A stretch of 64,000 nt of DNA from Levilactobacillus senmaizukei DSM 21775 = NBRC 103853 (GTDB taxonomy: Bacteria > Bacillota > Bacilli > Lactobacillales > Lactobacillaceae), in assembly GCF_001592085.1 (NCBI RefSeq), contig NZ_BCWD01000001.1, positions 62,001 through 126,000 of the forward strand, written 5' to 3'. The notes under the pieces were generated by a model. It was not told where the DNA came from. It saw nothing but the letters and a program-made list of their open reading frames with translations, and did not search any database. Within the stretch, counting starts at the first letter, position 1. Every line of letters starts with the position of its first letter. Position numbers and translations under genes: made by a program. This document shows, piece after piece, positions 1 through 64,000 of this stretch.

Positions 1-90
1 AACATCCGTTTTGGGCAGACTCGCCTTTAAAAACTGTTGGGTACTCGAGTCTGCTAGCTCTGGATGGGATACTAAAACCAAGGTGGTCAT
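1..90 (-). CDS. NAD(P)H-dependent flavodoxin-like oxidoreductase, N-terminus only
   Basis: Only the first 30 codons lie in the window; the gene runs off the left edge. The start is the ATG at 88-90, preceded by GAGGAG about 8 bases upstream. The N-terminus (MTTLVLVSHPELADSSTQQ) has the short beta strand followed by HP and a serine-rich phosphate loop, as in flavodoxin_2 / Kef-type quinone reductases, which reduce quinones or FMN-bound substrates with NAD(P)H in the cytoplasm. Family assignment rests on this loop only. It could equally be a general-stress-protein-14 type reductase. Confidence 0.6.
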   Translation of the reverse strand, partial: MTTLVLVSHPELADSSTQQFLKASLPKTDV

Positions 91-201
91 GCCTTCAGCT
101 CCTCGTTATTTTTACGCCGTCTTCGCGTACGTACTCTCCTTCATACTTTAGCACAAACACCCTAACGACTTCATATCAAGCACTCGTTGGTTAGAAAACA
201 G

Positions 202-234
202 AAAAAGGGGTCGTAGCCATCAGCCACGACCCCC
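202..234 (-). terminator. Rho-independent terminator of the small gene at 268-417
   Basis: Read on the minus strand, a GGGGTCGT / ACGACCCC stem closes a short loop and is followed by TTTTT. It sits just downstream of the small membrane-protein gene and separates it from the oxidoreductase gene at the left edge. Confidence 0.75.
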
Positions 235-267
235 GGTAGTGAGTCAATTCACTACCGTTGACGATTG

Positions 268-417
268 TTAAATTAAGCGACCATTTGAGTCGTCATCATA
301 TTTACGTCGAGTGGCCAAGTGTTTGCTTCGCTTGCGGAAAGCCTCTCGATTGCTGACATACAATTGTCCTGCTGCGGCAACTGCGATGAGCAATAAAATA
401 ATCAAAACAGCATACAT
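268..417 (-). CDS. Small membrane protein, 49 aa, unknown function
   Basis: This 49-codon ORF starts with ATG behind a run of G (GGGGGGA, 6 bases upstream). It encodes one hydrophobic segment (residues 2-16, VLIILLLIAVAAAG) and then a basic, arginine/lysine-rich tail ending DDDSNGRLI. The layout is a single-pass protein with a cytoplasmic basic tail. A 17-base-spaced sigma-A promoter and a terminator bracket it, so it looks like a real monocistronic gene. I do not recognise a family. Confidence 0.7.
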   Translation of the reverse strand: MYAVLIILLLIAVAAAGQLYVSNREAFRKRSKHLATRRKYDDDSNGRLI

Positions 418-433
418 AACAATTCCCCCCGTC

Positions 434-481
434 AACATTAGGTTACAAGACTATTATCCTAATGTTACAGGAATATTTCAA
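434..481 (-). promoter_or_regulatory. Promoter with a 9-bp inverted repeat over the -10
   Basis: On the minus strand, TTGAAA (476-481) and GATAAT (453-458) are separated by 17 bases and drive the 49-aa gene. Inverted arms AACATTAGG (434-442) and CCTAATGTT (458-466) lie 15 bases apart, and the second arm overlaps the -10. This is the expected geometry of a repressor operator. The regulator is not identifiable from the sequence. Confidence 0.6.
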
Positions 482-533
482 GGGCTCCGACTCAATAATT
501 AGAATTTCTTGATTTTCTCATTGAATTGTTAAG

Positions 534-854
534 TTACTTACTTGTCGATCGGGATTCCTTTCTCGTTGAGGCCTTCTTCGCGGATTCCTTTCTTGACTGC
601 TCGCGAGACTCAGACTCACGCCGTTTCTTAGTCTTGCGGACCTGGTTAGACACCTGGTTGGTTGGACTAACATCCTTCTTCCCCGAGAGGTTTGCCGTTG
701 GGTAGGCTACCAGTAAGACCAGCACCGACAATCCCAAATACTTGAGATTTTGCTTACGGACACCTTGGGCCTGTGTAATTTGGAAAAAGTAGTAAATGAC
801 ACAGATCGCCGCAAAGAATACCACGACCTCTGCAATCGTATGAATAATGGCCAT
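534..854 (-). CDS. Hypothetical two-helix membrane protein with a charged tail
   Basis: The protein is 106 aa. I use the ATG at 852-854 because GGGGGA lies 6 bases upstream; an upstream in-frame ORF extension has no such site. Residues about 4-20 and 38-55 are hydrophobic (AEVVVFFAAICVIYYFF; LGLSVLVLLVAYPTA). The last 45 residues are almost entirely Lys, Arg, Ser and Glu. It is probably a membrane protein with a cytoplasmic charged tail. No family recognised. Confidence 0.6.
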   Translation of the reverse strand: MAIIHTIAEVVVFFAAICVIYYFFQITQAQGVRKQNLKYLGLSVLVLLVAYPTANLSGKKDVSPTNQVSNQVRKTKKRRESESREQSRKESAKKASTRKESRSTSK

Positions 855-942
855 TTTTACGTCCCCCCATTGGTTGTTTAATTCCACTCTACTTGAACAG
901 CATTACCCCGTCAACTAGCCACCCATTCACCCTAACAATCAA

Positions 943-971
943 TTGACACACCTTGCTTGCTTCTCTATAAT
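943..971 (+). promoter_or_regulatory. Sigma-A promoter of tRNA-Arg
   Basis: A perfect TTGACA (943-948) and perfect TATAAT (966-971) are spaced by 17 bases, 21 bases before the tRNA start. Such a consensus promoter is typical of stable RNA genes. Confidence 0.9.
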
Positions 972-992
972 TAAGGGGCTATGAGCCATTAG

Positions 993-1066
993 GTCGCAAT
1001 AGCTCAGCTGGATAGAGCAACGGTCTTCTAAACCGTAGGTCGAGGGTTCGAATCTCTCTTGCGACA
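993..1066 (+). tRNA. tRNA-Arg (anticodon TCT)
   Basis: Full cloverleaf. The acceptor stem GTCGCAA pairs with TTGCGAC, the D arm contains AGCTCAGCTGGATAGAGCA, the anticodon stem ACGGT/ACCGT closes the loop CTTCTAA with TCT at 1027-1029, and the T arm contains GGTTCGAATC. It reads AGA codons. CCA is not encoded. It stands alone between its own promoter and a terminator. Confidence 0.95.
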
Positions 1067-1087
1067 TCAATTTTAATCGTTCCAAAC

Positions 1088-1134
1088 AAAATACCCATAA
1101 CGTTGGTTTGATGCCAACGTTATGGGTATTTTTA
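1088..1134. terminator. Bidirectional terminator between tRNA-Arg and murI
   Basis: A 16-bp stem (ATACCCATAACGTTGG with its complement) has A-rich and T-rich flanks. It can terminate the tRNA transcript on the plus strand and the racemase transcript on the minus strand. Confidence 0.9.
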
Positions 1135-1161
1135 ACTTGCACTATAATGGAATCTCAATTT

Positions 1162-1953
1162 CTACAGATCGATGTGGCTGACCGTAATTGGGTAGGATAA
1201 GAACGTGCTAGCATGTTCTTCGAACGCCTTTTCGTCCCCAGTACTCAAGAACTTTTGGGTTCCCTTGTCTTGGTCGTTGTACATGTCATTGTCACCGAGA
1301 TACTTGTCAACGGCTTTAGCTGCCCCAACACCTGGGTCAACTAACGTCACGTCTGGGCCTACAGCCTTTTGAATGCTATCCCGGATAATTGGGAAGTGGG
1401 TGCATCCCATGATCATGGTGTCAACACCAGTACCATCGAATGAACTCAAAGCATCCGCAACCTTAGCTGGTGTGTCGGCATCCTTAGCATGGCCGCCTTC
1501 AACCAAGGTCACAAAGTCTGGTAACCCTTTAGAAATAACTTCTGCATCCGGTAATAACTCTTTAATCTTGCGTTCATAACGGCCGGACTTAACCGTCCCG
1601 TTAGTTGCGATAACAGCGATCTTATGGTTCTTGGTTGTTTCAACACCGAGTTCAGCACCCGCGTCGATAACCCCAATCACTGGAATGGTTAATTCTTTTT
1701 GCAGGTAATCCAATGAGGCAGCGGTTGCCGTGTTGCAACCGATAACCATCATCTTAATACCCAAGGTTTCTTCGTATTTTGCAATCCGTGTCGTTAATTG
1801 GCAAACCAGTTCTGAAGACTTTTCACCATATGGCAAATTCTTTTGATCACCAATATAAATGTAATCTTCATTAGGTAACTTCTTAAAAACTTGATCGAAA
1901 ACCGTTAATCCACCAATACCAGAATCCATAAAGCCGATAGGCCGCTTGTCCAA
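1162..1953 (-). CDS. murI: Glutamate racemase
   Basis: A cytoplasmic, cofactor-independent enzyme that converts L- to D-glutamate for peptidoglycan. The 263-aa length is normal. Visible motifs are the N-terminal FMDSGIGGLTV, the first catalytic cysteine in GCNTATAA (about residue 73) and the second in GCTHFP (about 184), with the two-domain Asp/Glu racemase layout. The start is a TTG (1951-1953) behind AGAAGG, and the N-terminus MDKRPIGFMDSG matches the family. It lies 79 bp after the GadC-like permease on the same strand, so co-transcription is likely. That is unlike the common murI context beside an NTPase gene, so it may be an additional paralogue. Confidence 0.93.
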   Translation of the reverse strand: MDKRPIGFMDSGIGGLTVFDQVFKKLPNEDYIYIGDQKNLPYGEKSSELVCQLTTRIAKYEETLGIKMMVIGCNTATAASLDYLQKELTIPVIGVIDAGAELGVETTKNHKIAVIATNGTVKSGRYERKIKELLPDAEVISKGLPDFVTLVEGGHAKDADTPAKVADALSSFDGTGVDTMIMGCTHFPIIRDSIQKAVGPDVTLVDPGVGAAKAVDKYLGDNDMYNDQDKGTQKFLSTGDEKAFEEHASTFLSYPITVSHIDL

Positions 1954-2032
1954 AAGAAAAACCTTCTTTCGTTTTCATCACATTTCACAAAAATTATTAA
2001 GTAACAACATAAACCGGTAGCTTCCGAAACGT

Positions 2033-3598
2033 CTAGTCTTCTTCAGTGGCTACCTTGGCATCGTCATCGCTAGGCTTACCAGGAGCTAATAAACGCTTCC
2101 GGTCTTCCTTAGCATCTTCGATACTGAAACCAACTTCCTTAGCCCACTTCTTACGGAAGGTGTACATGATAAATGGAATAACCAGAACAATCGTGAAGGC
2201 AATTAGCAACATCTTCGTGTAGGTATGACCTTGAGCAACCGTGTAACCAGTTGGTGCGAAGAAGGTCACGATGAAGCTAAGCAATGACAGTAGGAATCCA
2301 GAGATCCCAATCAGAATCCGCATGATGTGAGTTCTGCCGGCCAGGAAGACCCGGTGAATGTCATTGTGCTTGAATTGAAGAACCAGGTAACCAACGAACA
2401 TGGTCATGTACATAACCATGTAAATGGCAACGGTTAGCCCCATGGCCGTCCGGAAGGAAACGTTACTACTAGTCCCACCAGCACCAAAGGTCAGGTAAGC
2501 ACCCATCAGTGAAACAACGATCCCTTGAAGAATCATCAGGTTAGTTTCAATACCCCAACGGTTAGTCTTAGTGAAGATCTTAGGCATGTAACCTTGCAAA
2601 GCCGCTTCGTGCATCCCAGCGTTAGGTCCAACAACCCAACCACTGATGATTCCAAGAATCCCGATAGCGAAAAGCACACCGAGAATCGTTTGCGTTACTT
2701 GAACCATGGCTGCAGAGAACCCAAGCTTGGCAACGATGTAGCCGTATGCGTAAACCACACCAGTACTCAATTGGATCTTGTCAACTGGGATGGTCCCAGC
2801 AATTGACAAACTACCAATGATATCAGTGGCAATCGCGATAATTGCTAAGAGCATCATAGCCTTTGGGTAAACCCGTGGGTTCTTTAAGTCCTTAACGTGG
2901 GTTGCAGAACCATCGGCACCGGCGAAGGCCAGAACGAATGGAACCAAACCAACTAACGTTGCGAACTGGTAGTTCTTAGGGAAGATCGTGTGCCAGTTGA
3001 TCGTAATTAACATCTTGTTGCCTTTTGCTAAGTAGATAATAAATACCAAGAGTAAGAAGATGGTTGGCAGAGCAACACCAAGTAAGAAGCACCATTGCGC
3101 AATCTTACCAGTGGTCTTAGTCCCCCGTTGTTGAATAACAATCAAGCTCCAAAGAATTAACATTTGGAAGAAGAACCGCATAACTGGATTGTCGTTCATG
3201 AATGGGAAGCCAACGGAAATCGATAAACACCCAATGGCAAAGTACATCATGGTGTTAATCCCAACCGTGATGTGAATCCATTGATAGAAGATTGAAGCCC
3301 AACCAGGTAGGTCACCCAGCGTCGCTTTAGTCCAAGTGAAGACACCACCACGTTCCCAACCATCGATAGACGCCATTTCACCGGCGGTACGAGTAACGGG
3401 AACAAACCATAAAATACCGGCAATAAACAGGAAGAAGATGGCAACGGCACCGTTCAGGGCGAAGGCCGCAAAACCATAAGCCGTCAGAACCATGGAAATC
3501 GTCATTGAGAAAAATTGAGGTCCAGTAAGTTGATTACGCGCTTTAAGTTCGGCGCTGCTAGTCGCTTCACTGGATCCTGAGGTTTCATTATTCTTCAT
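2033..3598 (-). CDS. Amino acid permease of the glutamate:GABA antiporter (GadC-like) group
   Basis: A 521-aa integral membrane protein with about 12 hydrophobic segments, of the APC superfamily. The N-terminal half has the family's helix 1 break and EMAS..GWERGGVFTWTK segment, the middle has AFAGADGSATHVKDLKNPRVYPKA, and helix 8-9 has GPNAGMHEAALQGYMP. These are typical of GadC, tyrosine/tyramine and related exchangers. The start chosen is the ATG at 3596-3598 (MKNNETSG), with AAAGGA upstream; the upstream extension is Tyr/Phe-rich and unlikely. The downstream partner is glutamate racemase, which suggests glutamate (perhaps D-glutamate) or another acidic amino acid as substrate. That is inference. 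Confidence 0.8.
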   Translation of the reverse strand: MKNNETSGSSEATSSAELKARNQLTGPQFFSMTISMVLTAYGFAAFALNGAVAIFFLFIAGILWFVPVTRTAGEMASIDGWERGGVFTWTKATLGDLPGWASIFYQWIHITVGINTMMYFAIGCLSISVGFPFMNDNPVMRFFFQMLILWSLIVIQQRGTKTTGKIAQWCFLLGVALPTIFLLLVFIIYLAKGNKMLITINWHTIFPKNYQFATLVGLVPFVLAFAGADGSATHVKDLKNPRVYPKAMMLLAIIAIATDIIGSLSIAGTIPVDKIQLSTGVVYAYGYIVAKLGFSAAMVQVTQTILGVLFAIGILGIISGWVVGPNAGMHEAALQGYMPKIFTKTNRWGIETNLMILQGIVVSLMGAYLTFGAGGTSSNVSFRTAMGLTVAIYMVMYMTMFVGYLVLQFKHNDIHRVFLAGRTHIMRILIGISGFLLSLLSFIVTFFAPTGYTVAQGHTYTKMLLIAFTIVLVIPFIMYTFRKKWAKEVGFSIEDAKEDRKRLLAPGKPSDDDAKVATEED

Positions 3599-4271
3599 AA
3601 TTATGTCATATCCTTTATAATTGAAGTAATATCTATTAAAAATGAAGTAATAGCGCGAGTACACTTGGCCAAATGTATGTAATCTAAATTACGTGCTAAT
3701 CATAAGCCATAAATTAAAAAACGGTAATAGACATTTACTATGATGTGTCTAACTCTTTTAGGGGACGACATGGTATAGACCCAGTATTTTTTAGACCATT
3801 TTCGTATAATAATTCATGTTTTGCATTTTTCTTGTGAACAAATGTTCAATATCCAGATGTACGGCCTCAATCGTTTAACCCGTTTCTAATGTTTGTGGTC
3901 GATTAGCGAGGAGTTCTATTGAATACGTTTTCAAAACGTTGTTAGCACGGCGTTCCTAAAAAAAGTTTCCCCACTTTACTCGAGTTTATACGTTCACGAT
4001 TTTATTCATAAAACCTGACTTGGCCACGACAGGTGCAGACTAGTCGATTGAACCGTTAAACGTGATACTCAGGCTATCGCTATGATTGATTCCACGGCAT
4101 CAGCCACATGTAAGCGATACCATTGCTCAACCGGTTTATCCATGATACCTTTCCAGCCAACCTCGTTCACGACTTTTGCTGAGGTTCTGCATAATTCCTG
4201 GATAAATTAATTCAGCCCCTTGGACCTTATTTTGACGAACTTTTCCGCTTGTTAGTTGATTACAACAACTA
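3599..4271. other. 670-bp non-coding stretch with possible gene remnant and cre-like sites
   Basis: AT-rich leader and promoter region of the permease with no intact gene. On the minus strand 4069-4206 is open for 45 codons without a start (includes GWKGIMDKPVEQWYRLHVAD) and may be a decayed gene. A sequence at 4108-4122 (ATGTAAGCGATACCA) fits the catabolite-response consensus and 3919-3933 fits with one mismatch. Neither has a demonstrable promoter next to it, so both may be chance. Confidence 0.35.
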
Positions 4272-4314
4272 ACAATAAAGCACCCCATCAGCCAACCGGC
4301 TTCAACGGGATGCT
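4272..4314 (-). terminator. Terminator after the cytochrome b5-like gene
   Basis: On the minus strand AGCATCCC pairs with GGGGTGCT (one G-U pair) around an inner GCCGGTTGGC hairpin and is followed by TTTATTG. Confidence 0.65.
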
Positions 4315-4328
4315 CTTGGTCAATTTAT

Positions 4329-4568
4329 TTAGTCAGCATAGGTGCCAACGACGGGTAGATCTTTTAAAACCTTGCGACCGTGAGGCGATTGGCCATCAAT
4401 GACTTTCGTCAATTCTTGCCCTGCTAAATTACCGTGGTGTCGACCACCGGACCAGGCGGCCACCCCAGTGACATCATACACTGTGCCATCGACAGCCACG
4501 TATGCTGGTTGCCCTGCTTGACCGTCAAACTTTGCTAATTCCGATTGATTAAAGACCTTTTCACTCAT
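4329..4568 (-). CDS. Small cytochrome b5-like haem/steroid-binding domain protein
   Basis: The protein is 79 aa and consists of a single cytochrome b5-like fold. Evidence is the core AYVAVDGTVYDVTGVAAW, then GGRHHGNLAG and a second His in GQSPHG, the pattern of the short bacterial members of the family, which are cytoplasmic and whose ligand is generally not known. I start at the ATG 4566-4568, which has AGGTGG 8 bases upstream; a GTG four codons earlier overlaps that site. It is a single gene with its own terminator. Confidence 0.8.
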   Translation of the reverse strand: MSEKVFNQSELAKFDGQAGQPAYVAVDGTVYDVTGVAAWSGGRHHGNLAGQELTKVIDGQSPHGRKVLKDLPVVGTYAD

Positions 4569-4665
4569 CCAATCCACCACCTAATTTATTTATCCCCATC
4601 ATAGTGGAGATAACCAGCCAACTCAAGTATTTTGGTGGTCACCCGATAAGTAAAAATGATGACAG

Positions 4666-4701
4666 CAAAAAAGCCACCGACACACCGTCGATGGCTTTTT
4701 T
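4666..4701. terminator. Terminator after the cold-shock gene
   Basis: AAAAAGCCATCGACGG pairs with CGTCGGTGGCTTTTTT in minus-strand reading. It has A and T tracts on both sides and could act in both directions. Confidence 0.85.
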
Positions 4702-4725
4702 AAACTCGATTTAGGCTAATGTAAA

Positions 4726-4929
4726 TTAGTCGACAACCGAAACGTTAGCAGCTTGTGGGCCACGGTCGCCTTGTTCTACATCAAGGGATACGTGTTGGCC
4801 TTCTTCAAGAGTCTTGAAGCCTTCACTGTTGATAGCAGAGAAGTGAACGAAAACGTCTGAGCCGTTTTCCAAAGTGATGAAGCCGTAACCTTTATCAGCG
4901 TTGAACCATTTAACAGTACCTTGTTCCAT
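4726..4929 (-). CDS. csp: Cold-shock protein, CspA family
   Basis: A 67-aa single cold-shock domain, a cytoplasmic single-strand nucleic-acid chaperone that melts mRNA structure at low temperature and during stress. RNP1 is KGYGFITLE and RNP2 is VFVHFSAI; the N-terminus [17 protein letters not shown] and the C-terminus [11 protein letters not shown] are typical. The start has GGAGG 10 bases upstream. The promoter at 5051-5079 gives a leader of more than 110 nt, as usual for csp genes whose leaders fold in a temperature-dependent way. Confidence 0.95.
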
Positions 4930-5050
4930 AAGAATGAAACCTCCGTGCGCATAGCGCAATAATATTTGCATTTGAAAGCTGGGGTCAAAGGAGCCATTCT
5001 TAAAGAACGTCGAGCCTTTAAAACTTCCGAACCATAAATACATTATCCAT

Positions 5051-5079
5051 AGGATAACAGGTATTCGGCAGAATAGCAA
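5051..5079 (-). promoter_or_regulatory. Promoter of the cold-shock gene
   Basis: TTGCTA (5074-5079) and TATCCT (5051-5056) on the minus strand with 17-base spacing. Transcription would begin near 5044, about 115 nt before the csp start codon. Confidence 0.65.
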
Positions 5080-5107
5080 ATGAGTTGTTTGATTTTAGTG
5101 GCTTTTT

Positions 5108-5728
5108 TTAAGAGTTACCGATCTGCCGTGTTAACCATAACCGCGCCGCGAGTACTTCTTGCGGCGTTAATTGATGACTGCCATTGGTGACTTCTAATTT
5201 TGTTGTCCCACCGGTTTTTTTGCAAGCGGATTCAACCTGACTCACCGTACCCACACTAACCAGCGGATCACGCCGACCAGCTGAAAGCCAGGCCGCCAAG
5301 TCGGGGCGTTCCTGAATCGACGGAGCCGCCAACCAGAGCGGATGAAACAAGACGGCCGTCGTGGCCGGAATTGCGCCCGTCTGCACGCCATATGCAGCCA
5401 TAGCCGCCCCGTTAGAGTAGCCGATAACAACTAACCGTTGGCTTTCCCAGTGTTGCTCTGTGCACATCTGAAGGGCCATTCTACCGATCCATTGGGCCTC
5501 GGTCGCGACTTGTTCGGCATTGATGGCACCGGCGGCCGTTTGCCGGAAATATTGCCGCTGGGCTCCAATCCCTTGACGCCCTGCAACGGTCATCAAAGGA
5601 CTCTGTGGCGCCAAGCGTCGACCGAACGTTAATATTTCCTGATTGGTTCCACCGGTCCCCTGCAAGAGGAGTACCGGCGGCTCGGTATTGGCACCCGGCA
5701 ACCATTCAATTAAGTCATCGTCATCCAC
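5108..5728 (-). CDS. Alpha/beta hydrolase, phospholipase/carboxylesterase type
   Basis: A 206-aa cytoplasmic hydrolase. The strand-turn-helix nucleophile is the Ser in GYSNGAAM (about residue 99), the acid is the Asp in AGRRDPLVS (about 153) and the base is the His in NGSHQLTP (about 184), in the order of the carboxylesterase/YpfH-like family. An HGGG-like oxyanion loop is replaced by LLQGTGGTNQE. The start is GTG with AGGAGG 7 bases before it. It follows the 106-aa protein gene by 11 bp and closes the mutY operon. Substrate unknown. Confidence 0.8.
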   Translation of the reverse strand: MDDDDLIEWLPGANTEPPVLLLQGTGGTNQEILTFGRRLAPQSPLMTVAGRQGIGAQRQYFRQTAAGAINAEQVATEAQWIGRMALQMCTEQHWESQRLVVIGYSNGAAMAAYGVQTGAIPATTAVLFHPLWLAAPSIQERPDLAAWLSAGRRDPLVSVGTVSQVESACKKTGGTTKLEVTNGSHQLTPQEVLAARLWLTRQIGNS

Positions 5729-5739
5729 GAGCGAACCTC

Positions 5740-6060
5740 CTAACGCCGAACCACAATCTCAATTTGTTCCTTTTGCGGCGCGAAGTTTAAGCCGGAACAG
5801 GTCTCGGTGAGAATCTTTTCGTATTCGGATAAAACGTCGATCGGTAGTGGTGTGTGGCTCCGTAAGTGTTCAATTAGTTCCTTCGCCGAGGTAATTTCCT
5901 TCAGTGAGACAAACAACAACGCGTTATTAATTAAATCCCGCAACAAATCGGTCAATAATCCATTGGGTTTTCCCGCGGGATCGGTGACCACGACCTGATG
6001 ACTTTCAACTTCTTGATGATTCATGGAGACTTGTTTTAAAACGGAAAAAATTGTGGGCAT
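5740..6060 (-). CDS. Conserved small protein, possibly DUF1827
   Basis: The protein is 106 aa, soluble, and I start it at the ATG 6058-6060 behind GGAGG. Length and overall character resemble the DUF1827 proteins of lactic acid bacteria, of unknown role, but I cannot confirm the family. It lies between mutY (67 bp upstream) and the hydrolase gene (11 bp downstream) in an apparent operon. Confidence 0.6.
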   Translation of the reverse strand: MPTIFSVLKQVSMNHQEVESHQVVVTDPAGKPNGLLTDLLRDLINNALLFVSLKEITSAKELIEHLRSHTPLPIDVLSEYEKILTETCSGLNFAPQKEQIEIVVRR

Positions 6061-6127
6061 GTTGATCACTCCTCCTGAATTAATTTAATTTTAAACCAAT
6101 CATACAGCCTTTTTCACCGAACGAGAA

Positions 6128-7267
6128 CTACTTCCATTCCAATTCTTCAAAGGGATTTTGGTCCTGCAACCGTTGCAGCATCTTTTCCTGAACTTTTGGC
6201 AAGGGTAAATCCGTGATATCCCCGGGGGCAACCCATTGCCCCGGGTAAAATTGCAGGTCGGAAATGGTTTGTAAGTTGGCCGTTAATAATTTCACCTGCC
6301 ACCGTTGATGCGTATAGGTTTGACTCACTGGGCGGCCACCTAGCGGCTGTAAATCAAGATCCAACTGAATGTCTTTTTGCCAGCGCCGCGTCATTTCGGT
6401 AATATCCGTTGTCACTGTCGGCGCAACCTCCGCCTCGTCCTCCCGAAGGTCGGCCTGTAAGACCAATGGAAAAGTCCAGTAACCACTCAACATTTCCTGT
6501 TCCCCGCGTTGGACCATGAGATACCCCGCTGGTGAATGGATAATCAAGCCATAATACGGCATTAATTTTGGCCGTGGTGCCTTGGTTTTGACGGGGAAGT
6601 CTGCCACCCGATTTGCTTGGTACGAAGCATCAAAGTCCCTAACCGGTGAATGGGCGGGATCGGAATTCTTGGCCGTCATATAACTTGACCCCAGATCCAT
6701 AATCGCCTGGTTAAAGGCTCCCGGCCGTTCGGGATCCACGATTGGCTGAATAATGTTTTCAAATCGTTGACGGGTCCGCGGTTTAGCGATGTCATCGTCA
6801 ATCATTAGGAGTCGGGCGAAGACGCGAAAGGCATTGCCATCGACGGCCGGTACCACTTCACCAAAGGCAATGCTGGCAATCGCCCCGGCCGTGTAAGGTC
6901 CCACGCCGATTAAGTCTGCCAGTCCCGCGGCGGTCCGGGGCCATTGTCCATGATAGTCCGTCACAATCTGTTGGGCGGCACGCTGGAGGTTACGAGCACG
7001 CGAATAATAACCCAGCCCCTGCCAAGCCTTCAATAGGTCGGGCTCCGGAGCCGCCGCTAAGGCCGCCACCGTGGGAAAGATTGCCATGAAGTTTTGATAA
7101 TACGGAATCACCGTCTGGACTTGTGTCTGCTGTAGCATGACTTCACTCACCCATACATGGTAGGGATCGTGATCGCGTCGCCAGGGTAAATCCCGACCTT
7201 CGTGGTCATACCAGGTCAATAGTGCCCGGCGAAAAGCTTGAATAGTGGCCGGTGTCCACTCTTCCAT
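6128..7267 (-). CDS. mutY: Adenine DNA glycosylase MutY without iron-sulfur cluster ligands
   Basis: Removes adenine mispaired with 8-oxoguanine. The 379-aa protein has the N-terminal catalytic domain (RDLPWR, catalytic Glu42 in SEVMLQQTQ), helix-hairpin-helix LIGVGPYTAGAIAS (about 119-132), catalytic Asp143 in AVDGN, and a C-terminal NUDIX-like 8-oxoG recognition domain (from about 235). The four cysteines that hold the [4Fe-4S] cluster in canonical MutY fall at Met197, Pro204, Ser207 and Asp213, so the cluster must be absent. I start at MEEWTPATIQAF (AAGGA 9 bases upstream), which matches related proteins. Other in-frame ATGs upstream are possible. Confidence 0.92.
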   Translation of the reverse strand: MEEWTPATIQAFRRALLTWYDHEGRDLPWRRDHDPYHVWVSEVMLQQTQVQTVIPYYQNFMAIFPTVAALAAAPEPDLLKAWQGLGYYSRARNLQRAAQQIVTDYHGQWPRTAAGLADLIGVGPYTAGAIASIAFGEVVPAVDGNAFRVFARLLMIDDDIAKPRTRQRFENIIQPIVDPERPGAFNQAIMDLGSSYMTAKNSDPAHSPVRDFDASYQANRVADFPVKTKAPRPKLMPYYGLIIHSPAGYLMVQRGEQEMLSGYWTFPLVLQADLREDEAEVAPTVTTDITEMTRRWQKDIQLDLDLQPLGGRPVSQTYTHQRWQVKLLTANLQTISDLQFYPGQWVAPGDITDLPLPKVQEKMLQRLQDQNPFEELEWK

Positions 7268-7343
7268 TGAATCCCATCCTTCCATCGTTTTCCCCATTCT
7301 AGCCAATTCTGACCGTGACGACAAGTGCGACCATAAATGGGGC

Positions 7344-7372
7344 TTGACGCCACCTCAGGACTCACCTATTAT
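7344..7372 (+). promoter_or_regulatory. Promoter of the first OppA-like gene
   Basis: TTGACG (7344-7349) and TATTAT (7367-7372) with 17-base spacing. It gives a leader of about 130 nt, in which TGAACAAT (7389-7396) could pair with ATTGTTCA (7471-7478). Confidence 0.6.
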
Positions 7373-7510
7373 CGAGAAAGATAACCCATTGAACAATCGG
7401 GTGTTGCGGGCCATCACGCCACGTTCAGCAGCACCAACTAACCGCGCTACCTGCTAGCAGCCATCGGCTAATTGTTCAGGGACATGCGTTAACCTATCGG
7501 AGGATTAATT

Positions 7511-9160
7511 GTGAAACATTGGAGATTATTCTTATTACTTATTCTGTGTGGAAGTCTTGCCGGCTGTTCCATCAGCCACGAAACGGAAACACCCAGCGAT
7601 AGCAAAGGGGTGATGACGAAACACCAGGTCGTTAATCTGGCCAGCACTCAGCCCATTCGTACGTTGGATACCGACAAACTGAGTCAATTTGGCCGACTAA
7701 ACAATACCATTGAGGGCCTCTACACCACTGCCAACGAGGGGCAAGCCGAACTAGCTCTGGCTAAAAAGGTCACGGTGAATGCAGCCAAAACGACTTACAC
7801 GTTCGCGTTATATCACGATTCTTATTGGAGTAATGGTGACGTGATCACCGCCAAGGATTTCGTCTATTCCTGGCAACGCGCCCTCGCCCCCAAGACTAAG
7901 GCGCCAGACGCCGATCTGTTCACGGGAATCCACAATGCCAAGCCAATCTTAGCGGGCAAGCTCCCGGCAACGCAGTTAGGCGTCAGTGCTCCCAGCAAAT
8001 TCAAACTTGTCGTCAAGCTCGATCACCCCATGGCGGAATTGCCCGAACGACTGGCCTATCCCTTATTTGGACCCCAGAATGAACGGGTGGCCCAAAAATA
8101 TGGGGCCAAGTACGCCACCAAACCGCAATACCAAGTCTATGGGGGACCTTTCATGGTGGCAACCAAGGGCTACACCAAGACTCACTGGCACCTCGTGCCG
8201 AACCCCCACTACTGGGACCGGGACCACGTCTACCTGACGCGGATCAATGTCACCGTCTTCAAATCACAAAAGAAGATGTGGCAAGCCTACCAGGATGGCC
8301 GATTGGATGAGGTGCATCTGCCCTTCCAAAAAGATAAACACCTGGAAAAGCAGGCTGATTACACGGCGCGGCCATACTCTAAGATGTTACTTTTGAGTTA
8401 CCGGCAACGAGGGCCCAAGCCCGGCGTCAATCGCTTACTCAAGCAGTCGCAGGCTCGACTGGCCATCTCGCATGCCATCGACCGTAAGAGCTTAGGAACG
8501 ACGACTTATGGTGCTACCTCGTTACCAGCACAGGGAATTGTTCCCGCCGGCCTGAGTCGTGGTCAACGAGGCACCGCTGACTTCGCCGCGGCGCAAACGA
8601 ACCAGTCAACCTTGGCCTACAATCCCAAATTAGCCACCAAGGAATGGCGATCCGCTCTGAAGCAGGCTGAAATCAGCCATCCCACGCTGTCCCTCAGCTA
8701 TTTAGTGGGACCCTCGACAAAAAAGGTGGCGCAGCGGCTGCAGCAACAATTAACCAAGGTACTGCCTGGCCTCAAGGTAACGCTGAAGGCCCGTGAATGG
8801 ACCATCAGCGAACAGGACGACGAGGTCGATACCGATATTACCCTCACCACCCAACGGGCCCAATACGCGGACCCCTTGTCCATGTTAGCCCTCTTCACGA
8901 CCGAAAATGCGGCGAACACCGGCCACTGGTCCAACCAGACCTACGATGACTTGGTTGCTCAGGCCAGCAACGCCAGCAGCTTTAATAATCGGCGGTGGCA
9001 GAACCTACTAAAGGCCGAGGGTATCCTGATGAAGTATCAAGGCGTGACCCCACTCTTACAACCAGCCAGCAACTACCTGGTCAATCCTAAGCTTAATGGG
9101 GTGCAATTTAACACGGTCGGTACCCAGTCCAACTTCAAGGGTGCTTACTTCGTGAAATAA
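7511..9160 (+). CDS. OppA-like peptide-binding lipoprotein (orphan)
   Basis: A 549-aa extracellular solute-binding protein (family 5) that captures oligopeptides for an ABC importer. The signal peptide ends in a lipobox, LAGC (Cys19), so it is membrane-anchored. The family signature YSNGDVITAKDFVYSWQRAL is at about 106-125 and the C-terminal half has the expected DPLSMLALFTTENAANTGHWSN segment. The start is GTG behind GGAGG. No permease or ATPase gene is nearby, so it must feed a transporter encoded elsewhere. The region around HLPFQKDKHLEKQ is shortened and divergent compared with its homologue at 18682-20322. Confidence 0.88.
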   Translation: MKHWRLFLLLILCGSLAGCSISHETETPSDSKGVMTKHQVVNLASTQPIRTLDTDKLSQFGRLNNTIEGLYTTANEGQAELALAKKVTVNAAKTTYTFALYHDSYWSNGDVITAKDFVYSWQRALAPKTKAPDADLFTGIHNAKPILAGKLPATQLGVSAPSKFKLVVKLDHPMAELPERLAYPLFGPQNERVAQKYGAKYATKPQYQVYGGPFMVATKGYTKTHWHLVPNPHYWDRDHVYLTRINVTVFKSQKKMWQAYQDGRLDEVHLPFQKDKHLEKQADYTARPYSKMLLLSYRQRGPKPGVNRLLKQSQARLAISHAIDRKSLGTTTYGATSLPAQGIVPAGLSRGQRGTADFAAAQTNQSTLAYNPKLATKEWRSALKQAEISHPTLSLSYLVGPSTKKVAQRLQQQLTKVLPGLKVTLKAREWTISEQDDEVDTDITLTTQRAQYADPLSMLALFTTENAANTGHWSNQTYDDLVAQASNASSFNNRRWQNLLKAEGILMKYQGVTPLLQPASNYLVNPKLNGVQFNTVGTQSNFKGAYFVK

Positions 9161-9246
9161 ATAAAGCGAGTGAGACAAAAGGCAATTAGCCTTAAGCGGA
9201 ACCGGCTGCCCTTGGTCGCACGTTTCAGCCATATCGACTGGTACGC
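9161..9246. repeat. Possible dispersed intergenic repeat unit
   Basis: The stretch beginning GCGAGTGAGACAAAAGGC and containing AAGCGGAACCGGCTGC, directly before a strong terminator whose loop reads GGCTTTGTCCCAGACCC, resembles intergenic repeat cassettes found in lactobacilli. Only one copy is in this window, so repetition is not shown here. Confidence 0.3.
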
Positions 9247-9285
9247 AAAAAATGGGTCTGGGGGCTTTGTCCCAGACCCATTTTT
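9247..9285. terminator. Strong bidirectional terminator
   Basis: AAAAATGGGTCTGGG pairs with CCCAGACCCATTTTT. It ends the OppA-like transcript and could also end the lplA transcript from the other side. Confidence 0.9.
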
Positions 9286-9327
9286 GTTATATTTAACCAC
9301 CGTAAGCGAGTCCCTAACCTAAAAAAA

Positions 9328-9639
9328 TTAGTTCAGCGCCGTAGATGCCGCCGCAACGACGGCGTCACTGACGAACTCGCTGGTGAGGCGTTGCATGGGG
9401 GTGTAATCGTGACGCTTTTTAAATGGCACGGGCTCGGCTGCAATGACGGCCACCTTCAAGTTATTCTCGGTCAAGAAGATCTGGCCGACACCTTGGTATT
9501 TTCCTTTGCTGTGTTTACCGGTGCGCCAGGCGTGCAGCTTAAAGTCACCATCCGGTTCACGTTTTATCTCATAGTCACCCGAAGCGTTGGCCACCACCGG
9601 GACCCCCGTATAGAGGTTTACCGCATATTGTCCCTTCAT
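9328..9639 (-). CDS. Hypothetical protein co-transcribed with lplA
   Basis: A 103-aa soluble protein rich in beta-forming stretches (YAVNLYTGVPVVANASGDYEIKR at the N-terminus). It has a GGAGGTG ribosome site and its ATG overlaps the lplA stop by 4 bases (ATGA-type coupling), so translation is tied to lipoate ligase. I recognise no family. The coupling suggests a role near lipoylation or merely polycistronic convenience. Confidence 0.6.
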   Translation of the reverse strand: MKGQYAVNLYTGVPVVANASGDYEIKREPDGDFKLHAWRTGKHSKGKYQGVGQIFLTENNLKVAVIAAEPVPFKKRHDYTPMQRLTSEFVSDAVVAAASTALN

Positions 9640-10673
9640 TCGCTCACCTCCGTTAAGGCCTGAACCAATGCTCCAACGCCATCGGTGCCAATGACCGCCG
9701 ACACCGCCGGCACAGTCAGGATCGCCTTCACCGCCGCGATGGTGGCCGGTTGGCCCACTAACCGTTGGGCAATGGCCGCAAGTGCGGCCGGCGTCGCCAC
9801 CGTGCCAAACAAGGCCACTGACCGCAACAGGTCACGGTGCCGTGTGAAATTAACGTGTAGTTGACCGGCCGCCAGATTGAGTTGCCGATACTCGCGGAAA
9901 CCGGGATTAGCCCCGTAGTTCCAGGCGGCTGTCGCATACTTTTCTGCTAGCCGCTTATCAATCACCGCCCAATCGTGGTCGGTCAGATGGTAGGTTTCAA
10001 TTTGATCCAGTCGCTCGACGCCAAAGATGTGACAAAGTAGTGCCACGCGGAATTCCTGAATGGAAAGATCCTGGTAGGCCGGTGCCAGGTGTTGGCGTAA
10101 ATTCGTAATCGAAACGCGATTCGAGGCAACCCCGGGGTGCCCCCCTTCCGCAGCGGGAATTAACGCCGCATGGGCCGCCGCAACATTGAGATCATACATG
10201 ATTGTGCCACCAGCCGCATAGCCGTCCCCATTCTTAAACATGGTCATGCCAGAAAATTTACGGTCGCCAACCATCAAGGCACTCTTGTTACTAATACCTA
10301 AGTTGTCGACGCCCATTTCAGCCAATGCCTTTAAGATCGGGTCGGCAAAGACCGTATAGTCGCCAAACTTTGACCCATCTTGCGGGTCACCATTCACGAT
10401 GTGTTCAAAGATTAAGTTGCGTTCATCATGGTACACCGCGCCACCACCGGAGGTCCGCCGTACCAGTTGCACGCGATTTTCGGCCAGGTATTTAAAATCC
10501 ACCTCGGCCGTCACCGTCTGGTTAATCCCCACAATTACGGCCGGTTGATTAACGTACATCATGAGGCCATGACCAGGTAGCTTTAAGTCATTTACCAGAT
10601 AATTATCGATGGACTGGTTCACCACCGCATCCGTGACTACCTTGCCATGGCGATTCGTATCGATCAGAAACAT
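9636..10673 (-). CDS. lplA: Lipoate-protein ligase A
   Basis: Activates lipoate with ATP and attaches it to the lysine of lipoyl domains. The 345-aa protein has the catalytic RRTSGGGAVYHDERNL loop (about 74-89), the KFSGMTMFKNGDGYAAGGTIMYDLN segment (about 139-163) with the active lysine, and a C-terminal accessory domain that begins around 250 and is the LplA type. The start ATG has GGAAGGGAG upstream. It is divergent from a GcvH-like lipoyl acceptor gene (10819), which is its obvious substrate here. Confidence 0.93.
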   Translation of the reverse strand: MFLIDTNRHGKVVTDAVVNQSIDNYLVNDLKLPGHGLMMYVNQPAVIVGINQTVTAEVDFKYLAENRVQLVRRTSGGGAVYHDERNLIFEHIVNGDPQDGSKFGDYTVFADPILKALAEMGVDNLGISNKSALMVGDRKFSGMTMFKNGDGYAAGGTIMYDLNVAAAHAALIPAAEGGHPGVASNRVSITNLRQHLAPAYQDLSIQEFRVALLCHIFGVERLDQIETYHLTDHDWAVIDKRLAEKYATAAWNYGANPGFREYRQLNLAAGQLHVNFTRHRDLLRSVALFGTVATPAALAAIAQRLVGQPATIAAVKAILTVPAVSAVIGTDGVGALVQALTEVSE

Positions 10674-10757
10674 CTGTGTTGCTCCCTTCCCTGAGCCTAT
10701 TTTAAATTGAGTTTAGCATACACCTACGGCCGCAACAACTTTCAACGAGCCGAGTTA

Positions 10758-10787
10758 TTGTCAGGATGATTAATGAAAGCGTATACT
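10758..10787 (+). promoter_or_regulatory. Promoter of the GcvH-like gene
   Basis: TTGTCA (10758-10763) and TATACT (10782-10787), spacing 18. Confidence 0.55.
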
Positions 10788-10818
10788 CAATATGAGTAGA
10801 CACGAGGGAGGAATTCTT

Positions 10819-11199
10819 ATGAGTGAATCAAGACCATCACTTTGGCAACGACTATTCAGCTGGTGGCCCCGGCATAAGGCCCCAGAGCCATCAGTAACCA
10901 TCAAGGATGGTGTCTGGTTAGAGCAGCGCGATCAGGGGCATTATCGGCTCGGCCTCTCCAGCGATGCCTTGGACCAAATCGGCGAGATTAGCTTTGCCGA
11001 TCTTCCCGTCCTGGATGGTGATGTGCTCGCCGAGGGCGATGACATCCTCGAGGTTGAAAGCGACAAGGCCGTCGAAAACTTCAAGACGCCGGTGGCCGGT
11101 ACCATAATCAAAGTCAACGAGGCATTGATTACCGACCCCTCCCGGCTGAATGAAAACTCACAAAGTGATAATTGGGTTTTGGATATTCAAAGCCACTAA
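10819..11199 (+). CDS. GcvH-like lipoyl carrier protein
   Basis: A 126-aa lipoyl-domain protein. After a tryptophan- and arginine-rich N-terminal stretch (residues 8-20) the GcvH fold follows, with LGLSSDALDQIGEISFADLP and the lipoylation loop EVESDKAVENFKTP in which Lys83 is the predicted lipoyl-lysine, then PVAGTI. No glycine-cleavage genes (gcvT/gcvP) are in the window, so it is more like the stand-alone GcvH-L proteins tied to LplA-type ligases in Firmicutes. The start is the ATG 10819 behind GGGAGG. An ATG 27 bases upstream is less likely because it precedes that site. Confidence 0.8.
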   Translation: MSESRPSLWQRLFSWWPRHKAPEPSVTIKDGVWLEQRDQGHYRLGLSSDALDQIGEISFADLPVLDGDVLAEGDDILEVESDKAVENFKTPVAGTIIKVNEALITDPSRLNENSQSDNWVLDIQSH

Positions 11200-11209
11200 C
11201 CGCGCGTGT

Positions 11210-11244
11210 GGGGCGCCAGCTTTAAGCAAGGCTGGCGCCTCGTT
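11210..11244 (+). terminator. Hairpin after the GcvH-like gene
   Basis: GGCGCCAGC pairs with GCTGGCGCC around a short loop. Only a weak T tract follows, so it may be a processing hairpin or a weak terminator. Confidence 0.5.
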
Positions 11245-11276
11245 CGCACAGCTTGTAGCCAAATAAATTCGTCTAA

Positions 11277-11310
11277 CAAAAGACGCCGGACAGCGAGTCC
11301 GGCGTCTTTA
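11277..11310. terminator. Bidirectional terminator
   Basis: AAAGACGCCGGAC pairs with GTCCGGCGTCTTT, and serves the convergent GcvH-like and aldo/keto reductase genes. Confidence 0.9.
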
Positions 11311-11323
11311 AGTGTCTCTAAAT

Positions 11324-12307
11324 TTACCACTTGTATTGAACGGGGTTCTTAATGTACTTATTGTAAACATCCCGCACGATGGCCATTTGGTCATCCGTAA
11401 AGGCTGGCAAATCCGCGGCCGCCACGTTACGAGCAATTTGTTCTGGCTTGGAAGCGCCAGGAATGACGGTGCTTACAGCATCCGCCATCAGGATATACCG
11501 CAAAGCAAGGGGCGCCAGCGCTTGATCCAACCCCAAGCGTTCATGCAGTTCATTGGCTGCTTTGACCCCCGTGGCGTAGTCGACCCCGGAGAAGGTTTCC
11601 CCTTGGTCAAAGGCCTCACCATGGCGATTAAAGCTCCGGTGGTCGTCCTTACCAAACGTGGTGTCCAGCGTGTATTTTCCACTCAACAGACCGCTGGCTA
11701 ATGGCACCCGGGCAATGATCCCGACGTTGTGTTCTTGGGCCATCTTGAAGAAGTTATCGGCTGGCCGTAAGCGGAACATGTTGTAAATGATTTCCACAGC
11801 CGAAATATCGTAGTCCAAGGCCTTCATGCCTTCTTCAACCCGTTCGACACTGACCCCATAATTCTTAATCTTACCGGCCTTCTTCAGCTCATCCAGTGCG
11901 AAGAAGACTTCGGGTTCGTAGTAAACCGGTGTGGGTGGACAATGTAATAACACATTGTCCAGGGCATCAACTTGTAAATTCTGCAAGCTTTCTTCAACAA
12001 ACTTCGTGATATTGGCCTTGGTGTAGCCACTAGCCACGTGTGGATCTAGCTTCCGGCCAATTTTAGTCGAAACAAAGACCTTATCACGCTTATCCTTAAT
12101 GAAACTGGCTAAGGCCCGTTCGCTCTGACCGTCTTGATAGATATCCGCGGTGTCAAAGAAGTTCACACCGGCATCGTAAGCGGCCGCCAACGTGTCCTGG
12201 GCGTCTTGTTCATTGAACGGGTCACCCCACTTTGAACCAAGTTGCCATGTTCCTAATGAGACCTCGCTGATCTCAAAATTTGTTTTGCCCAAGGTCCGAT
12301 ACTTCAT
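11324..12307 (-). CDS. Aldo/keto reductase
   Basis: A 327-aa NADPH-dependent carbonyl reductase with a TIM barrel. The tetrad is visible as Asp and Tyr in FFDTADIYQDGQSE (about 51-56), Lys in VFVSTKIG (about 80-84) and His in VLLHCPP (about 120). The cofactor loop is STVIPGASKPEQIARNVAA near the C-terminus. The type is that of YajO/general-stress AKRs with broad aldehyde and ketone substrates. It is a single gene on the minus strand between two terminator-bounded plus-strand genes. Confidence 0.9.
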   Translation of the reverse strand: MKYRTLGKTNFEISEVSLGTWQLGSKWGDPFNEQDAQDTLAAAYDAGVNFFDTADIYQDGQSERALASFIKDKRDKVFVSTKIGRKLDPHVASGYTKANITKFVEESLQNLQVDALDNVLLHCPPTPVYYEPEVFFALDELKKAGKIKNYGVSVERVEEGMKALDYDISAVEIIYNMFRLRPADNFFKMAQEHNVGIIARVPLASGLLSGKYTLDTTFGKDDHRSFNRHGEAFDQGETFSGVDYATGVKAANELHERLGLDQALAPLALRYILMADAVSTVIPGASKPEQIARNVAAADLPAFTDDQMAIVRDVYNKYIKNPVQYKW

Positions 12308-12515
12308 TCATTATCCCTACTTTCCCGTACCAGTCATGCCGGTACTTTCCCTCTCATTCTGACAGTAATAAACGGGCATTTCAATCGATTTGTGCGACCG
12401 GTTGAACAAAATATTTACCATTCGCCGTCAAAAGGACTAACATAAAAGTTGAAGCCGGTGGCTATGCCAGTAACATAAACCGCTGACCCCAATTTCTAAT
12501 TGGAGGTAATTGGTT

Positions 12516-12731
12516 ATGGCTGTTGTAGAAAAGACTGCTTTATTGGATGAAAAGATGAGCGAAGTATTCGATTGGTCCGACGCAACGTTACCTGTTCGTG
12601 ACGCTCTCTGGGATCACTTCATGGAATCCAATGGTCACAACACCGATGAAACTGAAGCTTCGATGAAGGAAATCGATGCTAAGTCCGACGCTGATGTTCG
12701 GGCTTACGTTGAAGCTAACCTCAAGAAGTAA
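12516..12731 (+). CDS. Small acidic protein, unknown function
   Basis: A 71-aa soluble protein starting at the ATG behind GGAGG (10 bases). It is rich in Asp and Glu, predicted helical, with ALWDHFMESNGHNTDETEASMKEI in the middle and an alternating DAKSDADVRAYVEANLKK end. It has a strong terminator after it and looks like an abundant monocistronic gene. No family recognised. Confidence 0.65.
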   Translation: MAVVEKTALLDEKMSEVFDWSDATLPVRDALWDHFMESNGHNTDETEASMKEIDAKSDADVRAYVEANLKK

Positions 12732-12752
12732 CAGCACCCGGCTGTTTCAACC

Positions 12753-12788
12753 AAAAAAATCCTCTCGCTAATCAACGAGAGGATTTTT
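12753..12788. terminator. Bidirectional terminator
   Basis: AAAAAATCCTCTCG pairs with CGAGAGGATTTTT. It lies between the small acidic protein gene and the convergent phosphatase gene. Confidence 0.9.
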
Positions 12789-12800
12789 GTTTACAATCAA

Positions 12801-13430
12801 TTATAATTCGTCTAACTGTGGCACGAGACCGTAGCCCTGCAAATAGCGTTGGCCCGTTGCCGGATCAATCACCATCCGCGTGACACTCGTATTCGCTGGC
12901 TCACTTAAGGCAGCGGTTGCCGGAGTGCCTAGCATGAGTAAGGCCGTCACCTTGATGGTCAACCCGTGACTAACCACTAAAATATGGTCGTCGGGATGGT
13001 TAACTACTTCTTCAGCCAACCATTCACCAACCCGCCGCTGCACATCTCGGTAGGACTCACCACCGACTGCCAGCAACGCATCCGGCATCGCCTCACCCGT
13101 AATGGGATCGAAGGCGGCCGGGTTCTTGGCCTGTAATTCTTCCAGGCTGGCCCCGGTCCAGTCACCATAGTCGGCTTCCATCAACCGGTCATCAAACTCT
13201 GGTGTCAGGCTGATCATTCGGGTCAGTGCCGCCGTGGTTTGCCGTGAACGGTGTAAGGGACTACTAATCAATTGATCATAGCTGGTCCCCTGAATCCATT
13301 GAGCTACCCGTTCCGCTTGTTGCAAGCCGCGCAGCGTTAGATGGGTTGCTGCGGTATCCAATTGTCCTTGTGCCAGTCCGTCTAAGTTGGCCTGTGTTTG
13401 GCCATGACGAACCCAATCAAAAGTGGTCAT
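12801..13430 (-). CDS. Histidine phosphatase family protein
   Basis: A 209-aa phosphoglycerate-mutase-like phosphatase. The phosphoacceptor is the His in FDWVRHGQT (about residue 9), with the supporting Arg in ISSPLHRSRQT (about 62), Glu in RLMEADYGDW (about 86) and the second His in LVVSHGLT (about 154). Length and motifs fit the cofactor-independent phosphatases with small sugar-phosphate or nucleotide substrates. It is 14 bp behind the EamA exporter gene and probably in one operon with it. Confidence 0.88.
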   Translation of the reverse strand: MTTFDWVRHGQTQANLDGLAQGQLDTAATHLTLRGLQQAERVAQWIQGTSYDQLISSPLHRSRQTTAALTRMISLTPEFDDRLMEADYGDWTGASLEELQAKNPAAFDPITGEAMPDALLAVGGESYRDVQRRVGEWLAEEVVNHPDDHILVVSHGLTIKVTALLMLGTPATAALSEPANTSVTRMVIDPATGQRYLQGYGLVPQLDEL

Positions 13431-13444
13431 TGTCTCACTTCCTA

Positions 13445-14377
13445 TCAGCCGCGCTGACTATCCGCCTTTTGACGACCACGATTCAAAAGATAAATCGCCA
13501 AAATAACTAAAATTGACCCAATAATCTCAGCCACAGAAATCTTCAAGCCCAAGAAAATAATCGAGAGCACAAAGGTCATGACTGGTTGCGTGGCGTCCAC
13601 AATACTAATCACGTCAGACGGCGCGAAGTGGGTGCTGTACAGTACCAGCGCGAATGGAATAATGGTCCCCAATAAAATCACGGTGCTCATCGAGGCAATC
13701 AAACCCAGGTTAATGGGTGGTGTTTGCACCCAGACGGGCCGGTAACAGTTAAAGATGATGCCCGCCAAGAACATGGCCCAACCTAAGACCACGATGGGTG
13801 AGTTACCTTCCTTGACTAGGTTCCGTGGCAAAACGACGTAACCAGCAGCGGTAATCCCGGAGCCGATCCCCCAGAGTAACGAAACCATCGGAATGGATAA
13901 TTGGGAAATATCTCCCCGAGTGATGGCCAAGAAGACCCCGATCATGGCCACAACAAAGGCGATTAAATCGCTTCGTAATGGTCGCTGGTGCAGGAAGACT
14001 AAGCTCCCTAACACGATGAATAAGGGGCTCAAATATTGCAAAATCGTTGAAGCCGCGGAGTTACCGGTCTGAACCGACATATAGAAGGTTAACAGATTGG
14101 CCCCTAAACCGAAGATGGCGTAGGCGAGCAACCATAATATATTGCGCACCGAGTTGAAGACATTAAAAATCTTCTTGCCATACATGATAGCACTCACGAT
14201 CAGAAGTACCACTCCAGTCACGGAAGTCCGGGCAGATAGGAACCAACTGGCTGGAACGTTTTGACTCTGGGAGATGAACTGCAACACAGTCCCAGAAATC
14301 CCCCACATAGCAGACGCCATCGTTGCCCAAAAAATACCCTTTTTGATATTTTCGGACGAATTTGCATTCGTTTTCAA
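13445..14377 (-). CDS. EamA/DMT-family transporter
   Basis: A 310-aa membrane protein with ten hydrophobic segments in two EamA repeats (about 15-150 and 165-300), the drug/metabolite transporter layout. The N-terminal repeat has ATMASAMWGISGTVLQF and the second has FAPSDVISIVDATQPVMTFVLSIIFLG. Members usually export metabolites or amino acids. The start is TTG at 14375-14377 with AAAGGA about 11 bases upstream. It is followed closely by the phosphatase gene. Confidence 0.85.
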   Translation of the reverse strand: MKTNANSSENIKKGIFWATMASAMWGISGTVLQFISQSQNVPASWFLSARTSVTGVVLLIVSAIMYGKKIFNVFNSVRNILWLLAYAIFGLGANLLTFYMSVQTGNSAASTILQYLSPLFIVLGSLVFLHQRPLRSDLIAFVVAMIGVFLAITRGDISQLSIPMVSLLWGIGSGITAAGYVVLPRNLVKEGNSPIVVLGWAMFLAGIIFNCYRPVWVQTPPINLGLIASMSTVILLGTIIPFALVLYSTHFAPSDVISIVDATQPVMTFVLSIIFLGLKISVAEIIGSILVILAIYLLNRGRQKADSQRG

Positions 14378-14540
14378 GAAACAGCAGATCCTTTCATACT
14401 TTCATCAACTATTCAAAACTCCTAATAATCTGACTTATTTTACCGAAAGCAAATTAGAATTTGGCAATAAATGGTCAAAAAATTTTCGTTTCCACTCTTC
14501 ATTAAGCCACGAACGGGGCTAATTATCAACGCCTAAATCT

Positions 14541-14597
14541 AAATAAGTAGCCGTAAAGCGGCGCCAAACATAGGCTGAGCTTACGACTACTTATTTG
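14541..14597 (-). terminator. Terminator of the metQNI operon
   Basis: On the minus strand AAATAAGTAGTCGTAAGC pairs with GCTTTACGGCTACTTATTT around a 16-base loop. It is 37 bp after the metI stop. Confidence 0.75.
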
Positions 14598-14633
14598 TTA
14601 AATGACTTTTATTGATGAAAAATTCCGATCGAC

Positions 14634-15317
14634 TTAGGCCGTATGGTCTACCCGCCGGGCCAATAGGTCACCAATCAATTGGATGGCAAACACAATGACC
14701 AAGATGATTAACATAGCGAGGATCGTGACGTCGCTTTCAAACCGACTGTACCCGACGTTGATGGCCAAGTTCCCTAAGCCACCACCACCGATTGCTCCGG
14801 CCATGGCGGTCAGGTCAATCAGGCTAATTAAGGTTAGAACGGAAGAACGAATGATATCTGCTAGACCTTCCTTGAGGTAAACCCGGAAGATAATCGCAAT
14901 TGGACCAGAACCCACCGACTCGGCCGCCTCAATCACCCCATGGTCGACTTCAGCCAGGGCATTTTGAATCTGTCGAGCATAGAACGGCGCAGAACCAATG
15001 ACCAAGGGCACAATGGCGGCCGTTGTCCCAATGGCCGTCCCAACGACCAGTCGGGTCAAAGGGGCAATCACGGCCAGCAAGATAACGAACGGAATCGACC
15101 GACACAGATTAACCAGCTTATCCAGAATATTATAAACCGCTCGATTCTCTAGAATCCCACCGGGTTGGGTCACAATTAACCCAATTCCAATCGCCATGCC
15201 GAGAATACCGGCCACGATTGCCGTAAATAGGGTCATATAGAAAGTTTCACCGGTTGCTTGAATAAAGTCACTCTTCATCGTGACCGCGTTGGGAAAGTAT
15301 TTTGCAAAAAAGGTCAA
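14634..15317 (-). CDS. metI: Methionine ABC transporter permease
   Basis: A 227-aa, five-helix membrane permease of the MetNIQ importer. The EAA loop that docks to the ATPase reads ALAEVDHGVIEAAESVGSG (about 116-134). The start is a TTG directly after the metN stop codon (TAA TTG), with GGAGGTGG just upstream, so it is translationally coupled. It forms an operon with metN and metQ under the Met T-box. Confidence 0.93.
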   Translation of the reverse strand: MTFFAKYFPNAVTMKSDFIQATGETFYMTLFTAIVAGILGMAIGIGLIVTQPGGILENRAVYNILDKLVNLCRSIPFVILLAVIAPLTRLVVGTAIGTTAAIVPLVIGSAPFYARQIQNALAEVDHGVIEAAESVGSGPIAIIFRVYLKEGLADIIRSSVLTLISLIDLTAMAGAIGGGGLGNLAINVGYSRFESDVTILAMLIILVIVFAIQLIGDLLARRVDHTA

Positions 15318-16382
15318 TTAGGCCACCTCCGAGTTCTTTGATTTCAAATGTGTAATCCGGACACCCTGCTCTTGGCAGTAGTCCCAAGCTGCCGTCAGCT
15401 TGTCAGGTTCGCCGCTCATCACCACAATTAAATTGCCCAGTGGGGTGTCTTGCAGAATTTCCACGTTACCATACAAAATGCTGGAAACCACGCCGTAGCG
15501 CTTGTAAAGTTCCGTGATCAGGGGCGAATCCGTCTGATCGCCCACATACTGGAGTTGAACCAATTGCTGGGTATCGCCCAGATCGAGCTTATCGGCCTGC
15601 TTGTAAATCTTTACCAAAGCCTGGTCAATCTGCGTAGCGGTGTTAATGAAGTCTCGCGTCAGCGGTTGTTTAGGCTGACTGAAGATGTCGACCAGACTAC
15701 CCCGTTCGATGATCGCTCCTTCATCCATGACCGCCACCTTGTTACAGATTTCCTTAACGGCTTCCATTTCATGGGTGATCAACACCACCGTCAGACCCAG
15801 TTCTTGATTCAACCGCTTCAATAGTTCCAGGATCGATGACGTGGTCTTAGGGTCCAACGCACTAGTGGCTTCATCACTGATTAAAATCTCAGGATCATTG
15901 GCCAACGCCCGCGCGATTGCGACCCGTTGCTTCTGCCCACCGGAAAGTTGGGCGGGATAGTCGCTGGCCTTATCCGTCAGGCCAACCAGGTCCAAGAGAT
16001 GGTCGACCTTATCTTTCCGTTCCGCGCGGGACAATGAACCGCCCTTCAAGGGGTAGTCCACGTTGTCCGCAATCGTCCGTGATGCCATGAGATTAAAGTG
16101 TTGGAAGATCATGCCGATCTTCGTTCGAGCCGCTCGGAGTTCCTTCGGCCGAAGATTCAAGATGGCCTGGCCATTGACCGACACCGTGCCGGCGGTTGGC
16201 CGTTGAAGGCGGTTGATCACCCGTACCAGGGTACTCTTACCGGCCCCGGAATAACCGACGACACCATAGATGTCACCGCGGTTAACCGTGAGAGAAACAT
16301 TCTTCACGGCATTCACGGTCTGACCCTTGGTATGAAAGGTCACATCGATATCTTTTAACTGAATAATCGCTTCATTAGTCAC
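15318..16382 (-). CDS. metN: Methionine ABC transporter ATP-binding protein
   Basis: A 354-aa ATPase that powers methionine import at the membrane. Walker A is GYSGAGKST, the signature is [15 protein letters not shown], Walker B is [13 protein letters not shown], and the H-loop is LITHEM. The C-terminal ACT/NIL-type regulatory domain (about 265-354) senses methionine in the family. I place the start at the GTG 16380-16382 (read as Met in [10 protein letters not shown]), because AGGAG is 10 bases upstream; the ATG nine bases earlier would sit on top of that site. Confidence 0.94.
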
Positions 16383-16685
16383 AGATTTCATTCTCCTCAC
16401 TCGCCTATGCCGGCAAATTTAATCATTGATGGGGTATCGTTAATCGGCGTTTTCGTGACCGGATCTAAGTGACAGACCCATGTCAACTACCAACGACCGT
16501 TCTCACGCTGTTCCCAACGCTTTAAAAGAACATTAATTAACAAAAACCTACTATATTAATACCAAACTTCAATCAATTCATTGGCAATTCACCATTGGAC
16601 TGATTGAAGTCGGTCGCTAATCGTTTAGTTGTTCATCGAAACTCACCGGGTCTAACTCTCAGTGGTCCCGAATGAGACGGCTGGT

Positions 16686-17495
16686 TTACCATGCCGGGAT
16701 GGTTAAACCATGGTAGTACTTCTTCAACAACTTCTTGGTTGCTTCGGTTTGGTAAGCCTTCACGATCTTCTTGTAGGTCGCGTTGTTCTTGTCAGACTTG
16801 TTAGCAGCAATGATGTTGATGTAAGGAATTGAGGCCTTGTTCAGCTTTTCCTTGTAGATGGTTTCGTTGTTTGGCAACTTAGCTTCGGCTGCAAATTCGT
16901 TGTTGATCACGGCACCAGCGGCATCGGATAAGGAGCGTGGGGTTTGCGCAGCATCAACCGGCGTAATCTTCAAGTTCAACTTGTTTTCGGTGATGTTCTT
17001 GGGCGTTGGTAATTCAACCTTGCCATCAACCTTGATTAACCCAGCCGATTGCAGTAAGTGTAGGGCCCGGCCTTCGTTAGTGGAGTCATTAGGAATGGTG
17101 ATTTGGTCACCCTTCTTGATATCAGAGACGTTCTTAACCTTCTTGGAGTATAAACGTAGTGGTGCGCGGACCGTCCGACCAATGGAAACGATGTTGGTCT
17201 TGTGGGCCTTGTTCCAGGCATTCATGAAGTACGTGTGTTGGAACGAGTTGATATCAATTTCATGATTACTGAGAGCGGCGTTAGGTTGGTTGTAATCGGT
17301 GAAGGTGACTAACTTAATCTTGACGCCTTCTTTGGCTAACTTGGTCTTAATCGGCTTCCAAATCTTCTCGTCGGATCCCATGATCCCAACCTTAATCGTC
17401 TTGTTGCTGCTACTGGACTTACCACAACCGGCAACAATCAACAGTGGAATCAGCAATAACAATAACCAGCTAAAATGTTTGAATGATTTCTTCAT
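16686..17495 (-). CDS. metQ: Methionine-binding lipoprotein
   Basis: A 269-aa NlpA-family lipoprotein that captures methionine outside the membrane. The signal peptide ends at the lipobox IVAGC, followed by GKSSSSNKTIKVG. The conserved core includes EIDINSFQHTYFMNAW and DSTNEGRALHLLQSAGLI. The start ATG has AAGGGG 9 bases upstream. It is first gene of the operon, directly after the T-box. A 303-bp gap, with a possible weak promoter (TTGCCA, 17, TGGTAT on the minus strand), separates it from metN. Confidence 0.92.
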   Translation of the reverse strand: MKKSFKHFSWLLLLLIPLLIVAGCGKSSSSNKTIKVGIMGSDEKIWKPIKTKLAKEGVKIKLVTFTDYNQPNAALSNHEIDINSFQHTYFMNAWNKAHKTNIVSIGRTVRAPLRLYSKKVKNVSDIKKGDQITIPNDSTNEGRALHLLQSAGLIKVDGKVELPTPKNITENKLNLKITPVDAAQTPRSLSDAAGAVINNEFAAEAKLPNNETIYKEKLNKASIPYINIIAANKSDKNNATYKKIVKAYQTEATKKLLKKYYHGLTIPAW

Positions 17496-17570
17496 ACTCA
17501 AAATCCCCTTTAATTCTCAAATTTTATAACAACTCAAGGTTGTTACCCTCGCGATCGAAAACCGTGACCA

Positions 17571-17842
17571 AAACAAAAAGTCCGCTCCTAAATTAATAGA
17601 AACGAACTTTGTCGTGGTACCATTCTAATTCGAGTCAGGCATAGACTAATGCCGGCTCCTCATTAACACTCGCCAACTTGCGCCTTGGAGTGCGTGCACG
17701 ATAATGAGTGCCAAGCATTACCACCTCATCAAATGACTCAGTGATACCAATTAATTTTCAGGCCATCTTCACCTCGCCGTGGGTTACTCGCTTTCAGCCA
17801 AACACGAGCTCTCTTTGAACCATTGACGTGGTTACTCTCCTG
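17571..17842 (-). promoter_or_regulatory. T-box leader specific for methionine (tRNA-Met sensor)
   Basis: The minus strand from 17842 carries a T-box leader. Stem I is closed by CAGG (17839-17842) with CCTG (17759-17762). It has the AGAGTA loop-E segment, and the specifier codon ATG at 17764-17766 lies in GAAGATGGCC. The antiterminator bulge is ATGGTACCACGAC (17613-17625). The terminator pairs AAAGTTCG (17603-17610) with CGGACTTTTT (17575-17584). Uncharged tRNA-Met would promote read-through into metQ. Confidence 0.9.
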
Positions 17843-18013
17843 ATCACATTGTTTTCAATCGCTTAAGTTACAAGTAGTCTAATGCAGTTCTAATTAAGTG
17901 TCAAGCACAAATCTCAAAAAAGTCACTAATTAGCGCCGGAACTACGGCAATCTACTATATATGTTCACTTGAAATGAATTTATTAACAAAAGATTTTCTA
18001 ACCTAAATTTCAC

Positions 18014-18562
18014 TTACTCATCAATAATTTGTTCACGAATGATTCCTGCTGCCAACAAAAACATGTGCGTGACAACGGGACCCACAAAACTAAATCCCCG
18101 CCGTTTAAGGTCCTGGGCTACGGCCGTACCAATGGCCGACTGATTCACTAATTCCTCGCGCGTAACCGCTGGTAAGAGCAATGGGGTCCCATTCACAAAT
18201 TCCCACAGGTAATTGCTGAAACTACCAAATTCCTGTTGTAATTGGACAATCCCCCGCGCGTTATGAATCGTGGCGCGAATCTTACGACCATTGCGAATCA
18301 TCTTGGCATCCTGGGCAATTCGTTCGCCATCGACCTCGTCCTCAAAACCGGCCACGGTCAACGGGTCCATCCCCGCAAATACCCGACGATACACGGGTAG
18401 CTTGCTGGCTGCGGCCTGCCAACTGAGGCCAACTTGAAAAACCCCGACCGTCAATAATTCAAATAGCACGTGATCATCGTGAGTTGGCGTGCCAAAATAG
18501 GCTGAATACTCAGCCGTACCGTTTGTCGTCCACTCGTGGCCATCCCTAGGTCCAATGGTCAT
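18014..18562 (-). CDS. Divergent Tag-like protein lacking zinc ligands and catalytic Glu
   Basis: A 182-aa protein with the 3-methyladenine-DNA-glycosylase I fold: LFELLTVGVFQVGLSWQAA, MIRNGRKIRATIHNAR, YLWEFVNGTP and RRGFSFVGPVVTHMFLLAAGII align with Tag. The N-terminal RCxW cysteine and YHDNEWG histidine are missing (MTIGPRDGHEW; AYFGTPTHDD), the acidic residue two positions before the QxGLSW core is Gly, and the C-terminal HxxxC is absent (REQIIDE). It probably does not have Tag activity. The start ATG has GAGGGGGG. A normal Tag is encoded at 29334-29909. Confidence 0.8.
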   Translation of the reverse strand: MTIGPRDGHEWTTNGTAEYSAYFGTPTHDDHVLFELLTVGVFQVGLSWQAAASKLPVYRRVFAGMDPLTVAGFEDEVDGERIAQDAKMIRNGRKIRATIHNARGIVQLQQEFGSFSNYLWEFVNGTPLLLPAVTREELVNQSAIGTAVAQDLKRRGFSFVGPVVTHMFLLAAGIIREQIIDE

Positions 18563-18618
18563 GCAATCCCCCCTCATTAATCTAGTTTGATCCCATTGTA
18601 CACGCTCAGCGGCGCAAA

Positions 18619-18654
18619 CCAAAAAGACGAGCCATAACCTTCGTCATGGCTCGC
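18619..18654 (-). terminator. Terminator after the second OppA-like gene
   Basis: CGAGCCATGAC pairs with TATGGCTCG (minus strand), followed by TCTTTTTGG. Confidence 0.8.
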
Positions 18655-18681
18655 CCGTGCGTTTAATCAGGTAAAATTATT

Positions 18682-20322
18682 TTATTGAATATAAGCGTAC
18701 TTGTAACTCCATTGCGTACCAGCCGTGTTGTGAATGATGCCCTTCACGGTGTTCCGCTGGAGATAGGCATAGTTAGCCTGATACAACGGCGTAAAGCTTT
18801 GCGTCTTGTTCAGCATCTTAGCCGCCTTAATCATATCCTGCCAACGAACCTCTGGCTGACCGGCATCTTGGTTTTGGGCCTTATCAATCAATTCGTCATA
18901 TTCTTTGTTGGACCACTTGCCGTAGTTCAGAGAATTTGAGCTCACCGGAATTTGTAGGAAGGAAATTGGGTCGTTGAAATCAGCTCCCCAGTGTGACAGG
19001 TACAGGTCAAAGTCACCACTCGTGGAACGCGATTGGGCGACGGAAGCCGGCACGTTTTGAATCTTCAAGTTAAAGCCCTTGAGATTATCTTCCAGGGCAC
19101 TCTTCAAATATTGCGTGACGGTGCTGGCTGCAACGTCGTCGTTACCGGCCATAATGTTCAAGTCTACCTTCTTGACACCTAATTCTTTCAACCCCGCGGC
19201 CCACTTTTTCTTGGCTAAACTTGGGTTGTACGTCGTTGAGTCCTTCACCGTCTGTTGCTTGGCGAAATCTTCACCCGTCTTGGGATCCTTAGCCAGACCG
19301 CTGGCAACGAAACCGGTTGGTGTCACGGAACCATCACCTAAGACCTTCTCCGTCAATTGACCTCGATTAATCGACAGTGCAATTGCTTGCCGAATATTTT
19401 GATTGCTCATGATCCGCCGCTTAGCCTTGTCGGCATCTTGGAAGTTATACTTCAGATGAATCACGATGGAGTATGGATATTCCTTAAAGGCCTTATCGTT
19501 CTTGTAATTCTTAACCTGTTCGTTGGTCAGGTTAGCAAAATCGAGCTTGTTGTTTTGATAGAGGCTCAGACCCGTCTGCGGGTTCGTGACAACTTGGAAG
19601 TTAACCTTGTTCAGCTTAACCACCTGTTTATCCCAGTAGTGATTATTCTTAACGAATGACCACGTGTTACCGGTCCCACTCCAGTTTGAGATCTTAAATG
19701 GCCCACTGTAGACCATGTATTCGGACTTGGTCGCGTACTTCTTGCCGTATTTGTTGACCACTTTTTCATTTTGTGGGGCAAACAGCGGATAGGCCATCAA
19801 AATTTTAAAGTAGGCGATTGGCTTATCCAGCTTGACCACGACCGTCTGAGCATTCTTCGCATGAATCCCAATCGTTTCTGGCTGAGCCTTTCCGGCAATA
19901 ATCTGGTCCCCGTTCTTAATCCCGGAGAACATATTTCGGTAAGAGGACTTGGTGGATGGCGTCAATGTCCGGCGCCAAGAGTAAACAAAGTCTTGGGCGG
20001 TAATCTTGTCACCGTTGCTCCACTTCGCATTGTCACGAATATGGAACGTCCAGGTCTTTTGGTCCTTGGATTCCTTAACCGAGTCGGCCAACCCTGGGGC
20101 GACCTTGCCGTTCTTACCCAAACGATAGAAGCCCTCGAACACATTCCCAGTCTGACCATAACCAGTGGCCTTGGCAAGGTCAATCGTATCGAGTTGAGCC
20201 GTTGCTGGTAGGCGCAAGACCTGCGAAGGCTTTGACGATGTGGCTGAGTTACCACATGCGGCGAGACTCAAACTCACCGTGATTAATGCAGCAATCAAGC
20301 CAATTCCTGTCCATTTTTTCAT
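18682..20322 (-). CDS. OppA-like substrate-binding lipoprotein under a Cys-leader
   Basis: A 546-aa family-5 solute-binding lipoprotein, lipobox LAAC (Cys23), with the signature NGDKITAQDFVYSWRRTLTP (about 103-122). It captures peptides outside the membrane for an ABC importer encoded elsewhere. What sets it apart is upstream: a 34-codon ORF with clustered cysteine codons and a terminator stem lie between promoter and gene, so expression probably rises when cysteine is scarce. That suggests cystine, cysteine-containing peptides or glutathione as ligand, by analogy with OppA-like cysteine-transport proteins such as Listeria CtaP. The ligand is inference. RBS GGGAGC lies close to the start. Confidence 0.88.
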   Translation of the reverse strand: MKKWTGIGLIAALITVSLSLAACGNSATSSKPSQVLRLPATAQLDTIDLAKATGYGQTGNVFEGFYRLGKNGKVAPGLADSVKESKDQKTWTFHIRDNAKWSNGDKITAQDFVYSWRRTLTPSTKSSYRNMFSGIKNGDQIIAGKAQPETIGIHAKNAQTVVVKLDKPIAYFKILMAYPLFAPQNEKVVNKYGKKYATKSEYMVYSGPFKISNWSGTGNTWSFVKNNHYWDKQVVKLNKVNFQVVTNPQTGLSLYQNNKLDFANLTNEQVKNYKNDKAFKEYPYSIVIHLKYNFQDADKAKRRIMSNQNIRQAIALSINRGQLTEKVLGDGSVTPTGFVASGLAKDPKTGEDFAKQQTVKDSTTYNPSLAKKKWAAGLKELGVKKVDLNIMAGNDDVAASTVTQYLKSALEDNLKGFNLKIQNVPASVAQSRSTSGDFDLYLSHWGADFNDPISFLQIPVSSNSLNYGKWSNKEYDELIDKAQNQDAGQPEVRWQDMIKAAKMLNKTQSFTPLYQANYAYLQRNTVKGIIHNTAGTQWSYKYAYIQ

Positions 20323-20384
20323 AAAATAATTGCTCCCTTTTCCTCATGAATTTATTGGCGTGCAATCCCTAACACACTTGAAGC

Positions 20385-20432
20385 CATAAAAAACGGGTTA
20401 CCTCTCACTCGCATCGTGAAAGGTAACCCGTT
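20385..20432 (-). terminator. Attenuator terminator between Cys-leader and the OppA-like gene
   Basis: On the minus strand AACGGGTTACCT pairs perfectly with AGGTAACCCGTT and is followed by TTTTTTAT. It lies 36 bases after the leader ORF stop and 60 bases before the structural gene, the place of an attenuation terminator. A second small hairpin (GACGACC/GGTCGTC, 20438-20456) sits between leader stop and terminator. Confidence 0.85.
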
Positions 20433-20467
20433 ACACTGACGACCGGAACGGTCGTCGCTATGTAATG

Positions 20468-20572
20468 CTACTGGTTAGCCGAAAAATCACGATTTAGAGC
20501 AACGCAAAGAGACACGTTACATACGCAACATGCGGCATTCAATACTTCAACTCGGCCTGCGTTCATCATCAT
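20468..20572 (-). CDS. Cysteine-rich leader peptide, 34 aa
   Basis: ATGATGATG start with AAGGAGGG 9 bases upstream; the peptide has four cysteines in NAACCVCNVSLC (residues 12-23) out of 34 residues, ending in a TAG. Cysteine is rare in bacterial proteins, so the cluster is a codon test for charged tRNA-Cys. An 11-base sequence at the start codon (20571-20581) is perfectly complementary to 20483-20493 near the end of the ORF, so translation and folding of the leader are linked. Ribosome stalling at the Cys codons would be expected to alter formation of the downstream terminator. Confidence 0.8.
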   Translation of the reverse strand: MMMNAGRVEVLNAACCVCNVSLCVALNRDFSANQ

Positions 20573-20622
20573 CGTGATTTTCCCTCCTTACTTTTAATAA
20601 CTAATTGGATTGCACAAGACTA

Positions 20623-20651
20623 AAGTTACCGCACTTTGAATTGATTGTCAA
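20623..20651 (-). promoter_or_regulatory. Promoter of the Cys-leader/OppA-like transcript
   Basis: TTGACA (20646-20651, minus strand) and TAACTT (20623-20628) with 17-base spacing. Its start would be 45 or so bases before the leader ATG. Confidence 0.7.
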
Positions 20652-20734
20652 AAGATATTACTTCATGGGTAACAACCACCTGTCGAAAACGGTATACTAA
20701 AGATATTCTAAGAGAAAAGAAAGGATTTGAACGT

Positions 20735-22984
20735 ATGGACATCGAACGCACGCTTGCCGCACTGACATTGCCAGAAAAAGCTGCACTGGTCACCGGACAC
20801 AATGGTTGGTTTACCGCCGCCATAGAACGCCTAGGACTTCCGGCATTAATGATGACCGATGGCCCTTCTGGGCTCCGTAAGCAAGTCACCTCCTCCACCG
20901 ACTTTAACGATTCCGTGAAGGCCATTGCCTACCCTTCATCGGCGCTCAGCGCTAGCACTTGGAATGAAGATTTGATGCGCCAACTAGGTGAACATTTAGG
21001 GACCGAGGCCCGCGCAGAACAAGTCAGTCTGTTATTGGGACCCGGGGTCAATTTAAAGCGTTCACCCCTTGGCGGTCGCAACTTTGAGTATCTAGCCGAA
21101 GATCCGCTGGTCGCTGGTAAGCTTGCCAGTGCCTACGTTCAAGGCGTTCAATCCCAACACGTCGGCGTCGCCGTCAAGCACTTCGCCGCCAACAACCGCG
21201 AGAATCAACGCTTCACCGCCTCAAGTGACATGTCACCACGGGCACTCCGAGAACTCTATCTCCGTACCTTCGAAATCATTGTGAAGGCGGCATTCCCCGC
21301 CACGATGATGACCTCTTATAACAAGATTAACGGCGTGCTAAATTCTCAAAATAAGCACCTGTTACGTGAAATTCTGCGCGATGAATGGGGTTACCATGGC
21401 GCCGTTATGTCCGATTGGGGGGCCGTTGCCAACCATCCCCAGTCCTTACGCGCTGGGTTAGACCTGGAAATGCCTGGTAAGGGACAGGCGTCAATCGACG
21501 AAATTATCCGTGCCGTGGAAACCGGTGAATTGGATGAGGGAACCCTCAATAAATCCATTCGTCATCTGCTGCACGTCATTCAGGACTGGGCACCAGCGGC
21601 CGAAGCTAGCACCTACGACCATGCCGCGCACCATGCCTTTGCTCGGCAGCTCGCCGACGATGGCATCGTATTACTCAAGAACCATCATGACGAGTTACCC
21701 CTTGAACCAGGCAAGTCCGGTCAGGTTGTCATTATCGGTGAGCTGGCGGAACATCCCCGTTACCAAGGTGCCGGGAGTTCACATGTCAATCCCACGACCC
21801 TCAAGACGCCCTTGGAAGCTCTGGCTGCCAGTGGTCTGAAGGCTAATTACTACCCCGGTTACCGCCTGGACGAAGACGAGACCGATGAACACCTGGCCGA
21901 CGCCGCGCTAGCCGCGGCACGGGCCGCTGATCACGTCATCGTTTTCGCCGGTTACCCGGCTGCCAGTGAGTCCGAGGGCTTCGATAAAAATTCCCTGATG
22001 TTGCCTGAAAATCAAACTGACCTGATTGGAAGCTTAGCGAAGGCCAACGTTCATACGACCGTGGTCTTACAAAACGGTTCGGCGGTTGAAATGCCGTGGG
22101 TTCACTCGGTCGACGCGATCGTTGAAACCTATCTAGCTGGTGAGGCGGTCGGTGAAGCGACTTGGGATATTATCACCGGTAAGGTCAATCCATCCGGTCA
22201 CTTGACCGAAACCTTCCCATTACGCTTGACGGATACGCCAATGGCCCCCACCTTTGGCCAAGATCCACATCACGAGTACTATACGGAAGGAATCTTCATG
22301 GGTTATCGCTATTACGACACCCACGAAATGCACGTCTTATTCCCATTTGGTCACGGTCTCAGTTACACCACCTTCGAATATACTCAGATGATTATTACCA
22401 AGAATGAACACGGCGCAACGATTACCTTTAACGTCACCAACACTGGTGACCGTGCTGGTCAAGCGGTTCCCCAACTCTACGTTGCCAACCATGCAACCCA
22501 CGCCCCCATGCCTACCAAGGAATTGCGGGCGTTTACCAAGGTCAATCTGGCCCCGAATGAAACCAAGCAAGTCATCCTCAAGCTCAATCGCCGCGACTTT
22601 AGCTGGTGGTGTGAACCTAAGCAACGGTGGCAAGCCGACTCTGGTGACTACGAGATTATGATCGGTGACTCTTCACGAGACATGCGCTTACAAACCAAGC
22701 TGACGATGGACTTCAAGAACTCTCCTGCGCCGGTAACTGAAGAGACGTACCTCAGTCGAATCGTGGCGGATGACCAACTTCGCGAATTATTCCTCGAGAC
22801 CGTCATCGCCCCCCTGCAAGCCAACGAGGACACACCATCCATGTTGACCGCGACCGATCAGGATGGCCAACTCTTGGCCTTACAAAACCGGCTATTTCTG
22901 AACATGCCGTTACGAGCAACCGTTTCACTCGGTACACCCGCGGACCTCATTAACAATTTCATTGCGGCGGCTAACCAACATTAG
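20735..22984 (+). CDS. Glycoside hydrolase family 3 beta-glucosidase/xylosidase-type enzyme
   Basis: A 749-aa cytoplasmic GH3 enzyme that releases terminal beta-linked sugars from glycosides. The N-terminal barrel has GWFTAAIERLGLPALMMTDGPSGLR, KHFAANN and the nucleophile Asp in VMSDWGAV (about 230). The second domain begins about 320 and has the GAGSSHVNP loop and YPAASESEGFDK. The C-terminal fibronectin-like domain starts about 570 (ELRAFTKVNLAPNETKQV). There is no signal peptide. I start at the ATG 20735 with AAAGGA; the longer upstream ORF has no ribosome site. It is divergent from the Cys-leader operon. Confidence 0.9.
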   Translation: MDIERTLAALTLPEKAALVTGHNGWFTAAIERLGLPALMMTDGPSGLRKQVTSSTDFNDSVKAIAYPSSALSASTWNEDLMRQLGEHLGTEARAEQVSLLLGPGVNLKRSPLGGRNFEYLAEDPLVAGKLASAYVQGVQSQHVGVAVKHFAANNRENQRFTASSDMSPRALRELYLRTFEIIVKAAFPATMMTSYNKINGVLNSQNKHLLREILRDEWGYHGAVMSDWGAVANHPQSLRAGLDLEMPGKGQASIDEIIRAVETGELDEGTLNKSIRHLLHVIQDWAPAAEASTYDHAAHHAFARQLADDGIVLLKNHHDELPLEPGKSGQVVIIGELAEHPRYQGAGSSHVNPTTLKTPLEALAASGLKANYYPGYRLDEDETDEHLADAALAAARAADHVIVFAGYPAASESEGFDKNSLMLPENQTDLIGSLAKANVHTTVVLQNGSAVEMPWVHSVDAIVETYLAGEAVGEATWDIITGKVNPSGHLTETFPLRLTDTPMAPTFGQDPHHEYYTEGIFMGYRYYDTHEMHVLFPFGHGLSYTTFEYTQMIITKNEHGATITFNVTNTGDRAGQAVPQLYVANHATHAPMPTKELRAFTKVNLAPNETKQVILKLNRRDFSWWCEPKQRWQADSGDYEIMIGDSSRDMRLQTKLTMDFKNSPAPVTEETYLSRIVADDQLRELFLETVIAPLQANEDTPSMLTATDQDGQLLALQNRLFLNMPLRATVSLGTPADLINNFIAAANQH

Positions 22985-23050
22985 CCCTTACCCTTACTAA
23001 CGAAATCCAACGAGATATTTTCGCGAAATATTGCGAAGCCTCTCAACCAA

Positions 23051-23096
23051 AAACACGAGCTATCCCTTTAGTTAACCGGGATAACTCGTGTTTTAT
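23051..23096. terminator. Bidirectional terminator
   Basis: AACACGAGCTATCCC pairs with GGGATAACTCGTGTT around a 10-base loop and separates the convergent GH3 and GNAT genes. Confidence 0.88.
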
Positions 23097-23546
23097 TTAT
23101 TTTGATATTTTTAAAACCATGTCAAGGTGGGGAATCCCTGTATCCAGGTAGACGTCGCTCACCGGCTCAAATCCAAATGACGCGTAGAACGCCTGTAGAT
23201 AAGCCTGCGCCTGAATCACGATCCGCTGCGCTTGTGGCGCGACGGTTTGGGCGGCCTGAATGGCCTGTGTTACCAAAGTGCGGCCCGATCCCTGGCCCCG
23301 TTGACGCTTAGCCACCGCCACCCGGCCAATTCGAACCTGATCGCCCTCGTCCATGATGCGGGCATACGCCAGGACTTGACCATCCGTGTCCAAACTGAAC
23401 AGATGTTGGGCAGTTAAGTCCAGATCATCAACTTCCTGATAGGCACACGCCTGCTCTACCACAAATATTTCCGTTCGTAATTTATAAATCGCAAAAAGCT
23501 CCGTCGTCGTTAAATCCGCAAAGGCCACTCGTTTAAAAGTCAGCAT
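23097..23546 (-). CDS. ElaA-like GNAT acetyltransferase
   Basis: A 149-aa acetyl-CoA-dependent N-acetyltransferase. The ElaA pattern is clear: TELFAIYKLRTEIFVVEQACAYQEVDDLD at 14-42, the acetyl-CoA loop RIGRVAVAKRQRGQGSGRTLV at 72-92, and FYASFGFEPVSDVYLDTGIPHLDM at the end. The target is unknown. Its start is 4 bp after the stop of the Ntn hydrolase gene, so both are probably one transcript. Confidence 0.88.
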   Translation of the reverse strand: MLTFKRVAFADLTTTELFAIYKLRTEIFVVEQACAYQEVDDLDLTAQHLFSLDTDGQVLAYARIMDEGDQVRIGRVAVAKRQRGQGSGRTLVTQAIQAAQTVAPQAQRIVIQAQAYLQAFYASFGFEPVSDVYLDTGIPHLDMVLKISK

Positions 23547-23549
23547 AGG

Positions 23550-24533
23550 CTAATTCAAGTGACTGACGTGTGGGGTGTGATCCAGTGGATATTCCATCGG
23601 CGTATCCCAGTCAGACAACATCTTGTCGGTAATCTTAACCCCTTGTAACTCCAAGTTATCGTAGGGTTCCATGTAGTAGGCACGTTCGTCCAAGCTCATG
23701 TAGCCTCGATACTGGGTGTAGTCACTGTTCCCATCCGGCTTAAGCTTGACCCCCTTAGGAATCGTCACGCTGTCGAGTAGATGTTGCAAGGTGTTCAGCG
23801 CTGTGGGCGTATCGGCGGCCGTTTCACTGTAATGCCGGTTGAAGACGGTCCGAACGAATCGGGATGGTGACGTGTAATCACCAGGCAACCCGAGGGCGCC
23901 AGTTCCAGGTCCTTGGGTCTTCAATTCCATTCCCATATAGTCATGTAAGGGCCGTTCGGCCGCCTGCATGGTGCCATAAGTGCTTAAATTCTGTAAATGC
24001 CAGCTCAGTTGGGGGGCATTCGTCATGACACCCACTGGATTATCGATTAGCTGTAAATGATCATCAGTAGCTTCTAACACGGCAGTGTCACCGGTTGGGT
24101 CGCTAAAGATGTAGTGCAAGGGCGTTGTGAGGCCTAACAATGAGACCGGAATATCCAGTAACTGAACCGTCTTGACTAATTCACGAAGATCCGCAACACT
24201 CTTGGCATTTCCCATCGCCCAAGCCGTAAAATCATGTGGCGCTAAGCCTAACTTATCGTCAGCTGCTTCGGTTTGGTATTTAGCATATTGTGGGAAATAC
24301 AGGGCCGCCGCGCCTAACCCGAACTCATTGACTCCGTCGACAAAAACATAGTGACCTAAATTGCGGCCACCACCAACGAACCCATACTTAGTGGTGAAAT
24401 CCCCGGCATCCCCGTGAATAGTTTGGTGACGCGGCATAAAGACCGGTTGACCACCCAATTCAAAAGCAAAATCCATGGTCCGAGCCAAGAAGTGATCGCC
24501 ACGACCATTTTCGTAGGTCAAACTAGTACACAT
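23550..24533 (-). CDS. Choloylglycine hydrolase-family (bile salt hydrolase/penicillin V acylase)
   Basis: A 327-aa Ntn hydrolase. Cys2 (MCTSL) becomes the N-terminal nucleophile after Met removal, as in the family. Arg18 and Asp21 follow in FLARTMDFAFE, Asn in GVNEFGLG, and Asn in VMTNAPQLSWHL support catalysis. The substrate could be conjugated bile salts or N-acyl side chains such as penicillin V or acyl homoserine lactones. The residues seen do not decide. It is cytoplasmic (no signal peptide), first gene of a two-gene operon with GNAT, and a TATAAT box lies upstream at 24611-24616. Confidence 0.85.
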   Translation of the reverse strand: MCTSLTYENGRGDHFLARTMDFAFELGGQPVFMPRHQTIHGDAGDFTTKYGFVGGGRNLGHYVFVDGVNEFGLGAAALYFPQYAKYQTEAADDKLGLAPHDFTAWAMGNAKSVADLRELVKTVQLLDIPVSLLGLTTPLHYIFSDPTGDTAVLEATDDHLQLIDNPVGVMTNAPQLSWHLQNLSTYGTMQAAERPLHDYMGMELKTQGPGTGALGLPGDYTSPSRFVRTVFNRHYSETAADTPTALNTLQHLLDSVTIPKGVKLKPDGNSDYTQYRGYMSLDERAYYMEPYDNLELQGVKITDKMLSDWDTPMEYPLDHTPHVSHLN

Positions 24534-24812
24534 TAAAAATCATCCCGTTTCCAATATAGTTATCCACTATTTTAAACCTTGAGGTGAATTTGTGCACGGA
24601 TAATCGTTAATTATATGATTGAATCGCTAAATCCCTTCAGATCAGCATTCTATACGTCCCTAAACGGTTTAAGCCCGTTATGTTCACGGTGCCTGATCTT
24701 TGGTTACCATAATTAACTGAGCATTTTAAATTCACCGGTAAAACTTTGGCTTTTTTAAAGATCTCACGGTTCTCCGATATCTATCGGTCCGGCCGTCGGG
24801 TATTCTTAGCAT

Positions 24813-25013
24813 GGAAAGCATCCCACTCTAACCCTAACTACCCCCGTGGGTACTGCCCGGTTGGCTGCGTTGTCGGTCATCACATTGTTTAGGTTCTGTT
24901 AACATGATCGTTCGCTAACTTCGGCAGGTTAGTCAGTGACTGCCACCCTGCCGCAACCACCTAGACTACCCCTCCATGCCGACAACGCCCCCGGTAGTTA
25001 AGGGATGCTTCCC
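24813..25013. other. Strongly folded 200-bp element (candidate structured RNA or MITE)
   Basis: Four nested complementary pairs: GGAAAGCATCCC (24813-24824) with GGGATGCTTCCC (25002-25013), TAACTACC (24835-24842) with GGTAGTTA (24993-25000), GCGTTGTCGG (24867-24876) with CCGACAACGC (24979-24988), and GGCAGG (24923-24928) with CCTGCC (24947-24952). The outer stem mismatch is A-C on the plus strand but G-U on the minus strand, which favours a minus-strand RNA. It lies between sbcC and the Ntn hydrolase gene and contains no ORF. It could be a small RNA, a regulatory leader or a miniature inverted-repeat element. Confidence 0.45.
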
Positions 25014-25019
25014 TAAAGA

Positions 25020-25054
25020 CAAGAGCCGCCACCGACCCCGATGACGACTCTTTT
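25020..25054 (-). terminator. Hairpin terminator after sbcC
   Basis: GAGTCGTCA pairs with TGGCGGCTC in minus-strand RNA (two G-U pairs), preceded by an A tract and followed by TTGTCTTT. On the plus strand the same hairpin has two A-C mismatches but TTTTTT after it. Confidence 0.6.
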
Positions 25055-28000
25055 TTAGTTATCGGCCTGATAGGCAACGGTACTTTCACCATTTCCATTT
25101 GAAAGGACCTGCAGTTGATTCCCTACCTGATCGCGTAACTCGCTAACATGACTGATGATCCCAATCATTCGGTGTTGTCCCTCAATGGTCTCTAACGATT
25201 CCAAAGCCGTCATGAGTGCCTCTTCGTCCAGTGATCCGAATCCTTCATCGATGAATAAGGCATCGACTTCCACACTTCCCGTGGTACTTTGAATGACCTC
25301 GCCAAGCGCTAACGCTAACGCCAGGGACGCCATAAAACTTTCACCACCGGATAGCGTATGGACGCTCCGTTGTTCACCCACGTGGTCATCGTAGACATTG
25401 ATTTCCAGCCCCGACCGTTTCTTCGAAGAGGCCTGAGAATCATCGATCACAAACTGATAACGACCATTGGTCAGCTGCCGCAGACGCGTATTCCCCACCG
25501 TTAAGATTTGGCGCAGATATGTCTGCAGGACATAGCGTTCCAAGCCCAAATGACTACTGGTGCCATCCCCCGTTACAACACCACTCAGTTCTGTCAGTGC
25601 CTGAGTCCGTTGCAGGGCTGCTGCTTGCCGGGCCACCTGCTCAGTGATTTGTTGGACCAACCGATCGTTCTGTTGCCAACGGGTCTGTTGCGCGTGCCGG
25701 TCATCCTGAAGCACGGTCACCGCGCCCTGAGCTGCCTTAAGCTTACCCTCCGTTTGTTCCCGATCCGGCATCGGCCGACCGGCCGTCCGGCGTTGTAAAT
25801 CCTCGAGTTGGGTGGTTAAACGTTCTCGTTGACTGTGAAAGTCTTGAATGACTTGCCGTTTTGCGGCTAACGCCGGCAGCTTTGTCAACAGGGCCGCGAC
25901 GTGTTGCCGTGAAGATTCAGTTACTTGGTCAAAATGTTGGCTAAGACTGGTGGCTAGTGCTGTTTGAGCTTTCTGCCACCGTTGGGTACTTTGCGTCACT
26001 TCGGTCGTGGCGTTCCGGACGCTCGCCTGAGCACCCGCTAACACCTGTTCAGCCGTCACGACCGCGGCAGCCGCCCGGTCAAGCTGGTCTCGGTCTGCCT
26101 TCAACTGCGCTTGTAACGCTTGACCCCGTTCGGTAAAGGCTGTCAAGGTCGGTGCATCCGTTGGCAACTGATCCCGTTGACCTTGAATGGTGGTTTCCAA
26201 GCGATCCACGCGACGCTGTGCCTCCTGTAACGCCTGCTGGGCCGTGTCAAAATCCTGGCGATGTCCGGCCAATGCCGCCACTAATTCTTTTGATTTTTCC
26301 TGTGTCTGGGTCAACTCCACTTGCTGGTCATGATTAGCTGTCAGGGCAGTCTGGTGAGCCTTTTCCTGGGCCTTTAAGGCGCCTGCCACTACGGACACAT
26401 CCGGCTGTTCTTTAATTTTCAAGACCTGGGCCAGCTCGCTGAGTCCGGCTTGTTGGGTCGCCACTTGTTCCTGCAACTGCGTTTGATTTTGCTGACTGTC
26501 TAGCGTCAGGGCAGTCACTTTCTGAGCGCCCGTGGCGGCCAAAGCCTTAGCATCATCAACGGCTTGCTGCGTGACCTCGGGCTCGGCGGTAATGGTGGCC
26601 GGATGGGGATGGTCGGTTGACCCACAAACGGGACACGGTGTTCCTGGCGTTAACTGCCGGGTTAGCTGTTGAATCTGATCACGAATAAAGGCCTGATTAA
26701 CCGTTTCGGCTTGCTGATCCAGTTTCCCTGCTGCCGCTTGGGCTTCGGCTAGTTGTTTCCCTAAGGAATCGGCTTGCAGCCTTAACTGCTGCAATGCTTG
26801 ATCCCCCGCCGTGAGCACGGACAATTGCCGACGGTATTCCTTTAACTGAGCTCCCCGTTCACTCAGGACTTGCGACCGTTTTGTCACCGCAACCTGACGA
26901 TCCAACACCGCCTGAAACTGATCCTGTTGCCGTTCGCCATCCTTGATCGTCAGTTTGAGGCGTTCGACTTTACTGTGATTTGCCTGCAGATCTTGGCGTT
27001 GAGCCGTTAGCTCCGTGGTTCTTTGCGCCAATTCGTGATAGAGCGGTTGTAACTGCTGCATTCGGTCCCATTCACTTTGTCCATCCTGGACCCGTTGCTT
27101 GACCGCGGCTAACGCTTGTTGTTCAGCAATGGCATTCGTTTTGCCAGCTTCTGCTTGGTCTAACACCAGTTGCGTCTTCTCGAGAGCCTGCTGCCGCTGG
27201 GTACGGGCTCGCGTTGCTTCCTGTTCTTCCAACCACTGGGGCTGGATTTTTTGGCCCCATTCCAGCTCACTAATCTCGGCTTGCACTTGCTGCATCTCGG
27301 ACTCACGATTTGTTAAGGTCTGCTGCATGAGCTTGGCCTGTTTCAAGGCAGCCTGATCCTTGACCAACTGGGCTTCCTGCGTATCTTGCCGCGTCAATTG
27401 TTCCACCCGACCCTGCGCACTCGTCACCCGATCCGTCAACGCCTGGATATCTCGACGACTCGCTGCTTGTTGCGTGGCCATTAAGTCCAATAACGTCGTC
27501 GTTTGCTGTTGTTCTAAGGCTGCTTTGGCCGTGACTTCATTGGCTTCGGTCCACTGTAGTTGTTCCTGTAGTCGGCTTAACGACTCCGCGGCAGCCCGGT
27601 TGTTCAAGACATCTTGCTTGGCCTGTTCCCGGAGTTCTGCCGTCCACTTAGCAAAGATTTCCGTGTTGAAGAGTTGTTCTAACACGGTAGCCTTCTCATC
27701 ACTAGGTGCCACTAAGAACCGGCGAAATTGGCCTTGCGGTAACAGAACTATCTGGGCAAATTGTTTACCATCCATCTGTAGTAAGGTCTGCAGGTAGTCC
27801 TTCACCTGTCCATTTTTGGTTAATTGTGCCACTTCACGGTCATCCTCAAACACGGTCAACGTGACCTTAGAGGCCACATCGGTTGTCCCTGATCCCCGCT
27901 TCTTGGCCAAGGTTTGATTGGGTTCACGAATAATTTCATAACGCCGATGGCGATGGGTAAAATTAAAGGTTACTCGCGTGATATCTGTCGTCGTTGCAAA

Positions 28001-28204
28001 GTCGGACCGCATGGCCTTGGGTTCACGATCGGTGCCGGAGGTCTGATCAAATAAGGCATAGCTCATGCCATCAAAAATGGTCGTCTTGCCGCTACCCGTT
28101 TTTCCACTAATTAAGAATAACGGCGTAGCCGCAAACTTGGTGAAGTCGATGGTCGTATCGCGATACGGCCCAAAAAATTCTAAATGTAGGGTTAAGGGGC
28201 TCAT
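25055..28204 (-). CDS. sbcC: SbcC, ATPase subunit of the SbcCD nuclease
   Basis: A 1049-aa SMC-like ATPase that, with SbcD, cuts DNA hairpins and blocked ends. Walker A is GKTGSGKTT (about 34-42), then a long Gln/Ala-rich coiled coil, the zinc hook CPVC (around residue 525), a second coiled coil, signature TLSGGESFMASLALALALG and Walker B VDALFIDEGFGSLDEEAL near the C-terminus. Its ATG overlaps the sbcD stop (ATGA), with AAGGAGG upstream, so the two are translationally coupled. Confidence 0.95.
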   Translation of the reverse strand: MSPLTLHLEFFGPYRDTTIDFTKFAATPLFLISGKTGSGKTTIFDGMSYALFDQTSGTDREPKAMRSDFATTTDITRVTFNFTHRHRRYEIIREPNQTLAKKRGSGTTDVASKVTLTVFEDDREVAQLTKNGQVKDYLQTLLQMDGKQFAQIVLLPQGQFRRFLVAPSDEKATVLEQLFNTEIFAKWTAELREQAKQDVLNNRAAAESLSRLQEQLQWTEANEVTAKAALEQQQTTTLLDLMATQQAASRRDIQALTDRVTSAQGRVEQLTRQDTQEAQLVKDQAALKQAKLMQQTLTNRESEMQQVQAEISELEWGQKIQPQWLEEQEATRARTQRQQALEKTQLVLDQAEAGKTNAIAEQQALAAVKQRVQDGQSEWDRMQQLQPLYHELAQRTTELTAQRQDLQANHSKVERLKLTIKDGERQQDQFQAVLDRQVAVTKRSQVLSERGAQLKEYRRQLSVLTAGDQALQQLRLQADSLGKQLAEAQAAAGKLDQQAETVNQAFIRDQIQQLTRQLTPGTPCPVCGSTDHPHPATITAEPEVTQQAVDDAKALAATGAQKVTALTLDSQQNQTQLQEQVATQQAGLSELAQVLKIKEQPDVSVVAGALKAQEKAHQTALTANHDQQVELTQTQEKSKELVAALAGHRQDFDTAQQALQEAQRRVDRLETTIQGQRDQLPTDAPTLTAFTERGQALQAQLKADRDQLDRAAAAVVTAEQVLAGAQASVRNATTEVTQSTQRWQKAQTALATSLSQHFDQVTESSRQHVAALLTKLPALAAKRQVIQDFHSQRERLTTQLEDLQRRTAGRPMPDREQTEGKLKAAQGAVTVLQDDRHAQQTRWQQNDRLVQQITEQVARQAAALQRTQALTELSGVVTGDGTSSHLGLERYVLQTYLRQILTVGNTRLRQLTNGRYQFVIDDSQASSKKRSGLEINVYDDHVGEQRSVHTLSGGESFMASLALALALGEVIQSTTGSVEVDALFIDEGFGSLDEEALMTALESLETIEGQHRMIGIISHVSELRDQVGNQLQVLSNGNGESTVAYQADN

Positions 28205-29334
28205 TCCGTATCCTCCTTCATGGCACGCTGCAAGGCCGCCTCGGACCACGTTCGTTGCTGATCGGTCAGGGGATGCTGTGTCATCTGCTCAAAAAAGTTA
28301 GCCAGTAATGTTTGGGGGTCTTGCTGTAGCTCTTGGGTCTCCAAGTCATCTGGCGTCACGGTTAACTGATTCACGCGGTTTAACTCGATGATCTTTGGGA
28401 ACCGGGTCTTCAGCTCCTGCATTACATTCGTAATCGGCACCGTATCGGTCAGATCAACGGCGACAAAGTCTTCCGGTGTGACTGGATAGTCCTGCTCTCG
28501 ATCCATCAAATGAGCAAAGCTATCGGTCAAGACGACCAAATCATGCAGAGGCTTCAATGGGCGGAAAGACACGGTAACTGGATCAGTCGCCGTATCCACA
28601 ATCCACACCCCCTTGGTATCCGCGGCCTCGCTAGTGGAAAACTTTAACGGTGATCCACTGTACTTAATCTTTGCCTCGCCTTGCAGGGCTTCCTTGCGGT
28701 GCAGGTGACCCAAGGCCACGTAATCAAATGGCGATAGGAGATCGACGGGAACCGCATTCAAGCCCCCGACTTGTACCAGCGTCTCGGAATCCGTATGTGA
28801 ACTACCCGCCGCAAAGAAATGGGCAACCAGGACGTGCCGCTTGCCAGCCGTAAAATGCTGTTGCATGGCGGCCACCAACCGCGCCATCCCCTGAGCAACC
28901 GTGCGAATCTCTTCATCCTGGAAAAATTGGCGTACGGCAAAGGGCTCAAAGTAGGGTAATAAAAAGAATTCCGTATCACCCAAGCTAATGGGGGTTAAGC
29001 AGTTCTTCAGATCCGTCCGCAAGTAAAAATCGGTACTGGCAAACCATTCTTGGCCATAACCTAGCCGTACCGCAGAGTCGTGATTGCCGCTAATGGCAAG
29101 CAATGGAAAGTGCTCGTGGCGGTTTAAATCCACCAACATGTCGTCTAGCGCGGCCACGGCCGCTTCACTCGGCAGGGCACGGTCAAATAGGTCACCCGCA
29201 ATGACGACAGCATCGACGGCTTCCTCACGTGCAATGGCCTTAATTTGACGATAAGCATCCTGCTGTTCTTCTAGTAAGTCGTAGCCATTGAGCCGCTTAC
29301 CGATATGCCAATCGGCCGTATGTAGAAATTTCAT
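28201..29334 (-). CDS. sbcD: SbcD, nuclease subunit of SbcCD
   Basis: A 377-aa metallophosphoesterase of the Mre11 type. Metal ligands appear in order: HTADWHIGK (about 5-13), IAGDLFDR (about 46-53), SGNHDSAVR (about 81-89), VAHFF (about 170) and LGHLHRKEAL (about 206). The C-terminal part from about 270 is the capping domain. The ATG shares one base with the stop of tag (TAATG), so tag, sbcD and sbcC form a repair operon. Confidence 0.95.
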   Translation of the reverse strand: MKFLHTADWHIGKRLNGYDLLEEQQDAYRQIKAIAREEAVDAVVIAGDLFDRALPSEAAVAALDDMLVDLNRHEHFPLLAISGNHDSAVRLGYGQEWFASTDFYLRTDLKNCLTPISLGDTEFFLLPYFEPFAVRQFFQDEEIRTVAQGMARLVAAMQQHFTAGKRHVLVAHFFAAGSSHTDSETLVQVGGLNAVPVDLLSPFDYVALGHLHRKEALQGEAKIKYSGSPLKFSTSEAADTKGVWIVDTATDPVTVSFRPLKPLHDLVVLTDSFAHLMDREQDYPVTPEDFVAVDLTDTVPITNVMQELKTRFPKIIELNRVNQLTVTPDDLETQELQQDPQTLLANFFEQMTQHPLTDQQRTWSEAALQRAMKEDTE

Positions 29335-29909
29335 TATGACACCCCTCTAACTTGATTCTCCGGCGCCCAATCGCAACTTATCAGGTGGTCATTAACCAAT
29401 CCCGCAGCCTGTAAGAATGAATAAACCGTCGTGGGACCCACAAATTTAAATCCGCGCTTCTTCATAGCCTTGGCAATTGTCCTGGCAAGGTCGGTTGTCG
29501 CCGGTATCTCTGCCATCGTCGTGACCGCATGTCTAACTGGCTGGCCATCCACAAAGGCCCACAGCCAGTCGTCAAATGGGACCGACGCCGACCAATTGGC
29601 CAGTACCCGAGCGTTATTAATCGTGGCGGTTAATTTAAGTCGATTCCGAATAATGGCTTTGTTTGTCAGTAATCTTTCCAAATCATCGGCGGTCATTGCT
29701 GCGACCCGTTCAATATCATAATTATAGAAAGCTCGTCTAAAGGCCGCCCGCTTATTAATCACCGTCTGCCAACTTAAGCCCGCCTGATACGTCTCTAGAC
29801 ACAACAATTCAAATAAGACCGGCGTCGCATGCTCTGGGTGGCCCCACTCGTTATCGTGATATGCTTGCATCTCCGGTGATGAATTGGCCCAATCGCAACG
29901 CTTTGTCAT
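29334..29909 (-). CDS. tag: DNA-3-methyladenine glycosylase I
   Basis: A 191-aa base-excision repair enzyme that removes 3-methyladenine. Zinc ligands are intact (KRCDW at the start, AYHDNEWG, and NDHLISC near the end), the catalytic Glu is in CLETYQAGLSW, and the base-binding RGFKFVGPTT motif is present. The start is the ATG 29907-29909 with GGAGG. It heads the tag-sbcD-sbcC operon and is the functional counterpart of the degenerate homologue at 18014-18562. Confidence 0.95.
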   Translation of the reverse strand: MTKRCDWANSSPEMQAYHDNEWGHPEHATPVLFELLCLETYQAGLSWQTVINKRAAFRRAFYNYDIERVAAMTADDLERLLTNKAIIRNRLKLTATINNARVLANWSASVPFDDWLWAFVDGQPVRHAVTTMAEIPATTDLARTIAKAMKKRGFKFVGPTTVYSFLQAAGLVNDHLISCDWAPENQVRGVS

Positions 29910-29940
29910 TTGAATTTCCTCCATTTGTTGGTTTAAGACT

Positions 29941-29969
29941 ACTATACCAGATTCTAAATCGCACCCCAA
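29941..29969 (-). promoter_or_regulatory. Promoter of the tag-sbcDC operon
   Basis: TTGGGG (29964-29969) and an extended TGGTATAGT -10 (TATAGT, 29941-29946) on the minus strand, 17-base spacing. Confidence 0.65.
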
Positions 29970-30025
29970 ACAGGTGTTCTTATAAATAGCTAATTGAAAC
30001 CGCATACAGCCAGGGCCTTTAATAC

Positions 30026-30054
30026 TTGACCCTGAATGGCTAAAAGTCTATGCT
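30026..30054 (+). promoter_or_regulatory. Promoter of the secreted metalloprotease gene
   Basis: TTGACC (30026-30031) and TATGCT (30049-30054), 17-base spacing, about 45 bases before the start codon. Confidence 0.65.
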
Positions 30055-30098
30055 ATTGTAAATGTTAAATGTTTTGGGGAATTAGGGAGGTTAGCATC

Positions 30099-31028
30099 AT
30101 GCTCGGATCACATCATTTGAAAGCACGTTCACTGACAATTCTAGCGGCAACTGCCGTCTTAGTAACGCCGGTTGTTGCGGCTAGTACCGTGACAGCTCAA
30201 GCGGCCAGCGTCAAGCCATCATCGGCCATGCTGAAAAAGAGTAAGAATTATTATCGCAAACATGCTAAAACCTTAGGTAAAAAATACAAATTAGCCTACA
30301 ACGCGCAGACCGGCCTGAAGAAAAACGGCAAGGCTTACGTGTACGTGAATACCAAAGATAAGAAACTCCAACAAAGCGTCAAAGTTGCTATGGGTTACTG
30401 GAACAAGAAACTCGGCAAGAAGGAATTCGTTAAGGGTTCCAAGAAGAACCATACCCTAACCTTCTCCGTCTCATATGCTAAGCCCACTAAGAGCGACCAA
30501 AGTGACGCTTGGTGGACGCCCAGTCGAAAAAAGGTTCAGGTTCGCTGGTCCTACTACCAGGCTGAAACGGACAACATTGGCGTCGCAATGACTAATCAGC
30601 TTAATAACGCCTTCTATAGGCGCTACTCGAACGTTGTTGAATCAAAGGCTAAGGCCAACTTGGCTGCCAAAGGCATCACGAGTTCCGACAACAATTACAA
30701 TACCCTGTTCGACCAAGAAGCCGAACGGATTGAAAAGAGTCTCTCCGCATACAGCAGCCTTAAAAAGGATGTTGCCGCAGTTAACAGTAAGTTAGCTACC
30801 GAAGGCCGGATGTATGAATACGCTAGCACTATCGCTCACGAATTTGGCCACGTCTTAGGGATGAATCATTCGCCTAACAAGGCCGACCTGATGTACTTTG
30901 AAAGCGGTAGTTCCAACGTCTACAGCTACGCCAAAGTCAAGGCGGGGCTATCCAAGTACAATCCAATTACCACGACTGACAAGAATCGCGCTAAGTTAGC
31001 GCTCAAGGTTTATACCGCAACGCACTAA
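30099..31028 (+). CDS. Secreted zinc metalloprotease (metzincin, matrixin-like)
   Basis: A 309-aa exported protein. The signal peptide (hydrophobic LTILAATAVLVTPVVAA, cleavage likely after AQA about residue 36) is followed by a lysine-rich prodomain-like region. The zinc motif HEFGHVLGMNH (247-257) carries all three His ligands and the general-base Glu, and a Met-turn candidate is DLMYF (264-268). That is the metzincin layout, so it should cleave proteins outside the cell. Start is the ATG behind GGGAGG. The substrate is unknown. It is followed by a lysozyme-family gene with its own start signals. Confidence 0.87.
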   Translation: MLGSHHLKARSLTILAATAVLVTPVVAASTVTAQAASVKPSSAMLKKSKNYYRKHAKTLGKKYKLAYNAQTGLKKNGKAYVYVNTKDKKLQQSVKVAMGYWNKKLGKKEFVKGSKKNHTLTFSVSYAKPTKSDQSDAWWTPSRKKVQVRWSYYQAETDNIGVAMTNQLNNAFYRRYSNVVESKAKANLAAKGITSSDNNYNTLFDQEAERIEKSLSAYSSLKKDVAAVNSKLATEGRMYEYASTIAHEFGHVLGMNHSPNKADLMYFESGSSNVYSYAKVKAGLSKYNPITTTDKNRAKLALKVYTATH

Positions 31029-31042
31029 CCCGTAACTCCGTC

Positions 31043-31080
31043 AAAGTTATCGACTGCTTCGTTTGGTCGGTAACTTTTTT
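31043..31080 (+). terminator. Terminator of the metalloprotease gene
   Basis: AAAGTTATCGAC pairs with GTCGGTAACTTT, then TTTT. Confidence 0.8.
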
Positions 31081-31178
31081 ATTTGCAACTTAACTGTAAT
31101 CAAATGTAAATCTGCGGTAACCTGCTAGCCAGTCATACCGTGTACAATAGATTCTAAATACTGAGGAGGACATCATTC

Positions 31179-32123
31179 ATGCAAAGTAAGTTACATAAAT
31201 TAGGTGCTGGCTTAGCCGCATTAGCCGCCGTTGTTGCCGTCGGCGTTGGTTTAAACACGACAACCGCCAGTGCTTCAGGCAAGAAAGTTGCCGATATTTC
31301 ACAATATCAAGGGAACATTAACTGGAAAAAGGCTTCGAAAGACTTAAAGTATGCTATCATCCGTGTTCAACATGGGAGCAAGGGCGATGCCGGTTACATG
31401 GTCGACAGCAAGCGGAACGTCAACGCCAAGGGTGCTTACAAGTATGGCGTTCCTTTCGGTCAATACATGTTCGCCGAATTCACCAGTGTTAAGGATGCCC
31501 AAAAAGAAGCCAAGGACTTCTACAAGCGGAGTAACTCCCACACCAAATTCTACGTCTTAGACGAAGAAAAGCGGATGCCTTCTGCCAAGGGTAAGGAACA
31601 AACTTACGTCAATGCCTGGTTGAAGACTATGCGTAGCTTAACCGACAAGCCACTGATCATGTACGCTGGGGAATACTATGCCAACGCACATAAATTAAAC
31701 TTCTCGAAATTTGATGGAACTTGGATTGCCAAGTACAGTTCCGTCAAGCCTAAGGTTTCCGGCACATCCGTTGACCTCTGGCAATACACCAGTTCCGGTC
31801 GGGTTTCCGGTATCAGCGGAAACGTGGACTTGAACAAGGTCTTAGACGGCAAGACGGTTAAGAGCTGGTTTGCAAGTAAGACTAGTCACGCCAAGGCTAG
31901 TTACTACAATAGCCTGAACGGGGTCACCGGCGTTAAGGGTGACAAGGCCGTCTACGAATACAAGTCTACTAGCTTCGCCAAGAAGAACCGGGTGAAGAAG
32001 TTCAAAGCCGGTCAAAACTTTAAGGTTAAGGCGATTGTCAAGAACGGCAAGAATGCTTACCGGTTCCAATTGATGAACGGCAAGTACATTACTGCTAACC
32101 AAGCTTACGTTTCAACTTACTAA
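31179..32123 (+). CDS. Secreted GH25 lysozyme (muramidase)
   Basis: A 314-aa exported cell-wall hydrolase that cleaves beta-1,4 bonds in peptidoglycan. Signal peptide: residues 1-33 (ends TTTASAS). The GH25 barrel covers about 36-220 with Asp39 (VADISQYQG), FGQYMFAEF, the catalytic Asp-Glu pair in FYVLDEEKR (about 127-130) and VDLWQYTSSG. The C-terminal 85 residues form a basic Tyr/Lys-rich domain, probably wall-binding. Start ATG has GAGGAGG. Confidence 0.92.
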   Translation: MQSKLHKLGAGLAALAAVVAVGVGLNTTTASASGKKVADISQYQGNINWKKASKDLKYAIIRVQHGSKGDAGYMVDSKRNVNAKGAYKYGVPFGQYMFAEFTSVKDAQKEAKDFYKRSNSHTKFYVLDEEKRMPSAKGKEQTYVNAWLKTMRSLTDKPLIMYAGEYYANAHKLNFSKFDGTWIAKYSSVKPKVSGTSVDLWQYTSSGRVSGISGNVDLNKVLDGKTVKSWFASKTSHAKASYYNSLNGVTGVKGDKAVYEYKSTSFAKKNRVKKFKAGQNFKVKAIVKNGKNAYRFQLMNGKYITANQAYVSTY

Positions 32124-32133
32124 ACAATTAATC

Positions 32134-32174
32134 AAAAAACCGGTTGGGAATCAAATTCCCAACCGATTTTTATT
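32134..32174. terminator. Bidirectional terminator
   Basis: AAAAACCGGTTGGGAAT pairs with ATTCCCAACCGATTTTT between the lysozyme and the convergent AhpD-like gene. Confidence 0.9.
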
Positions 32175-32184
32175 TACGCTCAAT

Positions 32185-32505
32185 TTAGTTACCGAAGACT
32201 TCCTTAGCGATACCAAAAGCTGACCAGGCCTTGGGCCAACCGACGTAGAAGGCTAAATGAGTAATCACTTCAGAAATTTCATCTTTGGTAATCCCATTGC
32301 TCTTCCCAATCTTCAAGTGAGCGGGTAATTGTTCAAAGCTTCCGGCAGAGATCAACGCCGAAATCGTAATCAAACTCCGTTGGTGTGCGGATAACTCCGC
32401 CTCACGGGACCAGACTTCGCCAAACAAAACATCATCATTTAACTCCGCAAATTTCGGGGCAAACTCGCCTAAGTTGTCGCGTCCGGCAGTTTGTTTTTTA
32501 GCCAT
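32185..32505 (-). CDS. Carboxymuconolactone decarboxylase/AhpD-like protein
   Basis: A 106-aa cytoplasmic protein of the CMD family. Core: LFGEVWSREAELSAHQRSLITISALISAG and LPAHLKIGKSNGITKDEISEVITHLAFYVGWPKAWSA, the helical layout of gamma-carboxymuconolactone decarboxylase. The CxxC of peroxidase-type AhpD is absent. The start is the ATG 32503-32505, directly after the cupin stop, with AAGGAAG. It is the last gene of a MerR-controlled operon. Its substrate is unknown. Confidence 0.85.
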   Translation of the reverse strand: MAKKQTAGRDNLGEFAPKFAELNDDVLFGEVWSREAELSAHQRSLITISALISAGSFEQLPAHLKIGKSNGITKDEISEVITHLAFYVGWPKAWSAFGIAKEVFGN

Positions 32506-32506
32506 C

Positions 32507-32932
32507 TTACTCTTCCTTTCCATCTAGTGCGGCATAGGCTTCGTCGCTGACCGGTTCCAACCATTCTGGAGTCCCAGCCGTAATGGCAATGTGACTGAAC
32601 CAGCTATCTTTGGTTGCTCCGTGCCAGTGTTTAACGCCATCCTTGGTCACCACCACGTCGCCCGCCTTTAACCGACGAGCAGTGTGACCGGCCTCCTGGT
32701 ACCACCCTTCACCGCCAGTAACCAAGAGGATTTGAAACCCATCATGATGAATGTGCCAGTTATTCCGGCATCCGGGTTCAAAGGTCACGTTCCCAACCCC
32801 AACGCTCACATCGGGGTCGTTGACCAACCCTTGGAGATAACTTTGACCAACAAAGAAATCTTGATAAGCCACGTTCTTGTCACCTGCTGGGAAAATAACC
32901 CCATTTTTAATATCCACATTTTTTGCCATCAT
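32507..32932 (-). CDS. Cupin-domain protein
   Basis: A 141-aa single cupin. Metal-binding motif 1 is GCRNNWHIHHDGFQILLVTGGEG (about 52-74) and motif 2 is AGDVVVTKDGVKHWHGA (about 91-107). Cupin and CMD proteins often occur together in lactobacilli and are often linked to carbonyl or quinone stress. Here both follow a MerR-type regulator. Two adjacent ATGs are possible starts, the second favoured by spacing from AAAGGA (6 versus 9 bases). Confidence 0.85.
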   Translation of the reverse strand: MMAKNVDIKNGVIFPAGDKNVAYQDFFVGQSYLQGLVNDPDVSVGVGNVTFEPGCRNNWHIHHDGFQILLVTGGEGWYQEAGHTARRLKAGDVVVTKDGVKHWHGATKDSWFSHIAITAGTPEWLEPVSDEAYAALDGKEE

Positions 32933-32944
32933 TAATCATCCTTT

Positions 32945-33364
32945 CTAGTCCTGAAACCTTTGTAGGTAGTCGTGAAAAGTCTCGGAGTCATCGATCGTAT
33001 GCGCTTGTTTTTCGTCATACCATTTGATCTTGTGTTCTAACACCGTCAGATGCAGCTGACGCTCGGCAATTTCGGCCTCAGCCTCATTCTTAATCCGCTG
33101 TAACATCTCCCGGCGTTCACCGATAGTTGCGTCGCCCTCGGCTCGTAACTTCACGTAGCGCTTCAACTCATTCAGCCGCATCCCCGTCCCTTTAAGATGT
33201 AGGATAAAGCCGACCCAGCGAATGTCATGTTCCGTGTAGAACCGCACGCCATTATCGTCGCGCTGAGACAGAATTAAGCCCTGGTCTTCATAATAACGGA
33301 GGGTATAAGTCGATAATCCGACCAGCTGAGAAAATTCACCAATCCGATATTGTTTTTCTGCCAT
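32945..33364 (-). CDS. MerR-family transcriptional regulator
   Basis: A 139-aa regulator. The DNA-binding domain YRIGEFSQLVGLSTYTLRYYEDQGLI (about 6-31) is typical, then a coiled dimerisation helix. No metal-site cysteines are present, so it is likely of the AdhR/carbonyl- or drug-sensing kind. The start is the ATG 33362-33364 with AAGGGGG. A MerR-type promoter with a 19-base spacer lies directly upstream, implying autoregulation together with the cupin and AhpD-like genes. Confidence 0.92.
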   Translation of the reverse strand: MAEKQYRIGEFSQLVGLSTYTLRYYEDQGLILSQRDDNGVRFYTEHDIRWVGFILHLKGTGMRLNELKRYVKLRAEGDATIGERREMLQRIKNEAEAEIAERQLHLTVLEHKIKWYDEKQAHTIDDSETFHDYLQRFQD

Positions 33365-33396
33365 CACCTTGACCCCCTTAACTGGTTAACAAGACT

Positions 33397-33427
33397 AGTA
33401 AACACCTTCGAGTGCACTGTAAGGCAA
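33397..33427 (-). promoter_or_regulatory. MerR-type promoter with dyad operator
   Basis: TTGCCT (33422-33427) and TTTACT (33397-33402) on the minus strand are separated by 19 bases, the over-long spacing that MerR proteins correct. The spacer contains the dyad CTTACAGTGCACTCGAAG (33406-33423), with its palindromic AGTGCACT centre. Confidence 0.8.
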
Positions 33428-33493
33428 GGCCTTTTGTCAAAAAAAGGCCAAATAAAAACGCCCAAGCCAAAATTGTCTCAGACGTGTCGGTAT

Positions 33494-34063
33494 TTAAGCT
33501 AAGCTGCTGAATTGAGAAATGGCTAACCGCATAGTCTGGTCAAACCGTTCATTGACCTTTTGTGGCGTTACCCGCATGAACCCACCGATTTCTTGAACAA
33601 TAAACCCAAACAGCGCCGAGCGATAAAGACTAGCTTCAACCAGTGTCGTGCCGTCCGCTTCGCTCAGATGTAAGCTGTGAAACATTTGTTGATACAACTG
33701 CACCAGCGCCGCATGGGTCTGGACCAGGGGCCGCAAGTCATTAGGGTTCATTAGAAGTGGGGCCAGGTGTCGCTGAGTCAAACAGCCCTGACGGAATTCC
33801 CGGGCAAAGATCATCAGAGCCTCTTTACCGGAAACACCCATTAAGTTATGCATGAGTCGATCCGCAAGATCGCCAACGAATCGAACGCCAACTTGGTCTA
33901 AGAGATCATTCAAGCTCTCAATATAGTTATAAATTGACTGAGGCCGTACCGCTAGTTCATCCGCCAGTGCCCGAATAGTTAGTTGGTCAACCCCGCGTTC
34001 AGCAATCATCTGGATTGCCTGATCAATAACCTTTTCACGTGTTAACGTTCGCTTCTTTACCAT
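33494..34063 (-). CDS. TetR/AcrR-family regulator
   Basis: A 189-aa regulator. N-terminal HTH: TREKVIDQAIQMIAERGVDQLTIRALADELAVRPQSIYNYIESLNDLL (about 8-55). The C-terminal half is helical and resembles the WHG-type ligand-binding domain. Starts with ATG. There is no clear partner: the downstream gene encodes a wall-anchor-like protein and the upstream gene is MerR on the same strand after a 130-bp gap with an inverted repeat GGCCTTTT/AAAAGGCC (33428-33449). Confidence 0.88.
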   Translation of the reverse strand: MVKKRTLTREKVIDQAIQMIAERGVDQLTIRALADELAVRPQSIYNYIESLNDLLDQVGVRFVGDLADRLMHNLMGVSGKEALMIFAREFRQGCLTQRHLAPLLMNPNDLRPLVQTHAALVQLYQQMFHSLHLSEADGTTLVEASLYRSALFGFIVQEIGGFMRVTPQKVNERFDQTMRLAISQFSSLA

Positions 34064-34195
34064 GCTTTGCCCCCGTTCTAAATCCTTTCGCCATTATACC
34101 TTTAATTATCTACAAAATAAACTGGTGGTGTTAGTTTATTCCCTGTCACTATTCATTAACTTCTTGGTTGACCATCCCGACATCTAACCCGGGTT

Positions 34196-34618
34196 TTAAG
34201 CGCGTTTCTTGCTGCGCAAAAGGACCACGATCGCCAGTATCAGGCAAGCGATGATGATCCTCTCCTGACTAAGCCCTTTACTGGGAACCATCAGTTGCGG
34301 CGGCCTGGGACGTGATGGCCCAGATTTGACGGTCACCGAAGCTATCACAGGTTCGTCTACCTGGGGTAACCGGTGGCCGTTGACTGGACGCCCAACCGCT
34401 TGAACTGACCCAACCGGATCACCAACAATGCCGGTAGCCGACTCCGGGCTCGCTCTAACGGTTAATGCGGCCTGATAATGACCATCCAGGGTCCGCCCGC
34501 CAACTGCATGAGCAACCGGAACCTGGTGACCCTGATTCAGACCAACCAACAATCCCATGGTCATTGCCACTATCGCGATCCACCGCCACCACTCCCGATG
34601 TTCCTTCACTTCCAGCAA
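34196..34618 (-). CDS. Exported protein with C-terminal anchor helix but no LPxTG
   Basis: A 140-aa protein. Residues 12-27 (WIAIVAMTMGLLVGLN) form a signal-like helix, the middle is Pro/Val/Gly-rich, and the last 30 residues hold a hydrophobic helix (IIIACLILAIVVLL) and a basic tail RSKKRA, the layout of a sortase substrate. At the sortase motif position one finds LMVPSKG instead of LPxTG. The start is uncertain (TTG at 34618 or GTG at 34609). No function recognised. Confidence 0.55.
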   Translation of the reverse strand: MLEVKEHREWWRWIAIVAMTMGLLVGLNQGHQVPVAHAVGGRTLDGHYQAALTVRASPESATGIVGDPVGSVQAVGRPVNGHRLPQVDEPVIASVTVKSGPSRPRPPQLMVPSKGLSQERIIIACLILAIVVLLRSKKRA

Positions 34619-34821
34619 ACTCGCTCTTCCTTCCCTATGGCACCGTTTCTATCCGCCCACTAACCCCCGAATTCCTGCCAGCTTCCCTATATATAATTTA
34701 CACCATTTACTTATTTTTACCGTCAGTATATCACAGGACCGCTAGCGGACGAAGCCTAATGCTTACAACTAATTTCATTATGGGGTTGTCTTTGCATGAA
34801 AACGGGCTTTCATTGAGCCAA

Positions 34822-34855
34822 AACAAAAAGATGGTCGCGATTGGGCGACCATCTC
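34822..34855 (-). terminator. Terminator of the LPQTG adhesin gene
   Basis: AGATGGTCGCC pairs with GCGACCATCT (minus strand), then TTTTGTTT. Confidence 0.8.
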
Positions 34856-34884
34856 TCTACTTAAGATTCAACTCGCTGGACGTT

Positions 34885-36591
34885 CTAATGATGCTTACGC
34901 TTCCAGTCGTACCATAAGCCACTGGCAACCGCCACTAAGGCTAAAGCGGCAATCCAGTAGGAGACGGTGTTGGAACGACGTTCACCAGTTTGTGGTAAGG
35001 TCGAGCCGACATAGCCATTGCCGGAACCACTAGCGACTGGGTAACCGTAACCATTATTCCCGCTACTGCTACCTGCGTAGCCATTGTTACCAGTTACGTA
35101 ACCACCGGCACCGCCGTTAGCTGCACCTGATCCACTTCCCGGCTTGTAAGTCGTTGATGGATGTGTTGGTGTTGTGGTTCCTGGTGTTTCTGGATGCGTT
35201 GGCGTCGTCGTTCCTGGATTTTCGGGGTGCGTTGGCGTCGTGGTTGGTGGCGTGGTCGTTCCTGGATTTTCAGGATGCGTTGGTGGCGTTGTGGTTCCAG
35301 GGTTACCAGGATTCGTTGGTGGCGTGGTCGTCCCTGGGTTTTCTGGTTCCTCTGGATTTTCAGGGTTCTCTGGCCCGCCAGGATAGGTGACACTTGGCGC
35401 TTCTTCTTCGTCAAATGCGTTCACCGTGACGGCACTGGTCTGACCGACCGCAATCGTAAATGGAATTGGTTCAGTCGATAGCTCGTAACCTTCTGGTGCT
35501 TTCGTTTCAACAAACGTGTAGCTCCCAGCAGCTAAGTCCTTCACTCGCAATTCACCATTACTCTCAGTTGATAAGCCGCTCATGATGACGTCATTGTTGG
35601 CATCCCGAATTTCATATTCAGCACCCGCCAATGACATCCCCGTGGACTTGTCCATTTTAGTTAAGATAACTTCTCCCAAGTCTTGGTCATTCGTTCCGTT
35701 ACCAGTCCCGGAACCGCCCCAAGCAATTTGAGAATCGACCGTTTTACCATTCAGACTCGCGCTGTTTTTCCAAGTCCCACTGGCAGCACCATTCAAATCT
35801 GGTACCGTATTGTAAGTCATGTTAACAGCGGTCGTGACGTCGGTAAAACCAAATGTCAAAACGTTCCCACTTTGAGATACCGTTGGTGTCGTGCTACCAC
35901 TCGTGCTAAAGTGGCCGGCTGAGTCATATGACCCAGTCGAGGCAATGACACTGCCTGGAACAAAAGTTTGGTTAGGCCCCAAGGTATCCGTGACGGTCAC
36001 ATTCCCCAAGTTAATTCCCTTAGGGTTAAAGGCGACATTCCAAGTTAACTTCGTTGGAACACCGTTGGCGTCTTTCTCTGATATCCAGCCAACTTTGTTC
36101 AATCCCCATTCCATGTTCACATCAGAACTAGTATTGGACCCACGAACGTAGAAGGACAGGGTCCCCTTACGATTCGTAGTTTGCGAGGTTAAGACATCAT
36201 TGAAAGTAATCGTTCCTGTCGTTTCTCCAGCCTTAATACTGAAGGTCCCGACAACAACCCCCAAATCATTCACCAAGGGAATGTTCAGATCGTGCTTCGC
36301 TTGAGCGCTATTTGGTAGTTCAACAACTGCCGTGTCTCCCGCCTTAATGGTGGTCCCATTCGGAATTGACCAATCATAAGCGACGGAATAGTTCGTCCAC
36401 CAACTTAGATCACCATTGTCCGGAACGGAGTTACCATTAATATCCAAAACCGTGGCATCTCCAGCGGTCAATCCCGATGTCGGGATTTCCGCGGCGTGCG
36501 CAGTCACTGTTCCAAACGTGCCGCTGCCAACGAGGAAGACGGTCAGCGCCATGAGAACACTTACAATGACTGCATAGATCTTCCTGTGCAT
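34885..36591 (-). CDS. LPQTG-anchored surface adhesin, collagen-binding type
   Basis: A 568-aa cell-wall protein. Signal peptide: residues 1-33 (AHA end). The N-terminal region (about 40-295) has the Ig-like adhesin fold of Cna/SdrG-type proteins (DLSWWTNYSVAYDWSIPNG, GTITFNDVL, KVGWISEKD). A SpaA/Cna-B domain follows at about 305-395 (GEVILTKMDKSTGMSLAGAEYEIRD ... FVETKAPEGYELS). Then a Pro/Thr repeat stalk (about 404-482), a Gly/Asn/Ser-rich linker, LPQTGE (about 532), a transmembrane helix and KRKHH tail. Sortase A would link it to peptidoglycan. Start ATG behind GGAGGG. Confidence 0.9.
   Translation of the reverse strand: MHRKIYAVIVSVLMALTVFLVGSGTFGTVTAHAAEIPTSGLTAGDATVLDINGNSVPDNGDLSWWTNYSVAYDWSIPNGTTIKAGDTAVVELPNSAQAKHDLNIPLVNDLGVVVGTFSIKAGETTGTITFNDVLTSQTTNRKGTLSFYVRGSNTSSDVNMEWGLNKVGWISEKDANGVPTKLTWNVAFNPKGINLGNVTVTDTLGPNQTFVPGSVIASTGSYDSAGHFSTSGSTTPTVSQSGNVLTFGFTDVTTAVNMTYNTVPDLNGAASGTWKNSASLNGKTVDSQIAWGGSGTGNGTNDQDLGEVILTKMDKSTGMSLAGAEYEIRDANNDVIMSGLSTESNGELRVKDLAAGSYTFVETKAPEGYELSTEPIPFTIAVGQTSAVTVNAFDEEEAPSVTYPGGPENPENPEEPENPGTTTPPTNPGNPGTTTPPTHPENPGTTTPPTTTPTHPENPGTTTPTHPETPGTTTPTHPSTTYKPGSGSGAANGGAGGYVTGNNGYAGSSSGNNGYGYPVASGSGNGYVGSTLPQTGERRSNTVSYWIAALALVAVASGLWYDWKRKHH
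35146..35382 (-). repeat. Tandem Pro/Thr-rich stalk repeats
   Basis: In-frame repeats of the type PENPGTTTPPTH, PENPGTTTPTH and PETPGTTTPTH occur six or seven times. At DNA level this is a tandem array of about 30-36-base units, prone to length change by slippage. Confidence 0.85.
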
Positions 36592-36857
36592 TCTAATTCC
36601 CTCCAATCACTTAAACCTGTGTAACTGGCTAAAATATTCCTAACAAGCTCTACCTATAAATCCTTTCAAGCTGTCAAAAATCTATCCTCTGATAACTTTG
36701 GTTATACTATAATCTCCTCACAGCCCAAGCGTTCGACCCCTGTCTGAAAATCGACTCTAGATAAACCATCATCCCCTAACTTAAAATTAAAATTGTAATG
36801 CGGTTGACCAACCACACCAATCGCTATCCACTAATGCCGGGGCCAAGCATTTTAGAC

Positions 36858-36892
36858 GACAAAAAGCTCGCAACAACTATCGTTGCGAGCTT
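36858..36892 (-). terminator. Terminator of the reductase/MFS transcript
   Basis: GCTCGCAACGATA pairs with TTGTTGCGAGC (minus strand), then TTTTTG. Confidence 0.8.
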
Positions 36893-36906
36893 CAATCACT
36901 CAGTCT

Positions 36907-37749
36907 TTAATCGAATTCTTCATACTCGTTGGGGTCCTGATTATCGATGCGACCATCCGGCTTGCTCAGCGCGGTAATTGCCGCAATTTCATCCGGGGTC
37001 AACTCGAAATCAAACAGATCTAGGTTGGCTCGTTGGTGATCCAAGTGCCGCGCCTTAGGAATCGGAACCACCCCGCGTTCGGCATGCCAGCGCAAAATAA
37101 TTTGCCCAACGTTCTTCCCATACTTGTCTGCCAGGTCCTTAATCAACGGCTCCTTTAAGGCGGCGCTACCACGACCTAAGGGACTCCAGGCTCCCGTGAC
37201 AATCCCGCGTTTGCGGTCTGCAGCAAGCATGCTCTCCTGCGCCCAGTAAGGATGCACTTCCAGCTGATTAACCGCTGGCGTCACGCCGGTCTCAGTGATC
37301 AACCGGTCCAGGTGTTCCGGCTCAAAGTTAGAAACGCCGATTGACCGAATCAAACCGCGCTGCTGGGCATCAATCATGGCCTGCCAAGCCTCCACATAGT
37401 GGTCCCGTTTAGGCAACGGCCAGTGAATCAGAAACAAATCAAAGTAGTCGAGACCCATCCGGTACAGCGACTCTTGAATCGCCATCGTGGCATCCGCGTA
37501 CCGCTGATATTTCCCCGGTAGCTTGGACGTCACAAACAGCTTTGCTCGGGCCACACCACTGCGACGAATAGCTGCGCCCACGGCCCCTTCATTATCATAG
37601 TTGGTCGCCGTATCAAGACTGCGGTAGCCATCACCGATGGCCGCCACGATCTGGTTAACCCCCTGGCCACCCCGGACACCAAACGTACCCAGACCAACCG
37701 ATGGCATCTGAAAGCCATCATTTAACGTTACAACTGGCCTATTTTTCAT
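36907..37749 (-). CDS. Aldo/keto reductase (2,5-diketogluconate reductase type)
   Basis: A 280-aa NADPH-dependent oxidoreductase. Motifs: Asp/Tyr in SLDTATNYDNEGAVGAAIR (about 44-60), Lys in FVTSKLPG (about 72-79), His in LFLIHWPLP (about 105-113), GVSNFEPEHL and the cofactor loop VVPIPKARHLDHQRANL. Family members reduce methylglyoxal, diketogluconate and similar carbonyls. It follows the MFS gene by 61 bp. Confidence 0.9.
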   Translation of the reverse strand: MKNRPVVTLNDGFQMPSVGLGTFGVRGGQGVNQIVAAIGDGYRSLDTATNYDNEGAVGAAIRRSGVARAKLFVTSKLPGKYQRYADATMAIQESLYRMGLDYFDLFLIHWPLPKRDHYVEAWQAMIDAQQRGLIRSIGVSNFEPEHLDRLITETGVTPAVNQLEVHPYWAQESMLAADRKRGIVTGAWSPLGRGSAALKEPLIKDLADKYGKNVGQIILRWHAERGVVPIPKARHLDHQRANLDLFDFELTPDEIAAITALSKPDGRIDNQDPNEYEEFD

Positions 37750-37810
37750 CCTGAATAACCTCCATTAAAAGTCATACAAGTAGCGTAACGCTATCGGCAA
37801 ACGATGAAAA

Positions 37811-38995
37811 CTATTTCGCCTGTGCTTGCCGCCGATGATCGCGAATGACTCGGTTCAAGATCAGTGCCAGTACCAACGAGATGGCCGCATAGGCCGCGGC
37901 CCCCCAACTGATATGGTTCAACCCCACTGTGCCTAACATGCCGGACGCCGTGGCCGATCCCAAGGAAATCCCAAAATTAAAGAAGATCGAGTTCAACGAG
38001 GAAGCTAGTACCGCCGACTGCGGGTACTCCTCCTCGGCAATGTTTAAGAAGTGAATTTGAATCGGTGAGTTCAACAGCGTCACTATTAGACTCATGATGA
38101 GCAGGACGGCTAGCCCGGCCCACTTAAGGTGCAACGCCCAGGGCAGGATGAAGAGCAGGACCATGTCGGCCACGTAGAAGCGGGGCATAATCCGCAACCC
38201 ATTGCGCTCCGCCAGCATCCCCGAAAACCGATTACTCATGATGCTCATGATCCCAATCAGGAACAGCAGCCAGTTCAAACTAGCCGTACTGAAACCCAAC
38301 GCATTAGTTAACAATGGCCGAATGTAGGTATAGTAAGCGTACATGGTCGCCGCGGTGAAGAGCACCAGGGCGATTCCCACATAAATACGTCGGTCCTTCA
38401 ACAAAACCAGCTGGTTCTTGATGCTCCCCTGAACCTGTTCTACCTCACGAGGTAGTAACCACCCGAGTAAGACGCAGGTGATGGCGCTGATCACGGAAAT
38501 CAGATAAAAGGCATCGTGCCAGCTGTAACTGGTACTAATGGCCGTCCCAATGGGTACCCCGAAAACCGAAGCAATACTGAAGCCCGCGAAGATCCAAGAC
38601 ACCAGGTTCGCCCGCTTCTCACGCGGCGCAATCGTACTGGCAAAGGTCATGATTAGGGAAATAATGGCGCCGGCCACCATCGCCGTCATCATCCGCGACA
38701 GCAGTAAGACCGGATAGTTCATGGCCAAGCCACTTAGCGTGTTACCGACCAGGAAGATTCCCATTAAGACCATCAGCGTCTTATAGCGGCTGAAACGATT
38801 GGTTAAGATCGTAATAAATGGCGTACTGACGGCATACACCGTGGCAAAGATCGTCACCAAATAGCCCACGGTTGCTACCGGAATGCGATACTCCTTGGCA
38901 ATATCCGAGAGAACCCCGACCACGATAAATTCATTACACCCCAACATAAACGCCACTAGCACAAAAACAATGGCCTGCCACCGATACCTATTCAC
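37811..38995 (-). CDS. MFS transporter (DHA1-type exporter)
   Basis: A 394-aa membrane protein with 12 hydrophobic segments. N-terminal MLGCNEFIVVGVLSDIAKEYRIPVATVGYLVTIFATVYAVSTPF is typical of AraJ/sugar-efflux and drug-efflux DHA1 members. The loop 2-3 motif appears as NRFSRYKTLM. The start is GTG with GGAGG. Substrate unknown. Confidence 0.85.
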   Translation of the reverse strand: MNRYRWQAIVFVLVAFMLGCNEFIVVGVLSDIAKEYRIPVATVGYLVTIFATVYAVSTPFITILTNRFSRYKTLMVLMGIFLVGNTLSGLAMNYPVLLLSRMMTAMVAGAIISLIMTFASTIAPREKRANLVSWIFAGFSIASVFGVPIGTAISTSYSWHDAFYLISVISAITCVLLGWLLPREVEQVQGSIKNQLVLLKDRRIYVGIALVLFTAATMYAYYTYIRPLLTNALGFSTASLNWLLFLIGIMSIMSNRFSGMLAERNGLRIMPRFYVADMVLLFILPWALHLKWAGLAVLLIMSLIVTLLNSPIQIHFLNIAEEEYPQSAVLASSLNSIFFNFGISLGSATASGMLGTVGLNHISWGAAAYAAISLVLALILNRVIRDHRRQAQAK

Positions 38996-39091
38996 AACGA
39001 TTCCTCCGTCTTCATTTTGATTTCTAATTACCAGACTACACTATCCACCGCCAAATTATTAGGGGAACGGCCTAAGAAAATTGTTTTCACC

Positions 39092-39122
39092 AAAAAAGAG
39101 CCCGGGGCTTGGCCCCAGGCTC
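39092..39122 (-). terminator. Terminator of the ABC-TetR operon
   Basis: GAGCCTGGGGCC pairs with GGCCCCGGGCTC-type arms on the minus strand, then TTTTTTGG. Confidence 0.8.
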
Positions 39123-39129
39123 CTAACTT

Positions 39130-39768
39130 CTATTGGCTGATTGTGCGAATGATTTGTGCCGTGATGTTCCGTAGGTCAGTCGCTTCGTCGCCGACCCATC
39201 CCGGTGCATAGCGCCGCTGAATGGTATAGGTAATCAGCTGCCCGCCAATGACCCGCAGGATCGCGGCCGAATCAATGTCATCCCGCAACTCCCCGGTCCG
39301 CTGAAAGTTCCCCATCAGTTCACTCAAAAAGTTATAATCGTTCGTTGCAATGAGTTGGTGCAGGAGTTCCCGAATTTCCTGATTCGTCATCATTTCCATG
39401 ACTAGAATCTTAACCACTTCGGCATTTTTGCTAATGAAGGCATAGCGATCCGTCACAATGAAGTGAATGAGGTCGGGAAGTGTCTCACACTTGCTCATCC
39501 CCAGGAAGAACTCATCCCGGTATTCGGGAAACAGGTGCTGCATGACCGGTTTGACGATGGCTAACAACAGGTCTTGTTTGGTATGGAAGTACTTAAAGAT
39601 CGTTGCCTGACTGATGCCTGCGTGCTCGGCAATCTGGCTAGTTGAGGTCCCATCAAACCCCGTCTCGGCGAAGAGTTCCATCGCGGCCACCAACGCGGCC
39701 TTCTTACCCTTGGGCATCTGTTCGTGTTCTAGCCATTCGCGGTAACTCTTGAAAATACTTGGCTCCAC
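39130..39768 (-). CDS. TetR/AcrR-family regulator of the adjacent ABC exporter
   Basis: A 212-aa repressor. The HTH is MPKGKKAALVAAMELFAETGFDGTSTSQIAEHAGISQATIFKYFHTKQDLL (about 18-70), with a helical ligand-binding domain after it. GTG start with AAAGGG 8 bases upstream. It is the third gene of the ABC operon, 75 bp after the permease, and an 18-bp perfect palindrome lies over the operon promoter, so it probably represses its own operon until a drug or peptide is bound. Confidence 0.88.
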   Translation of the reverse strand: MEPSIFKSYREWLEHEQMPKGKKAALVAAMELFAETGFDGTSTSQIAEHAGISQATIFKYFHTKQDLLLAIVKPVMQHLFPEYRDEFFLGMSKCETLPDLIHFIVTDRYAFISKNAEVVKILVMEMMTNQEIRELLHQLIATNDYNFLSELMGNFQRTGELRDDIDSAAILRVIGGQLITYTIQRRYAPGWVGDEATDLRNITAQIIRTISQ

Positions 39769-39842
39769 GCCACTCACCCTTTCATTTCACATTCATTAAA
39801 CCATTATACGCGATCCGGATTCTGGTTGTGATTATTTTCTAG

Positions 39843-41045
39843 TTAAACTTTCCGGTACCGCCGTAAGCCGACGATGTTCAAAACCGTTAACACTAGCAGA
39901 AAACCTAACAGAACCAAGATGTTACCACCCTCATCCATTAGTGACGATCCCTTCATGATGATGTCGTTAACGGCATCACCGGAGTATTTCAAGGGAACGA
40001 TGTAAGAAATATCCTTGACCCAAGCGGCCATGGAATCCAACGGAATAATCCCGGAGAAGAAAATTTGCGGCACGACAACCAGTGGGATGAATTGCATCAT
40101 TTGAAATTCAGAGTTGGCAAATGTGGATAGCAAAATCCCGAAGGCCAGGGCAACCAAGGCCAGGATCAGGTTCATGACCACCACGCTCCACATGCTCCCA
40201 ACCACTTCGATACCCAGTAACCACACGGTAACCAAGACGATCACAATCGTCTGGATAACGGCCAGAATGCCATAACTCAACATGTAACCATAGACAATGG
40301 AAGACCGCCTAACGGGCGTTGCCAAGAGCCGCTCCAGGGTCCCGGTTGTCCGTTCCTTCAACAGGGCCATCCCTGAGATCAGGAAGACGAAGAAGAAAAC
40401 GAAAAAGCCCATCAGGATCGGTAACATCTTAGCAAAGTAGCCGGTATCCTGGTCACCATAGACATAGTGATTGGTAATCTTGGGCGCCTGTGGACTGGGT
40501 TGCTTGGTGGCGTTCGTCGCTGACGTTGCCTTGGCTGCCGCGGCGTTACCGGTCGCAGCGGTCGCGGCACCGGCGACCGCCTGTTGCTTTTGCATGGCCT
40601 GAAGCTGTGCTTGTAACTTCAGAGTAGTCTTGGTACTCTGCTTCAGGGCCGCCTTCAACTGGTCGGTACTCGTCGTGGTCAAGGCATTCTTGAAGGCCAT
40701 CTTGACGGCAGCCGTCTTGGTAGAGTCCGTGTTGGCATAGGTCAGGCTGTAAGTATTGCCATGCTGCCTAATCATGGCATCAATCTTGTCATCTTCCAAA
40801 GCCTTGGCGGCGGCGTGCTCGGTCTCGTAGGCCTGCACATCAACGTGCTTGAGGTCCGCCATTTCCTGATTCAACTTGTGGGTCACGGAAACCGTTCCGA
40901 CACTGACATCCGTCGTGGAGTTGGTGTTAAAGATCACGCTCATTAACAACATAATTAAAATTGGAGCCAAAAACATCAGCGCCAACGTCCGTTTATCTCT
41001 GAAGAGTTCCTTCAAGACCCGGTTCATAATCGCAATTGTCCGCAT
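39843..41045 (-). CDS. ABC-2 type exporter permease
   Basis: A 400-aa membrane protein of the ABC-2 (YhfL/NatB-like) type: one N-terminal helix (LALMFLAPILIMLLMSVIF), a large extracellular Ala/Gln/Lys-rich domain (about 45-215) and five C-terminal helices with GTLERLLATPVRRSSIVYGYMLSYGILAV and the FSGIIPLDSMAAWVKDISYIVPLKYS signature. It forms the transport path with the ATPase encoded just upstream, with one shared base between the genes. Likely cargo: drugs, toxins or peptides. Confidence 0.88.
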   Translation of the reverse strand: MRTIAIMNRVLKELFRDKRTLALMFLAPILIMLLMSVIFNTNSTTDVSVGTVSVTHKLNQEMADLKHVDVQAYETEHAAAKALEDDKIDAMIRQHGNTYSLTYANTDSTKTAAVKMAFKNALTTTSTDQLKAALKQSTKTTLKLQAQLQAMQKQQAVAGAATAATGNAAAAKATSATNATKQPSPQAPKITNHYVYGDQDTGYFAKMLPILMGFFVFFFVFLISGMALLKERTTGTLERLLATPVRRSSIVYGYMLSYGILAVIQTIVIVLVTVWLLGIEVVGSMWSVVVMNLILALVALAFGILLSTFANSEFQMMQFIPLVVVPQIFFSGIIPLDSMAAWVKDISYIVPLKYSGDAVNDIIMKGSSLMDEGGNILVLLGFLLVLTVLNIVGLRRYRKV

Positions 41046-41767
41046 TATTCCACACCCTCCGCCTTTAGGAAGACGTCTTCAATCGTGTCAACCTCGTATT
41101 GTTGTTTGAGCACTGTCGGTTGGTCAAAGGCCATCACTTCGCCATCCAGCAATAAAGCAACGCGATCGGTCAATTCCGCTTCATCCATCACATGCGTCGT
41201 GATCAGGATGCTTCGTCCCTGATCTCGAAGACGCTTCAGTTCCGTCCAAATCTGACGCCGCAATGCGGGGTCTATCCCAACGGTTGGTTCATCTAAGATG
41301 AGCAGTTCCGGACTACCTAACAGGGCAATCGCAAGTGAGAGGCGACGCATCATCCCACCAGAATAGCCGGCCACTCGCTTGCCCAAATCGGCGGTCAGAT
41401 CAACCACCGCGGCCGCGTGTTTGACCTCGCCCGCCATGTCGTTTGACTTAATTCCCTTCATTTCACCAAAAAACTTCAAATTTTCCTGGCCGGTGAGGTC
41501 CGTATATAACGCGTCTGTTTGGGCCATGTAACCCATTCGACCCAACAATAAGCGATTAGGCATCGTGGTATCGAAGACCTTGGCGGAACCCCCACTGGCC
41601 ACTTCCATTCCCAGGGCCACCTTGATCACCGTCGACTTGCCGGCACCGGAAGGCCCGATCAGGCCAACAATTTCACCCTGGTTCACCGTTAAATTGATAT
41701 CCTTCAAGACCATCTGCTGACCAAATTTTTTAGCTAGATGTGTTAAATCAATGATTGCCCGCGCCAT
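41045..41767 (-). CDS. ABC exporter ATP-binding protein
   Basis: A 240-aa ATPase. Walker A GPSGAGKST (about 38-46), Q-loop region GYMAQTDALY, signature YSGGMMRRLSLAIALLG, Walker B LLILDEPTVGIDP and H-loop LITTHVMDEA are all present. It is the CcmA/drug-export subfamily, working with the ABC-2 permease. First gene of a TetR-controlled operon. Confidence 0.93.
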   Translation of the reverse strand: MARAIIDLTHLAKKFGQQMVLKDINLTVNQGEIVGLIGPSGAGKSTVIKVALGMEVASGGSAKVFDTTMPNRLLLGRMGYMAQTDALYTDLTGQENLKFFGEMKGIKSNDMAGEVKHAAAVVDLTADLGKRVAGYSGGMMRRLSLAIALLGSPELLILDEPTVGIDPALRRQIWTELKRLRDQGRSILITTHVMDEAELTDRVALLLDGEVMAFDQPTVLKQQYEVDTIEDVFLKAEGVE

Positions 41768-41799
41768 AATATTGCCTCCCAGAAATTCAAGTTTAAAAT

Positions 41800-41860
41800 G
41801 GTGAGTGATTACTTACTTACCAGATAAGGTGAGTATATACTCACCCTGTTTTCTTGTCAA
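41800..41860 (-). promoter_or_regulatory. Promoter and TetR operator of the ABC operon
   Basis: TTGACA (41855-41860) and TATACT (41832-41837) on the minus strand have 17-base spacing. The perfect palindrome GGTGAGTATATACTCACC (41828-41845) covers the -10, and a second, imperfect pair of half-sites (GGTGAGT ... ACTTACC, 41800-41821) lies just downstream. Confidence 0.85.
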
Positions 41861-41960
41861 TCATCCATCCCCTCTTTTGTAACCCGTCGCAAGCGAATCT
41901 AGCCTTGATGGACTGATCGTAGCAAAAAGGCCCGTCGACTTCCGCCGATGGGCCCATGAT

Positions 41961-42119
41961 TTATGTCATTAAGCTTAAGGTCACCAATTTATAATGATCA
42001 TTTTCTTTGACCTTCTTGGTCTTAGACTTACCGTTAATCGACTGGTAGACCTCGACCTGCTCCGCCACCTTTTGAACCTTCGTCACGACCAACTTCGTTT
42101 GGGGATTCAAATGATAAGT
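41961..42119 (-). pseudogene. C-terminal fragment of a secreted-type protein
   Basis: A 53-codon open frame with no acceptable start (a stop lies just upstream) encodes a basic Val/Lys/Tyr-rich tail (VYQSINGKSKTKKVKEN, HYKLVTLSL) that resembles the ends of exported Lactobacillus surface proteins. No ribosome site is visible. It looks like the remnant of a deleted gene, next to another secreted-protein gene. Confidence 0.4.
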
Positions 42120-42182
42120 TTAGCATAATCGCATTGCCACTGAACCATTCACCCGCAAAACGTTCGGACCGATTCAAATAAA

Positions 42183-42719
42183 TTAGTAGTACCGTTCACC
42201 CTTGAAATGACGGTTGCCGAGCTGCTTGGCGACGACCTTACTCCGATAGTAATGCGCATCCGTCCAAACACCGGCACCGCCCGCTTGACTCAACACTTGA
42301 TGTTGCTGGCCACTCACCGATTTTGACATGACCTTATAGAAATCACCGGCACCCATGATCTGGTTCCAGCCCCGGACATTTACCCAGGTCGCCTGCCGCG
42401 CGGTCACGTTAACGGCAGTACTCCATGACGGATGTTGCTTGAGCTTGGTCGTTGTCAGCTTGTGGGCATGCAGGTAAGCCACATACTTGGTCGCGACGCC
42501 ATTGAAATAGCTCAAACCACCGACCCGCTTGGCACCAAACGTCACGGTATCATAGTGCCCCCGACTGTAATGATACCAAGTGTGCCGATAGGCCTTGGGA
42601 AACGTCTTCATGGTTGACTTGCTCGCGGCCGATGCCGTGACTGGCTCCGTCACCAGGGCACCACCCAAGCCTAGTCCTAAAGCCAAGAGCCCCATTATAC
42701 TTACCAATCTTTTAAACAT
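42183..42719 (-). CDS. Secreted protein of unknown function
   Basis: A 178-aa protein with a clear signal peptide (MFKRLVSIMGLLALGLGLGG, cleavage near ASA about 32). The mature part is rich in His, Tyr, Trp and Lys (KTFPKAYRHTWYHYSRGHYD), the pattern of small exported proteins of lactobacilli. No enzyme motif seen. It starts with ATG behind GGAGG. Confidence 0.65.
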   Translation of the reverse strand: MFKRLVSIMGLLALGLGLGGALVTEPVTASAASKSTMKTFPKAYRHTWYHYSRGHYDTVTFGAKRVGGLSYFNGVATKYVAYLHAHKLTTTKLKQHPSWSTAVNVTARQATWVNVRGWNQIMGAGDFYKVMSKSVSGQQHQVLSQAGGAGVWTDAHYYRSKVVAKQLGNRHFKGERYY

Positions 42720-43047
42720 CCTAACAACCTCCCCGTTGCTAAATGATGCCCTCAGTATACCCTTATTTCCGTCAACCCGCGCAGTAAATTATCGACGCCT
42801 TGGCAAAAATAATTGTACTTAATTCGCTGGCTAGCACCGGTCGGTCCGCCACATTCTTGTGAATATTCGTTCAATCATCAAACCCGCAATAATCCATTGC
42901 AATCTACCCTGGTTGAAACTAAGATTGCCCGTAATCAATGCGCACATCGCCGGGCCAGCTTCAATCAGGTATCTCTTTAGACTAAACATTTTAATGACGT
43001 CACCGTCTGACATGCTATACTGGAAAACATCGAAAGGCGGCGACAAG
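42720..43047. other. Non-coding 330 bp between divergent genes
   Basis: Contains the promoter of the DUF1697 operon (TATACT at 43016-43021 with a poor -35). A 52-codon minus-strand frame at 42831-42989 (includes WIIAGLMIERIFTRMW) has no ribosome site and is not called as a gene. Confidence 0.4.
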
Positions 43048-43596
43048 ATGGACTACCTACTCTTATTACGAGGCATCAACGTTGGTGGCCGGCACCGCGT
43101 GCCCATGGCGAACCTACGGAAACAACTCACGCAGGGCGGCTTTACTCATGTTCGATCATACATTAATAGTGGCAACCTATTTGTGACAAGTGACCTTTCA
43201 CCAGCCGACTGTGAAACCATCATCGGCCAGTTGCTCGAGCTGAACTACGATTTTCCAATCAGTTTTCGCTTGCTGGCCCGGCCTGATTTTCTCGCCGACC
43301 TGGCCGCGGCCCCGACCTGGTGGGGCGCCGATTCCGCCTTACGACACAACGCCCTCTTCAAGCTGAACCAGTATGAACCGGCCAACGATGCGTGGTTAAC
43401 GGCCCATGTGACGAGCGATTATGATCGGATCTGGATTACTCCCACCGTGATTTTCTGGACGTCGACTCTAAAGGCCCACTTTAGCCGATCCTTTTACTCA
43501 AAAATCATGGGATCGGACCTGTACCACCAAACCAGCGCCCGTAACTTCAATACTACGACCAAACTTAAAACAATTCTGGAGGCACCTCATGATTAG
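43048..43596 (+). CDS. DUF1697 family protein
   Basis: A 182-aa cytoplasmic protein of unknown function. The family signature LLLLRGINVGGRHRVPMANLR is at the N-terminus, followed by TGFTHVRSYINSGNLFVTSD-like sequence (here GFTHVRSYINSGNL) and a C-terminal SARNFNTTTKLKTILE. The start is the ATG 43048 behind AAAGGCGG; the long upstream ORF extension is spurious. Its stop overlaps the start of the deformylase-like gene. Confidence 0.88.
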   Translation: MDYLLLLRGINVGGRHRVPMANLRKQLTQGGFTHVRSYINSGNLFVTSDLSPADCETIIGQLLELNYDFPISFRLLARPDFLADLAAAPTWWGADSALRHNALFKLNQYEPANDAWLTAHVTSDYDRIWITPTVIFWTSTLKAHFSRSFYSKIMGSDLYHQTSARNFNTTTKLKTILEAPHD

Positions 43597-43999
43597 AACC
43601 ATCATTCACGATCAAACACAACTCAGTCAACCCTCACAGCCAGCCACGGCCCTGGACGCCGCAACTGTCACCGATCTGCTGGACACGCTTCGGGCCAATC
43701 GCGAAAACTGTGTCGGCATGGCCGCCAACATGATTGGCATTCACCGCCGCATCATTGTCGTCGCAATCGGGGTCCTACCGGTAGCGATGATTAATCCCGT
43801 CATTACGCAAAAATCCGAACAGTATCATACACAGGAAGGCTGTCTCTCACTCACCGGTGAGCGACCAACAACTCGCTACCGTTCCATCACGGTAACTTTT
43901 GAAAACGCCCAGTTCCAAAACCAAACGCAAACCTTTACGGGCTTCGTTGCGCAGATTATCCAACACGAAATTGACCACTGCGACGGCATCCTCATTTAG
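43589..43999 (+). CDS. Peptide-deformylase-like protein, motif 1 altered
   Basis: A 136-aa, short member of the deformylase family, which removes formyl from N-terminal Met of nascent proteins. Motif 2 EGCLS (about 89-93) and motif 3 QHEIDH (about 125-130) carry the metal ligands Cys, His and His. Motif 1, normally GxGxAAxQ, reads CVGMAANM, so the catalytic Gln is Met. It may be inactive or act on other substrates. Start overlaps the DUF1697 stop by 8 bases and has GGAGG. Confidence 0.82.
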   Translation: MIRTIIHDQTQLSQPSQPATALDAATVTDLLDTLRANRENCVGMAANMIGIHRRIIVVAIGVLPVAMINPVITQKSEQYHTQEGCLSLTGERPTTRYRSITVTFENAQFQNQTQTFTGFVAQIIQHEIDHCDGILI

Positions 44000-44006
44000 A
44001 TAATCC

Positions 44007-44059
44007 AAAACGCATCACCATGATTGATTAAACCAATCATGACGAGGCGTTTTATTTTT
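44007..44059 (+). terminator. Terminator of the DUF1697-deformylase operon
   Basis: AACGC and ATGATTG arms pair with AATCAT and GCGTT, then TTTATTTTT. Confidence 0.7.
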
Positions 44060-44180
44060 GCCTAATTTTCAAATTAACGAATGCCGCTCTGGTGATACCA
44101 ACTTACCAAAATACCATCCAGGTACCCGGCATAGACCTATCGGTGACTAAAGGCAGCCAACGATCATGCGGCGATCCAGT

Positions 44181-44546
44181 TCAGTCACCGTTACGTAAAT
44201 GAACCCAACCCCAACCAATTAGGGCCGCGTTAAAGCTCATCAGCAGCGACCACAACCACAGGTAATCACCAACTAACGCCGCTAAGTTGGCCCACCATAG
44301 GACAAAGATCATGACCCCAATTAATCCGATATTGATGGCTAGGCCAATCAACTGAGCTTGTCGACGATGTGCCAACGCCGTCACCACCGTAATACCAACC
44401 AAGACAACCGTCATTAAGATATCCGACATCTGCCAATGAAAATGCCAACCAAGACTGGTTGTCGCCGGAACAATCGACAGAATTAACAAGAAAAGTAGCG
44501 CACCAGACGCGTTCATTAAGGGCACCAGCCGATACAACTTTTGCAT
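44181..44546 (-). CDS. Hypothetical four-helix membrane protein
   Basis: A 121-aa protein starting at the ATG 44544-44546 behind AAGGAAG. Four hydrophobic segments: GALLFLLILSIVPATTSL, DILMTVVLVGITVVTALA, LIGLAINIGLIGVMIFVLWW and LWLWSLLMSFNAALIGWGW. No motif or family recognised. It is a single gene convergent with the deformylase operon. Confidence 0.7.
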   Translation of the reverse strand: MQKLYRLVPLMNASGALLFLLILSIVPATTSLGWHFHWQMSDILMTVVLVGITVVTALAHRRQAQLIGLAINIGLIGVMIFVLWWANLAALVGDYLWLWSLLMSFNAALIGWGWVHLRNGD

Positions 44547-44655
44547 AGCTGCCACTTCCTTTATTTGATTGGCTCAAATATAGACCCGGCGGCCAATTTG
44601 TCCAGCAATTAACTATTTAAACCGACCGTTACGACCGCAAATTAACCTCACCGAT

Positions 44656-44684
44656 CAAAAAAGAGTCTGGGTAGCCCCAGGCTC
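44656..44684 (-). terminator. Terminator of the tannase-like gene
   Basis: GAGCCTGGGG pairs with CCCAGACTC in minus-strand reading, followed by TTTTTTG. Confidence 0.75.
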
Positions 44685-44704
44685 ATTTCGATAACATTCA
44701 CTTA

Positions 44705-46105
44705 TTAACGACAGCACTGATTAACCCAGTTGAATAAGTCCGGCAAGTCATAGTCGCCTTCATGCTTGGTCGCCCAGCGATAGGCAAAGTTCACGTCATA
44801 ACCTTGATTGGCTAAGCGCGTCGCTAGCAGTTTGGGAATTGCGAACGCCGTTTCGGCATCAGCTGCCCCATGCCGAATCCACCAATGTGGTGCCACCTGA
44901 CTTTGCGTCGTTTTAAGATAGGTCATTGGGTTAATGGCGGCCACCAGATCCGGATCGGCCCGGCTGGCAGCCTCCAACGTATGGGACTGCGCAAATTCGG
45001 TGAAGTGCCGCGCCGGCATCAACCGATTACCAAACAACTGATTCTCTGGATGACTGAGATCTAGCGCATCGAATGCCGGCAATCCCTTTTGTCGGCCGAG
45101 CGCTGCCGTATAACGGTACCAGTCGATCGCCACAATATGGCCATCTTTCGTCGTAACGCCGGCGCTATTTCCCAACGCCTGACCAGCGACTCCGGCTGCT
45201 TGCGCGGCACTTAATAGATCGGCAACGATGGCTTCCCGGAAGCTTCCCGTACCATTAAGATTCAAGGTTAAGTCGTGCCCCTGATCATCGCGCAGTTTTA
45301 ACCCATTGATATAGGCAATGAAGGCCTGTTGACGCTCGGATGACCAGCGTTGTTCTTCGCCCGACAAGTGGCTGGATTGCACCGTAATCTGGGGCTGCTC
45401 GTCAACCAACTTAAGTGATCGCTGGGTCCAATCGCTAATCCCGTGGAACTGCCATTCATAGGCGTCGTCGGCGTGTTCCAAATCCATGATTGGACAGTAG
45501 GTCGCCACCGCAAAGACCGCGTCCGTCCCCGGGGCCGCTCCTAACTCTTGCAGGGGTGTTTCAAAGAAATCTGCCTCCCCGCTGGCCCCCAACAAAGCTG
45601 CAGCAGCACCACCGGCACCGGTCCCACTGACCACAATATGATTGGGATCCCCCGGCAACCAACCGGCATTGTAGGTCACATAACGAACGGCCGCCTTCAA
45701 ATCGACAATAAATGCCGGCGCTTTACCGGTGAATTCATTGTTGCTGTCCCGAGAGGTCCACCCACGGGCCCCGGCAGAGACGACCACATAGCCTTGTTTC
45801 AGCGCGGCCAGCATGGTGGCTCCTTGCCCATAACGGGCCACATTTTCCGGAAAGTCGCTCGGCCCCGGTCGATACCCACCAATGGTATTGGGCATAAAAA
45901 TAGGTGCCGACACCCGCGTGTAGCCATTCACTTGGCCACCATTGAAATAGGCCTCCGGTACAAAAATATTTAACCGTTGAATTGGGTCTACTGGCCGACT
46001 CACGTAGTCGATCTGCTTGAACGACCGGTAGGCTATCGCCTCACCGGCCACGGTGGTCGTGGCCTTTTCATACGTTGATTCATCGAAACGTAACGGTGCC
46101 TGCAT
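44705..46105 (-). CDS. Tannase-family (TanB-like) esterase, catalytic Ser replaced by Gly
   Basis: A 466-aa protein, full-length and collinear with the L. plantarum tannase family that hydrolyses gallate esters. Conserved blocks: LNIFVPEAYFNGG, SAPIFMPNTIGGYRPG, GKAPAFIVDLKAAVRYV, AYEWQFHGISDW and RHGAADAETAFAIP. The nucleophile elbow, GTSAGG in tannase, reads GTGAGG (residues 161-166), with Gly163 (codon at 45617-45619) in place of Ser163. Asp416 and His448 of the triad remain. The enzyme should be inactive unless another residue takes over. No signal peptide. Start ATG with GGAGG. Confidence 0.85.
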   Translation of the reverse strand: MQAPLRFDESTYEKATTTVAGEAIAYRSFKQIDYVSRPVDPIQRLNIFVPEAYFNGGQVNGYTRVSAPIFMPNTIGGYRPGPSDFPENVARYGQGATMLAALKQGYVVVSAGARGWTSRDSNNEFTGKAPAFIVDLKAAVRYVTYNAGWLPGDPNHIVVSGTGAGGAAAALLGASGEADFFETPLQELGAAPGTDAVFAVATYCPIMDLEHADDAYEWQFHGISDWTQRSLKLVDEQPQITVQSSHLSGEEQRWSSERQQAFIAYINGLKLRDDQGHDLTLNLNGTGSFREAIVADLLSAAQAAGVAGQALGNSAGVTTKDGHIVAIDWYRYTAALGRQKGLPAFDALDLSHPENQLFGNRLMPARHFTEFAQSHTLEAASRADPDLVAAINPMTYLKTTQSQVAPHWWIRHGAADAETAFAIPKLLATRLANQGYDVNFAYRWATKHEGDYDLPDLFNWVNQCCR

Positions 46106-46295
46106 CGCAATTCCTCCAGTTCAAAGACGCTTTAACCCTACTCTAGTGGAATTAGTGCCCCGTCGCAAGTCATTCATGACGGCGCGCTTGAACCGCACTG
46201 ATGCTTTCCATTTTTCCCCGTTACCGAAGAGTCCCCCGACCGGTCGACGCCGCTTGGGGCCTGCTTAACTTTGTGAATTAACCGAGTCGCTTTCG

Positions 46296-46324
46296 TTGAT
46301 GTAAGCGTTCACATAAGGTAGACT
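46296..46324 (+). promoter_or_regulatory. Promoter overlapped by a cre (CcpA) site
   Basis: TTGATG (46296-46301) and TAGACT (46319-46324) with 17-base spacing. The sequence ATGTAAGCGTTCACA (46299-46313) fits the catabolite-response consensus WTGNAANCGNWNNCA at every fixed position and covers the -35 and spacer, the place where CcpA would repress. Confidence 0.75.
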
Positions 46325-46376
46325 GTGGGCTTCACAAGTACATAAATCTGCGATCTTCAGAAAGTGAGCGATATTC

Positions 46377-47810
46377 ATGCAAAACTTGTCCAGGCATATT
46401 TCTTTTCCCCGCCTGTTAATCCTAGGTGCCGCCAGCGTCATTGGGAGCAGTTGGATCTACACCAACGGAATCTTTTTCGATAAATACGGCGCCGGTGGCG
46501 AAATCTTCGGATTCGGTCTCGCCATGTTCATTACGATCCTGGCGTCCCTCTCCTTTGCGGAACTTTCGTCAATCTTCCCTCGAAGCGGCGGCCCCGTGGT
46601 CTACAGTTACCTGGCCTTTGGCAAACGCCTCGGCTTCGCCACCGGTTGGGCCATTCTGGGCGCCTACCTCAGTGCCCTATCCTTTTACGTCACCGCCAGC
46701 AGCATGCTCCTGGCGACCATTTTTCCTCAGATATCGGCGGGTCCCGGTTATACCATTGCTGGCGCCCACGTTTCCTTTCTCGAATTACTCATTGGCATTC
46801 TCTTTACCATCATGATCTTCGTTCTCAACGTTCGTGGGACTAAGGTCACCGCGGGTGTCCAGGCCGCTCTCTTCATCGGACTCGTGGTTCTGGGGGCCGC
46901 CTTGGTTGTAACCGGGTTCACCCAGGGTCGACCGGCTAACTTTTGGCCCGCCTTCAAGGTGGGAACCCCCGCTCTACTAAACGTGGTTCGCTTTGTCTTG
47001 CCGGCCATGACGTTCCTGACTGGTTGGGAAGTCGTTTCCATCCTGGCAGAGGAAGCCGACATGGCCCCGGCTAAGATCGGGAAGGCCGTCGTGGGTGCCA
47101 TTGTCATCGCGGCCAGCTACTACATCATCGTGCTGCTGGCCAGCGCCTGGGTCTACCCTTGGAAAAAAACCGCAACATTCACGATGGGGTCGATAACCGC
47201 CTTTACCAAAGCCGGCTTCCCAATCCTCGGAATGGCGGCCTTCCTGATTGCCTTTCTCGGCCTGTTGACCAGCTTTATCGGTCTCTTCACCGCGGCACCA
47301 CGACTAATCTTGTCCCTGGCACGAGCGGGCTTATTGCCAGAACAATTTGCTAAAATTAATGAAAAACACCGTACACCAATTAACGCCACCGCCCTGGTCC
47401 TAATTTTCGCAATTGGTTTTGGTTGGCTTGGCAAGGGGGCCATGACCTACTTTCTCGATCTAGGCGGCTTCTTCGTCGCCATGGCCTGGGCGCTAACCGC
47501 TTTGTCACTCTGGCGGGTGCGCCGTGCGTATCCCACGCTGGAAGCTGGCTTTCGGCTAAAGCATCTGTGGCCGAGCATTCTTGGTGGGGTCCTAGCGGTT
47601 GCCATTGCGATTGGAACCCTATATCCGAAGTCCCCAGTTGCCTTGGTCTGGCCAACGGAATACATCATGTTGGCCGTGTGGATCGGCCTGGGACTGCTCT
47701 TCTACTTTCTGGGCCGTCGGGCACACCAGCCCAGAGAAACGGCCCTCTACCACTTGCTCGGTGAGGATGAGTATGCCAAACTCCCCCGCCAGAAATCCAC
47801 AGATAAATAA
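46377..47810 (+). CDS. APC-superfamily amino acid permease
   Basis: A 477-aa membrane protein with 12 hydrophobic segments. APC features: LILGAASVIGSSWIYTNG at helix 1, SFAELSSIFPRSGGPVVYSYLAFG, FLTGWEVVSILAEEADMAPAKIGKAVVGA in the middle and the TAAPRLILSLARAGLLPEQFAKINEKHRTP loop. The substrate, probably an amino acid or amine, is not evident. The cre site over its promoter implies repression by good sugars. Confidence 0.85.
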   Translation: MQNLSRHISFPRLLILGAASVIGSSWIYTNGIFFDKYGAGGEIFGFGLAMFITILASLSFAELSSIFPRSGGPVVYSYLAFGKRLGFATGWAILGAYLSALSFYVTASSMLLATIFPQISAGPGYTIAGAHVSFLELLIGILFTIMIFVLNVRGTKVTAGVQAALFIGLVVLGAALVVTGFTQGRPANFWPAFKVGTPALLNVVRFVLPAMTFLTGWEVVSILAEEADMAPAKIGKAVVGAIVIAASYYIIVLLASAWVYPWKKTATFTMGSITAFTKAGFPILGMAAFLIAFLGLLTSFIGLFTAAPRLILSLARAGLLPEQFAKINEKHRTPINATALVLIFAIGFGWLGKGAMTYFLDLGGFFVAMAWALTALSLWRVRRAYPTLEAGFRLKHLWPSILGGVLAVAIAIGTLYPKSPVALVWPTEYIMLAVWIGLGLLFYFLGRRAHQPRETALYHLLGEDEYAKLPRQKSTDK

Positions 47811-47822
47811 TCTGCTATAACT

Positions 47823-47876
47823 AAAACCGCCTAACCCAGGTGAATCCGTCACGATTCGCTCAGGTTAGGCGGTTTC
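47823..47876. terminator. Bidirectional terminator
   Basis: AAACCGCCTAACC pairs with GGTTAGGCGGTTT between the permease and the convergent dehydrogenase gene. Confidence 0.88.
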
Positions 47877-47878
47877 TA

Positions 47879-48826
47879 TTAGTCGCTGGACCGGTCATGT
47901 TGTAGGAGCGCCAATAACTCGGCATCCCGATGCTTAACCAGGTCCTGACCCGCGGTGCCCGACCAGTCATAAAAGCCCTGACCACTCTTCAACCCTAGAT
48001 CTCCGGCCGCCACCTTTTTAGCCAAGGTTGCATCGCCGGTCGTTTCATTGGCCAAGTCGGCGTATAGGTATTGGCTGATATGATCAAAAATATCTAAGCC
48101 ACCAAGATCGGCACTGGCAATCGGTCCCACTAAGCCCCAGCGGCGGCCAAGGCTCGTCTGGACCACCTCGTCGACCGCCGCCGGACTGGCAATTCCTTCC
48201 GCAACAATGTGCAACGCCTCACGTAAGACTGCTAATTGGATCCGATTACCCACAAATCCCAATGAAGCCTTCTTCAGGGCCACCGGATGCTTACCAATGG
48301 CGCGCATCAAGGCCACCGTCGTGGTCACCGTGGCCGTCTCCGTTTGTTCGCCAGGAACCACCTCGACCAGTGGCATCAGTTGCGCCGGATTCCAAAAATG
48401 GGCCACCACGAAGCGTTCGGGGCGCTTCAAGACTGACTGAATCGCCGTGGGGCTCAGCCCAGACGTGTTGGTCGCCATGGTGACTGCCGTTCCGACAATC
48501 GATTCGACCCGCCGCCAAACGGACTGCTTCACCTGTAAATTCTCAGCGACCGATTCAATTATAAAGTCCACATCACTCAAGGCCGCCGCATAGTCCGTGG
48601 TCGGCGTGATCCGGCTCATAATCGTGGCAATCGAGTCGGTTAGTAAACCAGCATCCGCAAAGGTTGCCAAGTCCTGTTCAATGGCCGCCATCCCCGCCGC
48701 CAAAGCCGCGTCACTTTGATCTAGTAGATGGACTGGGTACCCGTGCATCGCAAACTGTAATGCCGTGGCGTGGCCCATGGTTCCCGCGCCAATGTTACCA
48801 ATGATTTTAAGGTCATCATTTGTCAT
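47879..48826 (-). CDS. 3-hydroxyacyl-CoA dehydrogenase-family protein
   Basis: A 315-aa NAD-dependent dehydrogenase. Rossmann motif IGNIGAGTMGHATALQFA (about 8-25), then NTSGLSPTAIQSVLKRPERFVVAHFWNPAQLMPLVEVVPG (about 118-157) with the catalytic His in AHFWNP. The C-terminal helical domain begins about 190. Stand-alone 315-residue members include L-gulonate and carnitine dehydrogenases as well as 3-hydroxybutyryl-CoA dehydrogenases. There are no beta-oxidation neighbours, so a hydroxy-acid substrate is more likely. Start at 48826 with GGAGG. Confidence 0.85.
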   Translation of the reverse strand: MTNDDLKIIGNIGAGTMGHATALQFAMHGYPVHLLDQSDAALAAGMAAIEQDLATFADAGLLTDSIATIMSRITPTTDYAAALSDVDFIIESVAENLQVKQSVWRRVESIVGTAVTMATNTSGLSPTAIQSVLKRPERFVVAHFWNPAQLMPLVEVVPGEQTETATVTTTVALMRAIGKHPVALKKASLGFVGNRIQLAVLREALHIVAEGIASPAAVDEVVQTSLGRRWGLVGPIASADLGGLDIFDHISQYLYADLANETTGDATLAKKVAAGDLGLKSGQGFYDWSGTAGQDLVKHRDAELLALLQHDRSSD

Positions 48827-48902
48827 CTTGGTTCGCCTCCAAAAAGTCTGCCCTCCGGATTCAGTTCTCATTTTCTCTTGCTCTTAGTGTACCAAACTCT
48901 GG

Positions 48903-48930
48903 TTGAAGATTCGCCGTTGTCCCGTATAAT
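48903..48930 (+). promoter_or_regulatory. Promoter of the restriction-modification genes
   Basis: TTGAAG (48903-48908) and perfect TATAAT (48925-48930), spacing 16, about 35 bases before the endonuclease start. Confidence 0.7.
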
Positions 48931-48967
48931 AAGAAGACGAAAGCTAACTTTCCAGGAGGCGATAACC

Positions 48968-49591
48968 GTGAAAACCGGGGGAACTGGTGGGGCCAACACC
49001 AATCGTGGTGGGCTCGCCTTTGAAAATAAAACGGATTTGGCGGCCCGAATCGAACGGGACCGGTCCGCGGACTATGAACTAATTGAACACGCTAGTACGA
49101 AAGACCTTTCAACGTCAAAGGCTTTCGACGTCTATCGCCGAACCGACCATCACCTCGTCGGAATCATTACCAAACAATTCCAATTTTATAACATTTTATC
49201 TGAGTACTATCACGTTACTAATCAAAATCATAAACGCTGGAAACCCGACGAGGTCTTCTTCAACTTTGATGCCAATACCATCTTCATCGTTGAAAAGAAA
49301 TGGCAGCAAAAGTCCGGTTCGGTTGATGAGAAGATCTTTGGCTTCGTCAATAAGCGGCGCCTCTATCAAAATAACTTCAATCAACTGCCCACCGAACCCA
49401 AACCGACCGTGGAATTTGCGGCACTGTTTAATGCCTCGTGGTGGATCTATGGCCTCGACCACGCCCTACCGGCTGGTACGAACCCACCCCGCAAGAATGA
49501 AGTCGCCTATCAAGACTACTTTGACAATCTCCGGATTGATGGCATAAAAATTTTCTTCGACAACTATGATTACTGGTGGTTCGGTCTTTAA
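48968..49591 (+). CDS. Probable type II restriction endonuclease, PD-(D/E)XK type
   Basis: A 207-aa protein, GTG start behind CAGGAGG. The N-terminus GGTGGANTNRGGLAFENKTDL has the conserved glycine/asparagine start and FE-type motif found in several type II endonucleases. The candidate catalytic site is Asp101, Glu109 and Lys111 in FFNFDANTIFIVEKKWQQ (E-x-K). It is followed 30 bp later by an adenine methylase gene, which is the main reason to call it a restriction enzyme. The recognition site cannot be read from the sequence. Confidence 0.75.
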   Translation: MKTGGTGGANTNRGGLAFENKTDLAARIERDRSADYELIEHASTKDLSTSKAFDVYRRTDHHLVGIITKQFQFYNILSEYYHVTNQNHKRWKPDEVFFNFDANTIFIVEKKWQQKSGSVDEKIFGFVNKRRLYQNNFNQLPTEPKPTVEFAALFNASWWIYGLDHALPAGTNPPRKNEVAYQDYFDNLRIDGIKIFFDNYDYWWFGL

Positions 49592-49621
49592 CCACGGTAA
49601 CAACTAAAGGAGGCGACTAAC

Positions 49622-50533
49622 TTGGCCGCAGATTCAGAATTATTTCCCGTGATCACCCCCATCATCAAGTGGGCCGGCGGTAAGAAAAAGCTAGCGCCAA
49701 CGATCGAACAGGCTGCCAGCAATCAAATTGATTTTTCGACCATCGACACCTACGTCGAACCGTTTGCCGGCGGCGCCTCGATGCTGCTTTATTTGGCCAC
49801 CAAATATCATTTCAAGCACCAGGTTATTTTGGATATCAATCCTGAGCTGATCAATCTCTACCGCCAGGTTCGTGATCACCTCACCGACCTCATGACGGGA
49901 CTCACCACCATTCAAGCCACCTACAATGACCTACCGGACTTAACCACGCAAAAGGAAAATTTCTACGCGGTTCGGTCGGCCTTTAACCAAGGTATCCTGG
50001 TCGACGAAGCCAGCGTCGATCAGGCGGTACGGTTCATGTTTCTGAACAAGACCGACTTCAACGGCCTCTATCGAGTCAATTCCAAGGGCACCTTCAACGT
50101 CCCCTTCGGCCAGCGCAAACAGGTCAATCTCTTTGAACCGGCTAACCTAACCAACTTTTCTCAGCTCTTACAGAATACGGAAATCCTCTTAGGTGACTAC
50201 CATCAGACGGCTCAATATGCCGGACCTAAGACCTTCTTTTACTTCGATCCGCCCTACCGGCCACTGACCGATTCGGCCAGCTTTACCAGCTATGCCAAGT
50301 CGACCTTTAACGACGACGCCCAAGTGGAATTAGCCACCTTTACCCAGCAACTAGCCGCTAAAGGGGCCCACTTTGCCTTAAGTAACTCCGATCCCCACCA
50401 GAGCGATCCCGATGATAATTTCTTCGATGATTTGTATGCCGACTTCACGATCCAACGCATTCAAGCGGCCCGCATGATCTCGGCTCGGGCAAAGGGTCGT
50501 GGCAACGTTTCCGAACTACTCGTTACTCACTAA
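49622..50533 (+). CDS. DNA adenine N6-methyltransferase, D12 (Dam/EcoRV-like) class
   Basis: A 303-aa methyltransferase. Motif X/I: IIKWAGGKKKL and VEPFAGGASMLL (about 15-50), catalytic motif DPPY in FYFDPPYRPL (about 205-214), and the class-specific RVNSKGTFNVPFGQ. It modifies adenine within the recognition site of the endonuclease encoded upstream and so protects the host. The start is a TTG behind AAAGGAGG, probably lowering translation relative to a normal ATG. Confidence 0.9.
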   Translation: MAADSELFPVITPIIKWAGGKKKLAPTIEQAASNQIDFSTIDTYVEPFAGGASMLLYLATKYHFKHQVILDINPELINLYRQVRDHLTDLMTGLTTIQATYNDLPDLTTQKENFYAVRSAFNQGILVDEASVDQAVRFMFLNKTDFNGLYRVNSKGTFNVPFGQRKQVNLFEPANLTNFSQLLQNTEILLGDYHQTAQYAGPKTFFYFDPPYRPLTDSASFTSYAKSTFNDDAQVELATFTQQLAAKGAHFALSNSDPHQSDPDDNFFDDLYADFTIQRIQAARMISARAKGRGNVSELLVTH

Positions 50534-50545
50534 GGAGACCCCCAA

Positions 50546-50890
50546 ATGTCACCAATTCCTGGCTACATCGCTCAAGCACCCGCCGCCCAGCAGGCACAAT
50601 TAACCGCCATGTACCATCTGCTGCAGGCCGCTTTACCGGACGCCACCGAAAAGATGAGCTACGGTATGCCGGCATTCTATCAGGATAAGCCGGTAGCCTA
50701 CTTCGGGGCCACCAAGCATCACCTGGGCTTCTACCCAACCAGCAGTCCCATTGTGCAGTTCAGGACGGACTTAGCCGCCTACCCAACTAGTAAGGGCGCC
50801 GTGCAGTTTGCTTACGACCAACCGCTGCCGGAAGACTTAATCACAGCTATGGTCCAGTTTCGCTTAAAAGAAATTCAAAACAACCAGTAA
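50546..50890 (+). CDS. DUF1801 family protein
   Basis: A 114-aa cytoplasmic protein. The pattern ATEKMSYGMPAFYQDKPVAYFGATKHHLGFYPTSSPIV (about 33-70) is that of the DUF1801/YdhG-like family, a few members of which were proposed as iron chaperones. Role unclear. It begins 13 bp after the methylase stop with AAGGAG and is in the same transcript. Confidence 0.85.
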   Translation: MSPIPGYIAQAPAAQQAQLTAMYHLLQAALPDATEKMSYGMPAFYQDKPVAYFGATKHHLGFYPTSSPIVQFRTDLAAYPTSKGAVQFAYDQPLPEDLITAMVQFRLKEIQNNQ

Positions 50891-50939
50891 AAAAGAACCC
50901 CCGACAACCGTTAAAAACGGCTATCGGAGGTTCTTTTAC
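50891..50939. terminator. Bidirectional terminator
   Basis: AAAGAACCCCCGAC pairs with TCGGAGGTTCTTT, with an inner ACCGTT/AACGG hairpin. It separates the R-M operon from the convergent aquaporin gene. Confidence 0.85.
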
Positions 50940-50950
50940 TGTCACAACAA

Positions 50951-51601
50951 TTAATCTTCACTGCCCATGAAGCGACCAACGTAAGCGGCACAAATCGCAC
51001 CAACTTCTGGGGCCAGGATGTAAAGCCAGAGATGCTTCAACGCACTACCACCGGCAAAGATGGCGGGGCCAAATGACCGTGCCGGGTTCAGGGAACCCCC
51101 GGTGAGGTTCAAGGCGACAATGATCAGAAAGGCTAAGGTCACCCCAATGGTCAAGCCGGCAAAGTCCCCATTACCGTGACGGTCACTCGTCACGTTGAGA
51201 ATGACCAGCAGGAACAAGAAGGTTACCAGGACTTCAACTAAGAAGGCTAGGCCCGTTGAAATCTTTGGGAAATCCGTTTGCCCCAATTGATTGGTTGCCA
51301 GGCCCAGGCCACTGACGAACAACTTGATACAAGCCGATGCCACGGTCGCCCCAAGGACTTGAGCAACCACGTAGCCTAAGGCGTCACGACCATCGATCCG
51401 CCGATTAATCAACATCGCCGTCGTCACGGCTGGGTTAAAGTGCCCGCCGGAGATGCCACCAAAGGCATAGGCTGACACCGTAATGGCTAGACCAAACGCT
51501 AACCCAATCGTCAGGGTGCTACCGGCCGCAACCGTTACGGCACCCGTCCCCAGGAAGACCAACATAAAGGTCCCCATGAATTCTGCCAAATATTTTTGCA
51601 T
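50951..51601 (-). CDS. Aquaporin (MIP family, AqpZ-like)
   Basis: A 216-aa membrane channel for water, six helices and two half-helices. The two NPA motifs are intact: GGHFNPAVT (about 60) and GGSLNPARSFGPA (about 175). The Arg after the second NPA and the absence of the Asp typical of glycerol facilitators favour a water-selective channel. I start at the ATG 51599-51601 with GGAGG; the upstream extension is spurious. Confidence 0.9.
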   Translation of the reverse strand: MQKYLAEFMGTFMLVFLGTGAVTVAAGSTLTIGLAFGLAITVSAYAFGGISGGHFNPAVTTAMLINRRIDGRDALGYVVAQVLGATVASACIKLFVSGLGLATNQLGQTDFPKISTGLAFLVEVLVTFLFLLVILNVTSDRHGNGDFAGLTIGVTLAFLIIVALNLTGGSLNPARSFGPAIFAGGSALKHLWLYILAPEVGAICAAYVGRFMGSED

Positions 51602-51970
51602 AAAACGACCTCCAATCTCTCTATAATTTTTATTATAGTCCCAACTACCGGCTGGAGAAATAGAAATGCAAATGATTCTGTTACTCACTGAAACTTTAGT
51701 CAGCTGGGGACACCCCCAAACAGCAAAACACTTGACTTATAGCCATTCACAACCTCTTTCATAAAACACCGACCGATTGCCGCCCTGGCAATGATTTTCA
51801 TGAATTTAATCTCACCTTTTGGTGGCTTTGACACAATTAGAATGTAATGGTTCTGTATGGTTGCTGTATCGATTTCATTAATCCTACTGACAACCTTCGA
51901 GAACTGACCTATGATGAGAATGTAATCGGAAATGAAAAGGACACCTCACTTTTGAAAGGCAGGTATTTTC
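51602..51970. other. 370-bp region between divergent genes with a short direct repeat
   Basis: Holds the promoters of the aquaporin and PAP2 genes. A TTGACA at 51829-51834 lacks a clear -10 in register. AGAATGTAAT occurs twice (about 51838 and 51914), a possible activator site for the PAP2 gene. No ORF. Confidence 0.4.
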
Positions 51971-53695
51971 ATGAAAACTCGTCAACAAACATGGACTCGC
52001 AAGATTGCGGCCATGATTTCTCTCGCCGCTATCACGCTCCCCATGGTGACCACCACTGCTCAAGCCAGCACCGATGACCTCTCAAATCATCCCGGCGTTT
52101 ATGGCTACTTTATCGATACATACCAACAGAACGTGGGTCAGAACAAGACCCCCGAAACCAACCCGGTTATTGGGGAAATGTCTGGATTTGCCAAGTACTG
52201 GGCCAACGGTCAAAAGCTGGATCCCGACATGTTAGCCTCTAACGTGTCCCAAGCCGCAACGATCACGCAACAACGGACCCACGCCGAAGAAGAACGTTCC
52301 TACCTGACCGACGTCCGGGATCTCCGTTACAACTTAATCTCCGGGCTTGGACCTTACGCTGGCGCCTTCATCAAAAACGCCGATGCCCAAACGCCTTACA
52401 CTTCGATGCCCGATCAGCCACTGCCACTTCACCGGCATTACATCAAGATGAACTGGGCCTCAACGACTTCCGCTCTTGGACCCGTCGTTCAGCTGGTCAA
52501 CACGACCTCCCGTTCCAAGTTCTCTGGGACCGGGACAATTAAGCACGTGGTGCAATACGAACGGCCATACCGTCAGAGTACCGACGTCAAGCCATTACCG
52601 GCCCTTTCAAAAATCATGGCCGCCGCTGGTCACGATGACTACGACTTCCCAAGTGGCCATACCACGGCTGCCTTCGAAACCGGTGAAACCTTGGCCTACG
52701 TCTTCCCAGAACGGTTCCAGGAATTAATTACCCGTTCTTCCGAAGTGGGTTACGACCGAGTTCTGGCCGGCCGACACTCACCATTAGCCGTTATGGGTGG
52801 TCGGATGGTCGGAACCGCCATGACCGCCGCAACCTTAAACGATGCCAATAACCAAGAAACCATGAAGCAAGCCATCAAGGCCGCCCATTCCGACGCGCTC
52901 TTGGGTGCCAAAGACAGTTCCGCGAGCGACGACTTCGCCGACTACAAGACCAACCGGGACGCTTACCGTTTCCGGATGACTTACGGCTTCAACCAAACCG
53001 GGGATACCACCCAAGCCATGCGCGTGCCTAAGGGCGCCGAAGTCCTACTGGCAACCCGGTTGCCTTACCTGACTGATACGCAACGTCGCGATGTCCTCTT
53101 CACCACCGGGATGCCTTCCGGCTACCCCGATATGGACGATGCTGAAGGTTGGGGCCGCCTCGACCTCTTCTCCGCAGCCAATGGTTACGGTGCCTTGAAT
53201 GACAACGTTACCGTCGACATGGATGCGTCCAAGGGCAGCTTCAACGCGCAAGACAACTGGCGCAATGACATTGCCGGTCGTGGTCGTCTGACTAAGACCG
53301 GGACTGGTAGCCTGACCCTGAGTGGTCACAACAACTTCGCTGGCGGCCTATTGGTCAAAGGCGGCGCCCTGCAATTAGCTACCAGCAGTGCCGCTGGTAA
53401 GGGTAACGTCAAGGTCAACCAAGGTTCCCTACAACTGACGACCCAACGCGTAACGGTGAAGGGTAACTTCCAAAACGGCAAGGGCGGCCAAATCAAACTT
53501 GCCCGCAACGGTCATCTGACCATCAAGAAGTCGGCCAAATTAGCTGGCACGTTGAAGTTAACTGCCGGGAAAGTTAAGTCTGGCAGCAAGGTCTTAACCT
53601 TCCGTTCCCGTCATGGGAAGTTCAACCACGTCTCTGGTTTGCCTAAGGGTTGGCACGTGGTTTACACCAAGAACGCCGTTAAACTCGTTAAGTAA
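51971..53695 (+). CDS. Secreted PAP2-type acid phosphatase with C-terminal repeat domain
   Basis: A 574-aa exported protein. Signal peptide residues 1-33 (ends AQAS). The class A phosphatase core has KHVVQYERPYR (about 190-200), FPSGHTTAAF (about 222-231) and GYDRVLAGRHSPLAVMGGR (about 258-276), the three PAP2 motifs. The last 150 residues hold a passenger-type repeat (LTKTGTGSLTLSGHNNFAGGLLV) and beta-rich basic repeats that likely bind the wall. It would release phosphate outside the cell. Start ATG has GAAAGGCAGG upstream. Confidence 0.88.
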   Translation: MKTRQQTWTRKIAAMISLAAITLPMVTTTAQASTDDLSNHPGVYGYFIDTYQQNVGQNKTPETNPVIGEMSGFAKYWANGQKLDPDMLASNVSQAATITQQRTHAEEERSYLTDVRDLRYNLISGLGPYAGAFIKNADAQTPYTSMPDQPLPLHRHYIKMNWASTTSALGPVVQLVNTTSRSKFSGTGTIKHVVQYERPYRQSTDVKPLPALSKIMAAAGHDDYDFPSGHTTAAFETGETLAYVFPERFQELITRSSEVGYDRVLAGRHSPLAVMGGRMVGTAMTAATLNDANNQETMKQAIKAAHSDALLGAKDSSASDDFADYKTNRDAYRFRMTYGFNQTGDTTQAMRVPKGAEVLLATRLPYLTDTQRRDVLFTTGMPSGYPDMDDAEGWGRLDLFSAANGYGALNDNVTVDMDASKGSFNAQDNWRNDIAGRGRLTKTGTGSLTLSGHNNFAGGLLVKGGALQLATSSAAGKGNVKVNQGSLQLTTQRVTVKGNFQNGKGGQIKLARNGHLTIKKSAKLAGTLKLTAGKVKSGSKVLTFRSRHGKFNHVSGLPKGWHVVYTKNAVKLVK

Positions 53696-53722
53696 TTAAT
53701 ATCCACTAATCAAAACCTGATA

Positions 53723-53760
53723 GGCGATCATCTTCCAGTGAGAAGGTGATCGCTTTTTTA
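53723..53760 (+). terminator. Terminator of the PAP2 gene
   Basis: GCGATCATCTTC pairs with GAAGGTGATCGC, followed by TTTTTT. Confidence 0.88.
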
Positions 53761-53938
53761 AAACCAATTCTCAAGTTCATCATCACTAGTTTTCGCAATT
53801 TAGCTTCTTAAGTATCAAATTCAGACCTATCACGCCATAAGAAAACGTTTACTATTTATTAATTTAGACTAAAGATTGCAATCATAAATTAATAAATATA
53901 TAATTAATTCCTACTAAACGTCTTTGGAGGACAAAAAT

Positions 53939-54493
53939 ATGCCAGAAGTAAACTTACATAATGAAACTGCCACAACTGTCAAAAAGTCACGCGCTAACGA
54001 ATGGATTAATAAGGAATTCTCCGCTAGTGCCCTATTATTTTGGATCAAGGAAAAAGTTTCCGTGGACTACCGTGCGGTTCACATCGTTGAACAAAACACG
54101 GTCTTCGGTTTAATCCCTGCTGGTAGCAGCAAGCAAAACATTCCCTTGAAGAATATTACCGATGTTCAGTTGAACACTTCTTACAAGATCAGCCGTTTCA
54201 TCTGGGGGATCCTTTTTATTCTTGCCGGACTTGCCTCATTCGTCTCATCACCGTTAATGGGCTTCATTACCCTGTTAATTGGTGTTGCCCTATTTTTGAA
54301 CGGGATCTTAACCCAATTCGTTATCGAAAAGGGTGGTAGCGGCTACCTGATCTCCGTGCCATTCTTCAACAAGGCTGACATGATGGAAGTCCAATCTGTC
54401 ATCGAACAGGCGTTAAATACCGACGCTGACAAGACCGACCAAAGCCTTTACCATCATCGTTTAGACAGTGATGATATGGACGATGTTCAATAA
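53939..54493 (+). CDS. Membrane protein with PH-like domain
   Basis: A 184-aa protein. I start at the ATG 53939 with GGAGG; a TTG 15 bases upstream overlaps that site. Residues about 40-80 (VHIVEQNTVFGLIPAGSSKQNIPLKNITDVQLN) resemble the beta-strand region of bacterial PH-like domains. Two hydrophobic segments (about 88-103 and 107-125) are followed by IEKGGSGYLISVPFF and an acidic tail. Role unknown. Single gene. Confidence 0.65.
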   Translation: MPEVNLHNETATTVKKSRANEWINKEFSASALLFWIKEKVSVDYRAVHIVEQNTVFGLIPAGSSKQNIPLKNITDVQLNTSYKISRFIWGILFILAGLASFVSSPLMGFITLLIGVALFLNGILTQFVIEKGGSGYLISVPFFNKADMMEVQSVIEQALNTDADKTDQSLYHHRLDSDDMDDVQ

Positions 54494-54674
54494 ATATTTA
54501 TAAAAAGACCAATCACGACATGGTCGCTACTAAGTAAAAACACGATCGCTTCTGGAACATTTGGAATATGAATGTATACATGAGCTGTTCAGTTGTGAGC
54601 TGCGTTATAGTGCCTACAAAGTGAGTATTTGGCTATGCACTAGGACGAGCACAAAAGATACTGAAACAGAACAA

Positions 54675-54725
54675 GATAGCCTGAATTTCACTCACCTCAA
54701 TTGAAGTGAACGAAATTCAGGCTAT
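54675..54725 (-). terminator. Long hairpin after the 39-aa peptide gene
   Basis: ATAGCCTGAATTTC with its complement forms 14 perfect pairs and the stem extends further inward through TCAC/GTGA, around CAATTGA. The T tract on the minus strand is weak. It acts as a terminator or stabilises the small transcript. Confidence 0.65.
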
Positions 54726-54729
54726 TGAA

Positions 54730-54849
54730 TTAAATCAGTGAGGCTATGTATGAAGCAACGACAGCAATTACTACTGATCTGACGAAGTTTCGAATTGAAC
54801 TACGTCGTCGTGTCTGTCTCAACTGTTCCCTGTATGACTTCCTATTCAT
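54730..54849 (-). CDS. Small basic membrane peptide, 39 aa
   Basis: ATG with a strong AAGGGGGGA site 8 bases upstream. Residues 3-25 are very basic (RKSYREQLRQTRRRSSIRNF) and 24-39 hydrophobic (RSVVIAVVASYIASLI), so it is a membrane-targeted peptide. The stop is five bases before a strong hairpin. The size and layout recall type I toxins or small membrane regulators, but no known toxin family is recognisable. Confidence 0.5.
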   Translation of the reverse strand: MNRKSYREQLRQTRRRSSIRNFVRSVVIAVVASYIASLI

Positions 54850-55093
54850 ATTGGCGTCCCCCCTTTTTACTTAATATCAGCAGGACCTGTTTCACGAGGG
54901 AACATCGAATTGTGATAAATTGCGTCATATCAGCATTTTAAAAGAATTCGGTTTCTAAGCCGAAAAATTGTAATGAAAATGTAACATTAATCTGTGGTCG
55001 ATCAACTCTTGCGCTACACCGTGAGTCACGACCCGATCTGCAATTAGGCCTAAGTACATTGCGTATTTACTGAAACATTGTTTATATAACACA
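54850..55093. other. Non-coding stretch upstream of the small peptide gene
   Basis: AT-rich, with no ORF of note. It must hold the promoter of the minus-strand peptide gene, but no convincing -35/-10 pair is visible. Confidence 0.3.
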
Positions 55094-55137
55094 AAAAATT
55101 GGTGCTGATGGTTTCCCCATCAACACCAATTTTTATT
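55094..55137. terminator. Terminator of the MarR-ABC operon
   Basis: AAAAATTGGTGTTGATGG pairs with CCATCAGCACCAATTTTTT around GGAAA on the minus strand. Confidence 0.9.
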
Positions 55138-55143
55138 TAATCA

Positions 55144-56910
55144 TTAATTCTTAAATTGAATCTTCACGTAATCGCGGTACAACGGCAACCGGTCCATCAA
55201 TTCCTGATGGTTCCCGCTCCCACTGACGTGTCCGTCCTCGATAAAGTAAATCGTGTCGGCATCGACGATCGTGCTCAACCGGTGTGCAATGATCAGTGTC
55301 GTCCGGCCCTTCATCAGTTCGCCCAGGGCCACTTGGACCATGGCTTCTGACTCGGAATCCAGGCTCGCCGTCGCCTCGTCCAACAACAAAATCTTGGGAT
55401 CGCGGAGGAAGGCCCGGGCAATCGCCAGCCGTTGGCGTTGTCCACCACTGACCTTGACCCCGCGTTCACCCACCTGGGTGTCGAGGCCGTCCGCCATGTG
55501 ACGGACAAAGTCCTCGGCGGAGGCCAGTTGCAACACGTGCCACAACTCCTCGTCAGTATAGGTCTTAGCAGATCCGTAGGTCAGGTTATGCCGAATGGTG
55601 CCGGCCATAATGGCCGAATCTTGGCTGACATAGCCGATTTGTGACCGCCAGTCACTCAGATTGAAATCATTGGCGTTCTCGCCACCAATGGTCACCATCC
55701 CCTTGGTTGGCTGGTAGTAGCGTTCCAGCAGGCCAAAGATGGTCGACTTGCCCCCACCGGAAGGTCCGGCAAAGGCCACCACGGTATTGGGCTTAGCTTC
55801 AAACGACACGTCGTGCAGCACTAAGCCCTCGTCGTCATAGGCAAAGTCCACGTGTTCCATGGCCAGCGTTTGGTCGGAAACGGACTGTGTGGGCCCGGTA
55901 AGTAGCTGCTCTTCCGGTTCCCGCAGTAAATCGCGAACCCGTTCCGTCGACCCGTTGGCTTTGGACAGGTCCGTAAAGCACCGCGCCAACGTGCCCGCGG
56001 GACCAATGATTTGGAAGAGATACATCAGGAAGGAAAACATAGTCCCCATGGACATCGTTCCGGCGGAAACCCGCACCGCGGCATAGGCTAGCACACCCAC
56101 GAATACCGCTAACATGGCGGCCGTCATGGCTGGGCCAGCAATCGAATCGTAGATGGCTTCCTTCAACCCGATCTGATAGAGATCCTGAATCTGGTTAGAC
56201 CCCGTCTGCATTTCATAGCGCTCGGCGTTGGACGACTTCACCAAACGAATCTCACTCAGGGTTTCATCGGTCTCACCACTGAAGGCGGCCATGGCGTCCT
56301 GCCGCCGATGACCAATCTTACTGGACTGCCGCATGATCGGAAACATCACCAGCATCACCAGGGGAATGGCCACAAACATAATCATGGTCATCTTCCAGTC
56401 CATGATCAACATGATAACCAACGCCCCGGCTAATTGCAGGAGCGAGGTCACCATCTGTGGGAAGGAGTTAGCCAACAGATTTTTAATCTGCATCGTATCG
56501 TTAACCAACCGGGAGGTCATCTCCCCCGTCTTCACGTTGTCGAAGTAGCTGACCCGTAAGCGAATGAGTTTCTGCCACAGCGTTTCACGGAGCCGGGAAA
56601 CGACGTTCTCACCGAAGAAGCCCAGTAAGGCCCCCGAGACTGCACTGATCAGGGCGCTGGCAATGAACAGGCCGATCACGGTCACTAGCAATGGCCGATT
56701 CAGCGCATGCCCCAGTCCGTTAATCAGGGACTGGGCCAGCTTCGGCACGGCCAGTTGGGCGCCCGTCGCGAGCATCCCCAGGAACAGGCCCACCCATAAC
56801 TGCCAATATTTCGGCTTCGTTTGCCGAATTAGGTTTAAAAATCCTTTGAAATCAAATTTGCCCGTTGGCCGTTGCTTGGCGGTCCGTGGTGCTGCAATTC
56901 TGTGTTCCAT
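55144..56910 (-). CDS. HorA/LmrA-like multidrug ABC exporter
   Basis: A 588-aa half-transporter that dimerises in the membrane. The N-terminal domain has six helices (about 38-310). ATPase motifs: Walker A GPSGGGKST (about 382), signature VSGGQRQRLAIARAF (about 485), Walker B ILLLDEATASLD and H-loop IIAHRLS. The sequence FKGFLNLIRQTKPKY ... SLLQLAGALVIMLIMDWKMT is very like HorA, the hop-resistance pump of beer-spoiling lactobacilli, so it probably exports lipophilic drugs or hop acids. It follows the MarR gene by 26 bp. Confidence 0.88.
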   Translation of the reverse strand: MEHRIAAPRTAKQRPTGKFDFKGFLNLIRQTKPKYWQLWVGLFLGMLATGAQLAVPKLAQSLINGLGHALNRPLLVTVIGLFIASALISAVSGALLGFFGENVVSRLRETLWQKLIRLRVSYFDNVKTGEMTSRLVNDTMQIKNLLANSFPQMVTSLLQLAGALVIMLIMDWKMTMIMFVAIPLVMLVMFPIMRQSSKIGHRRQDAMAAFSGETDETLSEIRLVKSSNAERYEMQTGSNQIQDLYQIGLKEAIYDSIAGPAMTAAMLAVFVGVLAYAAVRVSAGTMSMGTMFSFLMYLFQIIGPAGTLARCFTDLSKANGSTERVRDLLREPEEQLLTGPTQSVSDQTLAMEHVDFAYDDEGLVLHDVSFEAKPNTVVAFAGPSGGGKSTIFGLLERYYQPTKGMVTIGGENANDFNLSDWRSQIGYVSQDSAIMAGTIRHNLTYGSAKTYTDEELWHVLQLASAEDFVRHMADGLDTQVGERGVKVSGGQRQRLAIARAFLRDPKILLLDEATASLDSESEAMVQVALGELMKGRTTLIIAHRLSTIVDADTIYFIEDGHVSGSGNHQELMDRLPLYRDYVKIQFKN

Positions 56911-56936
56911 CTCTTTGCCTCCGGTATTTTAAAAAA

Positions 56937-57449
56937 TTAACAGTGGGGCCGATCCATCCCCCGGTGTGGCCACCCATGGCCTGGACGCCGGAAATCGTTC
57001 CATTGTAAATCGTCCACCTGATGACTCAGCTTCGTCAGTAATTTAGCCAACTGGGCTTGTTCTTCCGGTGTTAATCCGCTAAATAACTTATCCGCCATCT
57101 CGTCCACATGACTATCGCGTTGATCGAAGAATTCCCGACCACGGTCCGTCAACCGAACAATCACGGCCCGCTTATCGGTGGCACTGGGAATACGTTCCGC
57201 CAATTCGGCGTCGACCAGCCGGGTAATCGTGGCACTCACGGAGCTTGGCCGAATATCTAAAATCTCGGCAATCTCAGCATTGGTTAAACCATCCGGTGTC
57301 TGATAGAGTAGCTGGGCCAATTGCATTTGTCCCCGGCCACCATTCGGGCCACCGTGACCGCCCGGCTGATGGCCCACGACCATCATGAAGCCTCGATTGT
57401 GCAACAGCTTACCAAAACTCTTTAATAAATCACGACTTTTTTCTGACAT
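56937..57449 (-). CDS. MarR-family regulator
   Basis: A 170-aa winged-helix regulator. The DNA-binding part reads MQLAQLLYQTPDGLTNAEIAEILDIRPSSVSATITRLVDAELAERIPSATDKRAVIVRLTDRGREFF (about 46-112). Unusually, a Gly/His-rich stretch precedes it (VVGHQPGGHGGPNGGRG) and the end is His-rich (PGHGWPHRGMDRPHC), which could bind metal. The start is one of two adjacent ATGs, with GGAGG. It heads the operon with the HorA-like pump and an inverted repeat lies over its promoter. Confidence 0.88.
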   Translation of the reverse strand: MSEKSRDLLKSFGKLLHNRGFMMVVGHQPGGHGGPNGGRGQMQLAQLLYQTPDGLTNAEIAEILDIRPSSVSATITRLVDAELAERIPSATDKRAVIVRLTDRGREFFDQRDSHVDEMADKLFSGLTPEEQAQLAKLLTKLSHQVDDLQWNDFRRPGHGWPHRGMDRPHC

Positions 57450-57478
57450 CATGCTTCCTCCTTTAATTGAATGAAATT

Positions 57479-57522
57479 ATCTTAGCATTTTAGTTAGCTT
57501 TTGTAAATTAAAACTAACTAAA
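57479..57522 (-). promoter_or_regulatory. Promoter with MarR inverted repeat
   Basis: TTTACA (57502-57507) and TAAGAT (57479-57484) on the minus strand, 17-base spacing. Inverted arms TTTAGTTAG (57489-57497) and CTAACTAAA (57514-57522) flank the -35, consistent with autorepression by MarR. Confidence 0.75.
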
Positions 57523-57626
57523 CGCTAACTATCTATCCTCAGATATCGCATGAAGCCCCGGGTACACGGCGTTTCTAGCACAAGAAAAGCGGCTACTCAT
57601 TAAGGCAGCCGCTCGTTCAATCAAAA

Positions 57627-58517
57627 TTAATTATGTCCCTCGCCAATCACCGTGTAAAAGGCGGTTTTGCCAATACTGTAGGTACTGGCACAGGCCATAT
57701 CATCACCATAACGGTTATCCTGGAACTGGTAAGGCCGATGCCGATTGGTTAACGTGGTCCGATATTGGAAACGCCCCGTCTTGGTGACGCGTCGGCTCGT
57801 CACGCCACTCGGCCTGGCCTTGGTGTACAACTGGATATTGGCCCCCTTGACCGTAGCCTTCGTGATCTTGAGGCTGGTCTTCGGCTTAGCAGCGTGATCA
57901 ATCCGCCAGGTGTAGTCGCCTTGATACTCGTCCGTCGCGGTGAACACCCGTGGTGCATAGGGATAATCCTCCAAGTAACCATCGCTGGTCACCTTAATCA
58001 TCCTGCTTCCGCGAGTGGGTAACTGTTTAATCGCCTTGACACCACCACGATAGAATTGGTTATCCCCAAAGGTTAAGGCATAGGCTGGGCGGGCGATCTT
58101 CGTGACCCGCTTCTTTGCGATCTTGAAATCCACATAACCGTCGTTGGCCCCATTCTTGGCAGGTAACCCGGCCCGCTTAAGGCCATAACTGACGCTACCG
58201 TAATCGTAAACATTTGACATAACGTGGTTTCCAGATCGATGACCGGTAATCACCGTTCCCTTTGGCAGGGTCACCGATTTTTTAATCCACCCCCGACCCT
58301 TGATCTTACTGGTCAAGACGGTCGCCTTAGTGGCCGCGTTCAGCCGGTAATACTGATTACGAAAGGCCCCCAGCTGACTGTCCTCGCCGTGTAACCAGCC
58401 ATTACTTGAGATTGGTGTCGGCATCGTTGGTTCGATGGTCCAGGCCTTGGCGCTCACGCTACCCCAGGTGGTTGCCGCCAGGCCAACGGTGACCAGTGTT
58501 GCCATCATCTTTTTCAT
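57627..58517 (-). CDS. Secreted protein of unknown function
   Basis: A 296-aa exported protein, signal peptide about 1-24 (ends SAKA). The mature sequence is rich in Arg, Tyr, Thr and Gly, with beta-type repeats, e.g. VTLPKGTVITGHRSGNHVM and KATVKGANIQLYTKARPS. No catalytic motif recognised. It may be a surface or S-layer-associated protein. Single gene. Confidence 0.65.
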   Translation of the reverse strand: MKKMMATLVTVGLAATTWGSVSAKAWTIEPTMPTPISSNGWLHGEDSQLGAFRNQYYRLNAATKATVLTSKIKGRGWIKKSVTLPKGTVITGHRSGNHVMSNVYDYGSVSYGLKRAGLPAKNGANDGYVDFKIAKKRVTKIARPAYALTFGDNQFYRGGVKAIKQLPTRGSRMIKVTSDGYLEDYPYAPRVFTATDEYQGDYTWRIDHAAKPKTSLKITKATVKGANIQLYTKARPSGVTSRRVTKTGRFQYRTTLTNRHRPYQFQDNRYGDDMACASTYSIGKTAFYTVIGEGHN

Positions 58518-58627
58518 CGATAGTCTCCCCCTAATCGTGATGCCATCAGCATAGCATGGCCCCTAGCTCATGACTATCACAATCGGATCGACCCACCAAA
58601 CCAATCATTATCCGATTAGTTCAGTCT

Positions 58628-58981
58628 TTAAGCCTTGCCAATCGCAAAGTAGTGGCCTTCCGGATCGGGAAAGCCAAATGCCGGTTGGCCATTGTCGTCC
58701 ACGATCGGGGTGGCACCGGCTAGCCGGTCATGCAACGCCGCGAAGTCTTCACTGAAGAACATGACGGATGGCTGGTTGTCCAGGACCTCCGGTGAATACT
58801 GCTTGATAAATTCCCGTGAGAAGAACGAAAGTTCCACCCCAAAGGGTGTCGCCAGAACAATATTAACCGATCCGTCCGGTAACGGATCGGTTGCGACGGT
58901 GGTCGCGGCAAAATTATTCCGCCAGAAGTCAGCCACCAAATCAACGTCATTAACGTAAAGCATCAACCGTGTTTTCTGCAT
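58628..58981 (-). CDS. VOC (glyoxalase/bleomycin-resistance) family protein
   Basis: A 117-aa protein with the paired beta-alpha-beta-beta-beta fold of the VOC superfamily: RLMLYVNDVDLVADFWRNNFA at the start and IVDDNGQPAFGFPDPEGHYFAIGKA at the end. Metal ligand pattern is incomplete, so function (antibiotic binding, glyoxalase, other) is open. The start is the ATG 58979-58981 with AAGGGGTGG. Confidence 0.8.
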   Translation of the reverse strand: MQKTRLMLYVNDVDLVADFWRNNFAATTVATDPLPDGSVNIVLATPFGVELSFFSREFIKQYSPEVLDNQPSVMFFSEDFAALHDRLAGATPIVDDNGQPAFGFPDPEGHYFAIGKA

Positions 58982-59074
58982 CCTAAAAGCCACCCCTTTA
59001 ACTGTGATGACCCGATCATACCGGTTTCCCTGCCAGCCGTCCATCATCAATTTTATAAGTTTTCCTAGCTATTC

Positions 59075-59195
59075 TCAGATAAGACGCGTATGCTTGTTAA
59101 TGCAGGTTCCCACCTGCCTAGTTGCTCTGTACATTCCAGATGTATCCTATGGATCAACTAGTTGCCTCCATCTCGGATTGATGGGGGCTTTTTTT
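59075..59195 (+). ncRNA. Candidate small RNA with three hairpins and terminator
   Basis: Hairpin 1: GCAGGT/ACCTGC (59102-59117). Hairpin 2: CTAGTTG/CAACTAG (59118-59161) with inner TACAT/ATGTA. Hairpin 3: GCCTCCATC/GATGGGGGC (59164-59188) with TTTTTTT after it (59189-59195), a perfect terminator. A TATTCT is at 59070-59075 but its -35 is poor. No plus-strand gene follows within 4 kb, so it is not an upstream leader. A 23-codon ORF (ATG at 59090) runs through it without a ribosome site. Confidence 0.5.
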
Positions 59196-59203
59196 GTAAA
59201 CTA

Positions 59204-59245
59204 AAACCGGACCGTCACGACCTAATCGTGGCGTCCGGTTATTTT
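59204..59245. terminator. Terminator of the pnt operon
   Basis: AACCGGAC pairs with GTCCGGTT with an inner CACGA/TCGTG stem, T tract on the minus strand (GTCCGGTTTTAG). Confidence 0.8.
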
Positions 59246-59258
59246 GATCTCAACTCAA

Positions 59259-60677
59259 TTAGTCATCCAAGTATTGCTTCGTAGCGGCCACAATGTCTTG
59301 TAACCCCTTCTTAGCATCGGAGAAGAACATTTGCGTATTGTCGGCTGAGAATAGCGGATTTTGAATGCCGGCATACCCAGTACTCATTGACCGCTTAATG
59401 ACAACCACGGACTTCGACTTGTCCACGTCCAGGATTGGCATCCCGGAAATCTCATTACCACTTTCACGTGCTAATGGGTTCGTGACATCATTGGCCCCGA
59501 TAACCAAGGAAACATCGGTACTTTCAAACATTGGATTAGCATCGTCCAATTGTTTCATTTGGTCATAAGGAACGTTAACATCGGCCAGCAACACGTTCAT
59601 GTGCCCCGGCATCCGCCCAGCAACTGGGTGAATGGCGTAGTTCACATTAATTCCGGCGTCGCCTAGCAACTTAGCCAGTTCGGCCACTTCATGTTGCGCT
59701 TGAGCGGCGGCTAAACCATACCCAGGAACAATCATGACGCTGTGGGCGTAAGCCAGTTGCAGTCCAATGTCATCGGCGGAAGTTTCCTTCACATCAACGG
59801 GTACATCGGCTGCGGCACTACCACTGTCGCTATCACCAGTCCCAAAGCCACCAGCCAAGATATTGGCAACCGACCGATTCATGGCCTCGGCCATTTGCAA
59901 GGTCAGGATGGTCCCGGACGCCCCAACTAAGGCCCCGGCAATAATCAAGACTTGGTTGTTGATGACGAACCCGGCAAAGGCAACCGCTAACCCGGTAAAG
60001 GCGTTCAGTAAGGACACCACCACCGGCATGTCGGCCCCACCAATTGGCAGTGTCATCAATAGACCAAAGATCAGACTCATAGCTAAGGCTAAAACTACGT
60101 ACCAAACGTTGGTTTCCATGCCCATCATCAGCCAGGCAGAGGCCAGGATGGCGACGACGACCACAACGTTAACCAACCGAGCACCGGGGAACGTAATTGG
60201 CTTACCGGGAACGTGGCCGGACAACTTACCCGTGGCAATCAGTGACCCGGAGAAGGTAATTCCCCCGATAATCACGTCCAACCAAACTGGGAGTGAGAAG
60301 GCCAGGTTCAGGCTAGCACCGTCACCCTTCAACAAGTAATCGAAGATCCCGATGACGGCAGCCGCCCCACCACCAACGGCGTTGAACAAGCTAACCAGTT
60401 GTGGTACGTCGGTCATGGGAACCTTGCGGGCCTTGATGACCCCGTAGCCGATCCCAAAGGCCAGGCCTAAGATCAAGACGATCCAGCCGGTTGGCGTGAT
60501 CCGCTTTTCAATAATGACATTAACAATAATTGTAATAACCGCCAGGAACATCCCGACAGCTGACAAACCATTCCCTTTACGAGCGGTCTTTGGCGAACGC
60601 ATCAGGTGAACACCTAAGACGTAGCAAACCGCGGAGACCAGGTAAATGAGGGATGAGACTGTTTGTAAGGCACTCAT
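59259..60677 (-). CDS. pntB: NAD(P) transhydrogenase subunit beta
   Basis: A 472-aa membrane protein with about nine N-terminal helices (to about 280) and the NADP-binding domain III (about 295-472) with MIVPGYGLAAAQAQH, VNYAIHPVAGRMPGHMNVLLADVNVPYD, VIGANDVTNPLA and the VVIKRSMSTGYAG-like end. Couples hydride transfer from NADH to NADP+ to proton movement, thereby supplying NADPH. Start overlaps pntA2 stop. Confidence 0.94.
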   Translation of the reverse strand: MSALQTVSSLIYLVSAVCYVLGVHLMRSPKTARKGNGLSAVGMFLAVITIIVNVIIEKRITPTGWIVLILGLAFGIGYGVIKARKVPMTDVPQLVSLFNAVGGGAAAVIGIFDYLLKGDGASLNLAFSLPVWLDVIIGGITFSGSLIATGKLSGHVPGKPITFPGARLVNVVVVVAILASAWLMMGMETNVWYVVLALAMSLIFGLLMTLPIGGADMPVVVSLLNAFTGLAVAFAGFVINNQVLIIAGALVGASGTILTLQMAEAMNRSVANILAGGFGTGDSDSGSAAADVPVDVKETSADDIGLQLAYAHSVMIVPGYGLAAAQAQHEVAELAKLLGDAGINVNYAIHPVAGRMPGHMNVLLADVNVPYDQMKQLDDANPMFESTDVSLVIGANDVTNPLARESGNEISGMPILDVDKSKSVVVIKRSMSTGYAGIQNPLFSADNTQMFFSDAKKGLQDIVAATKQYLDD

Positions 60678-60988
60678 TTGTGATCATCCTCCTTTGCTTT
60701 AGCCGCTGGTTTCCGGTCAAACATACCCAGCATCCGGTCCGTCACCGTGTAACCACCGGCAACGTTGACCGCCGCGAAGAAGGCACCGAAGAAGGCGAGG
60801 CAATAGAATAGCCAGTTGTTGGCTTCCGCCGCAATCACGAAGGCCCCTACAACAACGACCCCGTGAATGGCGTTAGCCCCAGACATCATTGGTGTTTGTA
60901 AGGTTGCGGGAATCTTACTCATAACTTCAAAACCCACTAATAAACTTAAAACAAAGATGGCGAGATTCGAGAATAATTCTTCACTCAT
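60674..60988 (-). CDS. pntA2: NAD(P) transhydrogenase subunit alpha 2
   Basis: A 104-aa integral membrane part of domain II: LAIFVLSLLVGFEVMSKIPATLQTPMMSGANAIHGVVVVGAFVIAA (about 9-54) is typical. It has three helices and a basic C-terminus. It is 3 bp after pntA1 and overlaps pntB by 4 bases, so the three genes are one operon. Confidence 0.92.
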   Translation of the reverse strand: MSEELFSNLAIFVLSLLVGFEVMSKIPATLQTPMMSGANAIHGVVVVGAFVIAAEANNWLFYCLAFFGAFFAAVNVAGGYTVTDRMLGMFDRKPAAKAKEDDHK

Positions 60989-60991
60989 GAC

Positions 60992-62188
60992 TTATTCAGC
61001 TCCTTTGTCATCGGCCGCTTCATCCGGTGTGTCAGCCACTGCCGGTTTGCGCTCTGGCAAATCCATGGCAGAGCGGAGCCGATTGCTAATGATTTCTCCA
61101 TCGGTGGTGACCAAGAGATCGCCCACCACTTCATCGTCAACATCAAAGACCAAGGCGCCGTCGGTCGTCAAATCAGTGATGACCGCTTGGACGTTCTTCG
61201 CATACATGTCGGAAGCCGAGGCTGGTAATTGACTGGCCATGTCCCCGGCACCCACGATTTGGGCATCGCTGTCGGTCGTGACGGTAGTTCCCGGCTGGGA
61301 CCCAGCCACGTTACCACCTAGGTCACTAGCGGCCAGGTCGATAAATAATGTGCCCGGCTTAGCCTCATCAACCGACTTTTGGGTAACCAATAGTGGTGGC
61401 CGCCGCCCGGGAACTTGCGCCGTCGTAATGATAACGTTGTTTTGGGCAATAAAACTGGCCAGTTCGGCTTGTTGTTGTTCGGTTTCTTCCTTAGTCAGTT
61501 GCCGGGCATAACCCCCCTCACCGGTGGCCGAAACGGAGGTCGTCAAAAAGGTGGCCCCCAATGATTCAACTTCGCCCCGTGAGGCTGGTCGGATATCATA
61601 CCCGGAGACCATGGCCCCTAACCGTTTGGCAGTCCCAATGGCTTGCAGACCGGCCACCCCGGTTCCTAGGACCAAAACCTTCGCTGGTTTAGCAGTCCCG
61701 GCGGCGGTAATCATCATTGGGAAGTAACGGGCAAAACTGTCGGCGGCTAATAAGGCGGCCTTGTACCCGGCCACACTGGCTTGTGAGCTCAAGACATCCA
61801 TTGTTTGAGCCCGCGAAACGGTCCGTGGCAACAATTCAAAGGCTAGCGCCGTAATCTTCTTGGCGGCGAGTTTCTTCACGAAATCTAAATCTGTAAGCGG
61901 TGCCAAAAGTCCTAATAAAGCTTGGCCCGCCTGCATTTGATCAATCACGGCATCATCCGGCTGGTCAATCGTCGCGATAATCGTGGCATCCTTGACGGCT
62001 GTCTCACGGTCCACGACCTTGGCCCCGGCATCGGTATAGGCTTCATCACGATAGAAAGCGCGGCTCCCAGCACCCTGTTCAATCAGCACCTGGTAGTCAC
62101 TTTTGACCAACTTGCTCACAACGGTCGGTGATAATGCCACCCGATTTTCATTGGGTCTTTCTTTTAAAACCGATATCGTAATTGGCAT
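60992..62188 (-). CDS. pntA1: NAD(P) transhydrogenase subunit alpha 1 (NAD-binding)
   Basis: A 398-aa soluble subunit, alanine dehydrogenase/PNT family. N-terminal SVLKERPNENRVALSPTVV, the NAD-binding loop VLVLGTGVAGLQAIGTAKRLGAMVSGYDIRP (about 170-200), and VIITTAQVPGRRPPLLVT are seen. Start ATG has AAGGGGG. First gene of the pntA1-pntA2-pntB operon. Confidence 0.94.
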   Translation of the reverse strand: MPITISVLKERPNENRVALSPTVVSKLVKSDYQVLIEQGAGSRAFYRDEAYTDAGAKVVDRETAVKDATIIATIDQPDDAVIDQMQAGQALLGLLAPLTDLDFVKKLAAKKITALAFELLPRTVSRAQTMDVLSSQASVAGYKAALLAADSFARYFPMMITAAGTAKPAKVLVLGTGVAGLQAIGTAKRLGAMVSGYDIRPASRGEVESLGATFLTTSVSATGEGGYARQLTKEETEQQQAELASFIAQNNVIITTAQVPGRRPPLLVTQKSVDEAKPGTLFIDLAASDLGGNVAGSQPGTTVTTDSDAQIVGAGDMASQLPASASDMYAKNVQAVITDLTTDGALVFDVDDEVVGDLLVTTDGEIISNRLRSAMDLPERKPAVADTPDEAADDKGAE

Positions 62189-62226
62189 TCAAAACTTCCC
62201 CCTTTTGATAAAGTATTCACATATTC

Positions 62227-62255
62227 ACTATAAGACATTTAGCCCCGTAACACAA
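62227..62255 (-). promoter_or_regulatory. Promoter of the pnt operon
   Basis: TTGTGT (62250-62255) and TATAGT (62227-62232) on the minus strand, 17-base spacing, about 30 bases before the ATG. Confidence 0.65.
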
Positions 62256-62482
62256 TGATCCCCCGGAAGTTTTTCATGAGGATTTCAATCCTAAGAAACA
62301 CTGATATTTCAGTCTAATTGGCGATTTACCAGGCGTTATTTATGGTCACTCTCGCACTATTTACATAATCGATGGTTCGCTTTTAGGATGATTTTTCTGA
62401 AAGTCAATTCACAAACTATTCGACTTGGCTTGCCCGTGTAAACCATGGGGGTTTCCATGCAAATGCCCCAAATTTTACGTCG
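62256..62482. other. Non-coding stretch upstream of pnt
   Basis: AT-rich, no ORF, no clear hairpin. Nothing further identified here. Confidence 0.3.
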
Positions 62483-62515
62483 CCAAAAAAGGACGTGACC
62501 ACCGTCACGTCCTTA
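62483..62515 (-). terminator. Terminator of the tyrosine phosphatase gene
   Basis: AAGGACGTGAC pairs with GTCACGTCCTT and TTTTT follows on the minus strand. One of the cleanest in the window. Confidence 0.9.
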
Positions 62516-62529
62516 GAATTAAAGTCGAT

Positions 62530-63312
62530 TTATTTATGGGCTTTTGTTAAGTAGTTGGTCCGGATAGCCTTTAATTGGCTTGGCTTAATCTTCAAGCCCT
62601 TCTTAACGTACTTGTCCATGGAGCCATACTGCTTGTTAACCTTCTTGTAGAACAGGTTCAGCAGTTCTGGCTTGGCCCAGGTCACGTTTAATTGCGTGTT
62701 GGACAATAAGTAATCACGTTGAATATCCTTCTTGCTAACCCCCAGGATCGAGTAGAGAATGGCGGCTGCCGTTCCCGTTCGGTCCATCCCATGAGAACAA
62801 TGGAATAACAGGGCACCCTTTTTGTTTTCCGCCATCTGAACTAATAGATTGCGGTAACTCCGACGGGCAGCGCCCTTCGTCGCCATGTCGACGTACATTC
62901 CTTCGTCATCGTTGTCATAGTTGGACTTACTGCCCAAGACAGAGGCCTGCATGTATTTTACGCCATCCAAGACTGGATCGGGCTTCTTAGCAATCTGGTC
63001 GGTCGTCCGTAAGTCGACGATCTCCGTCAGGTGGTATTGGTCGGTCAACCGGAATGTATCATACGTGGTCAGCTTTTCCAACGAGTCGCTCCGTAGCAAA
63101 CGGCCCAGCTTGACGCGTTGGCCGGACTTGGTCTTGTATCCACCTAAATCCCGCATATTTTCTGCACCCTGCAATTTAATTGGTCGGGTAACTTTTTGTG
63201 AAATGGCCGGTTGTAGTTGAGCATTTGACGTTGCCGCCTGAACGGGAACTACCGCAGCTCCCATCAATGTTAAGGCACAACTCATGCCTGCTAAAACTGT
63301 CCGAAATCGCAT
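62530..63312 (-). CDS. Secreted tyrosine-protein phosphatase
   Basis: A 260-aa exported protein. Signal peptide 1-26 (ends VQA). N-terminal motif AENMRDLGGYKT (about 50-61), RLLRSDSLEKLT, IVDLRTTDQ and the active site HCSHGMDRTG (about 170-179), the Cys-x5-Arg signature of Y_phosphatase3 enzymes that act on phosphotyrosine or lipid phosphate. Such proteins resemble the lipid phosphatase LipA of Listeria. Start ATG has AAAGGGG. Confidence 0.9.
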   Translation of the reverse strand: MRFRTVLAGMSCALTLMGAAVVPVQAATSNAQLQPAISQKVTRPIKLQGAENMRDLGGYKTKSGQRVKLGRLLRSDSLEKLTTYDTFRLTDQYHLTEIVDLRTTDQIAKKPDPVLDGVKYMQASVLGSKSNYDNDDEGMYVDMATKGAARRSYRNLLVQMAENKKGALLFHCSHGMDRTGTAAAILYSILGVSKKDIQRDYLLSNTQLNVTWAKPELLNLFYKKVNKQYGSMDKYVKKGLKIKPSQLKAIRTNYLTKAHK

Positions 63313-63507
63313 TACTAATCAATCCCCTTTCTGATTAACCCTAGATTACCAAAACCATGTAAAGTTAATGGTGAGAAGTTGTAACGTTTCGGTATAGACC
63401 ATACTCATTTATTTATCAAAAGGTGCCGCAGGCCCCACAATAAGCGTTTGACAAGTCCGAGAAAAACCGCCAAAATAATTTTAATTAGGTAAAGGAGGCG
63501 ACACGGC

Positions 63508-64000
63508 ATGGCCATGTTATGGTTGGTCTTTCTACCAGCACTTTTGGCCGGACTCATTCAGGGATTGACGGGCTTCGGTTCCGCCATTATCATGATGATT
63601 TTCCTACCAGCGATCCTGCCAATTGGCCAGGGGGCCGGCGTAGCGACGCTCGTCATGGCGGCCAGCGTCATCACCTTGGTCTACCGGTATCGGCATGCCA
63701 TTCACCTCCGTCGCATCATCCTGCCGTTTATCCTTTACGCCAGTGTAGCCACCTGGTCAATTCACCTCACCCGCGTCTGGGACGTCCACCGGCTCCGACT
63801 CATGCTGGGAATACTCCTGGTTTGTCTGGCCATCTACTTTCTCTGGAGTAAAAGTGCCGGTGACCGCAAGTATCCTTGGCCCGTTGCCATTGGTTTCATG
63901 CTCATTTCGGGCTTCTTCAATGGTCTGTTCGGTATCGGTGGTCCCTTGATGGCGTTGTACTTTCTATCACTGTCTGACTCAACCGATGAATACCTGGCCA
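63508..64000 (+). CDS. TauE/SafE family membrane transporter, N-terminal part
   Basis: The first 164 codons lie in the window; the gene continues past the right edge. Start ATG at 63508 with AAAGGAGG 9 bases upstream. Hydrophobic segments and the repeat motifs ALLAGLIQGLTGFGSAIIMM (about 11-30) and GFFNGLFGIGGPLMALYF (about 137-154) identify the sulfite exporter/TauE family, which exports or imports small sulfur- or organic acids. Confidence 0.85.
   Translation, partial: MAMLWLVFLPALLAGLIQGLTGFGSAIIMMIFLPAILPIGQGAGVATLVMAASVITLVYRYRHAIHLRRIILPFILYASVATWSIHLTRVWDVHRLRLMLGILLVCLAIYFLWSKSAGDRKYPWPVAIGFMLISGFFNGLFGIGGPLMALYFLSLSDSTDEYLA

Follow-up and report, generated by a model that had tools for sequence, protein, structure and literature searches.

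A candidate cysteine-responsive leader with a start-site lock before an OppA-like lipoprotein gene in Levilactobacillus and related Lactobacillaceae

Most of the control by which genes of Firmicutes respond to amino acid supply is attributed to T-boxes. Their predominance is stated for the aminoacyl-tRNA synthetase genes of Firmicutes (PMC1262725). Which signal is read, and by which means, when a gene for a peptide-binding lipoprotein is preceded by a short ORF with clustered Cys codons and a terminator? Such an arrangement is found in the window, i.e. the whole stretch of 64,000 nucleotides of Levilactobacillus senmaizukei analysed here, where it extends on the minus strand from the promoter to the oppA start (20651-20323). 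Its features are:

20623-20651, minus strand: promoter TTGACA-17-TAACTT, read from the sequence
20607-20615, minus strand: 5' strand of a clamp, GTGCAATCC, near the likely transcription start, from pairing in the 35-row alignment
20583-20587, minus strand: Shine-Dalgarno sequence (SD) GGAGG of the leader ORF, read from the sequence
20571-20583, minus strand: arm 1, GGAAAATCACGAT, spanning the end of the SD and the start codon, forming a helix with arm 2
20468-20572, minus strand: leader ORF of 34 codons plus stop, peptide MMMNAGRVEVLNAACCVCNVSLCVALNRDFSANQ, from sequence and genus conservation
20504-20530, minus strand: Cys codons 15, 16, 18 and 23 (TGT TGC. TGT .... TGC), from conservation of ACCxCN
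20481-20493, minus strand: arm 2, ATCGTGATTTTTC, late in the ORF, with arm 1 or the terminator 5' arm as alternative partners
20413-20493, minus strand: predicted antiterminator ATCGTGA...TCACGAT with apical hairpin 20456-20438, from folding with masked ribosomes
20392-20432, minus strand: intrinsic terminator, with six T at 20388-20393, from sequence and covariation
20360-20368, minus strand: 3' strand of the clamp, GGATTGCAC, between terminator and oppA SD, complementary to the 5' strand
18682-20322, minus strand: oppA, OppA-like substrate-binding lipoprotein (SBP_bac_5), the gene regulated in the proposed mechanism

The first-pass annotation had described a leader ORF with its own strong SD and the pattern CC.C....C, a terminator with T6 behind it and then the OppA-like gene; the sequence agrees, and the coordinates are correct. 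The gene upstream is divergent, so that the terminator is part of oppA's own leader. The folding energy of the 226-nt leader lies 7.2 sd below that of 200 dinucleotide shuffles, none of which (0/200) is equally low. The leader very probably acts by ribosome-mediated transcription attenuation, sensing charged tRNA-Cys and controlling the OppA-like lipoprotein.

Scans of the window and of 20 loci bear out the further claim that the arrangement belongs to no established Rfam family. No Rfam 15 family was found at curated score over the leader, either in the window scan or in 20280-20760 at E<=5, where the single match is mir-299 on the plus strand (16.8 bits, 67 required); the 20 loci gave one match, an FMN riboswitch in L117, away from the leader. 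The T-box model RF00230 has no match in 20280-20760 at E<=5, nor does any match in the window attain its gathering score. Another part of the window (4667-5028, minus strand) has a cspA thermoregulator match barely above the cut-off (82 vs 78 bits). The leader peptide has no NCBIfam match at E<=1, and six small peptides likewise gave nothing.

A profile of seven leader peptides matches all 35 Levilactobacillus genomes searched, and in each of them an ORF with ACCxCN and four or five Cys codons lies directly before the corresponding oppA, whose product is 77-100% identical to the window's OppA over the aligned part. A promoter of the form TTGACA-16..18-T[AT]NNNT is present within 120 nt in 35/35 of these leaders. 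Nineteen related loci were found by name (17 Levilactobacillus, one Lactobacillus sp. and one metagenome bin), with the closest leader in L. tangyuanensis (88%). The single leader peptide, searched against 201 genomes of the family at E<=10, has matches in 29, of which 18 loci were read; only the seven Levilactobacillus (the own genome included) are convincing among the 29, and the matches outside the genus were discarded. Fifteen weaker matches among those listed for the genus profile (L093-L107) are, by eye, Cys-containing frames and not leaders, and no second leader copy was seen among these 15.

The frame behind ACCxCN is altered by one or two extra bases in 15 of the 35 genus leaders, which read NVCSLRC, NVCFLRC, NVCLFALR etc., and the remaining 20 read NVSFC, NVLVC etc. 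A Cys codon is present after ACCxCN in every genus leader, in either frame; the fourth Cys codon is TGT in 9 leaders and TGC in 26, a synonymous variation, and the ORF is 28-37 codons long. Selection appears, from these alignments, to act on the Cys codons and the RNA pairing, rather than on the C-terminal peptide. The N-terminus is partly conserved (consensus MMxNxxQxQM, seven sequences), a conservation of which Cys sensing gives no account.

Outside the genus, OppA homologues were ranked among 151 genomes of the family, and the best per genome above 520 bits gave 44 candidate orthologues. In a tree of 70 proteins (the 44 candidates, six of the 35 Levilactobacillus OppA and 20 paralogues), 43 candidates and the six Levilactobacillus proteins form one clade with support 100/100, apart from all 20 paralogues; the remaining candidate, G031, is placed among the paralogues and was dropped before counting. 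An ORF preceded by an SD and with at least three Cys in nine codons occurs within 400 nt before 33 of the 43 orthologues (11 genera). The same criterion is satisfied before one of 40 paralogues, lower-scoring homologues hand-picked from the same ranked search, and in 33 of 860 letter-shuffled upstream regions; with ATG starts only, the counts are 30/43 for orthologues and 0/40 for paralogues. The lone paralogue match, G059b, shows on reading no evident leader and was left in the count. A Fisher test of these counts takes no account of kinship. The first-pass annotation had proposed a search for such ORFs before OppA-like genes of related lactobacilli and had named homologues without conserved Cys codons as evidence against its reading; the Cys codons are kept in 35/35 genus leaders, and the Cys-rich ORF recurs before 33/43 orthologues beyond.

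Leaders of other genera, e.g. MSLKQFCCCQNCL..., MQISASQMMMCCPCCEPDN..., MSKFTNKLSGCCQCCCG... and MLMQCCC, range from 7 aa (the last of these) to 38 aa (n=32) and are, by eye, little alike between genera beyond the Cys clusters. In an order-wide OppA search (E<=1e-165), 10 of 246 genomes had a homologue, each of them a member of Lactobacillaceae. Between most genera the genes next to oppA are not the same, whereas the leader or T-box is retained (16 loci, eight genera), and no sulfur gene was recognised by eye next to oppA in these 16 loci, with one ORF considered on each side. Only two Cys are present in the leader of G078. L118, L122, L136 and L164 (g20 and g5) each have, close before oppA, another small ORF with Cys codons (MKKACCCRMLRGSI, MAKSCCCWMMTKN, MESECNCKRISDT and MESECSDCRVFPS), which is perhaps a second control stage. 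In L173 (G080) a Cys-rich ORF overlaps the oppA start codon, which suggests that translation is controlled there instead of termination. L123 (G088) has a Cys-rich frame with SD, and ACG, not ATG, at the expected start.

A T-box precedes four orthologues, of which three belong to g30 and one to g33. One of these scores above the cut-off of 93 bits (L132, 97.0) and three below it (L128, 84.7; L125, 77.1; L126, 71.9). The specifier register (GAA-N-codon) was calibrated on T-boxes of the own genome before genes which we take, by recognition of their sequence, to be tyrS, valS and leuS. A Cys specificity was at first supposed for the four T-boxes before oppA; read in the calibrated register, each has AUG (Met). 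Read in this way, a Met T-box on orthologues is an independent route pointing to sulfur amino acids. Neither leader nor T-box was found before five of the 43 orthologues (G146 and four of g25). In g30 (L125, L126, L128) the region between T-box and oppA holds a small ORF that is similar in the three genomes and has WRGSSRG towards its end; the two copies compared with NCBIfam gave no match. Another OppA-like lipoprotein gene (L142, own genome, contig C5) stands behind a T-box with specifier AUC (Ile) in the calibrated register. In the window itself, a T-box before metQNP (17595-17855, minus strand) has the specifier AUG and 84.4 bits, below the gathering score of 93. With a Met T-box before metQNP close to the Cys leader before oppA, two neighbouring sulfur amino acid loci would use two different sensors. 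T-boxes with ATG specifier before transporter genes are described in a study of L. paracasei (PMC6004538).

These comparisons also bear on what the ribosome responds to. Arrest by the nascent peptide is an improbable alternative: a Cys-rich peptide, perhaps metal- or thiol-bound in or near the exit tunnel, would stall the ribosome and cause antitermination. The invariance of ACCxCN in 35/35 genus leaders and the partly conserved preceding part are in its favour, and Cys clusters could bind metal. However, the residues around Cys vary between genera, in leaders of 7 to 38 aa, the frame changes within the genus right behind the Cys cluster, and the Met T-box on other orthologues suits amino acid supply better than metal. 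A slow codon is indistinguishable from a starved one in sequence alone, and the Cys codons could merely slow the ribosome, the leader reading any slowing of translation and not cysteine; such a general rate sensor is very unlikely, since Cys clusters recur across 12 genera (Cys codons alone having been examined for enrichment) and other orthologues carry the Met T-box, an amino acid-specific device.

The leader contains an exact complementarity of AAAATCACGAT (20581-20571, over the leader start codon) with ATCGTGATTTT (20493-20483) on the minus strand. This 11-base pairing, which had been noted before, is real and forms the core of the arm 1-arm 2 helix; rather than acting as the antiterminator, it would lock the start site of the leader itself, as the helix covers the edge of the leader SD and the start codon. 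The helix has 13 pairs, with 87.8% of alignment cells paired and changes on both sides in 6/13 pairs (rows L090 and L091, misaligned in arm 1, are counted unchanged). In the terminator, both-side changes affect 8/16 pairs of the 35-row alignment, so that the covariation sought for the 11-base pairing and for the terminator is seen as compensatory changes in both. In the assembled structure 92.3% of cells pair, compared with 33-49% for partners slid by 1-3 columns (35-row alignment A2), a comparison favoured by drawing the structure from one of the 35 rows. Aligned sequences show that the Cys-codon leader is conserved, as are the terminator and the lock on the start site. That the ORF encodes a small Cys-rich protein with a function of its own, the terminator being mere punctuation, is hardly credible: a good SD and the retention of the ORF in 35/35 genomes would fit it, but the frame changes after the cluster, the length varies over 28-37 codons within the genus, no NCBIfam family matches at E<=1 and compensatory pairing spans the ORF.

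The lenient terminator detector, run without shuffle control, has a match in 67/67 leaders, and the terminator claims rest on other evidence (the window terminator and covariation). G205 (L076), in which the terminator is deleted and leader, arms and 5' clamp are still there, is a natural test of attenuation loss; the detector's match in G205 is not the deleted terminator, and G205 was retained in the counts of complementarity and ribosome-masked folding. A hairpin formed over the Cys codons has 98% of its cells paired in the genus, where it is nearly invariant, and its local folding is significant in 20/35 genus leaders and 9/32 others; because of this near-invariance and the limited number of leaders with significant folding it is not claimed as an element.

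The motif TCACGAT in the 5' arm and loop of the terminator is complementary to arm 2, and folding predicts that a competing antiterminator uses arm 2. The long antiterminator is the fold predicted for the nascent leader when one ribosome masks the first Cys codon and another the start. In its seven-pair arm 2-terminator core 89.9% of cells pair, but covariation is weak, the both-side-change count being reached by 266/500 shuffles. In the whole antiterminator 84.3% of cells are paired and 10/29 pairs show both-side changes, a count reached in 13/500 shuffles and in 0/6 slid versions; 81/500 shuffles have at least as many further pair types. Complementarity (p<0.05) of leader SD and late ORF was found in 32/35 genus leaders and 18/32 others (0/4 in genus g24), and that of late ORF and terminator 5' half in 30/35 and 16/32, respectively.

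In the 35 genus leaders, mean pairing of the terminator 5' arm with upstream RNA is 0.47 when free, 0.47 with a stalled ribosome, 0.67 with stalled and initiating ribosomes and 0.47 with a ribosome at the stop codon; relative to this last state, 17/35 leaders gain more than 0.2 with stalled and initiating ribosomes, and one is lower. For 32 leaders of other genera, folded without G088 (no ATG start) and G080 (ORF overlapping oppA) and including G078 (two Cys), the corresponding means are 0.54, 0.61, 0.69 and 0.45, and stalled plus initiating is above stop by more than 0.2 in 18/32 and below it in one. Since stalling alone does not raise antiterminator pairing in the genus folding, the model needs there a second, initiating ribosome. 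The first-pass annotation had proposed attenuation by stalling at Cys codons; leader conservation supports this proposal, but in the Levilactobacillus folding stalling alone fails to free the antiterminator.

In the mechanism proposed here, ample Cys-tRNA would let the ribosome reach the leader stop codon and cover arm 2, whereupon the terminator would form and oppA be off. With scarce Cys-tRNA, the ribosome would stall at codons 15-18 and the next ribosome would sit on the start site; stalled and initiating ribosomes together would keep arm 2 off arm 1, and arm 2 would pair with the terminator 5' arm, giving read-through. If the leader is not translated, arm 1 and arm 2 would pair and hide the leader start, and the terminator would form. 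Read-through would presumably respond to cysteine supply. The leader looks like a switch that would turn a peptide-uptake gene on when cysteine is short, a design apparently shared by a dozen related genera in widely divergent sequence.

The complementarity of the two clamp strands, absent from the first-pass annotation, encloses the leader and the terminator. In the clamp 96.2% of cells are paired and 2/9 pairs have both-side changes; one pair switches from GC to AU in four rows. It is retained in the terminator-less G205 and, by eye, poorly kept in G214, G215 and G218, which are three of the four genomes that have an insert between terminator and oppA. About 100 extra bases lie between leader and oppA in L085, L088, L090 and L091 (G214, G215, G218 and G207), where the distance from leader stop to oppA ATG is 243-265 nt (94-162 elsewhere). 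As its 3' strand lies beyond the terminator, the clamp can form only in read-through RNA, the 5' end of which it may protect in the proposed mechanism; that it does so, or that it affects oppA translation, is a guess. Its sequences are possibly a DNA site with inverted halves.

The lipoprotein might import cysteine-containing peptides or cystine. Among proteins of solved structure, those nearest to it in sequence are 5kzt (a peptide/nickel substrate-binding protein), 6npo (an oligopeptide-binding protein) and PrgZ, which do not decide its ligand. A tentative joint reading, doubtful as a whole, would be a two-stage cysteine switch: the leader's ribosome-binding site would serve as region 1 and the following ribosome would take part in the sensing; only the read-through mRNA would gain the GTGCAATCC-GGATTGCAC clamp, which would stabilise it or set oppA translation; and the second Cys ORF would be a second stage in some genera. 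The switch would go back to the ancestor of an OppA clade within Lactobacillaceae; codons and pairings would be the main things retained, and a Met T-box would have taken its place in two genera.

If true, cysteine would have a leader-peptide attenuator spread over a dozen genera of Lactobacillaceae, and an OppA clade without assigned ligand would gain a testable substrate class. The natural swaps on one gene (Cys leader, Met T-box, neither) would allow the evolution of amino acid sensors to be compared directly, and the frame shifts inside one genus would help to tell codon sensing from peptide sensing.

Attenuation of the trp/his type relies on a short ORF that is translated and holds several codons for one amino acid in a row, on competing pairings and on an intrinsic terminator before the gene. 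The oppA leader is alike in its ORF with a Cys codon run, in its intrinsic terminator and, as far as the predicted antiterminator holds, in its competing pairings; a short ORF with its own SD, a conserved Cys codon run and a terminator between ORF and gene (lost in G205) are all present. In contrast to the trp/his type, arm 1 is here formed by the leader's own SD and start codon, not by the control codons, the gene regulated would be a lone peptide-binding lipoprotein gene and not a biosynthetic operon, and there is an extra clamp at the 5' end.

Among leaders with Cys codons, the uORFC-8-2 motif is described as a Cys-codon uORF before a terminator at cysS of Rhodobacterales (Alphaproteobacteria), read as ribosome-mediated attenuation and defined by two tandem Cys codons, usually codons 14-15, and two prominent stems (PMC8632094). 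The oppA leader shares the Cys-codon ORF before a terminator and is, by that description, set apart by its gene and by its Cys codons 15, 16, 18 and 23. In Actinobacteria, Cys leader peptides are reported before cys/cbs genes, the mycobacterial regions being described as without conserved terminator hairpin (PMC1262725); polycysteine short ORFs are reported from mycobacteria (Canestrari 2020, as cited in PMC13236596), with translation attenuation in M. smegmatis according to PMC13236596. These leaders have Cys codons in the leader ORF, as here, whereas the oppA leader has a terminator. In bacilli, His leader peptides are described at hisS paralogues where other species have a T-box (PMC2965389), i.e. 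a Firmicutes leader peptide is swapped with a T-box on the same gene, as here, but for histidine and at hisS and a paralogue. CtaP of Listeria monocytogenes, a substrate-binding protein with an initial annotation as oligopeptide-binding but linked to the uptake of cysteine (PMC10269559), is a precedent for an OppA-like protein in this role, although CtaP adjoins permease genes. Among the titles and abstract openings of the literature matches listed, no such Cys leader is described for lactobacilli. Cys-codon leaders are known elsewhere, in Rhodobacterales and Actinobacteria; this lactobacillar form before oppA appears, by the matches listed, to be new.
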